Source: a virus
Strand: one strand, 5' to 3'
DNA: 29,591 bases
Virus record (IMG/VR): IMGVR_UViG_3300037587_000240
Location: 1-29,591 of that record
Made by a program: the position numbers and the translations under genes. Under the pieces are notes generated by a model, which made no database searches, was not told the DNA's origin, and saw only the letters and a program-made list of their open reading frames with translations. Positions 1 to 29,591 of the stretch are shown in pieces; position 1 is the stretch's first letter, and each line of letters opens with the position of its first letter.

Positions 1-5
1 ACAAA

Positions 6-509
6 ATGAATAATTTTAATGTGGCTAATTGGTTTGCCGAACGCTCAAAACTCAAGATTCAATCTTTCACTGTTGAAAATATCGACTTTGAATTAATGGC
101 GCTAACAGAGGTTATGATCGAATCTGCCAAGGAATGTGATTCTTACAAAGAAATACTACATTTTGCGGCTGATTCTGGCATTTCATATAGCAGAAAGCGC
201 GTCATTGACGATGAAGATTTAGCTAAAGATATTTCTATGCTATGGGGCAAGGACGAGTTAGATTCTGAGTTAGATCCCTGTATTCGTTTGCGTGTTGGCG
301 ATAAAGTTTGTGCAATTAGCGGGTTAACTTCATACATTCAAGAACGCTTGGAAGCAGAGCTTGAAGAAGAAATCAGAGTCGAAGAAGAAAAAGCCGAAGA
401 AGAAAGAAAGAAAAAGTTAAAAGTTGGTGACCACTTAGTTCCAGGTGATACCGATTTAGATAATATGACAGCCGAGCAAATGGCACAAAACCACAAAGAC
501 AACGCATAA
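6..509 (+). CDS. hypothetical phage protein with acidic coiled-coil tail
   Basis: I do not recognise this 167-residue protein. The first two thirds look like a mixed alpha/beta globular domain with no motif I can name. Residues about 112-138 are a highly charged Glu/Lys/Arg stretch that should form a helix or coiled coil, followed by a polar tail. There is no signal peptide or membrane segment. The ATG lies 5 bases from the window edge, so the ribosome binding site and anything upstream are mostly out of view. It is followed after 11 bases by another unknown rightward gene, and both are closed off by a terminator, so they probably form the end of a transcription unit separate from the lysis genes. 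A DNA-metabolism role is possible from position alone; that is a guess. Confidence 0.75.
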   Translation: MNNFNVANWFAERSKLKIQSFTVENIDFELMALTEVMIESAKECDSYKEILHFAADSGISYSRKRVIDDEDLAKDISMLWGKDELDSELDPCIRLRVGDKVCAISGLTSYIQERLEAELEEEIRVEEEKAEEERKKKLKVGDHLVPGDTDLDNMTAEQMAQNHKDNA

Positions 510-520
510 GGCGGCAATAA

Positions 521-1012
521 ATGGAAAATATATTAATTGATAAACGCATAGTTAAAGATAAATTGGGTTGGCCTAGTGCCGAGGCTTTTATTTCCATTTG
601 GTATACAGAAGAAGACTTAAATAAAGTATCGGTTTCAAAAAACGGTATTGATCCTTTTACTTCTAGCTCAAGCTCACATGTAATTAAATACAAAGGTAAT
701 TACTGGGGCGATAATCAAATGCAGCGAGCCGGACTAGATTCTCGACCATTAGCATTTTATGAATATTTTCCCGCCGAAGAAGAATTTGAAAAAAACGAAG
801 CAGGCGAATATAAGTTAGACGACAAAATGGAAAAAATCCCAACTGGTGAAGTTATCCCAGAGTACAAAGAGTGGGTAAGTGAATTTACTGTTGACATGGG
901 CCACGTGCAAGCTATCCAAGTTAAAAACGGCTCATTAACTGGTGATGATGAGTGTAAACGCTTAATTGAGGATGACATAAAAAGACGTTTTCCTAAAAGC
1001 ATTGGCACTTAA
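521..1012 (+). CDS. hypothetical phage protein
   Basis: Unrecognised 163-residue soluble protein. It is acidic, rich in aromatic residues in the middle (for example YKGNYWGDNQ around residues 53-62), and has a basic end (DDIKRRFPKS). No membrane segment or signal peptide is visible. An AAGGCGG ribosome binding site about 7 bases upstream supports the ATG. It follows its neighbour by 11 bases and ends 5 bases before a strong terminator, so it is the last gene of its unit. Nothing in the sequence gives a function. Confidence 0.75.
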   Translation: MENILIDKRIVKDKLGWPSAEAFISIWYTEEDLNKVSVSKNGIDPFTSSSSSHVIKYKGNYWGDNQMQRAGLDSRPLAFYEYFPAEEEFEKNEAGEYKLDDKMEKIPTGEVIPEYKEWVSEFTVDMGHVQAIQVKNGSLTGDDECKRLIEDDIKRRFPKSIGT

Positions 1013-1017
1013 AAAAT

Positions 1018-1047
1018 AACCCGCCTTTGTCACATTGGCGGGTTTTT
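1018..1047 (+). terminator. intrinsic terminator
   Basis: Stem AACCCGCC (1018-1025) pairs perfectly with GGCGGGTT (1037-1044) around an 11-base loop, and the transcript runs into TTTTT (1043-1047). It separates the two unknown genes on the left from the lysis cassette. No T-run lies on the other side, so it should act rightward. Confidence 0.9.
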
Positions 1048-1062
1048 ACTAACGGGGTTTAA

Positions 1063-1527
1063 ATGAACAAACAGCAACTAACAGACTTGGTGATAATTCC
1101 CACACTAAAAGAAATTCCACATGGTCATACTGATGCGGCGGTCATGGCTAATCAGATGATCATTGCACACGAATCAACAGGCGGCAAATACATAGCGCAA
1201 ACCAAAGGGCCAGCTTTAGGTATTCATCAAATGGAGCCAAGAACCCACGACGACACATGGAATCATGGTGATTCAATATGGAAGAATGCGGTGCTTTTGG
1301 GTATTATTACCAAGTACCAAAGGTTGATGAAGATACACCCCAATGCAGAGCGTTTAATTTACGACTTGAGATACAGCGTATTTATGGCCAGACAAAAGTT
1401 ATTCATGGCCAAGGGTGCTTTACCCGATAACGCTTATGACATGGCTGTATATCTAAAAAAACATTGGAACGGTGACGGCAAAGCAACACCTGAAAAATAT
1501 TTGAATGATTTTGCGGGGTGGACATAA
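1063..1527 (+). CDS. endolysin, lytic-transglycosylase/lysozyme-like
   Basis: A 154-residue protein predicted to cut peptidoglycan glycan strands at lysis. The evidence is a catalytic-type glutamate in AHESTGG (Glu about residue 37), followed by GIHQMEP (residues 53-59). This is the arrangement seen in transglycosylase/lysozyme folds, where an ES(x)GG motif precedes a GxxQ(I/M)xP motif. A helical second half with WNGDGKATPEKYL near the end also fits. No signal peptide or anchor is visible, so export should depend on the holin. The next gene starts in its stop codon (TAATG) and two membrane proteins follow, making a lysis cassette. The exact family is uncertain because I judged it from motifs only. 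Confidence 0.75.
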   Translation: MNKQQLTDLVIIPTLKEIPHGHTDAAVMANQMIIAHESTGGKYIAQTKGPALGIHQMEPRTHDDTWNHGDSIWKNAVLLGIITKYQRLMKIHPNAERLIYDLRYSVFMARQKLFMAKGALPDNAYDMAVYLKKHWNGDGKATPEKYLNDFAGWT

Positions 1528-1841
1528 TGACAGAAGATGAACTTAACGAGCCGACCACAGAATTAAAGCAGCTAATAAAGCTAAATGAAAAAGCAGCAAA
1601 AAATAATTTATTACAAGTTGAGATACGAGAAATAGCCAAGGAGCAGCGCAAAATAGCCCAGGATAACGGCGAAAAGCTCGATACTATTTGCGATTACAAG
1701 CTAGAGCAAAAAATAGGTGATATGTGGTCGCGGTGGGTGGCATTGGGTGGCGTTGGCATAGCGATAGCAACGTTATACTTTAGTGATAGTCCTTTTGCTC
1801 AAGGCGTGCGGTCATGGCTTAATCAGTTGGGTGCTTTATAA
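1527..1841 (+). CDS. coiled-coil, single-membrane-segment lysis-cassette protein
   Basis: About 104 residues. I start it at the ATG overlapping the endolysin stop (TAATG) behind a GGGGTGG ribosome binding site; a GTG 9 bases upstream is also in frame. Residues about 10-55 form a charged amphipathic helix (Lys/Glu/Gln-rich) suited to a coiled coil. Residues about 70-87 form a hydrophobic segment (ALGGVGIAIATLYF), followed by a short tail with SWLNQLGAL. This architecture resembles the XhlA-like accessory lysis proteins, and it could also be a pinholin or spanin part. No lipobox or signal peptide is present. It overlaps the next gene by one base, so the three genes are likely translationally coupled. 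Confidence 0.65.
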   Translation: MTEDELNEPTTELKQLIKLNEKAAKNNLLQVEIREIAKEQRKIAQDNGEKLDTICDYKLEQKIGDMWSRWVALGGVGIAIATLYFSDSPFAQGVRSWLNQLGAL

Positions 1842-2299
1842 TGGCTTGGTATAATCCTGTTTCATGGGGCGAAAAGGCAGCGGATAACATACTTGATAAA
1901 AAAGACGGTATAGCTGTTAAGTTTGGTGGTTTTTTAAATGACTTGCATTTGTCCGACGCTGAAAAAGCTAATAACAACTTAACGCGCACAGAGTTTGCGT
2001 TAAGGCGGCTTTCTTTGTTGGAGCCGTTTAAAATAGTTCAGCGAATAATTGCGGGATGCACGTTGTTCGGTTGGTTATTTGTCCTGATAAACCTAGTGAT
2101 TGCCATATGGGTTGAGGCAATAACAAAGGTAACAAAAGTTATTGATGGGGTTATTGTTGTTACATCGATAGACGCTAGAACGTACCTATGGGAATTAGCA
2201 AAAAGCGATTATGTTTTTTGGCCTGTGATATGCGTATTCACTCTTTATTGCGGTGGTGGCGTATTAAGGTACTTTAGAAAAGATGGCAAGGTCGATTAA
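1841..2299 (+). CDS. holin-like membrane protein
   Basis: A 152-residue protein with two clear hydrophobic segments at about residues 69-92 (IAGCTLFGWLFVLINLVIAIW) and 124-144 (YVFWPVICVFTLYCGGG); a third, weaker one covers about 100-110. The basic end RYFRKDGK suits a cytoplasmic C-terminus. Size, topology and position directly after the endolysin resemble the holins of the three-membrane-segment phage/gene-transfer-agent group. It would form the membrane lesion that lets the endolysin out. It starts in the TAATG overlap with the previous gene and itself overlaps the next small ORF by one base. The holin role is inferred from context and topology. Confidence 0.7.
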   Translation: MAWYNPVSWGEKAADNILDKKDGIAVKFGGFLNDLHLSDAEKANNNLTRTEFALRRLSLLEPFKIVQRIIAGCTLFGWLFVLINLVIAIWVEAITKVTKVIDGVIVVTSIDARTYLWELAKSDYVFWPVICVFTLYCGGGVLRYFRKDGKVD

Positions 2300-2457
2300 T
2301 GAACGCAGGCGATAGCGTATTTAAATCGGGTAACTATGAAATATTCCCCGATGATTCGCTATTCTCTATTTATCACATTGCCGGGTTAGAAGCTGAATTA
2401 ATGGTAGGCGACTTTTTAAGTTTAGATGCTGCTATCGATTATCTGCTACACCCGTAA
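2299..2457 (+). CDS. small hypothetical protein (52 aa)
   Basis: A short ORF whose ATG overlaps the stop of the holin-like gene (TAATG), as with its neighbours. The product begins MNAGDSVFKSG and ends YLLHP; it is acidic, with no membrane segment. Residues such as VFKSGNYEIFPDDSLFSIY look like a small beta sheet domain. The function is unknown. It fills an otherwise empty 200-base gap, and its stop lies just before an extended -10 promoter, so it ends the lysis cluster. Confidence 0.6.
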   Translation: MNAGDSVFKSGNYEIFPDDSLFSIYHIAGLEAELMVGDFLSLDAAIDYLLHP

Positions 2458-2461
2458 AATA

Positions 2462-2470
2462 TGTTATAAT
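2462..2470 (+). promoter_or_regulatory. extended -10 promoter
   Basis: TGTTATAAT is a perfect TGn plus TATAAT extended -10 element. No convincing -35 is present, which extended -10 promoters tolerate. It lies 28 bases before the ATG at 2498 and directly after the stop of the 52-residue gene, so it would start transcription of the SGNH-hydrolase cluster and possibly the terminase genes. Confidence 0.55.
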
Positions 2471-2497
2471 CAATAAAAATTATCGAGATATGAACAA

Positions 2498-2839
2498 ATG
2501 ACTATCGTTTATACTTTTTTAGATACCAATATAGATCTTATAAACCTTGGCACGCCTTATACCGGTGATATTGATATAATTATATCTGGCACCGGCACGA
2601 CAGGTATTAACCCTGATTTATTGGGTGACCCGTTTATAAATTCACCCGCATCAATGCTAACTAATCCCGACGATGCCATAAGGAACACATTAACAGCCAA
2701 CGTCACAAGCTTAGCGTTTTTAGTCGATGCAACATTTAACGGTATCGTTTACTCATATTCAAAAGACGGTATTTTTTATCATGTAAATATGGGGCCAGAA
2801 GTATCTTTTTTATGGTCAACGCAATTCGACTGGGAATAA
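2498..2839 (+). CDS. hypothetical phage protein
   Basis: Unrecognised 113-residue protein. It is rich in Thr, Gly, Asn and Ile, with a beta-type pattern and no membrane or signal segment, which suits a small virion-associated or exported beta domain. It begins 28 bases after an extended -10 promoter and ends 4 bases before the SGNH hydrolase, so the two are probably co-expressed and may work together on the virion. No ribosome binding site of standard strength is visible upstream (only GAGATATGAACAA). Confidence 0.7.
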   Translation: MTIVYTFLDTNIDLINLGTPYTGDIDIIISGTGTTGINPDLLGDPFINSPASMLTNPDDAIRNTLTANVTSLAFLVDATFNGIVYSYSKDGIFYHVNMGPEVSFLWSTQFDWE

Positions 2840-2843
2840 TTAA

Positions 2844-4235
2844 ATGCCTAACGTAGTAAATTTTAAAATAAACGGGTTAACAGCCGCGCTAACAAACCAA
2901 TATGTACGGGTTACCGATACAGCTAGAAATGAGTTGTACTCAGGCAATACATTAACGACAGACATCGCGGGCAACGCCTCGATTAATTTGCTTGGTGCAG
3001 GGGCAGTAGGCCAAGATACCTTGATAAATGGGGATAACTTTTTAGACGCGGGGTTGATCAATTACAAGGGGTTTAGAGGAACGGGGGCGATAGAGTCACT
3101 ATTGTACGACATAGACACCGTTGTTATATTTGGCGCTTCAATTATGGAGCAGTCATTTAGTGGTGCGGGCGAGGCATCTACCGAAGCTTTATTTGCCGCG
3201 CAGGGCGCGACTATCACAGTTCATGAGCGAGCGACATCTGGTGACAATACCACCAACATGTTAGCTAAGTTACCCGCGCTTATTTCCGAGTTTTCAGCTA
3301 ATGCAAGCAAGACGATGTTTGTTATTCATTGGGCTGGTAATGATATATCACAAAGCGGCCCATACCCTGGTGGGGCGTCTACGATAGATAATAACTGCCG
3401 TGCTATGTGTCAAGACTTGAAAGATGCAGGCTATAAAATCGCACTGTCAGACACGACCTACAGAATACCACCTGCCAGCAATCCTAGTGCCCCATATAAT
3501 CAGAATGTAATGAGTTCAGTTATTGCTGATTTTGCCGATATATCACTCTCCCTTTATGATCTTACGTTTAATAATCAGGGTACTTGGTATGAGGTCGATG
3601 GAATACATCCTAACGGCGTGGGTGAGGATATGAACAGAAATTATGTCGTTGATACAATCATCCCTAACATAATTACAGGGGCGATACCTGCGCCAATTAT
3701 GTGGGAAGATGTTGTATTACAGTTTGGCTTACTAAATGTTTATCCTGATGGCAGTAACTCGATGACAATTGACACGACAGAAACGCCGATTAAAAACGTT
3801 GATTTGTCCGTTGTAGAAAATGCTTCTATTACGTTGAGCGGCTCAGGCGGTCATAGCGACGAGTTAGGCAGGGGGAATGTATTAGACCCGCTAGACACAA
3901 GCATTTCATTAACTAACAATAAAGGGCTACTAAGTTACACATTTAGCTCAGGTGGTACAATATCAGTAGAGTTTACCAACTCACAAATTGAACCACTCGC
4001 CACTTATACGGTCGGTGTTACAGCATCAAGGGACACAACCGATACAAACAGAGATTGTGATATTGTTGTCGCAGGTGTAACGCAGGCACTTAACGTAGCC
4101 GAATCACCCGCTCCGATAGTTGAGTTTACCGGGGTATTAGGCTCTGACTTAATCGCAACAGGAGTAACGTCAACCGCCTCTGCTACATTTACCTTTGCTT
4201 ACATCGGTATGATTAGGGTGACTAAGGAGCCATAA
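2844..4235 (+). CDS. SGNH/GDSL-family hydrolase, probable virion deacetylase/esterase
   Basis: A 463-residue protein with an SGNH hydrolase core at about residues 90-275. Block I is VVIFGASIMEQS with the nucleophile Ser99 (GAS replaces GDS). Block III is HWAGNDI (Gly165, Asn166). Block V is VDGIHPNG with Asp252 and His255 in the DxxH arrangement. All catalytic residues are therefore present. The first 70 residues look like a small beta domain and residues about 285-463 like one or two beta-sandwich domains typical of sugar-binding or virion-attachment modules. The family removes acyl groups from sugars or esters. On a phage it would most plausibly deacetylate capsule or O-antigen, or modify the cell wall. 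Substrate and virion location are inferred. It lies between lysis and packaging genes, away from the tail genes. Confidence 0.8.
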   Translation: MPNVVNFKINGLTAALTNQYVRVTDTARNELYSGNTLTTDIAGNASINLLGAGAVGQDTLINGDNFLDAGLINYKGFRGTGAIESLLYDIDTVVIFGASIMEQSFSGAGEASTEALFAAQGATITVHERATSGDNTTNMLAKLPALISEFSANASKTMFVIHWAGNDISQSGPYPGGASTIDNNCRAMCQDLKDAGYKIALSDTTYRIPPASNPSAPYNQNVMSSVIADFADISLSLYDLTFNNQGTWYEVDGIHPNGVGEDMNRNYVVDTIIPNIITGAIPAPIMWEDVVLQFGLLNVYPDGSNSMTIDTTETPIKNVDLSVVENASITLSGSGGHSDELGRGNVLDPLDTSISLTNNKGLLSYTFSSGGTISVEFTNSQIEPLATYTVGVTASRDTTDTNRDCDIVVAGVTQALNVAESPAPIVEFTGVLGSDLIATGVTSTASATFTFAYIGMIRVTKEP

Positions 4236-4435
4236 TGAACCAAGAGATCCCACTAAGCGGTGGCGATAATATAACTAACGTTGTTGACGCTCAGTGGGGT
4301 ATTGCAGCTGATATAGGTATAGAAGCTAGCGTAACGGAGGTGCTTTCCTCATTCATAGATACATCAGCAATTAAGCTGCCCGCTTCTTGGACTGATAAGC
4401 AGTCAGTAAGCACAACTTGGACGGATAAGGTATAA
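4235..4435 (+). CDS. small hypothetical protein with WTDK repeat
   Basis: A 66-residue acidic protein whose ATG overlaps the hydrolase stop (TAATG). Its end carries two copies of a WTDK motif about 11 residues apart (ASWTDKQSVS, then TTWTDKV). Short phage proteins with repeated TTWT motifs are common in structural gene clusters, but I know of no assigned function. No membrane segment is visible. Tight coupling to the hydrolase suggests the same transcript and possibly the same particle. Confidence 0.65.
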   Translation: MNQEIPLSGGDNITNVVDAQWGIAADIGIEASVTEVLSSFIDTSAIKLPASWTDKQSVSTTWTDKV

Positions 4436-4437
4436 TC

Positions 4438-4827
4438 ATGGCACAATCATCAATAGCAGAATGTAACGCGGCACTAGATGCACGTAACGCAAAATTAAAC
4501 ACTGGAACGGTAGAAATTAGAACAGGCGCGGCGGCTGATATTGATAGCGCCCCAACTGGTTCGGTGTTGATTACATTTACACTGCCCGGTACGGCATTTG
4601 GCGCAGCTTCAGCAAGAGCGGCAACCATGAGCGCAGTTACAGCGGTAACGGCTTCGGTCGCTAATGCAGGTAGTCAGGTTCATTATGTAGCTAAAGAATC
4701 AGGCAGCGCAGTGAGTCGAGTCGGCACAGCGGGGACAAGTGGTACGGATATGATTTTAAACACGTTAACATGGTCAATCGGTGATGATGTATCGATTACC
4801 AACTGGACAACCTCACAGCCTAAATAA
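4438..4827 (+). CDS. hypothetical phage protein, probable structural
   Basis: A 129-residue Ala/Thr/Ser-rich protein. It starts with a short helix (AECNAALDARNAKL), followed by GTVEIRTGA and repeated beta segments. This resembles a widespread type of uncharacterised phage protein with an N-terminal helix followed by LxIYTGxxP-like strands, found in structural modules. No membrane segment is visible. It starts 2 bases after the previous gene. A structural role is inferred from composition and neighbours only. Confidence 0.65.
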   Translation: MAQSSIAECNAALDARNAKLNTGTVEIRTGAAADIDSAPTGSVLITFTLPGTAFGAASARAATMSAVTAVTASVANAGSQVHYVAKESGSAVSRVGTAGTSGTDMILNTLTWSIGDDVSITNWTTSQPK

Positions 4828-4872
4828 TTAGGCGTATTTTAACCAGTCAAGAACCTTAATAGGAATGACAAC

Positions 4873-5325
4873 ATGAGTAAATTAACAGCCGACCAAGAGG
4901 CGTTATTCAATGCAATAACGTCCGGCCTAAGAAAAGAAGTCGCAACCCAGTACATTAAGAACGGTTACGAAAACGGAAAGCAAGCGTATCTCACGGCGTG
5001 TAAGCGCCTCAAGAGAAAGCCATCTAAAAACCCCGAGACTTCTTCCAGTGAAATCCTAAGTTACCCTAATGTTATAGCTTTTATAGAGTCAACACAGATA
5101 GAAGCCGCCCGAGAAGCCCAGATAACGGCCGATTGGGTGTTAAAAGGAATCAAAGAGCTAACTGATGCACTCGTTAAAAGTGATGACCCTAAAGCTGCTT
5201 ACAAGGGCTATGAGCTAGGCGGTAAATATTTAACTTTATTCTCTGATAAGATTGACCATACTTCTAGCGATGGTTCAATGACCCCTCCTACATTTAACTT
5301 TATCCCTGTTGGTCACGATGACTAG
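4873..5325 (+). CDS. terS: terminase small subunit
   Basis: A 150-residue protein, near the size of P22 gp3 (162). It would recognise viral DNA and bring it to the packaging motor. The first half is helical and reads as a terminase-2-type helix-turn-helix (EVATQYIKNG, NGKQAYLTACKR, YPNVIAFIES); the second half (ITADWVLKGIKELTDAL) is an oligomerisation helix. It overlaps the large terminase by 8 bases, the usual arrangement. The start has an AGGAATGA ribosome binding site. The sequence match is to general family features rather than a strict motif, but the position makes the call firm. Confidence 0.85.
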   Translation: MSKLTADQEALFNAITSGLRKEVATQYIKNGYENGKQAYLTACKRLKRKPSKNPETSSSEILSYPNVIAFIESTQIEAAREAQITADWVLKGIKELTDALVKSDDPKAAYKGYELGGKYLTLFSDKIDHTSSDGSMTPPTFNFIPVGHDD

Positions 5326-6826
5326 TATCGATATTAAATACGTTAAAAACCTTCACCCTATATTTACCAAGCGAAAAAGAATAAAAATAATAGTTGGTGG
5401 TCGAGGATCAACAAAGTCAACGGGCGTTGCCGATCTTATATCTGCAAAGCTTACTAATGGTGAGTTGTGGTGTTGTGCCAGGGAGAACCAGAACTCGATT
5501 GAAGAATCTGTGCATCGCACGATACTTGATGAGATAAGCCGGTTAGGTATGGGTGGCTTTGAAGACACCAAGACTTCAATCAATCATACAAGCGGTGGGC
5601 GTACCTTTTACCGTGGCTTGGCAAGGAATATCACATCACTTAAATCAACCTTATCCGGTGTAGATGGTTTATGGATTGAAGAGGGTGAGGATATATCGGC
5701 TAACACCTTGCGAGTGCTAACCGCTTCAGTTCGATTGAACGCCAAAGATTCAGCAAGGTTAATATCTGGTGAAGACGTCAAGATGCCTGAAATAATTATC
5801 ACCATGAATAGGGGCGCAAGGACGGGAGCCGTTGCTCAAAAATGGTTACTAAGGGCAGAAAAGGAGCTATCACGCTGCGGTTACTATGAAGACGACACCG
5901 TTATGATTGTCCAAATGAATTATACAGATATGCCTAAGTCATGGTTTGAGGCTTCAGGGCTGGAGCAGGAACGCTTGGATGATGTTAAGTATTTATCTCA
6001 AGCAGCTTATGATCATAAATGGCTAGGGGATTATATGGATGAAGTTAAAAACTCTATTATTAAACCAGAGTGGTTTGATGCTGCCGTAGATGCTCACAAG
6101 ATAGAAAGGCTCAAAGAAACATTTAAACCGCTTGGCGCTAAGATTGCAGCGCATGACCCTAGTGACTCAGGCTATGATTCCAAAGGTTTTGCTATTCGTC
6201 ACGGCTCAGTGATATTGACTGTTGATGAAAAGCTAGACGGTGAGATTGATGACGGCTGTGATTGGGCGACTGACTTGGCCAAAGAATGGGGTGCTGATTG
6301 GTTTGTTTGGGATGGTGACGGAATGGGTACAGGCTTAAAGCGGCAGGTATCAACCTCACTAGACGGAACGCGAACGCAATACTTTATGTTTAAAGGTTCA
6401 CTGTCTGGCAAGGGACAAGACAACGCTGATAAAACATATCAAGCACAGTACGGCTCACGTAAATCTAACCCTAAGACATATGCTGAAACATTCAGGAATA
6501 ACCGCGCTCAATATTACATAGCACTAGCTGACAGGTTTTATAGTACCTATAAGTGTGTCGTTAAAGGTGAGTATATAGCACCAGAGGAAATGATAAGCCT
6601 AGACAGTGAGGGAATTAAGAATCTCGAAATGCTTAGGTCTGAATGTTGTCGCATACCAAGAGTTGAGAACGGCAACGGGTTAGAGCAGATTATGAACAAG
6701 AAGGAAATGAAGGCGAATGATATTGATTCGCCTAACATGGCTGATTCTTTAATGATGACTCTATTTGTGCCACCAATAAAGAAGAAGCGTAAACCATTAA
6801 ACTATGGCAAGTCTAGCGTGGTTTAA
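5318..6826 (+). CDS. terL: terminase large subunit (DNA-packaging ATPase/nuclease)
   Basis: A 502-residue packaging motor, very close to P22 gp2 in length (499). The ATPase domain has Walker A GGRGSTKST at residues 27-35 and Walker B GLWIEEGE at about 117-124 with the catalytic Glu. The RNase H-like nuclease domain has AAHDPSD (Asp280), WDGDGMG (Asp332/Asp334) and a final acidic site in SPNMADSL (Asp about 476). I chose the ATG at 5318, which overlaps the small subunit by 8 bases; a TTG at 5309 is an alternative. Order and type suggest headful packaging as in P22. Its stop is immediately followed, with no gap, by the end of a leftward gene. Confidence 0.97.
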   Translation: MTSIDIKYVKNLHPIFTKRKRIKIIVGGRGSTKSTGVADLISAKLTNGELWCCARENQNSIEESVHRTILDEISRLGMGGFEDTKTSINHTSGGRTFYRGLARNITSLKSTLSGVDGLWIEEGEDISANTLRVLTASVRLNAKDSARLISGEDVKMPEIIITMNRGARTGAVAQKWLLRAEKELSRCGYYEDDTVMIVQMNYTDMPKSWFEASGLEQERLDDVKYLSQAAYDHKWLGDYMDEVKNSIIKPEWFDAAVDAHKIERLKETFKPLGAKIAAHDPSDSGYDSKGFAIRHGSVILTVDEKLDGEIDDGCDWATDLAKEWGADWFVWDGDGMGTGLKRQVSTSLDGTRTQYFMFKGSLSGKGQDNADKTYQAQYGSRKSNPKTYAETFRNNRAQYYIALADRFYSTYKCVVKGEYIAPEEMISLDSEGIKNLEMLRSECCRIPRVENGNGLEQIMNKKEMKANDIDSPNMADSLMMTLFVPPIKKKRKPLNYGKSSVV

Positions 6827-6985
6827 CTATAAATCCTCGTAAAATCTAATTACCCAAAATGGAAACGTTATAGGTGCAATAAGCAGTGTCTTGATGCAGT
6901 ATTTACCATCTATAACGTCGTACATGTACCACTTAACAGCGAGCAAGAACATTATAAAGTAACTAATCATTATGTATTCAATCAC
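6827..6985 (-). CDS. small membrane protein (52 aa)
   Basis: Read from a GTG behind an AAAAGGG ribosome binding site 7 bases upstream; an ATG at 6970 would give 47 residues. The protein is strongly hydrophobic: one segment near the start (YIMISYFIMFLLAVKWY) and a second near the end (LLIAPITFPFWVIRFY) suggest a two-pass membrane protein. It is the last gene of the leftward island, starting 2 bases after the zinc-ribbon gene stop, and its stop codon abuts the terL stop. The function is unknown; small membrane proteins of this sort sometimes serve in exclusion or host takeover, but nothing here shows it. Confidence 0.55.
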   Translation of the reverse strand: MIEYIMISYFIMFLLAVKWYMYDVIDGKYCIKTLLIAPITFPFWVIRFYEDL

Positions 6986-6987
6986 AA

Positions 6988-7170
6988 TCAAACCCTTTTC
7001 TTTTTAAATGAAGCATTGCCGCCGGTAGTGTTGCCAAGCATCTTAGGTGCGGATAGCACGCGCTTAGAGTTACCGCCACATTTGCATTTAATACTAGTCA
7101 CGTTGCTATCAATTAGCCTATCAAACACGATGCCAGATTCTTGACACTTAAAGTTTTTAAATACCCTCAT
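6988..7170 (-). CDS. FmdB-like zinc-ribbon protein with a degenerate first knuckle
   Basis: A 60-residue protein matching the FmdB-type small zinc ribbon: N-terminal FKNFKCQESGIVFD, then IKCKCGGNSKRVLSAPK. The family pattern is CxxCG...FE...CPxCG...RxxSAP. Here the first knuckle keeps only Cys9 (the second Cys position is Ser12) and the second has Cys29 and Cys31. The RVLSAP segment is typical of the family. The C-terminus is Gly/Asn-rich and ends in KKKRV. Such proteins are often encoded near phage terminase or portal genes, but usually on the same strand. The role is unknown; nucleic-acid or protein binding is plausible. It begins 5 bases after the preceding leftward gene. Confidence 0.75.
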   Translation of the reverse strand: MRVFKNFKCQESGIVFDRLIDSNVTSIKCKCGGNSKRVLSAPKMLGNTTGGNASFKKKRV

Positions 7171-7175
7171 TTAAT

Positions 7176-7343
7176 CTACCCCTTGCGGCTAACCGCTCTC
7201 CGTATATTGTTAATCTTTTCGTAAAGCTGCCCTCTTGTTAGTGTTGAGAACTCTTTTAATAATCGGTCGATCTTTCGCTTTATGAAGCTAGCCTCTGCTT
7301 TTGATAGTGGCTCACCCTTGTTAATCATGCCTTTGCTTTTCAT
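7176..7343 (-). CDS. small basic helical protein (55 aa)
   Basis: Starts MKSKGMINKGEPLSKAEASF and ends RRAVSRKG. The gene overlaps the stop of the upstream gene by an ATGA and is followed after 5 bases by the zinc-ribbon gene. The protein is rich in Lys/Arg, with two amphipathic helices (EASFIKRKIDRLLKEF and TRGQLYEKINNIRRAV), suggesting a small nucleic-acid-binding or adaptor helical hairpin. I do not recognise the family. Coding is supported by the exact stop/start coupling on both sides. Confidence 0.7.
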   Translation of the reverse strand: MKSKGMINKGEPLSKAEASFIKRKIDRLLKEFSTLTRGQLYEKINNIRRAVSRKG

Positions 7344-7501
7344 AACCTACCCTCTAAACCTTTGCACATACACTCCAATTGATTAGCCATCTTGTCGCTG
7401 TTACATCTAGCGTTATAGGTGGCGTATCTAATGCCCCAGTATTCGCAAGCTTCCAATACTGCCCAACCTTTGTTGTGAATTATTAGTGTGAATTTATTCA
7501 T
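7340..7501 (-). CDS. small Cys-containing protein (53 aa)
   Basis: The product begins MNKFTLIIHNKGWAVLEACE and continues with YWGIRYATYNARC and MANQLECMCKGLEGRL. It has four cysteines (two as CMC near the end region) and a beta-alpha-alpha pattern. It is coupled by ATGA overlaps to the genes on both sides. I know the look of such short phage proteins but not a named family or function. The ordered overlaps make it very likely to be translated. Confidence 0.72.
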   Translation of the reverse strand: MNKFTLIIHNKGWAVLEACEYWGIRYATYNARCNSDKMANQLECMCKGLEGRL

Positions 7502-7689
7502 CGTTCGATCTCCGTAAAAACCTTAACCTTCTTTTTAGTTACCTTGTAATCAACTACCTGTGTAGATGTGAACATGGCGTCCGCCTCTGGCCTTCCCATA
7601 TCCTTCATAACAAAGCTTTTAGTAACCTCTTTAACATCAAACCCTTGCGCTTCGATATAAGCCCTTAGTAGTTTCTCTGTGTTATTCAT
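7498..7689 (-). CDS. small hypothetical protein (63 aa)
   Basis: Unrecognised 63-residue protein. The N-terminal half (TEKLLRAYIEAQGFDVKEV) is an alpha-beta unit; the C-terminal half (VVDYKVTKKKVKVFTEIER) is Lys-rich and strand-like. No membrane segment is visible. It overlaps both neighbours through ATGA junctions, so it belongs to the leftward island operon. Confidence 0.75.
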   Translation of the reverse strand: MNNTEKLLRAYIEAQGFDVKEVTKSFVMKDMGRPEADAMFTSTQVVDYKVTKKKVKVFTEIER

Positions 7690-8021
7690 TTGATTTCTCC
7701 ATTGTTAAACATGACGACGATCTTGTTTGCTTGCTCGTTAACTAGCCGATAAAAGAATGATTTACGGTTTCTTATATCGACACCCTTTGATATATCGCTT
7801 TTAGCGGCGGCAAGTAGCGTATCTTCAAGTAGCTCAAGTATCGCCTCATCATCGTCAAGCAGCGCCTTAGTAACTTTGTATTTAAAGCTATCGCCTTCTA
7901 GCCGTTTAACATCGTCTTTTAATTTGCCGTTAATAAAGATGTAATCATCGATCGATTTATTGGCTATTTCTAGCTCGCCTTTTAATCTTGTTATATCCAG
8001 CTTTAGCTTAGAGTTAAACAC
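7686..8021 (-). CDS. coiled-coil protein, unknown function (111 aa)
   Basis: The start is GTG, with a strong GGAGG ribosome binding site 5 bases upstream and the upstream stop directly adjacent. Residues about 5-45 (LKLDITRLKGELEIANKSID and onward) form a heptad-like coiled coil. The rest is helical, with an acidic patch (LLDDDEAILELLEDTLL) and a basic patch (RNRKSFFYRLVNEQ). It is the largest gene of the island. It could be an oligomeric DNA- or protein-binding factor, but no family is recognised. Confidence 0.75.
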   Translation of the reverse strand: MFNSKLKLDITRLKGELEIANKSIDDYIFINGKLKDDVKRLEGDSFKYKVTKALLDDDEAILELLEDTLLAAAKSDISKGVDIRNRKSFFYRLVNEQANKIVVMFNNGEIK

Positions 8022-8138
8022 TTAAACCTCCTCGTAAATATCAACATCAATACAGAATGCTAATGCTATTTTATTTATAGCCTCGATTGCTTCTTGCTCG
8101 CTTGTTAGTTGCTCGATTATCATATCTGCTTTATTCAT
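8022..8138 (-). CDS. very small acidic protein (38 aa)
   Basis: Starts MNKADMIIEQLTSEQEAIEA and ends FCIDVDIYEEV. It is an acidic helical peptide. An AGAGG ribosome binding site lies 6 bases upstream, and its stop codon abuts the GTG of the next gene, with the next ribosome binding site embedded in its last codons. This coupling is the main evidence that it is translated. The function is unknown. Confidence 0.62.
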   Translation of the reverse strand: MNKADMIIEQLTSEQEAIEAINKIALAFCIDVDIYEEV

Positions 8139-8157
8139 GTAAACCTCTTTATATTAT

Positions 8158-8322
8158 TTAACCATTTAGTTGCTTGTCGATACAGTTGAGCGATTCAACT
8201 ATAAAATCAGCGCACGACTCTTGATCACATTCAGCCATAATTGATTGAGGTAATTCATTATCTATAACGGAAAAAAATGAATGGCCAATATCGTCAACCG
8301 TGTACTTATATTCATATCTCAT
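8158..8322 (-). CDS. small acidic hypothetical protein (54 aa)
   Basis: Starts MRYEYKYTVDDIGHSF and ends LNCIDKQLNG. It has three cysteines and reads as a short beta strand pair followed by a helix (CADFIVESLNCIDKQL). Its start overlaps the upstream stop by an ATGA, and an AGAGG site lies 7 bases upstream inside the previous gene. No family is recognised. It belongs to the island operon. Confidence 0.68.
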   Translation of the reverse strand: MRYEYKYTVDDIGHSFFSVIDNELPQSIMAECDQESCADFIVESLNCIDKQLNG

Positions 8323-8402
8323 AAACAAACCTCTACTACCATTAACGCTATTAAAATAAATGTAAGCGCACCAAGATAATGCACCCTGTTAAATTCCTTC
8401 AT
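8319..8402 (-). CDS. single-pass membrane micropeptide (27 aa)
   Basis: Starts MKEFNRVHYLGALTFILIAL and ends VVEVCL. It is a charged amino end followed by one hydrophobic helix long enough to span a membrane. A TAAGGGTG sequence upstream can act as a ribosome binding site, and the stop overlaps the next start as ATGA. It is the first gene after the proposed leftward promoter at 8476-8504. It could be a genuine membrane micropeptide or merely a leader that couples translation of the next gene. Confidence 0.5.
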   Translation of the reverse strand: MKEFNRVHYLGALTFILIALMVVEVCL

Positions 8403-8448
8403 CTTCACCCTTAGTATTGTTGTATTTTATACGGGTAAACCGCATTGA

Positions 8449-8467
8449 GTAGCGCGTTTAACGCTAC
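8449..8467 (-). promoter_or_regulatory. leader hairpin / possible operator
   Basis: GTAGCG (8449-8454) and CGCTAC (8462-8467) form a 6-base dyad around CGTTTAA. For the proposed leftward promoter, whose start would be near 8469, this would be the very 5' end of the transcript, where a hairpin could stabilise the mRNA; as DNA it could be an operator. Confidence 0.35.
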
Positions 8468-8468
8468 G

Positions 8469-8497
8469 TGTTAAGACTATAACAAGTAGGCTATAAT
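8469..8497 (+). promoter_or_regulatory. rightward promoter of the portal/head genes
   Basis: A perfect TATAAT sits at 8492-8497 on the plus strand, about 42 bases before the portal ATG. The upstream element is weak (TGTTAA at 8469-8474 with a 17-base spacer). A dyad TGTTA...TAACA (8469-8484) covers this weak -35 and the -10 of the opposed leftward promoter, so a regulator bound there could choose between the two directions. Confidence 0.45.
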
Positions 8498-8504
8498 AAA
8501 TCAA
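8476..8504 (-). promoter_or_regulatory. leftward promoter of the small-gene island
   Basis: On the minus strand, TTGATT (8499-8504) is followed after exactly 17 bases by TATAGT (8476-8481), a good -35/-10 pair (4 of 6 and 5 of 6 to consensus). It lies about 75 bases upstream of the first island gene. Its spacer contains the -10 of an opposed rightward promoter. Confidence 0.5.
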
Positions 8505-8538
8505 ACAGCAATCACCCCTAATACTTGAGTATTTATCA

Positions 8539-10608
8539 ATGCCAAAGATGACCGATCCCCAATTAGTGGCCCTACTTTCACAAGCCAAAGAACAAGCCGC
8601 GATATATAACGGTGAGTTCATGGAGGAAAACACTAAGTATTTATCAGCTTATCTAGGTGAAAAGGAAGGTGAGTTTGCAGGCATAGAAAATCAATCAAGC
8701 GTGGTATCAACTGATATTGCCGATGTAATTGAAGCTGATATGCCATCGTTAATGCGTATCTTTTACGGTTCGGGTGATGTAGTTACATTTCAATCTAATA
8801 CTGAAAACCCTGCTGAAGTTCAAGAGGCAGAAGAGAAAACCAAGTACGTTAATTGGGTGTTAAGAAACCAGCCAGAATCTTTTATGATGTGGCACTCATG
8901 GTTGAAAGATGCCGAGATTCAAAAGAATGGCGTAGTTAAATACTTTGTTGATGAACAAAAGGAAGTTGACGAAGTAAGATTTACAGGCGTTGACTTTGAT
9001 GAGTTAAGTACCATTGTTGAAAGTTTGAATGATCCGGCTGTTATCAAGTCAGAAATCACAAGCCAAGAAGAGACTTCCGAAGGTGTTTGGGATTTAACAT
9101 TTAAAGTTACCCGCGAAACTAAAAAGATTTGTGTTCTTAATATACCGCCCGAATCATTCCTTATCTCGCGCAATGCTACAGGCATAGATGATGCTGAATT
9201 GGTCGGTGATAGAGTTAGAAAGACTCGCGGTGAGTTGTTGGCGGAAGGCTTTAAGCGTGATTTGATTGATCAACTATCGACCGTTGATGAAGAAGAAAAC
9301 CGCAACTCAAACATTAAAGCAGTACGCAACCGTGACCAAGGCGGCAATAATCCAGATGGGACAATTAATAATTGGGCCAGTCAATACGTCGAGATAACGG
9401 ACTTGTACGTCAAGATTGACTTTGATGGTGATGGAATTGCAGAGCGTCGACACGTTATGATATCCGGTAATAAGATTCTAATTAACGAATACTTTAACCA
9501 CGTTCCTTACGCTTCATTGTCGGCAATATTAATGCCCCATAAAGCTATTGGTCGTAGTCGTGCTGAAATTACATATCCAACACAGTTACAAAAAACTGCC
9601 TTAGTACGTGGCATGAATGACAATATTTACATGGTTAATAACCCTCGTAATGTTGTTCATCCTGACGTTGATCTTGATGATATGTTGACGGTACGCACGA
9701 ACGGTATTATCCGTATGGATGATGAAACAACCGTACTACCACAACAAGCGGTATTTCCTTTACAAATTCCATATATTGGCGACCGTACATTGCAAGTTAT
9801 ACAATACGTTGACCAAGCAAGAGCGCAAACAACCGGCGCGTTACTACCCAACCAAGGCTTAGACGCTGATAAAATATCAAGCGAAACAGCAACACGCTTC
9901 AATGGTATCAAAGACTCATCAGATGCAAAGATTGAATTAATAGCGCGTAACTATGCCGAAACTGGTGTGCGTAAATTGTATGAGGGTATTGCATGGTTAG
10001 CGTCAAGGTTCCAAGATACGCAAACGGAAATCATGGTATTAGGTAAGCAGTTAACAGTTAACCCTACACAGTGGAAATCTAACCATCACATACAAACCAA
10101 TGTTGGTTTAGGTGCAGGCAATAACGAAAAATCAGTCGAAAGCTTACAAGGGCTGTATCAAATACAATCACTGTTGAAGTCTCAACAATCGCCACTCGTT
10201 GATGATAAAGATATTTATAACACATTAGCCCGTATTACTGACGGCTTAGGATTCCCAAGAACAAACGAATTCTTTAACAACCCAGAAGAACCTGACGAGT
10301 TATTGCGCCATGAAAACGAACAGCTAAACGCTAACGGTTTACAGCAACAGCAAATTATTGAGCAGTTAACTGAACAGATTAGGCAGCTACAAGCATTATC
10401 AGAGGTCGAGTTGATCAAGGCGCAAGCTAAAGGGCAAGCAGACGATAAGAAAGCCGCTCTTGGTGTTGCTCAGCTAAAAGAGAAAGCGCGAGAGTTTAAT
10501 ATTGATGCAACGCAAACAGCCAACAAGCAACAATCAGATGAAGCTTTAAAGATTACTGAAATGGAATTAAACAATAACACTGACTTACCAGGTGGATTAG
10601 ATGCGTAG
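8539..10608 (+). CDS. portal protein, P22 gp1-like
   Basis: A 689-residue portal, near P22 gp1 (725). It would form the twelve-subunit ring at the packaging vertex through which DNA enters and leaves. Recognisable features are the N-terminal clip/wing region with DIADVIEADMPSLMRIF, the stem/crown region with YDPVT-like IDFDGDGIAERRHVMI, GRSRAEITYPTQLQKTALVRG and ARAQTTGALLPNQG, and a Gln-rich coiled tail (residues about 590-650, LQQQQIIEQLTEQIRQLQ) comparable to the helical barrel of long portals. It follows the island on the opposite strand, and the next gene overlaps its end by 8 bases. Confidence 0.93.
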   Translation: MPKMTDPQLVALLSQAKEQAAIYNGEFMEENTKYLSAYLGEKEGEFAGIENQSSVVSTDIADVIEADMPSLMRIFYGSGDVVTFQSNTENPAEVQEAEEKTKYVNWVLRNQPESFMMWHSWLKDAEIQKNGVVKYFVDEQKEVDEVRFTGVDFDELSTIVESLNDPAVIKSEITSQEETSEGVWDLTFKVTRETKKICVLNIPPESFLISRNATGIDDAELVGDRVRKTRGELLAEGFKRDLIDQLSTVDEEENRNSNIKAVRNRDQGGNNPDGTINNWASQYVEITDLYVKIDFDGDGIAERRHVMISGNKILINEYFNHVPYASLSAILMPHKAIGRSRAEITYPTQLQKTALVRGMNDNIYMVNNPRNVVHPDVDLDDMLTVRTNGIIRMDDETTVLPQQAVFPLQIPYIGDRTLQVIQYVDQARAQTTGALLPNQGLDADKISSETATRFNGIKDSSDAKIELIARNYAETGVRKLYEGIAWLASRFQDTQTEIMVLGKQLTVNPTQWKSNHHIQTNVGLGAGNNEKSVESLQGLYQIQSLLKSQQSPLVDDKDIYNTLARITDGLGFPRTNEFFNNPEEPDELLRHENEQLNANGLQQQQIIEQLTEQIRQLQALSEVELIKAQAKGQADDKKAALGVAQLKEKAREFNIDATQTANKQQSDEALKITEMELNNNTDLPGGLDA

Positions 10609-10888
10609 TGAAGCAGATTTAAAAAACCAAGTTCAACGCGCCCATCGTGCAGACGAGCTTTTAAACGACCCAATGATACAAGAGTTTATCATTGGTTTAC
10701 GTGGTGACTTGCTCAATAAGTTTGAAAGCACGGCGCTTGATGGCGAAGAAGAACGCAAGGCAGCATGGAATCAATCACAAGTATTAAACAGTTTTCTAGA
10801 TAAGTTTACCAAGACTATCAAGGAAGGTAAAAACGCACGCTTAACATTAGTAGAGCGTGCAAAGATTCAAGTTAACCGTATTATTTAA
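10601..10888 (+). CDS. conserved small helical protein after portal
   Basis: A 95-residue, mostly helical protein with the pattern ADELLNDPMIQEFIIGLRGD, then AAWNQSQVLNSFLDKF. Proteins with this layout (a DELLNxPxxxE helix, then an EAR..W..VQ..LN.L...L helix) are frequent next to phage portal or scaffold genes. Its role is not established; head assembly is likely from position. It overlaps the portal by 8 bases and is followed by a 27-base gap with a GGAAGGA ribosome binding site for the scaffold gene. Confidence 0.8.
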   Translation: MRSEADLKNQVQRAHRADELLNDPMIQEFIIGLRGDLLNKFESTALDGEEERKAAWNQSQVLNSFLDKFTKTIKEGKNARLTLVERAKIQVNRII

Positions 10889-10915
10889 CCGTCAATAACC
10901 GGAAGGACTGACAAA

Positions 10916-11869
10916 ATGCAAACACCAGAACAGAATTATCTAGAAAGCCGAAAACAAGCTAGGGGTGCTCAGGATTCACCAAGTGAACAACCTGAAAATA
11001 CTGAGGCTGTCGATGTGTCGGAAGATGCGCCAGTAGAGGAAGTAATTGAACCAGAGGCAATAGCCAATGACGAAGTTACACCGGAAACTGAAGAACCAGC
11101 GGAAGAAGTTACAGCAGCACAAGCGAATGATGAGGAAGCAGACCTTTTTTACCTTGATCTTGATGGTGAGGAAGTAAGCTCAATCCAACTCAAAGAGTGG
11201 AAAGCTAACGGACTGATGCAAGCTGATTATACTCGCAAGACGCAAACCCACGCCGAAGACGTTAAAACGTTCAAAGCTGAGAAAGATGATTTTGCCGCAA
11301 AGCAATCTGAATTCGACAACAAACTCGCACAACTTAACGCGATGATCGAAGAAGATACGCCAAGCGCTGAAACACTTGCCGACTGGCGAGAGTATGAACC
11401 GGAAAAGTATATCGAACACACTGAAAAAATGAGCAACCGTAAGAAGCTATTAGCAGAGTCTAAAGCAGAGTTGCCAGTAAAAGGTGTGGATATGGTAAAA
11501 GTAAGCGCTGACTTGTTCGCCTCGCATCCTGAATGGATGGTTGACGGTAAGCAGAGCAAACAATTCACCGAAGATACTAACTTAATGAACACTTACGCAG
11601 AATCACGCGGAATTGGGCAGGCTGAAATGGTAGCTTTTGACGCTAGACACTATGAAATTATATTAGATGCGGCGCGTTATAAATCGCAAAACAATAAAAA
11701 TGTAGCGATTGCAAAAAAAGTACGTATGGCACCGGTAAGTACAAAACCAAGAGCGAAAGCTAATAACAGCGTGCAAGATGAACTTAAAATTGTCCAGAAT
11801 AGATTTAATAAAACTGGCAACGATAAAGATTTCTTATTGCTACGCAAACTACAACGACAACTTAAGTAA
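10916..11869 (+). CDS. capsid scaffolding protein, P22 gp8-like
   Basis: A 317-residue protein with the composition of a scaffold and the same size as P22 gp8 (303). It has a long acidic disordered N-terminus (residues about 20-75, Glu/Pro/Val-rich), a helical centre (TRKTQTHAEDVKTFKAEKDD; EFDNKLAQLNAMIEED) and a basic C-terminal segment (RNKTG, LLRKLQRQLK) suited to bind the inner coat surface. The DLDGEEVSSIQLKEWKANG stretch with YTRKTQ is often seen in podovirus scaffolds. It lies directly between portal and coat, the usual place. It should be absent from mature virions. Confidence 0.88.
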   Translation: MQTPEQNYLESRKQARGAQDSPSEQPENTEAVDVSEDAPVEEVIEPEAIANDEVTPETEEPAEEVTAAQANDEEADLFYLDLDGEEVSSIQLKEWKANGLMQADYTRKTQTHAEDVKTFKAEKDDFAAKQSEFDNKLAQLNAMIEEDTPSAETLADWREYEPEKYIEHTEKMSNRKKLLAESKAELPVKGVDMVKVSADLFASHPEWMVDGKQSKQFTEDTNLMNTYAESRGIGQAEMVAFDARHYEIILDAARYKSQNNKNVAIAKKVRMAPVSTKPRAKANNSVQDELKIVQNRFNKTGNDKDFLLLRKLQRQLK

Positions 11870-11881
11870 GGTAATTTAATT

Positions 11882-12838
11882 ATGACTACTCCAGCTAACA
11901 CTACTAGTACGTATGACGCAATTGGTAATCGTGAAGATTTAATCAATAACATTTACAACATCGCGCCAACTTCTACCCCTTTTATTAGCGGTATTTCTCG
12001 CGGACCTGCAACAGGCACAAACCATGAGTGGCAAACTCAAGATTTAGCCGCTGCCGATGACACTAACGCACAAATTGAAGGTAATGACGCGACCACAACC
12101 GCCTCGACTCCTTCTGTTCGCTTAGGTAATCAGACTCAAATCTCCGACAAAGTCCCTCAAGTAACTCGTACACAGCGACAAGTTGACAGCGCCGGACGTG
12201 GTGATGAGATGGATTATCAAATCATGCTTAAGACTAAAGAGCTTAAGCGTGATATGGAGAAAGTCATTCTAGCCAATAAGGCTAAAAATGCTGGCTCAAC
12301 TGCTGCGCCTCGCGTTTGTGCGGGTGTGGAATCATGGCTAGCAACTAACTTTAATGGCGGTGTTGGCTCTGTTGCCCCTACTGGTGACGGTAGCGATGTA
12401 AACACCCCAGGCACTAACCGAGCATTTGACGAAGCAGACCTTAAGACGGTGTTAGCCTCTTGTTTTGATGAGGGTGGCGAGCCAGATACCATTATGGTCG
12501 GCTCAACTGTCAAGCAAGCAATGTCAGGCATTGTAAATGGTGGCACATCAGGCGCAGCACAGCGCGTTGTTGATGGTAACGCGGCAACAGTTCATACAGC
12601 TATTGACATTTACGTGTCAGACTTTGGCTCGTTAGCTGTTGTTCCTAACCGCTTCCAAGTACAGACTTCAATGTTAGTGCTGCAAATGGATATGTGGTCG
12701 CTCGCTACTTTGGCAGACTTCCAAGAAACGCCATTAGCTAAAAATGGTGATTCGGATCGCGTTCAATTGCTTTCTGAATATACGCTTGAAGCACGCAACG
12801 AAAAATCAAGCGGTATCATCACCGCCTTAACTTCGTAG
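11882..12838 (+). CDS. major capsid protein, SU10/DUF5309 type
   Basis: A 318-residue coat subunit. Hallmarks are the N-terminal segment REDLINNIYNIAPTSTPFIS, EWQTQDLA, QISDKVPQVTRTQRQVD and, near the end, LVLQMDMWSLATL and QLLSEYTLEARNE. These fit the SU10 major capsid protein family (DUF5309), an HK97-fold coat. It is shorter than P22 gp5 (430) and lacks any sign of the P22 insertion domain. It begins 12 bases after the scaffold gene with an AAGGTAATT ribosome binding site and should be the most abundant structural product. Confidence 0.93.
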   Translation: MTTPANTTSTYDAIGNREDLINNIYNIAPTSTPFISGISRGPATGTNHEWQTQDLAAADDTNAQIEGNDATTTASTPSVRLGNQTQISDKVPQVTRTQRQVDSAGRGDEMDYQIMLKTKELKRDMEKVILANKAKNAGSTAAPRVCAGVESWLATNFNGGVGSVAPTGDGSDVNTPGTNRAFDEADLKTVLASCFDEGGEPDTIMVGSTVKQAMSGIVNGGTSGAAQRVVDGNAATVHTAIDIYVSDFGSLAVVPNRFQVQTSMLVLQMDMWSLATLADFQETPLAKNGDSDRVQLLSEYTLEARNEKSSGIITALTS

Positions 12839-12846
12839 TAATAACA

Positions 12847-12862
12847 GGGGCAAGGATGCCCC
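12847..12862 (+). other. hairpin after the coat gene
   Basis: GGGGCA (12847-12852) pairs with TGCCCC (12857-12862) around AGGA. The following bases are not a T-run, so it is at best a weak terminator. A 3' hairpin here could stabilise or partly end the abundant coat mRNA. Confidence 0.45.
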
Positions 12863-12888
12863 ATTAACTTAATTAAAAAGGTTCCATC

Positions 12889-13044
12889 ATGGCTAAATAT
12901 ATTGTTGATAAAGGTTTTCGCTCACTAGAAAAAGACGCAGTAATGCGCCGTAAAGGTGACATTGTAGAATTATCGGGCAAGGAATTAGATTTTGCACACG
13001 ATAACAAATGTGTATCAAAAGTCGCTGAAAAACCAGTAGATTAA
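12889..13044 (+). CDS. small protein after coat gene (51 aa)
   Basis: Starts MAKYIVDKGFRSLEKDAVMR and ends VAEKPVD. It reads as a compact beta fold with a KGDIVELSGKEL segment, like many small phage head proteins encoded just after the coat gene. An AAAAAGGTT ribosome binding site lies upstream. It is flanked on both sides by short hairpins (12847-12862 and 13053-13070). A head decoration or completion role is possible; nothing proves it. Confidence 0.7.
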   Translation: MAKYIVDKGFRSLEKDAVMRRKGDIVELSGKELDFAHDNKCVSKVAEKPVD

Positions 13045-13052
13045 ATTGCTAA

Positions 13053-13070
13053 TGCGGTGTAAAAGCCGCA
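13053..13070 (+). other. hairpin between two small head genes
   Basis: TGCGG (13053-13057) pairs with CCGCA (13066-13070) around an 8-base loop, and a T-G pair can extend it. No T-run follows. With the hairpin at 12847-12862 it brackets the 51-residue gene, suggesting an mRNA-processing or stabilising role. Confidence 0.3.
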
Positions 13071-13087
13071 ACATTTAAGGGTTTAAT

Positions 13088-13414
13088 ATGTACGCTAGAG
13101 ACGAACAGACCGACATAATAGAAAAGTACAGTAAAGATGCGGATGGTAAGATTCAAGTATTCCAAACACAAGACGTCAAGCCGTTTATAGAACATAATAA
13201 AGCTTTTGAGTCTTCGACGTCTAGCGGCTTTAAGGGCGATTGGCATAGAATGGCATCAATACCGCCCATTGTAATTGTAATGTGGACGGAAGAATTAAAG
13301 GCCAAAGGTGCCGACTGTATCAACCCGATAGACGCAAAAAACAGAAAATTTCTACTAGGCAAGTTAAACGATCCCGCATGGAATAAGTTACGAACTAAAC
13401 AAGGCGTAATCTAA
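13088..13414 (+). CDS. conserved podovirus head-region protein
   Basis: A 108-residue soluble protein. The central segment GDWHRMASIPPIVIVMWTEE and the tail KNRKFLLGKLNDPAWNKLRT are a pattern that recurs in proteins next to podovirus head-closure genes. The family has no firm function. It shares one base with the following adaptor gene (TAATG) and has AAGGGTTTAAT upstream. A role in head completion is inferred from position. Confidence 0.72.
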   Translation: MYARDEQTDIIEKYSKDADGKIQVFQTQDVKPFIEHNKAFESSTSSGFKGDWHRMASIPPIVIVMWTEELKAKGADCINPIDAKNRKFLLGKLNDPAWNKLRTKQGVI

Positions 13415-14040
13415 TGGCATTTACTGACTTTGACGAGTTACAAAAAGAAATTATCGACTGGTCACATCGTGGCGATTTAGGCACCAAGATAGCCGACTTT
13501 ATCACGTTAGCTGAAAACGCCATGTATTCTAATGATCAAGAAGTGCTAACAGTACGCAGCATGGAAACTATTTCCACCGCTGCAACTGGTGGTCAGTATG
13601 TAGAATTGCCGCCTAGCTTTGAATCAGCGCGAAGTGTTCGGCTTGTTACCGGTGATAATGGCGGAGAGTTACGATTCCAAGCGCCAGAGCAAATGCACAA
13701 AAAAGTATCAACAGGCCGCCCAACATTCTTCACCATCGTAGGTAATGAAATTCAACTTGACCGCGTACCGGATAGTGAATATACATTAGAAATACAATAT
13801 TACCGCAAGGCCGAGCCATTAAGCGACGACAACCTAACTAATGAAATACTAACTAATCACCCTAGTATCTATCTATTCGGCGCGTTAACCGCCGTGTTTA
13901 GCTACTCACAAGATACAGAACAACATTTAAAATATAACGGCATGTTTATCAGTGCCATCAAAGGCGCAAACAAAGCCGACAAAAAGGGGCGTTATGGCCC
14001 TGCGCCTGCAATGAGCCTTGACAGTGGGATGATAGTATGA
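13414..14040 (+). CDS. head-to-tail adaptor, P22 gp4-like tail accessory factor
   Basis: A 208-residue protein (P22 gp4 is 166). It is predicted to form the ring beneath the portal. It carries the pattern seen in this family: an N-terminal helix with DFITLAENAMYSN, then VRSMETISTA, YVELPPSFESARSVRL, TGRPTFFTIVGNEIQLDRVPDSEYTLEIQYYR and a C-terminal helical part with HPSIYLFGALTAVFSY. It overlaps the next gene by an ATGA. The position after coat and before the gp10-like protein matches P22. Confidence 0.87.
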   Translation: MAFTDFDELQKEIIDWSHRGDLGTKIADFITLAENAMYSNDQEVLTVRSMETISTAATGGQYVELPPSFESARSVRLVTGDNGGELRFQAPEQMHKKVSTGRPTFFTIVGNEIQLDRVPDSEYTLEIQYYRKAEPLSDDNLTNEILTNHPSIYLFGALTAVFSYSQDTEQHLKYNGMFISAIKGANKADKKGRYGPAPAMSLDSGMIV

Positions 14041-15506
14041 CTTTTCAAACGATCCCCGTGCAAGTTGCCGGCCCGTCTTATCAATCACGTTCTAAACCTC
14101 TGTCTTCACAGGTCACTCAAAACTGGTATCAACAGTTTGACGAAAAAGGCAAAGACCCCTTTGTATTGTTACCGTTCCCAGGCTTAAAATTATTAGGCAG
14201 CGCAACCGGTAAAGATCGCGGCTTTCATCGTATGGCTGAGATACTTTACCAAGTAAAAGGTACGTCACTATATGAGATTGACAAGCTAGGCAATCACACG
14301 TTAAGAGGTTCGATACCCGGCACTGGTCGCGCAATAATTGCAGATGATGGCATTAATATGTTTATCGTTGCTGATTTAAAGGTGTGGAAATATACAACCG
14401 ATACCAACGCAATTACACAAGTAACCGATACAAACATTACCGGTTCAAATTCTGTTGGCTTTATTAACAACCAGTTTTTATACACCAAAGGCGGATTTAC
14501 CATTGTTGATGGTAACCAGGTCGGGCCTGGATATACTACCGTTTCAAATGTGGGTGACGGAGAATCAGCAAGCGGGTTAAATGTCATCGGGGCAGAATCT
14601 AGCCCTGACGCGTTACTTCGTGACTATGTTTATGATGAAACCATTTATCGTTTTGGCGTTAGGACCACCGAGGCGTGGTATAACTCAGGGGTTGGCGCTC
14701 CGCCCATAGATAGACTACAGGGCAGGGGCTTTGCTGTTGGTCTTGGTGCGTTATATTCTGTTAGCCAGTCAGACCAAGCATTTTACTGGTTAGGTGATGA
14801 CTTTGCTATATATCGAGCTAGACCGGGGGGTAGTGAAGAAAGGGTTAGCACTGACGCAATATCACACGAATTACAAAAGTATTCCGATGTTAGTGACGCG
14901 GTAGGCAATACATTTACCTTTGAAGGTCAAAACTTTTATATGATCACCTTTCCTAGTGGTGACAAAACATTTGTTATGAATGAAAAGTTAGGTGTCAATG
15001 GTTGGTTTGAATTATCAAGCGGTGTTAACAGCCCACTAGAATCATCACGATACCAAGGCCAAACAATCATTAGCGCATACGGTCAGAATATGGTTGCTGA
15101 TGCTGATAATGGTAATGTATATAAATTAGATTTAGATACTTACACAAACAACGGCGATGCACTGCAAAGGATTCGCGTTACACAGAGCGTCAACGGCGAT
15201 TTACTAGGCGCAAAGGGTAAGCGCATACAAATGTCCTGCATTAAAATTATAATGGAAACAGGCGTGGGATTGATTGACGGACAAGGTGATAAGCCCCGTA
15301 TTATTATTGAGTATTCTGATGACGGTGGGAGAACATGGGGTGCCGGTTCATGGCCCGAAGTTGGTCGCTTAGGTGAATTCACGTTACAAGTCGAGTGGTT
15401 TAATTTGCAATCTTTTTATGATCGCATATTTAGAATATCGACAACCGACCCCGTTAACTATTCTATTTATTCAGCAACTATTGATTTAAGACTGGCAGGT
15501 AAATAA
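14037..15506 (+). CDS. packaged-DNA stabilisation/tail hub protein, P22 gp10-like
   Basis: A 489-residue protein close to P22 gp10 (472). The beginning, PVQVAGPSYQSRSKPLSSQ and NWYQQF, with FPGLKLL soon after, is the characteristic opening of the family. Repeated beta segments follow, suggesting a propeller-like body (RGFHRMAEILYQVKG; GVNGWFELSSGV; YSDDGGRTWGAGSWPEVG). The subunits would bind below the adaptor ring to close the filled head and hold the tailspikes. It is coupled by one- to four-base overlaps to the genes on both sides. Confidence 0.93.
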   Translation: MTFQTIPVQVAGPSYQSRSKPLSSQVTQNWYQQFDEKGKDPFVLLPFPGLKLLGSATGKDRGFHRMAEILYQVKGTSLYEIDKLGNHTLRGSIPGTGRAIIADDGINMFIVADLKVWKYTTDTNAITQVTDTNITGSNSVGFINNQFLYTKGGFTIVDGNQVGPGYTTVSNVGDGESASGLNVIGAESSPDALLRDYVYDETIYRFGVRTTEAWYNSGVGAPPIDRLQGRGFAVGLGALYSVSQSDQAFYWLGDDFAIYRARPGGSEERVSTDAISHELQKYSDVSDAVGNTFTFEGQNFYMITFPSGDKTFVMNEKLGVNGWFELSSGVNSPLESSRYQGQTIISAYGQNMVADADNGNVYKLDLDTYTNNGDALQRIRVTQSVNGDLLGAKGKRIQMSCIKIIMETGVGLIDGQGDKPRIIIEYSDDGGRTWGAGSWPEVGRLGEFTLQVEWFNLQSFYDRIFRISTTDPVNYSIYSATIDLRLAGK

Positions 15507-15796
15507 TGGCCCAAGTTAATCCGCCCCCGATACTGAAAATACCGCCTAACTTATCAAAGGATAGACAGTCGCGAGACTATTTTAGGCAAGTAGAAACTAT
15601 TTTATTTCAACTATGGCAGCGTACAGGCGGTGACATTGATTTAATCGAGGCATCATCCAATTTAAGCGCTAGCGGATTTAGTCCACAGGTTCAATTTTTA
15701 CAACAGCAAGTAAACGGACTGCCTAAATTTACATGTGATACGACAGGTTTTACAGCAGACTCAACCGAATGGACAGCAGATAAGGACACAGTTTAA
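15506..15796 (+). CDS. small tail-region protein
   Basis: A 96-residue protein with a Pro-rich start (NPPPILKIPPNLSKD), an amphipathic middle helix (YFRQVETILFQLWQRTGGD) and a tail ending in TADSTEWTADKDTV. Short proteins like this precede fibre genes in several podoviruses and often serve as adaptors. It has TAATG overlaps with both neighbours. It sits where P22 has the start of the tail-needle gene. I do not recognise a named family. Confidence 0.7.
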   Translation: MAQVNPPPILKIPPNLSKDRQSRDYFRQVETILFQLWQRTGGDIDLIEASSNLSASGFSPQVQFLQQQVNGLPKFTCDTTGFTADSTEWTADKDTV

Positions 15797-17178
15797 TGAC
15801 TCAAGAATTAATAAACGTAGGCGGGGCAAATGAAAGGCAAGGCGATACGCCTTTTGTGTTTTGTCCCAAGATAAATAGAAATTTTACAGAATTATACTCT
15901 AAAATATCAATAGACCAGCAACAGATGATTTATGTAACCGGTGCGGGTAATGATTTAAACTCAGGACTTAACATAAACGAGCCTATGCTCACGATACCAG
16001 CCGCCATCGTAAAGGCCGCATTATTAACCCCGTCCGAATCTAATCAAATTGTAATTACTGGGCCTGATGCTAGTAACTTTACCGATGCCATTAATGGTAT
16101 CGAGTGGGTACATATTTCATTCCCGAATGCTTCCTATGACGGTATATGTACTATAGCTGATAACACTATTACCAGATTTAGGCGCATGATGCGTTCAACC
16201 CCTGGCGGTAGCTGTATCAAAAAAACTACCGGAGCAGGATTCGCAAAGGTTGAAGTTGATCTTTTAATCGTAAGCGACTCCACTCAAAACGGGTTTTTAT
16301 TAAATTCTGGAGTAGGCTATATTGACGCGGGTGTAATTACTGTTGATGGTGGTATAGCCATTAAAGCTAAAAATGGTAGCAGAATGTCTGCCGATGTTAA
16401 AGAGTTGCAGTTATTAAGCGGCGGCACGGGGCTAGGCACGCAGACGGCAGGCGGTGACGCAAACGAATTCATCATAGACATTTTGAACGCTAGGGATGAC
16501 GGAACCGGCGTACTTATAGAAACCAAAGTAGACGGCGATAAAGTCAACATCAAGGGTGGATCTTTTATTGTAAATACCCTGTATGACTTGGGTGTTAACT
16601 CCACTTTGAACGCATTTGTTAACGAGTCTAGTGGTGCGCGCATTGCAGATCCTACGGCTGCAATTCATGTTGTAAAAGCAAACTCTACCTCTAGGTTAAC
16701 AACGTCAAAGGGGTTTCTTAATCAGCCATTATCAATCCATGATGGACTAGCAGGAACAGAGACAACGCTTGATTTTGGTACTTTTAATGACGGAATATAT
16801 AACTTAGCTAACGGTGAAATAACGATACTACAAGACATACAGTCGGTTCAGGTCCTAACAGAAACGCATGTAACCAAAACATTAGGCGGCTCTGATTCTG
16901 AGTTTTCAGCATGGGTTGAAATAAGCTCTGATGGCGGCTCAATATGGGCACCGTTCCCTGACTCGTTAAGAGTTGAGGTCATATCTAAGGATGGTGGCTC
17001 AGTAGTAATCAGCGAATTAACATTAGGCGAGCCGCTTTCTGCTGGTGGTATGTTTCGTATAAGAGCAACTAACACAGGGGCAGCAGCTATCTCAGTTTTA
17101 CCGCCTACTGACTTAGTCGTGAGTACCGGTACTGCTGATGGGTTTGCTACTAAAGTCACTTTAAGAACTTTACTATAA
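15796..17178 (+). CDS. fibre-like protein with beta-helix features in the tail-needle slot
   Basis: A 460-residue protein. The N-terminus has the phage tail motif NVGGANERQGDTPF followed by KINRNFTELY, seen in virion-anchored fibres. From about residue 46 there is YVTGAGNDLNSGLNINEP and LTIPAAIVKA, the usual entry into a right-handed parallel beta-helix. After it come many short strands with Asn/Gly/Asp turns up to about residue 340, and a beta-rich C-terminal domain. It lies between the gp10- and gp14-like genes, exactly where P22 carries its needle gp26, but has no long coiled coil. A receptor-binding or plug function is inferred. Confidence 0.7.
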   Translation: MTQELINVGGANERQGDTPFVFCPKINRNFTELYSKISIDQQQMIYVTGAGNDLNSGLNINEPMLTIPAAIVKAALLTPSESNQIVITGPDASNFTDAINGIEWVHISFPNASYDGICTIADNTITRFRRMMRSTPGGSCIKKTTGAGFAKVEVDLLIVSDSTQNGFLLNSGVGYIDAGVITVDGGIAIKAKNGSRMSADVKELQLLSGGTGLGTQTAGGDANEFIIDILNARDDGTGVLIETKVDGDKVNIKGGSFIVNTLYDLGVNSTLNAFVNESSGARIADPTAAIHVVKANSTSRLTTSKGFLNQPLSIHDGLAGTETTLDFGTFNDGIYNLANGEITILQDIQSVQVLTETHVTKTLGGSDSEFSAWVEISSDGGSIWAPFPDSLRVEVISKDGGSVVISELTLGEPLSAGGMFRIRATNTGAAAISVLPPTDLVVSTGTADGFATKVTLRTLL

Positions 17179-17190
17179 AAGAGAAAGATA

Positions 17191-17523
17191 ATGACCACTA
17201 AACAAATAGTTGATAATTTTGTAAACACCATTGCCGATACGGTGCAATCTGTTTTTACTGCCCCCACGAGTAAGAATGTAATTATCGAGTCATTTACGGC
17301 GGCTAATAATTCAGCGGTAAACGCTAGCTATAAAGCATACATAACATCTACAACAGGTGCCGAACGACCGCAACGACCATTCAAGGTGGTCGTATGGGGT
17401 GAATTAGATTTAGGTATCGGCATTGTTAATCAAGTTATCCCCGCAGGCGGCAGCTTAAAAGTAGAATCATCGGCAATCAATTCAATATATTTCACAGTCA
17501 CGGGGCGCGAAGTTGATACTTAA
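17191..17523 (+). CDS. small structural protein
   Basis: A 110-residue beta-rich protein (SVFTAPTSKNVIIESFTAAN; VIPAGGSLKVESSAINSIYF), resembling short phage proteins that sit next to fibre genes and carry a jelly-roll-like pattern. An AAAGAGAAAGATA ribosome binding site supports the start. It overlaps the next gene by 11 bases. It may be a trimerisation or decoration partner of the upstream fibre-like protein; the function is unknown. Confidence 0.7.
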   Translation: MTTKQIVDNFVNTIADTVQSVFTAPTSKNVIIESFTAANNSAVNASYKAYITSTTGAERPQRPFKVVVWGELDLGIGIVNQVIPAGGSLKVESSAINSIYFTVTGREVDT

Positions 17524-17947
17524 AGAAACAACCAACATTGACGATATAAAAGCAGTGCTTTGTCACCCCGATATATACGATGCAATCACAGATGATCAAT
17601 GCCCGGCAATAGAATGCTTTGAACCACCTGTAAACGATGAATATTTGTACATAGGCGGTTACGTCAAAGGTGAAATAATAGCCGTAATGGTTTATCATAA
17701 ATACAAAGACGGTAACAAGTGTCATGTTCAAGTGTTACCGGCACACAGAAAAGAACACGCCAAAAAGTTCGGGCAACAATCCTTGTTATTTCGAGGGACT
17801 GTACCGCTTTACGCAGAGATACCAGATTTATATAAAAACGTTTTAGATTTTGCGCTATTGAATGACTTTGAAGTTATCAGCGTAATTGAGAACGACTATA
17901 TAAAAAACGGTAAAACATATAACGTAAACGTATTGAGGTATAAATAA
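17513..17947 (+). CDS. GNAT-fold (DUF2824-like) protein in the P22 gp14 slot
   Basis: A 144-residue protein starting at a TTG inside the previous gene. The pattern is a GNAT acetyltransferase fold: an N-terminal strand, a helix with HPDIYDAITDDQ, then LYIGGYVKGEIIAVMVYHKY, followed by CHVQVLPAHRKEHAKKFGQQ where the acetyl-CoA loop (V-P-x-x-R-x-x-x-A/G) normally lies, and NDFEVISVIENDYIKNGK. The HVQVLPAHRKEHAKKFG region is close to the canonical Q/RxxGxG/A region but imperfect. Position between needle-slot and ejection genes equals P22 gene 14 (head assembly). Whether it binds acetyl-CoA is open. Confidence 0.72.
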   Translation: MILKETTNIDDIKAVLCHPDIYDAITDDQCPAIECFEPPVNDEYLYIGGYVKGEIIAVMVYHKYKDGNKCHVQVLPAHRKEHAKKFGQQSLLFRGTVPLYAEIPDLYKNVLDFALLNDFEVISVIENDYIKNGKTYNVNVLRYK

Positions 17948-18819
17948 TGGGCTTTGTTCGCGATTTGACAGGCAAAACAGCAGCTAATGCGGCTATCGCT
18001 GGTGGAGATATCCAAAGCGCAGCGGCAACAGACGCGGCCGGAAGTGTGGCGCAGGCAGGCGAGCAAGCGGGCGCATTATTTGATCCGTTGGCACAACTTG
18101 GTCAGTCAGGCGTTCAGCAAGCGGGATTCTTAACCGACCCAAAGGCACAGTTTGATTTTCTGCAAAACAATCCCTTATTTCAAATGGGGCTCGATAATGC
18201 CAACACTCAGACAAACCAATTTGCAGCGGCTCGCGGTAGATTAAGTGCGGGCGATACGCTTCAACAGTTAAATCAAAACGCGTTATTAACTGCCTCGCCA
18301 TTGATTCAGCAACAAAAACAGTCTATCGGTGACTTACTGAGCATAGGGCAGGGCGCAATAGGTAATCAGGCTAATATTCTACAAAACACAGCGTCCAACC
18401 AAGGCAACTTATTAACAGGTGCGGCGGCGGCTCAAGCGGCGGGCATTGTTGGTGCGGCTAATGCTCGCGGAGCAGGCGCTAGCAACTTATTTGGCGCTGC
18501 ACTCAGTCTTGGTGGTGCGGCCCTTGCTTCACCGGCCGGTACATTTGGTGGTGCTGTACCCCCGCCACCGGGGCCAGGCATTGGGGGAGCTCCTGTAGCA
18601 TCAGACCCCAAGCTAAAAGCAAACATAGTTAAAGTTGGCACTGAAAACGGCCACAACACCTATACATGGGATTGGAACGATAAAGCAAATGGCATTGGCT
18701 TGTTTGGTAGCAGTACCGGAGTAATGGCTGATGAAGTCAAAGCCAAAAAACCTGAAGCAGTGACCATGAATAACGGTTACATGCAGGTTGATTACAGCAT
18801 GATAGGAGTAAAGCGCTAA
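17947..18819 (+). CDS. DNA ejection protein (gp7 slot) with C-terminal S74-type chaperone domain
   Basis: A 290-residue protein (P22 gp7 is 229). Residues about 1-195 are Ala/Gln/Gly-rich and helical (QFDFLQNNPLFQMGLDNAN; AARGRLSAGDTLQQLNQNAL), a pattern common in podovirus ejection proteins. A Pro/Gly linker (PPPPGPGIGG) precedes residues 219-290, which match the peptidase S74/intramolecular chaperone domain: SDPKLKANI, TYTWDWN, VMADEV, PEAV and VDYSMIG. Ser219 and Lys224 have the S(x4)K spacing of the self-cleaving dyad. TAATG overlaps join it to both neighbours. Confidence 0.82.
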   Translation: MGFVRDLTGKTAANAAIAGGDIQSAAATDAAGSVAQAGEQAGALFDPLAQLGQSGVQQAGFLTDPKAQFDFLQNNPLFQMGLDNANTQTNQFAAARGRLSAGDTLQQLNQNALLTASPLIQQQKQSIGDLLSIGQGAIGNQANILQNTASNQGNLLTGAAAAQAAGIVGAANARGAGASNLFGAALSLGGAALASPAGTFGGAVPPPPGPGIGGAPVASDPKLKANIVKVGTENGHNTYTWDWNDKANGIGLFGSSTGVMADEVKAKKPEAVTMNNGYMQVDYSMIGVKR

Positions 18820-20111
18820 TGGCTATAGATCCTAGAATCGCACTAGCAGCAAGAGCTCCCGATTTTGCGCCAGGTGTTACAAGCGCAATTAACATTTTTG
18901 AAACTGTTAGAAATAACGCACAAGCTCGCGAGTTAAACCAAGCGCAAGGTGAACGGGCGGCGGCTTTAGCTCCTTTTCAGTTACAGGCAGCACAGCAAGG
19001 TGTTGCGTCTAATAAGTTTGATATGGACGTGGCAACAGAAAGCAGAGTATTAAAAAGCATAAATGATTTTGCTGTTGGTAACGCTTCATTAATTCAGGAC
19101 GCACAAGCCACAGGAGATCCCACAAGGTTAAGAGCCTCACTAGTTCAGCGTAGGGCGCAATTAATCAATCAGGGCTTACCAACCGAAACGACAGACGACT
19201 CTTTGGCGCTTATTGATGCTGGTAATATGGGGCAGGTCATTAGCGGACTAGGTGATGCTGTTAACTTATTTAATCAAGGCCAAGGAAAGTCTGTGGGTAC
19301 TGCTTCACAGCGGGACTTTCAAACATTCCAAGACTTAAACCTAAAAGCACAGCAAACCGGAGATCCTGCCGATGTATTGGCGGCGAAACAATTCGGCATA
19401 CAGTCAGGATTTGGCAGACCTACCGCAGCACAAGCTCAAGAGCAAGCGATTTCAAAAGCTCAAGAGCTAGCTGATATATCGGTTGAAACATCAAGAAGGA
19501 TTGAGACTGAAAAATCTGAATTGAGCTCAGTGTCAGCAGCTAAAAAGCTAGCAGTTACCAAGTCAGGCGTTGCGTTTGACAAGCTAGCCAATATTGATGT
19601 GGCAATGGGTAACTTTGATGATGCTATCAAGGCTATTGATGAAGGGGCCCAAACAGGCACCATCATATCTAAGCTGCCTAGCTTTAGGAAATCATCAATT
19701 GAATTAGATAATATCCAAAAATCACTAGGCTTAGATGTTGTTAGCAATACAACTTTTGGCGCACTATCTGAGAGCGAGCTAGCATTCGCTCTATCAAAGG
19801 CGCTACCCAAAAACTTAAAACCAGAAGATTTAAAAGTCTGGCTGCAATCTAAAAAGGCCGTCCAACAAAAGCTACGTGATCATATTAGTGAGGCTGCTCA
19901 ATTCCTAGGTACTGGAGAAAATACAATACCTGACTGGATAGAGTTACAAAAAGCTAAGTCAGTAATCCAAAAGCAACAGGCAGTAACCCCGCAGGATGAG
20001 CCCGCCACTGATAATCAAGCCGTTACAGGTCAGTTTTCAGAAGGGCAGACAGCAACGGGGCCATCGGGTGAGAGGGCGGTATTTACTAACGGTCAATGGG
20101 TGGTACAATGA
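18819..20111 (+). CDS. DNA ejection protein, P22 gp20 slot
   Basis: A 430-residue, almost wholly helical and Gln/Ala-rich protein (P22 gp20 is 471). It would be packed in the head and ejected into the host with the DNA. The features are compositional: an N-terminal AINIFETVRNNAQARELNQAQ, a long central coiled segment (residues about 205-250, Ala/Glu/Ser/Lys-rich), and a Pro-rich end finishing GPSGERAVFTNGQWVVQ, where ERxxFxNGxWVxQ is a short motif frequent at the ends of such proteins. It overlaps the next gene start by one or four bases. The call relies on position plus composition. Confidence 0.78.
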   Translation: MAIDPRIALAARAPDFAPGVTSAINIFETVRNNAQARELNQAQGERAAALAPFQLQAAQQGVASNKFDMDVATESRVLKSINDFAVGNASLIQDAQATGDPTRLRASLVQRRAQLINQGLPTETTDDSLALIDAGNMGQVISGLGDAVNLFNQGQGKSVGTASQRDFQTFQDLNLKAQQTGDPADVLAAKQFGIQSGFGRPTAAQAQEQAISKAQELADISVETSRRIETEKSELSSVSAAKKLAVTKSGVAFDKLANIDVAMGNFDDAIKAIDEGAQTGTIISKLPSFRKSSIELDNIQKSLGLDVVSNTTFGALSESELAFALSKALPKNLKPEDLKVWLQSKKAVQQKLRDHISEAAQFLGTGENTIPDWIELQKAKSVIQKQQAVTPQDEPATDNQAVTGQFSEGQTATGPSGERAVFTNGQWVVQ

Positions 20112-21775
20112 TGGCTATCAACTTACCGCAAGGGTTCACTCTTGATCAAGCAGTACAGCCTGTGCTGCCTCAAGGTTTTACTTTAGACAATCAACAAGGG
20201 GATAAAAATGATACCAATATTGGGAGCGTTAATGCTGCTTTACGTCCTGTTCCTTCTACCGGACAGCCTATAGAAAGCAATGAAACATCTATAGGTCAAG
20301 ACTTACTTGGTGGGGCAGAGGTTGCCGGAACAATATTAAGTGGGGCAATAGCTGAACCGATCGCGGGACTGTCTGGCATTGTGGCTTCTATATTCGGAGA
20401 TACCGAAGTGGGTGCAGATACCGTTAAGCTAGTTAAAGACGCGCTAACATTTAAGCCAATGACAGAGGCGGGGAAGTCGCAGTTAAAATCTGTAGGTGAG
20501 TTTATAGCCCCAGCTGGCGAGGCAATTAAGACCACCGAATCATTCCTAGGAAACTCCGTGTTAAGCGCCACAGGAAGCCCCGCTTTAGCCGCCATAGCTC
20601 ATTCATTGCCAACGGCAGCTTTAGAGGCTTTAGGTGTTAAGGGTTTGAGAGGTGCAAAATTAAAGGGCGCTAAATTATCGCCAAAAGTGGCAGAGGCGAT
20701 ACAGCAAGCCGCCCCAGACTTACAAACGATAAAGAAAGCAACAACACAAGCGTATAAAGATCTAGATAACTTAGGTATAAAAATAAAGCCCGAAGTGTTT
20801 GATCGCTTTGCTGACGGTTTACAGGCAAAGCTATCAAAGGAAGGGTTAAAAATCAACGGCCCATCAGAGCAGTTATTCCCTAAATCATCATCAGCATTAA
20901 AAACAATCATTGCTGAAAAAGGACTACCCAAGACAGCTAGCGAATTAGAGACATTAAGAAAGGTTGCCAGTGGCGCAGCAAAAAGCATCGATCCACCAGA
21001 TGCTAGACTAGGCTCTATTATTGTAGATCAAATTGATAGCGCCCTTGATAACCTATCAAACCAGATAGGCGGAAAATTCAAAGAGGCTAGAGGATTAGCT
21101 CAAAGGGGTTTCAAGTCTCAAGCAATACAAGACATGATAGAAAACGCAAGCCATACAGCTAGTGGCATGGAAAACGGTTTAAGGATCGAGGCGAGAAAAC
21201 TATTAAAAAACAAGAAAAAACGCAGAGGCTTTACTAGTGATGAATTGGCGGCACTAAAGAAAATAGAGCAAGGGACAACTGCATCTAATACAGCTAAATT
21301 TCTTGGCAAGTTTGGCATATCAGAAGGGCAGGCGACTAGCATGCTTGGTGTTTCAATTGGTGCCGGTGGTGGTGGTGCTTTGGGTTCAATGTTTGGGCCT
21401 ATTGGCGCGGCGGCTGGGGCAATCACAGTACCCTTACTTGGTCAGATAGCCAAGAATACAGCGCAAAGGCTAACGCTAAATAGCACTAAATATGCCGATG
21501 ATTTAGCCAGGTCTGGTAAGAACGCAAAAGCAGTTACGAGGACTTACTTAAAACACACGCCTGTATCAAAAAGAAGTGTCAGCGATTTAACTGACCTGTT
21601 GCTAGACCAAAATTTAAAGCTGAGTGATATAAAGTCACTACCTACCTCCGCGACAGGGACAGCAAAGCTTGTCGCAGACGCTAAGTTTTTTGCAGAAGAA
21701 ATAAAACGCAGAGCGCAACAAGGCGCGTCTGTCGGATTAATAACAACGCCAACTATACCGGCAGAGGATAAATAA
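20111..21775 (+). CDS. DNA ejection protein, P22 gp16 slot
   Basis: About 555 residues (P22 gp16 is 609). I start it at the ATG overlapping the previous stop, 7 bases after GGGTGG; an ATG at 20108 or 20096 is possible. The N-terminus has two copies of LPQGFTLD, a motif repeated at the start of many podovirus ejection proteins. Then come hydrophobic glycine/alanine segments (residues about 65-90), a coiled-coil centre, a basic stretch (LLKNKKKRRGF), and a Gly-rich membrane-like segment (SIGAGGGGALGSMFGPIGAA) near residue 415. Such features suit a protein that inserts in the host envelope to let DNA through. Confidence 0.8.
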   Translation: MAINLPQGFTLDQAVQPVLPQGFTLDNQQGDKNDTNIGSVNAALRPVPSTGQPIESNETSIGQDLLGGAEVAGTILSGAIAEPIAGLSGIVASIFGDTEVGADTVKLVKDALTFKPMTEAGKSQLKSVGEFIAPAGEAIKTTESFLGNSVLSATGSPALAAIAHSLPTAALEALGVKGLRGAKLKGAKLSPKVAEAIQQAAPDLQTIKKATTQAYKDLDNLGIKIKPEVFDRFADGLQAKLSKEGLKINGPSEQLFPKSSSALKTIIAEKGLPKTASELETLRKVASGAAKSIDPPDARLGSIIVDQIDSALDNLSNQIGGKFKEARGLAQRGFKSQAIQDMIENASHTASGMENGLRIEARKLLKNKKKRRGFTSDELAALKKIEQGTTASNTAKFLGKFGISEGQATSMLGVSIGAGGGGALGSMFGPIGAAAGAITVPLLGQIAKNTAQRLTLNSTKYADDLARSGKNAKAVTRTYLKHTPVSKRSVSDLTDLLLDQNLKLSDIKSLPTSATGTAKLVADAKFFAEEIKRRAQQGASVGLITTPTIPAEDK

Positions 21776-21777
21776 CC

Positions 21778-24117
21778 ATGGCATTTTCACCAATAAGTTT
21801 TATAGCTTCAAACTATCGCGATTATAAAAATAACTGGCTTAAAGCATACGAGCCCGGCACGACCACCCCTAAAACTGGTGGCATGGCTACGGACTCAACG
21901 CTAACCACATTCATAGCGAAAGCTGAATTAAATATAGACGGGTTTATTATATCTGCGGGTGGCGCTTTGATTACGCCTTATATTGATGGGGCGTATGATT
22001 TATGGTTGTTTCCCAATAAAGGGGCGGCAGATTCAAATGATACAGCCGAGGCGTTAAGACTGGCTAACGATATAACCGGCGGATTAAATAGCGAGGGGCT
22101 TAGTGATGAGTTAATCAGCGATCAATCTCAAACATTCGACTTTGATAATGTAGAGGATATGTCAACAAGCGACATAGCCTTAACGTTAAATAAAGAGCTA
22201 AAAACAAAAGGCAGAAACGAGCCTGGCGATAGGGGCGGCGCTAACTATTTAGTCGTGGCAGATGGGACTCACACTAATGGTGTTGATGGGCATCACGAAG
22301 GCTACGACTATTTTCAAATGACGGGGTTTCAAATATCACTGGATCATAACGGGGTTGTATACCCTGAGCAATTTGGTTGGGTTGGCGATTGGAATGGCTC
22401 AACCGGATTTGATAACACGCTAGTTATAAATAATATGATTAGTTACTGCGCACCTTATGAATTTGATACCGATGTTGTAACAACAAGGGGGAATTTAGGT
22501 AATATTCGCGCTTCAATATTTGGTGGCTTAGGTATAGCTATGGTTACCGATAGTGTACTCATAAACCCTTTTGTTAAGTGGCAAGGTCTAAAAAAAGGCG
22601 CATTCTTCGGCGGGAATGGTAATGGCGGAACGCTGATTGTTGGTGATTTTGACAGTGAAGCTAAATATGTGGCAGACACGGCGCCTATGCTTGTTGGCGG
22701 CAGTAGGCCATTAGGTGCTACTTATACGCGCATTGATTTTGATGGAGGAAACCTTATAGGCTGCATGGGTTGGAATATAGACAGCGTAAGTTTTGCCGCT
22801 GCTACTGGTCGAATAATCAAAGGCGCATTTAATAGGCAAGCCGCACAGCAATCAGTATTAACAAATTGTGGTCTAGGCGCTAATGGTGGCGGCACTTGTT
22901 ACGAAGGAATAAAAAACTCTGTCTGTTGGGGTGGTTCAGTTTCCGATAATCATATAATCGGTGCGGCTTATGCGATACGCAACGAAAATGACGTGACAAC
23001 TGATGATCAGCACAACAACTATTGCACTATTTCAGGTGCCAAGCCTAGTAACGTTAATTACACTTATATAGCATGGCCTAATGCCGACCTACAAGACAAA
23101 ACCGCATGTGTAATAAATAAATTCTCAGACCCTCACCTTAAAAATAACACTTATGAAAAAGGGCAGATAGGTGTTGCGGGGGTGTCTAGTAACGCCTTGC
23201 GTTGTACGGATGGATTCTTTGAGGGTATAACTGAGTATATTTATGCGGGTCATACCGTTCCCATTGATTCCTCACCTAAATGGTTAATAGGCGGGATAGC
23301 TGATCTTGTATATTTAAGGGGGGGATCTAGTGCTACAGCCAAAATAAACCTACAGGCCGCTAGTTATTTTAGCGTTTCCAACTGGGGGTTTATTGAATCA
23401 GCAACACGCGGTTTATACATAACAGGCACACAGGAAACGTATGACATTCCTTTTACATCAAGGGTTAGTTTTACTGATTTGGCTTTTAATGGCGTTGCAA
23501 ATATATATATAGATGAGTTTATCGGCGATGACGCAAAATCTGGATTTAATTCGTCAAACCCTGTCCTGACGATACAAGAGGCGCTAGTTAGGTGTCAGAA
23601 AGGGGTAAAGAACATAATACACTTACCAGACGGGCAGACGATAGCGACAAAGTACACTATTTTTGACGGTAACGTCACATCCGAAGTAATCACCGGTATG
23701 GAGATAGAAATAAACGGGGCTGCAACAATAGTGGTAGGCGAAAGCGCAGGGCAAACGCATTGCCTGCCCATGATGGATTCAGATATTACCTTGGTCGGTG
23801 TTGCCATCGATTTATCAGGCGCGGGATCTGGTGACCAAGCTAGTTTCTTAAGGTCAAGGGGTAGTGTTACTTACTCATTGAACGCAGGTTCTGTTGTTGG
23901 TACGGCAGGTAGCTTGTTTGGCACTCAGTTCGGAACGGCGGGACATGCAACCATTACAATTAACAGCTTTACGCTTGGTTCAGGTGTTGTCTTTGCAAGC
24001 AATGGCAACGAGGCCAAGTCGTTTTCATGGATAGAATCAAGCCGAAACACTACATCGGGTGGCGCCGTAGTTGGGCCTGGCAGTGACGGCAAAGTGTTTT
24101 CAAGACTATTTCCGTAA
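21778..24117 (+). CDS. tailspike, beta-helix receptor-binding/depolymerase protein
   Basis: A 779-residue protein in the P22 gp9 position (666). The first about 115 residues form a head-binding domain of the type YRDYKNNWLKAYEPGTTTPK, with ELNIDGFIISAGGALITPYI and GAYDLWLFPN. A short linker (DNVEDMSTSDIAL, GDRGGANYLVV) leads into a long Asn/Gly/Asp-rich right-handed beta-helix body. Around residue 580 a second entry motif, FIGDDAKSGFNSSNPVLTI, begins a C-terminal domain. It should bind and perhaps cleave surface polysaccharide. Active-site residues cannot be assigned by eye. It is the last late gene, closed by a terminator. Confidence 0.9.
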   Translation: MAFSPISFIASNYRDYKNNWLKAYEPGTTTPKTGGMATDSTLTTFIAKAELNIDGFIISAGGALITPYIDGAYDLWLFPNKGAADSNDTAEALRLANDITGGLNSEGLSDELISDQSQTFDFDNVEDMSTSDIALTLNKELKTKGRNEPGDRGGANYLVVADGTHTNGVDGHHEGYDYFQMTGFQISLDHNGVVYPEQFGWVGDWNGSTGFDNTLVINNMISYCAPYEFDTDVVTTRGNLGNIRASIFGGLGIAMVTDSVLINPFVKWQGLKKGAFFGGNGNGGTLIVGDFDSEAKYVADTAPMLVGGSRPLGATYTRIDFDGGNLIGCMGWNIDSVSFAAATGRIIKGAFNRQAAQQSVLTNCGLGANGGGTCYEGIKNSVCWGGSVSDNHIIGAAYAIRNENDVTTDDQHNNYCTISGAKPSNVNYTYIAWPNADLQDKTACVINKFSDPHLKNNTYEKGQIGVAGVSSNALRCTDGFFEGITEYIYAGHTVPIDSSPKWLIGGIADLVYLRGGSSATAKINLQAASYFSVSNWGFIESATRGLYITGTQETYDIPFTSRVSFTDLAFNGVANIYIDEFIGDDAKSGFNSSNPVLTIQEALVRCQKGVKNIIHLPDGQTIATKYTIFDGNVTSEVITGMEIEINGAATIVVGESAGQTHCLPMMDSDITLVGVAIDLSGAGSGDQASFLRSRGSVTYSLNAGSVVGTAGSLFGTQFGTAGHATITINSFTLGSGVVFASNGNEAKSFSWIESSRNTTSGGAVVGPGSDGKVFSRLFP

Positions 24118-24122
24118 ATAAA

Positions 24123-24166
24123 AACAGGCGTTTACTTTTCAGTAAGCGCCTGTTAGTTTTTATTTT
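24123..24166. terminator. bidirectional intrinsic terminator
   Basis: AACAGGCGTTTACT (24123-24136) pairs over 14 positions (one G-U) with AGTAAGCGCCTGTT (24141-24154) around TTTC. Rightward transcripts then meet TTTTTATTTT (24157-24166). Leftward transcripts meet TTTTTATTT just past the other arm. It thus ends both the virion operon and the converging leftward operon. Confidence 0.93.
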
Positions 24167-24321
24167 CCGATTGCCTCGCGCTCTTTGTCTGAAAGTATTT
24201 GGTGTGACCCTGCGCTTTCAGTAACAACGGATATTAACAGCCATACACAACCCGCCATCCCCACTAAAGCTATCAAAGCTAATATAACTATCATGTTATT
24301 TGTTTTTCTACTTCCTTGCAT
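24160..24321 (-). CDS. small membrane protein (53 aa)
   Basis: Starts MQGSRKTNNM, followed by a hydrophobic stretch VILALIALVGMAGCVWLLIS and a polar tail ending DKEREAIGK. A GAGGGATAG ribosome binding site lies upstream. The basic start and long hydrophobic run make a single-pass membrane anchor; MAGC within it is lipobox-like but the hydrophobic run continues past the Cys, so I favour a membrane segment. It is the last gene of the leftward operon, and its stop codon lies in the T-tract of the terminator. The function is unknown. Confidence 0.65.
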   Translation of the reverse strand: MQGSRKTNNMIVILALIALVGMAGCVWLLISVVTESAGSHQILSDKEREAIGK

Positions 24322-24340
24322 TTTCTATCCCTCGTTTAGT

Positions 24341-24709
24341 TTAATTATTTAACCCGATATATTCGCCGCTGATAATATCAAATACATGTTGATCACAGCA
24401 CGCAATACCACAAATACCGCCCTTTGATTTGATGTCATAAAGGCGGTCAAGTTGCTCAACACTCGCGCCGTTATTCTTGGACTCGAACGCGTTAACGTCC
24501 TTAAATTCAATCATCACAATTATACCGTCTTGATTATATCCGGTAGTATCACCCCACCCTTTATGAGCTAAATTCATCCAACCACCACGGACCTTTACTT
24601 TACCCGCTTGTGTTCGCGTCAATTCAACACCGAGTGCTAGGGCCATTTCCATGCCTTCACGTTGAATTATATTCTCGTTTTTTTTACGCTGCTTATCTGA
24701 AAATGTCAT
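24341..24709 (-). CDS. VRR-NUC endonuclease
   Basis: A 122-residue single-domain nuclease of the PD-(D/E)xK superfamily, VRR-NUC type. The signature is GWMNLAHKGWGDTTGY with Asp54, VMIEFKDV with Glu68 and Lys70, and GASVEQLDRL with Gln86, followed by GGICGIA. Stand-alone VRR-NUC proteins are common in phages and act on branched or flap DNA, including Holliday junctions, during recombination or before packaging. No other domain is present. It overlaps the upstream YbcO-type nuclease gene by an ATGA, suggesting co-expression. Confidence 0.9.
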   Translation of the reverse strand: MTFSDKQRKKNENIIQREGMEMALALGVELTRTQAGKVKVRGGWMNLAHKGWGDTTGYNQDGIIVMIEFKDVNAFESKNNGASVEQLDRLYDIKSKGGICGIACCDQHVFDIISGEYIGLNN

Positions 24710-25056
24710 AATCTTAATAACCCTTTGCTAAATAATTTACCCTGCGTTTCTTCAAGGGCGCGTAATTTCTCAAGCTCTAAATCATAAAAGTAATCAGTCT
24801 TGACTCTACCATCTATAACGTCATGGCATGAGTTACAAGCGTAAACAGCGAAGTGGTCGCTGCACTTCATACCCATGCCGCGATTATGGCCTATATGAGC
24901 TAGTACGGTCGTTTCATTGTTGCCGTTACATACTTCCAAGCGTAACGAGCATTCCTCACCCTTTGCCGACTTTCTAATTTTACTCACTATTAACCTCTCT
25001 AAATCTGGTATGTTAAGGACTGGTAACTCTTTTGTTTCGTTAAATGCTTTATTCAT
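24706..25056 (-). CDS. YbcO-type (DUF1364) HNH-like nuclease
   Basis: A 116-residue protein. The diagnostic region is SLRLEVCNGNNETTVLAHIG, then MGMKCSDHFAVYACNSCHDVIDGR. The ETTVLAH, ACxxCHDxxDGR pattern is that of YbcO/DUF1364 proteins, found in the lambdoid nin-like region, where the cysteines bind zinc and the His residues belong to a beta-beta-alpha nuclease site. Cys36, Cys43, Cys65, Cys74 and Cys77 are all present, with His54, His68 and His78. It probably processes phage DNA with the adjacent VRR-NUC protein. Coding overlaps the downstream gene by an ATGA. Confidence 0.88.
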   Translation of the reverse strand: MNKAFNETKELPVLNIPDLERLIVSKIRKSAKGEECSLRLEVCNGNNETTVLAHIGHNRGMGMKCSDHFAVYACNSCHDVIDGRVKTDYFYDLELEKLRALEETQGKLFSKGLLRL

Positions 25057-25061
25057 AACGA

Positions 25062-25193
25062 CTACAACCCATTATCATTATAAAGTTTTTGCCCTTCATA
25101 CCATCTATCAGAAACCTCTGAGCCAAGGTTTTTTAATTCCGATACGTGATAGCGCATGTATATTTTAATAGATTCTTTATCGTGGTCACTCAT
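25062..25193 (-). CDS. small hypothetical protein (43 aa)
   Basis: Starts MSDHDKESIKIYMRYHVSEL and ends KLYNDNGL. It is a soluble helical peptide with an AGAGGTGAG ribosome binding site just upstream, 5 bases from the next gene start. No family is recognised. Its place within a tightly spaced leftward run supports translation. Confidence 0.6.
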   Translation of the reverse strand: MSDHDKESIKIYMRYHVSELKNLGSEVSDRWYEGQKLYNDNGL

Positions 25194-25201
25194 ACTCACC
25201 T

Positions 25202-25318
25202 CTACTTAATTAAAATCGTTTCCATCATTTCTAGCAAAACACAATTAGCATAGGTAAATGTCAATGCCAGTAATGCGGTTGATGCTATTTCTAGTTTATC
25301 GGTTAATGTAAATTTCAT
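25202..25318 (-). CDS. single-pass membrane micropeptide (38 aa)
   Basis: Starts MKFTLTDKLEIASTALLALT and ends MMETILIK. The middle (IASTALLALTFTYANCVLL) is hydrophobic enough to span the membrane. AGGTGATGAG precedes the ATG, and the stop overlaps the ribosome binding site of the next gene. The function is unknown. Confidence 0.55.
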   Translation of the reverse strand: MKFTLTDKLEIASTALLALTFTYANCVLLEMMETILIK

Positions 25319-25328
25319 CCTCATCACC

Positions 25329-25388
25329 TCATTTATTCTTAGCGACACGCCGCCAGATTTCGCCGTTAATGACTATATCTGGCGGCAT
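25329..25388 (-). CDS. possible 19-residue peptide
   Basis: ATG-started ORF beginning MPPDIVINGE and ending RRVAKNK, 5 bases after the ParB-like stop. It looks like phage mini-proteins with an IVINGExWxR pattern, but it lacks a ribosome binding site of its own and is crossed by the inverted repeat at 25349-25386. It may be translated by coupling to the upstream gene. Low certainty. Confidence 0.3.
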   Translation of the reverse strand: MPPDIVINGEIWRRVAKNK

Positions 25389-25399
25389 TTGTTTATTTT
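25349..25399 (+). terminator. hairpin, weak rightward terminator
   Basis: GCCGCCAGAT (25349-25358) pairs perfectly with ATCTGGCGGC (25377-25386) around 18 bases. On the plus strand it runs into ATTTGTTTATTTT (25387-25399). The minus-strand side has no T-run. The loop is long, so strength is uncertain. Confidence 0.4.
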
Positions 25400-26244
25400 G
25401 CTATTACAGCCTTTTCAGACATAGGGCGCCAAACACAGTTTCCTCTATGCTTAATTTGACCGCCTCGCCTTGATACATTCCAGCACTTTAGTATGCTGTT
25501 CATTAGAGCTACTTTGTTGAGTTTTGATACTTTCATCTTGTTGTTTAGCATTATTGTTCTTATCTGCATTTCTATGCCGTCAGAGGAAACGTCGGCGCCA
25601 GTAAGTATTCTACTCATGTATGTAGCGGCATCTTGCTCATCTAACTCAGAAAAAACCATAAACAAGAACAGCGTCTCAACCTTTGGTATTAATACACCCT
25701 TAGTTGGAGCGATCTCCTTCATCATAGAAAAAGACGAGTCAATTAACTCCTTTCTTTCTTGATATACCCTCAGTACGTCAGAGGTGGTCATTCTATTCCC
25801 CCCGCCAGTACCACCAAAGCCAGATTTTTTGTATTTTTCAAACATCGTTAATGCTCCACTCATGGTATGCGAAGCGCAAAACGCAACACCAGCCTGTATA
25901 GCGAGGGCATCACCGCCCGTTCTGCCTTTCCCGGAGTCAATTGTGTGTTTGGTTGACGACTTAACACCTTTAATAACTAGGAACTCGCAAGCCATCCCAG
26001 ACTTAGCTACTGCTGTTAATCTGTGCTGGCCGTCAATCAATATACCATTTTCATCAAGCCTTATTGCGTCACCGTTAAACTCCCAGCTACCGCTATTCAT
26101 GTCACGCAGGTATACCGCTACGCGTTCCTTTGATATTTTTCTGTTGTCTATATTGATAGTGCTTAGTATACTGTCTGCTTGTGCAGGTGAAAACGAACGT
26201 ATTGAAACTTCTATGTCGTGACTGTTAAAGTAATGTGAATTCAT
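25393..26244 (-). CDS. ParB/sulfiredoxin-fold nuclease-like protein
   Basis: A 283-residue protein. Residues 1-85 are the ParB/Srx fold: ISKERVAVYLRDMNSGSWEF, then IRLDENGILIDGQHRLTAVA, with the signature DGQHRL at 71-76, where the Arg and His bind nucleotide in relatives. The remainder (residues about 95-283) is helical, with a Gly-rich basic loop (KKSGFGGTGGGNRM). Phage proteins of this type lack the ParB helix-turn-helix and are not partition proteins; roles in DNA handling or as nucleotide-dependent switches are suspected. AGGATAATAAC lies upstream of the ATG. It is downstream of the ribbon-helix-helix gene and probably co-transcribed. Confidence 0.82.
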   Translation of the reverse strand: MNSHYFNSHDIEVSIRSFSPAQADSILSTINIDNRKISKERVAVYLRDMNSGSWEFNGDAIRLDENGILIDGQHRLTAVAKSGMACEFLVIKGVKSSTKHTIDSGKGRTGGDALAIQAGVAFCASHTMSGALTMFEKYKKSGFGGTGGGNRMTTSDVLRVYQERKELIDSSFSMMKEIAPTKGVLIPKVETLFLFMVFSELDEQDAATYMSRILTGADVSSDGIEMQIRTIMLNNKMKVSKLNKVALMNSILKCWNVSRRGGQIKHRGNCVWRPMSEKAVIAK

Positions 26245-26276
26245 GTTATTATCCTGTTGTTAATTATTATTTAATT

Positions 26277-26302
26277 GCCTCGCTGATACGGGGCTTTTTT
26301 TT
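26277..26302 (+). terminator. rightward intrinsic terminator inside the leftward operon
   Basis: GCCTCG (26277-26282) pairs with CGGGGC (26289-26294; one G-U) around CTGATA, followed by eight T (26295-26302). On the minus strand the stem is preceded by A residues and followed by no T-run, so it can only stop rightward transcripts, which run against all genes here. Confidence 0.8.
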
Positions 26303-26312
26303 GCTTGTTTTG

Positions 26313-26432
26313 TTACTTAATGCCTTTAGCTATAAGCTGACGCACCGCCAAACTAAAATTCCCCTCACAATATAGGTCTGCATATTCCTGTATTGCCTTA
26401 GTCATGTTCTTGAACTCGATTAACTTCTTCAT
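26313..26432 (-). CDS. mini ribbon-helix-helix DNA-binding protein (39 aa)
   Basis: Starts MKKLIEFKNMTKAIQEYADL and continues YCEGNFSLAVRQLIAKGIK. The layout of a short strand, a helix (MTKAIQEYADLYC), a GNFS turn and a second helix (LAVRQLIAKGI) is that of Arc/MetJ-type ribbon-helix-helix regulators, here at minimum size. Such proteins bind operators as dimers of dimers through the paired strands. It is the first gene after a strong leftward promoter containing two direct repeats, so it may regulate itself and the ParB-like gene. Family by eye only. Confidence 0.68.
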   Translation of the reverse strand: MKKLIEFKNMTKAIQEYADLYCEGNFSLAVRQLIAKGIK

Positions 26433-26462
26433 GCTCGCTCTCTATATCTAAAAGATACACGT

Positions 26463-26490
26463 AGTATATACATAATATATACATAGTCAA
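26463..26490 (-). promoter_or_regulatory. leftward promoter
   Basis: On the minus strand TTGACT (26485-26490) and TATACT (26463-26468) are separated by 16 bases, each one mismatch from consensus. It is about 30 bases upstream of the ribbon-helix-helix gene and follows the end of the 154-residue gene directly. This is the best promoter in the window. Confidence 0.75.
26465..26485. repeat. two direct repeats in promoter, candidate operator
   Basis: TATATACATA occurs at 26465-26474 and again at 26476-26485, 11 bases apart, about one helical turn, filling the promoter spacer and touching both hexamers. Ribbon-helix-helix proteins commonly bind adjacent half-sites one turn apart, which fits autoregulation by the 39-residue gene. 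Confidence 0.45.
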
Positions 26491-26492
26491 GT

Positions 26493-26957
26493 TTATTTAT
26501 TCTGCCTATCAATCAACTCTTGATATTCTGAATCGCGAGGTTTGAAAAGTGTGATACCTTTTATTGATGCCCACTCTTCATGTTTTCGTAGTGCGTCGAA
26601 CCTTTCGCCCTTGGTTGCCTTTCGTTGATCACCCGACTTTGCCCAGCTTAATCTAACGCCATTTTCATCTACCCCTAAATGCTGGCGTGTAAATAGCTCG
26701 TGGGCATCTTCTGAATTAAAAGGGCGGCTACCGTACCACTGACCGTCTTTATTAATCATTAGCGGCATTTTAACACCATTGCCCGCCATAAACTTGGCTG
26801 TTGTTGCCATCCATCCACGCCACAACCTAGCCATGCCCCATTTACCGACTCCGGCAGGCTGTGAGCTAACGATTATTAGTTTATGCTCGTTAATTTCACC
26901 CTGCAACTCTTCCATGAATTGCTGTAGGTTATGTGGGCTTACCTGGTAGTCTTTCAT
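26493..26957 (-). CDS. hypothetical phage protein, DNA-metabolism candidate
   Basis: A 154-residue protein, basic in the middle. It opens with an acidic helix (NLQQFMEELQGEINEHKLII), has an aromatic-rich core (KWGMARLWRGWMATTAKFMAG) and a conserved-looking segment PFNSEDAHELFTRQHLG, then KPRDSEYQELIDRQNK at the end. The Trp/Arg helices and size recall NinB/Orf-like recombination mediators, but I cannot match their residues, so the family stays open. It shares one base with the upstream gene and ends just before the promoter at 26463-26490. Confidence 0.72.
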   Translation of the reverse strand: MKDYQVSPHNLQQFMEELQGEINEHKLIIVSSQPAGVGKWGMARLWRGWMATTAKFMAGNGVKMPLMINKDGQWYGSRPFNSEDAHELFTRQHLGVDENGVRLSWAKSGDQRKATKGERFDALRKHEEWASIKGITLFKPRDSEYQELIDRQNK

Positions 26958-27430
26958 TAAAACTCATTCATCCAACTGTCAGTAATGTTATCTTTCAATA
27001 ATCGCGCCGCCGCTATGTCATCAATTTTGGTTTTGACTGTGTGAACTCTAACGGCTGCTTCCTCTTCGTTCTCGACAACTATAACCCTATTGCGCGCTTT
27101 TTCTATGCAGTCCACACAACAGCCGTTTCTCCTTCGCAGTTCGATAGGCTTGTAAACTGTATCGCGAGTACAAAAGAAGTCACGGGCTTGATTATCAACA
27201 TTCTTTTCTTTCCCGTTAAATCGCCAGATATTTTTATTGAGCCAGTTCGTTAACCGTTCCAAGTTGTAATAATTTATGCGGCTACGAGTAAACGCCGGCC
27301 TAATTGTATCTTCATTCTGCAAAAATCCCCGCAGCGTCAGTACGTTTAGATTGTTATCTTTGGCAAATTGTCGAGTAGTTACTGTACCCGCGTTTAGTTC
27401 CTTATTCATTTCACTACTTATATTATTCAT
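26957..27430 (-). CDS. putative helix-turn-helix protein with CxxC region
   Basis: A 157-residue protein. Residues about 17-63 (VTTRQFAKDNNLNVLTLRGF, then INYYNLERLTNWLNKN) read as a winged helix-turn-helix of the excisionase-like kind. The middle has a Cys cluster (RRRNGCCVDCIEKARN) that could bind zinc, followed by a charged helical tail ending DSWMNEF. A DNA-binding regulator is plausible. An AGAAAGGAAAG ribosome binding site lies upstream. It shares one base with the next gene. No exact family is recognised. Confidence 0.68.
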   Translation of the reverse strand: MNNISSEMNKELNAGTVTTRQFAKDNNLNVLTLRGFLQNEDTIRPAFTRSRINYYNLERLTNWLNKNIWRFNGKEKNVDNQARDFFCTRDTVYKPIELRRRNGCCVDCIEKARNRVIVVENEEEAAVRVHTVKTKIDDIAAARLLKDNITDSWMNEF

Positions 27431-27471
27431 GTATACTTTCCTTTCTAGTTGCTTACTAGTGTTTGGGTTGT

Positions 27472-27503
27472 AGCCGTTAGTCTTTATTGACTAGCGGCTT
27501 TTT
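27472..27503 (+). terminator. rightward intrinsic terminator inside the leftward operon
   Basis: AGCCGTTAGTC (27472-27482) pairs over 11 positions (one G-U) with GACTAGCGGCT (27489-27499) around TTTATT, followed by TTTTT (27499-27503). The minus-strand side has no T-run. The 67-residue gene stop lies inside the stem. Confidence 0.78.
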
Positions 27504-27680
27504 ACCTTCTTCTATCGACTCTTCAATTGATTCAGTCGATGCTTGTTCGTGATAACCGCTTTTAGAGTTAACTACCCCGCATTCTTTACACTCTCTAAAT
27601 TGGGTTAATTGCCCGTAACACATTTTAGGCAATCCGAATCTTGTCCAATCATGCCAACCTAATCTACATCGTAATCTCAT
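27477..27680 (-). CDS. small zinc-binding-type protein, DUF1660-like
   Basis: A 67-residue protein beginning MRLRCRLGWHDW and continuing FRECKECGVV. The combination of CxLGxH(x)W near the start and CxxCG after about 20 residues resembles the phage DUF1660 family of small metal-binding proteins. Cys5, His10, Cys31 and Cys34 could hold one zinc. The Ser/Glu-rich tail (STESIEESIEEGKK) is likely disordered. It has one of the four repeated translation leaders, and its stop codon lies in the terminator hairpin at 27472-27499. Confidence 0.7.
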   Translation of the reverse strand: MRLRCRLGWHDWTRFGLPKMCYGQLTQFRECKECGVVNSKSGYHEQASTESIEESIEEGKKPLVNKD

Positions 27681-27698
27681 AATTACCTCTATTAGTTA
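27678..27698 (-). repeat. shared translation leader, copy 1
   Basis: On the minus strand: AACTAATAGAGGTAATT then ATG, identical to copies at 27966, 28343 and 28610. It contains the AGAGG ribosome binding site and the start codon. Here the upstream gene's TAA is its first part. Confidence 0.85.
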
Positions 27699-27968
27699 TT
27701 TAAAGCGTGAATTAATATAATCTGCCGCTTGTTTTTTTGCCTCGTCTTGAGTTTCTACAGGATCACGACTTGTATTATTAAAGCCAATGTCGAAATCTTC
27801 ATTAACAGGACTGACCCAGTACCACCCGGTTACTCCGTGAAATTTTCCACTTATATAGCCCGTCCATGCAAATGTCACCTTCCCGTCATGAAAGATGCTA
27901 CCTTGTGGTCCCGCGCATACCGCAGCTAACCCGGTAGGTTTCGGGTTGTTTTTCCATCTTTTTTTCAT
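27696..27968 (-). CDS. hypothetical phage protein (90 aa)
   Basis: A 90-residue basic-then-acidic protein: MKKRWKNNPKPTGLAAVCAG, a beta-rich aromatic middle (TFAWTGYISGKFHGVTGWYW) and a C-terminal helix (ETQDEAKKQAADYINSRF). It looks like a small one-domain sheet packed on a helix. I know no family. It has repeated leader copy 2 for its start and runs directly into leader copy 1 of the next gene. Confidence 0.72.
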   Translation of the reverse strand: MKKRWKNNPKPTGLAAVCAGPQGSIFHDGKVTFAWTGYISGKFHGVTGWYWVSPVNEDFDIGFNNTSRDPVETQDEAKKQAADYINSRFK

Positions 27969-27986
27969 AATTACCTCTATTAGTTA
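27966..27986 (-). repeat. shared translation leader, copy 2
   Basis: Same sequence as copy 1. It contains the start and AGAGG site of the 90-residue gene, and the stop codon of the YopX-family gene is within it (TAA of CTAATAG). Confidence 0.85.
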
Positions 27987-28345
27987 TTTAAAAGTTCAGG
28001 ATTTTCGTGAATGTTACCGATAACAACCCAGCTTATACCCATGTACGTCGATATAATTAAATCTCCAATCTTAAAAGAAGCCCCTTTATATTCAACAGTT
28101 TTGTTTGTCACTTCATCACCGCTGTGTAGCTGCCTTGTTTCTTTAACAATATCCCCTTCATAAATATCCACACCGTTTTTATCTTGTAGTCCTGTGAATT
28201 GCATTAACCTTAAGTGCGCGGAGCTTGTTGGTTGGTTTATCCATTGATACCCTTTTTCAACTGCTTTCCCGTCATTAACACTAACACCATCTAGCATGAT
28301 GCTTCTTTTGGAATCCCACGCTCTAAACTTAATTACTCTATTCAT
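27980..28345 (-). CDS. YopX-family protein
   Basis: A 121-residue protein of the YopX family, common in phages and prophages. Its markers are all present: RVIKFRAWDSKRSIML at the start, MQFTGLQDKNGVDIYEGDIV in the middle, and VVIGNIHENPELL at the end. The family forms a small beta barrel; the biological role remains unknown. It uses leader copy 3, and its own stop codon overlaps leader copy 2, so its translation should be coupled to the next gene. Confidence 0.92.
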   Translation of the reverse strand: MNRVIKFRAWDSKRSIMLDGVSVNDGKAVEKGYQWINQPTSSAHLRLMQFTGLQDKNGVDIYEGDIVKETRQLHSGDEVTNKTVEYKGASFKIGDLIISTYMGISWVVIGNIHENPELLNN

Positions 28346-28363
28346 AATTACCTCTATTAGTTA
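28343..28363 (-). repeat. shared translation leader, copy 3
   Basis: Same sequence as copy 1, serving the YopX-family gene. The stop of the 83-residue gene (TAA) forms its upstream edge. Confidence 0.85.
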
Positions 28364-28612
28364 TTCGCCGCGTGCTTTTTCAAGTAATTTGATCAAGTCA
28401 TCAGTATTATCAATAATCCAATCAATAGCGTAATGCATTTGACCATCACGGAGTTGTGATATTCTCTCTATGTACTTATACATATCAGCGTTAACCTCTT
28501 GCATCTTTAAAATATCATCAATCACATGCTCGTTATTTTCGTCAAAGTTAGCTATTTCTTTATTATCTTTACGTAACCACCAGCAGTGATGGCCTCTTGT
28601 TTTTGTATACAT
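28361..28612 (-). CDS. hypothetical protein with RDGxxYAIDW motif (83 aa)
   Basis: An 83-residue acidic helical protein. It starts MYTKTRGHHCWWLRKDNKEI and contains QLRDGQMHYAIDWIIDNTDD at residues about 54-73. The same R-D-G-x-x-Y-A-I-D-W core occurs in the 114-residue gene at 28735, so the two may be distant relatives or share a binding site. No named family. It starts from leader copy 4. Confidence 0.72.
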   Translation of the reverse strand: MYTKTRGHHCWWLRKDNKEIANFDENNEHVIDDILKMQEVNADMYKYIERISQLRDGQMHYAIDWIIDNTDDLIKLLEKARGE

Positions 28613-28630
28613 AATTACCTCTATTAGTTA
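28610..28630 (-). repeat. shared translation leader, copy 4
   Basis: Same sequence as copy 1, in front of the 83-residue gene. Unlike the others, no gene ends inside it; about 104 bases of apparently non-coding sequence lie upstream (28631-28734). Confidence 0.85.
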
Positions 28631-28709
28631 AATTAGTGCGCCATGCTCATTGGGTGCGCTGCATTGCAAGCGTTGAGACTCTGACGACTTCAGGGTAGCT
28701 AGCCCCTTC

Positions 28710-28735
28710 TTTAGTTGTTGACACTCGAAAAGGGT
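28710..28735 (-). repeat. post-stop repeat, copy 1
   Basis: The plus-strand sequence TTTAGTTGTTGACACTCG plus AAAAGGGT is nearly identical to the one at 29096-29121 (two differences in 26 bases). It lies directly downstream of the stop codon of the 114-residue gene, as the other copy lies after the 136-residue gene. Confidence 0.75.
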
Positions 28736-29079
28736 CATTTACGTATAGGCCAAGGGTTCTCTGGTGTAGTTGTTATTCTAACGTCACATTCATCGTTTTG
28801 TATTTCACGCCAGTTTGGTAGCTCTTTAAATTCGATATTCTTTTTTCTGCATTTTTGCAATGTATAACCCCTGCTAGCCATAAACCACAAAAGCCAGTCA
28901 ATAGCATAAACGTGACCATCGCGCCAGCTTGGTTGGCTTTCTGCGCCCTCGCTATCTTGGTACAAGTGATGCAGTGATTTAAAGAAGTCTTTTTGATCAT
29001 GAAAGTCGCGCAAGAATTCTGGCAGATAATCACCACTTGTTAAAAACTCATTCATATTTTCTACTCTTTCATTATCCAT
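28735..29079 (-). CDS. hypothetical protein with RDGxxYAIDW motif (114 aa)
   Basis: A 114-residue protein: an acidic N-terminus, a helical part (EFLRDFHDQKDFFKSLHHLY), then SWRDGHVYAIDWLLWFM, which shares a core with the 83-residue gene product, and a basic segment (LQKCRKKNIEF). An ATG 24 bases inside (position 29055) is an alternative start because the upstream ribosome binding site (GTGAGAATG) is weak. No named family. It is bounded by the two post-stop repeats. The function is unknown. Confidence 0.7.
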   Translation of the reverse strand: MDNERVENMNEFLTSGDYLPEFLRDFHDQKDFFKSLHHLYQDSEGAESQPSWRDGHVYAIDWLLWFMASRGYTLQKCRKKNIEFKELPNWREIQNDECDVRITTTPENPWPIRK

Positions 29080-29095
29080 AGTTCATTCTCACTTA

Positions 29096-29121
29096 TTTAG
29101 TTGTTGATACCCGAAAAGGGT
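29096..29121 (-). repeat. post-stop repeat, copy 2
   Basis: Plus-strand TTTAGTTGTTGATACCCG plus AAAAGGGT, the second copy of the repeat at 28710. Here ACCC-GAAAA-GGGT forms a perfect 4-base hairpin. It lies just after the stop of the 136-residue gene and just before the 114-residue gene. Confidence 0.75.
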
Positions 29122-29123
29122 GG

Positions 29124-29534
29124 TTAAATATTTGCTCTCAATGCCTCCACAAGTTCTTTGGCATCCCTCAATACTTCATGGGGTATGCTGTCGAATGGCG
29201 ATGAGTGGTTATCGTAATTATCATGAATATGCGAGTAATCAGACCCAACGACGAGTGCTTTTGTTTCTTTTTGCCATTCATAATCATTACTGGTTGGTGA
29301 ATTGGCTTTAAAGCTATCGTATGTACAACCACAATTAAACGGAAGTGACTTTGCTTTTTCAACATCATTAAATAACGGATGATTTTCGAAGATATTGGCG
29401 TAAACATTGTATTGCCACTTATCCATTGCTAACCATGCTTTCACTACGACAGTAAAGCTTTTACTTGCCGCGATTCTAAATTGTATTACAGCGCTGAATT
29501 CTTTTATTTGATTATTCATCATTTCATTTCCCAT
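29124..29534 (-). CDS. hypothetical phage protein (136 aa)
   Basis: A 136-residue protein with a beta-alpha pattern: IKEFSAVIQFRIAASKSFTV, an aromatic stretch (WLAMDKWQYNVYANIF), LPFNCGCTYDSF, and an acidic helical end (EVLRDAKELVEALRANI). The N-terminal Phe/Val-rich half followed by GCTYDSF looks like a small protein domain of a DUF type common in phages, but I cannot name it. Starts at 29534 (AAAGG 10 bases upstream) or at the ATG for MNNQIKE are both possible. It is probably preceded by further leftward genes beyond the window. Confidence 0.7.
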   Translation of the reverse strand: MGNEMMNNQIKEFSAVIQFRIAASKSFTVVVKAWLAMDKWQYNVYANIFENHPLFNDVEKAKSLPFNCGCTYDSFKANSPTSNDYEWQKETKALVVGSDYSHIHDNYDNHSSPFDSIPHEVLRDAKELVEALRANI

Positions 29535-29567
29535 TAGTTGGTTGCCTTTCGATGAGGTAATACTAAT

Positions 29568-29580
29568 TCATAAGTTATGA
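29568..29580. other. 13-base perfect palindrome
   Basis: TCATAAGTTATGA is a perfect odd palindrome about 35 bases upstream of the 136-residue gene, near the window edge. It could be an operator or chance; the flanking sequence is cut off. Confidence 0.2.
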
Positions 29581-29591
29581 GAAAGCAACTA

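Follow-up and report, generated by a model that had tools for sequence, protein, structure and literature searches.

A leftward island of small genes between terL and portal in a P22/Sf6-like phage and its relatives

Gene content of the terL–portal interval

The stretch of DNA analyzed here (the window) is a 29,591-base IMG/VR record derived from a phage of the P22/Sf6-like type. Its TerL is 37–43% identical to those of Sf6 and relatives, and PHROGs matches identified P22-like coat, head-completion and DNA-ejection proteins. The terL gene (5309–6826) and the portal gene (8539–10608) are separated by an island on the minus strand (6827–8402). P22-like phages were originally said to run straight on from terL to portal, and these genes are indeed adjacent in Sf6, AH02 and Vibrio phage 199E37-1.

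The island consists of nine leftward ORFs of 27 to 111 amino acids, arranged in a chain running from 8402 to 6827, which reproduces the limits and the size range given in the original prediction. Four junctions are ATGA overlaps and the remaining gaps are 0, 2, 5 and 19 nt, with an SD-like purine run 5′ of all nine starts. When one extra weak ORF upstream is counted, the leftward chain occupies 1636 of 1712 nt, compared with 246 ± 95 nt (maximum 704) in 500 dinucleotide shuffles. GC content is 0.376 in the island, 0.427 in terL and 0.407 in portal. The coupling of the ORFs, their SD-like sites and a chain longer than in any of the 500 shuffles bear out the proposal that these genes form an operon, and the leftward nine-gene island is confirmed as real. 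A terminator-like site on the minus strand inside terL (6733–6711) does not exceed what chance alone would give.

Relatives were found in other islands for seven of the nine ORFs, o3 and o9 being orphans. At the terL end, o1 (6827–6985) starts with GTG and encodes a 52-aa membrane-like micropeptide of the MIEYxxISYxxM family with a hydropathy peak of 1.6–1.8. The family was found in eight islands, including that of locus L002, where relatives of o1, o6 and o7 are leftward but lie after the portal gene. At the other end, the first gene of this island, o9 (8319–8402, SD-like AAGGG), encodes a 27-aa one-helix membrane-like micropeptide with a hydropathy peak of 2.39.

The distal o2 (6988–7170) encodes a 60-aa zinc-ribbon-like protein. 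Zn_ribbon_8 matches were obtained for 12 of 17 members of its family (best 5e-4), and the window protein scored 15.8 bits, under the Pfam gathering cut-off of 34.4. The AF2 model is all-beta (pLDDT 68.6). The protein resembles FmdB/Zn_ribbon_8 in size, Cys pattern and predicted beta fold, and one relative, from a phage, bears the annotation 'FmdB-like transcriptional regulator', but it differs in that sub-cut-off score and in the ligands: three Cys are invariant, whereas the fourth zinc ligand is not conserved. The earlier assignment as a zinc ribbon thus needs a qualification, the ribbon being degenerate.

Among the remaining genes, o3 (7176–7343, SD-like GAGGG, ATGA overlap) encodes a 55-aa basic protein, and o5 (7498–7689) a 63-aa protein of the MNNTEKLLRA-IEA-GFD...DYKVTKK family with relatives in about five other islands and in L121–L124. 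The GTG-started o6 (7686–8021) encodes a 111-aa protein whose N-terminal half is coiled-coil-like and for which no relative was found in annotated phages. It is followed upstream by o7 (8022–8138), a 38-aa acidic micropeptide, and o8 (8158–8322), a 54-aa Cys-containing protein with a single, weak relative in L049. In L002, o6 and o7 are again adjacent and are 72% and 79% identical to the window copies, with a strong synonymous excess (pN 0.19 against pS 0.73 for o6; 0.15 against 0.68 for o7). The excess is weaker in the o2 and o4 families, where synonymous sites are often saturated (median dN/dS 0.32 for o2; 0.52 for o4). Conservation of frames among homologues had been set beforehand as a test, and frames are kept in o6, o7 and the o2 and o4 families.

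Recurrence of the island in related phages

The clade was defined as 33 distinct loci, window included, with portals at least 58% identical. A leftward island with genes of the o2 or o4 family is present in all 33, in a terL–portal gap of 237–2632 bp; in the outgroups L093–L095 (portal 40–45% identical) the gap is 2–73 bp and empty. The most conserved island gene is o2, found in 32 of the 33 and mostly at the terL end. The signature gene o4 (about 53 aa) is present in 23, usually in the promoter-proximal position about 100–145 nt from the portal start. A Colwellia MAG is the source of one relative, a hint as to the host group. L077 has its o4 gene beyond portal and, apart from it, an island with o2 only in the portal–terL gap; in L122 two o4 genes lying close together belong to different types.

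Beyond this scaffold the content is mosaic. The genes of all islands taken together form 56 families, of which 41 are singletons, and 82 of 94 junctions are overlaps or gaps of at most 20 nt. A membrane-like segment is present in 21 of 82 cargo proteins. Most cargo has no database match: searches of PADLOC, PHROGs, Pfam and NCBIfam gave no convincing defence or anti-defence family except HNH endonucleases (HNH_3, directly after o4 in L007 and L051), and no Acr homologue, these collections omitting some Acr families. Island proteins taken singly had only weak matches in Pfam and PHROGs. Island DNA searched in annotated phages, Rfam and tRNA scans gave no match, and profiles of o2 and o4 searched against PDB sequences gave nothing usable.

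Islands of this kind occur next to two distinct types of terL. L003 and L007 differ in the terL type ahead of their otherwise similar portal genes, which indicates exchange of terL among clade members. Together with the mosaic cargo and the occurrence of the same families in other slots and phages, the two terL types support the original view of a horizontally exchanged cassette. Conservation of the island as a hot spot, with o2 and o4 as its recurring scaffold, goes beyond what had been predicted from the window.

The surroundings of o4 were compared in 53 unique loci, many of them found via portal or island relatives, so that the sample is not random. Among the 50 uncultivated loci, large neighbours are antiparallel to o4 on both sides in 31 and on the only visible side in 17; a same-strand large neighbour was seen in two. 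Besides the terL/portal slot, islands antiparallel to head genes lie between portal and scaffold (L158) and between MuF and scaffold (L137). In cultured Vibrio phages o4 relatives belong to accessory clusters, with a Lar restriction-alleviation gene, DNA methylases, NinX or a weakly DndB-like gene nearby. One of these relatives is antiparallel within the head block; others often share the strand of their neighbours, and the antiparallel rule is therefore not universal. In Vibrio phage 1.131.O (L117, 3699–4671) the head block contains an o4 relative and a weakly DndB-like gene of 269 aa, both in antiparallel orientation, and in phage 1.168.O (L116) a similar pair occupies another region, before an antirepressor gene.

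The divergent region and o4

The o4 gene of the window (7340–7501) encodes a 53-aa protein predicted to be a Cro/C1-like HTH regulator. Its AF2 model has four helices and no beta strand (pLDDT 86.5), and Foldseek matches were mostly to Cro/C1-type HTH proteins including Aca1, all weak, with every E-value above 0.001 in both libraries. In this island extra genes have displaced o4 from the promoter end (it is fifth in the chain, plus one more gene).

Between o9 and portal lies a divergent, putatively regulatory region (8403–8538). It contains the conserved promoter-like element TATAATAAATCAAAC (8492–8506, plus strand) upstream of portal, and nearly all loci have a TATAATAagTAAAAC-type element before portal. 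The 8492 site has the best matrix score of the window (18.0), having itself been used in building the matrix. A second copy at 2465, before an ORF at 2498, is independent of the matrix and scored 13.9. Both consist of TATAAT followed by a AAGTAAAAC-like sequence, and no consensus −35 was seen for either the leftward or the portal promoter. The element could be a late promoter that is specific to the phage or depends on an activator, and the portal gene probably has its own promoter. As portal is preceded by such an element, the island need not interrupt one single late operon. L016 likewise has two copies (5968 and 3306).

When the 70 nt preceding the promoter-like element of portal were compared by o4 type, identity was 0.61 within the same type and 0.28 between types. 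Portal identity did not differ (0.71 for the same o4 type, 0.72 for different types). The partial Mantel correlation of o4 type with intergenic DNA, given portal, was 0.70 (0 of 2000 permutations), compared with 0.06 for o2; there is no co-segregation with o2 or portal. In six loci where o4 has moved from first position, the type-1 region is mostly retained, although not clearly in L085. This co-segregation fits a regulator–operator pair. Physical linkage could produce the same pattern, since o4 usually adjoins the region and insertion of cargo leaves that link unbroken. A 6-bp inverted repeat, GTAGCG-7-CGCTAC, is present at 8449–8467; across the intergenic regions of the loci palindromes showed no enrichment overall (mean z 0.38), with individual repeats only. 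The predicted fold and the co-segregation with promoter DNA support, for o4, the earlier suggestion of a regulatory function, and o4 is likely to be an autoregulator of the island operon.

Interpretation and comparison with known systems

The observed gene chain, its conservation, the hot-spot position, the mosaic cargo and the co-segregation of o4 type with promoter DNA can be explained, with moderate confidence, by a self-regulated accessory (moron-type) operon that carries probably host-directed cargo in a conserved slot of the head block. For such an operon we infer the HTH function of o4, the direction and timing of regulation and the function of the cargo as follows. Leftward transcription of the island would start at a promoter of its own within the divergent region beside portal. 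Binding of o4 to this region would repress or tune the island promoter, and might also influence the nearby portal/head promoter. The remaining tiny genes would be exchangeable cargo, most likely counter-defence, membrane or host-takeover factors, and the island would recombine together with its promoter region. The early action, host takeover or exclusion proposed originally is plausible for the island.

Since about 100–135 bp hold both the promoter-like element of portal and the o4-linked DNA, and islands in other phages are placed directly upstream of scaffold/MCP, again beside a promoter-like −10, the island could instead be a divergent early/late switch. Early o4 would then repress the portal/head promoter and delay the head genes as a Cro/Ner-like gate, the cargo being secondary. 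We consider this unlikely: o4 is absent from 10 of 33 clade members, some of which have o2 only, which argues that it is not needed for head expression, and the outgroups do without it. A strict anti-CRISPR or anti-defence operon, in which o4 would be a novel Aca-type repressor, is a special case of the accessory operon, so that confidence in the two overlaps; it is possible, if doubtful. The island anatomy resembles that of acr-aca operons (PMC9410906, PMC4378225), the weak fold matches of o4 include Aca1, and Lar and methylase genes neighbour its relatives. However, the cargo matches no Acr or defence family in PADLOC, PHROGs, Pfam or NCBIfam, and acr genes typically precede aca, whereas o4 is usually promoter-proximal.

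A selfish, homing-type insertion hot spot that HNH endonucleases spread and in which the small genes are passengers would account for the HNH_3 genes directly after o4, but these occur in only two of 33 islands, and o2 and o4 are kept in most islands under purifying selection; we regard it as very improbable. That the ORFs are spurious antisense frames, as the orphans o3 and o9 might suggest, has next to no likelihood given the shuffle test, the conserved and selected frames and the SD-like sites. On the same evidence this reading was rejected for o1, o2 and o4–o7.

The accessory operon preferred here is of a known kind, in an apparently undescribed variant; in the part of the literature covered by our search no such island was described. 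The swappable cluster of tiny genes in these marine phages is probably a kit against the host or its defences, which a phage could exchange without disturbing its structural genes. The position of the island and an adjacent o4 offer a way to dozens of unannotated small, probably host-directed phage proteins, much as Aca genes have served to locate anti-CRISPRs. The island is also a testable case of an antiparallel operon coexisting with a late gene block. It would be a speculative step, and one we hold to be rather improbable, to propose that mobile HTH-led antiparallel islands form a widespread, hitherto undescribed class in marine phage head clusters and that one regulator controls both island and head promoter. 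If true, a single small regulator would link the time at which capsids are made with a host-directed operon.

The nearest precedents are P22 immI (PMC8022706) and the acr-aca operons (PMC9410906, PMC4378225); membership in either is not established. P22 immI (mnt-arc-ant, with sieA) lies between genes 16 and 9, whereas the island lies among packaging and head genes, and no antirepressor (ant-like) match was found in it with Pfam or PHROGs. Arc and Mnt are ribbon-helix-helix proteins, whereas o4 is predicted to be all-helical. The acr-aca operons and region RGP G of Mu-like Pseudomonas phages unite very small accessory genes and an HTH autoregulator in a plastic part of the genome (PMC4378225, PMC9410906), and the island likewise joins tiny accessory genes to a predicted HTH autoregulator in a plastic region. 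In acr-aca operons, acr genes typically come first and aca follows; the island differs in its usually first regulator, in its orientation antiparallel to head genes and in having no Acr homologue among the matches found. Like a moron, it is a putative extra transcription unit of lower GC (0.376 against 0.41–0.43) inserted between genes that are adjacent in the P22-like comparators and the outgroups. It differs from a moron in being multi-gene, with a recurring o2 and o4 scaffold and a slot that recurs across the clade.
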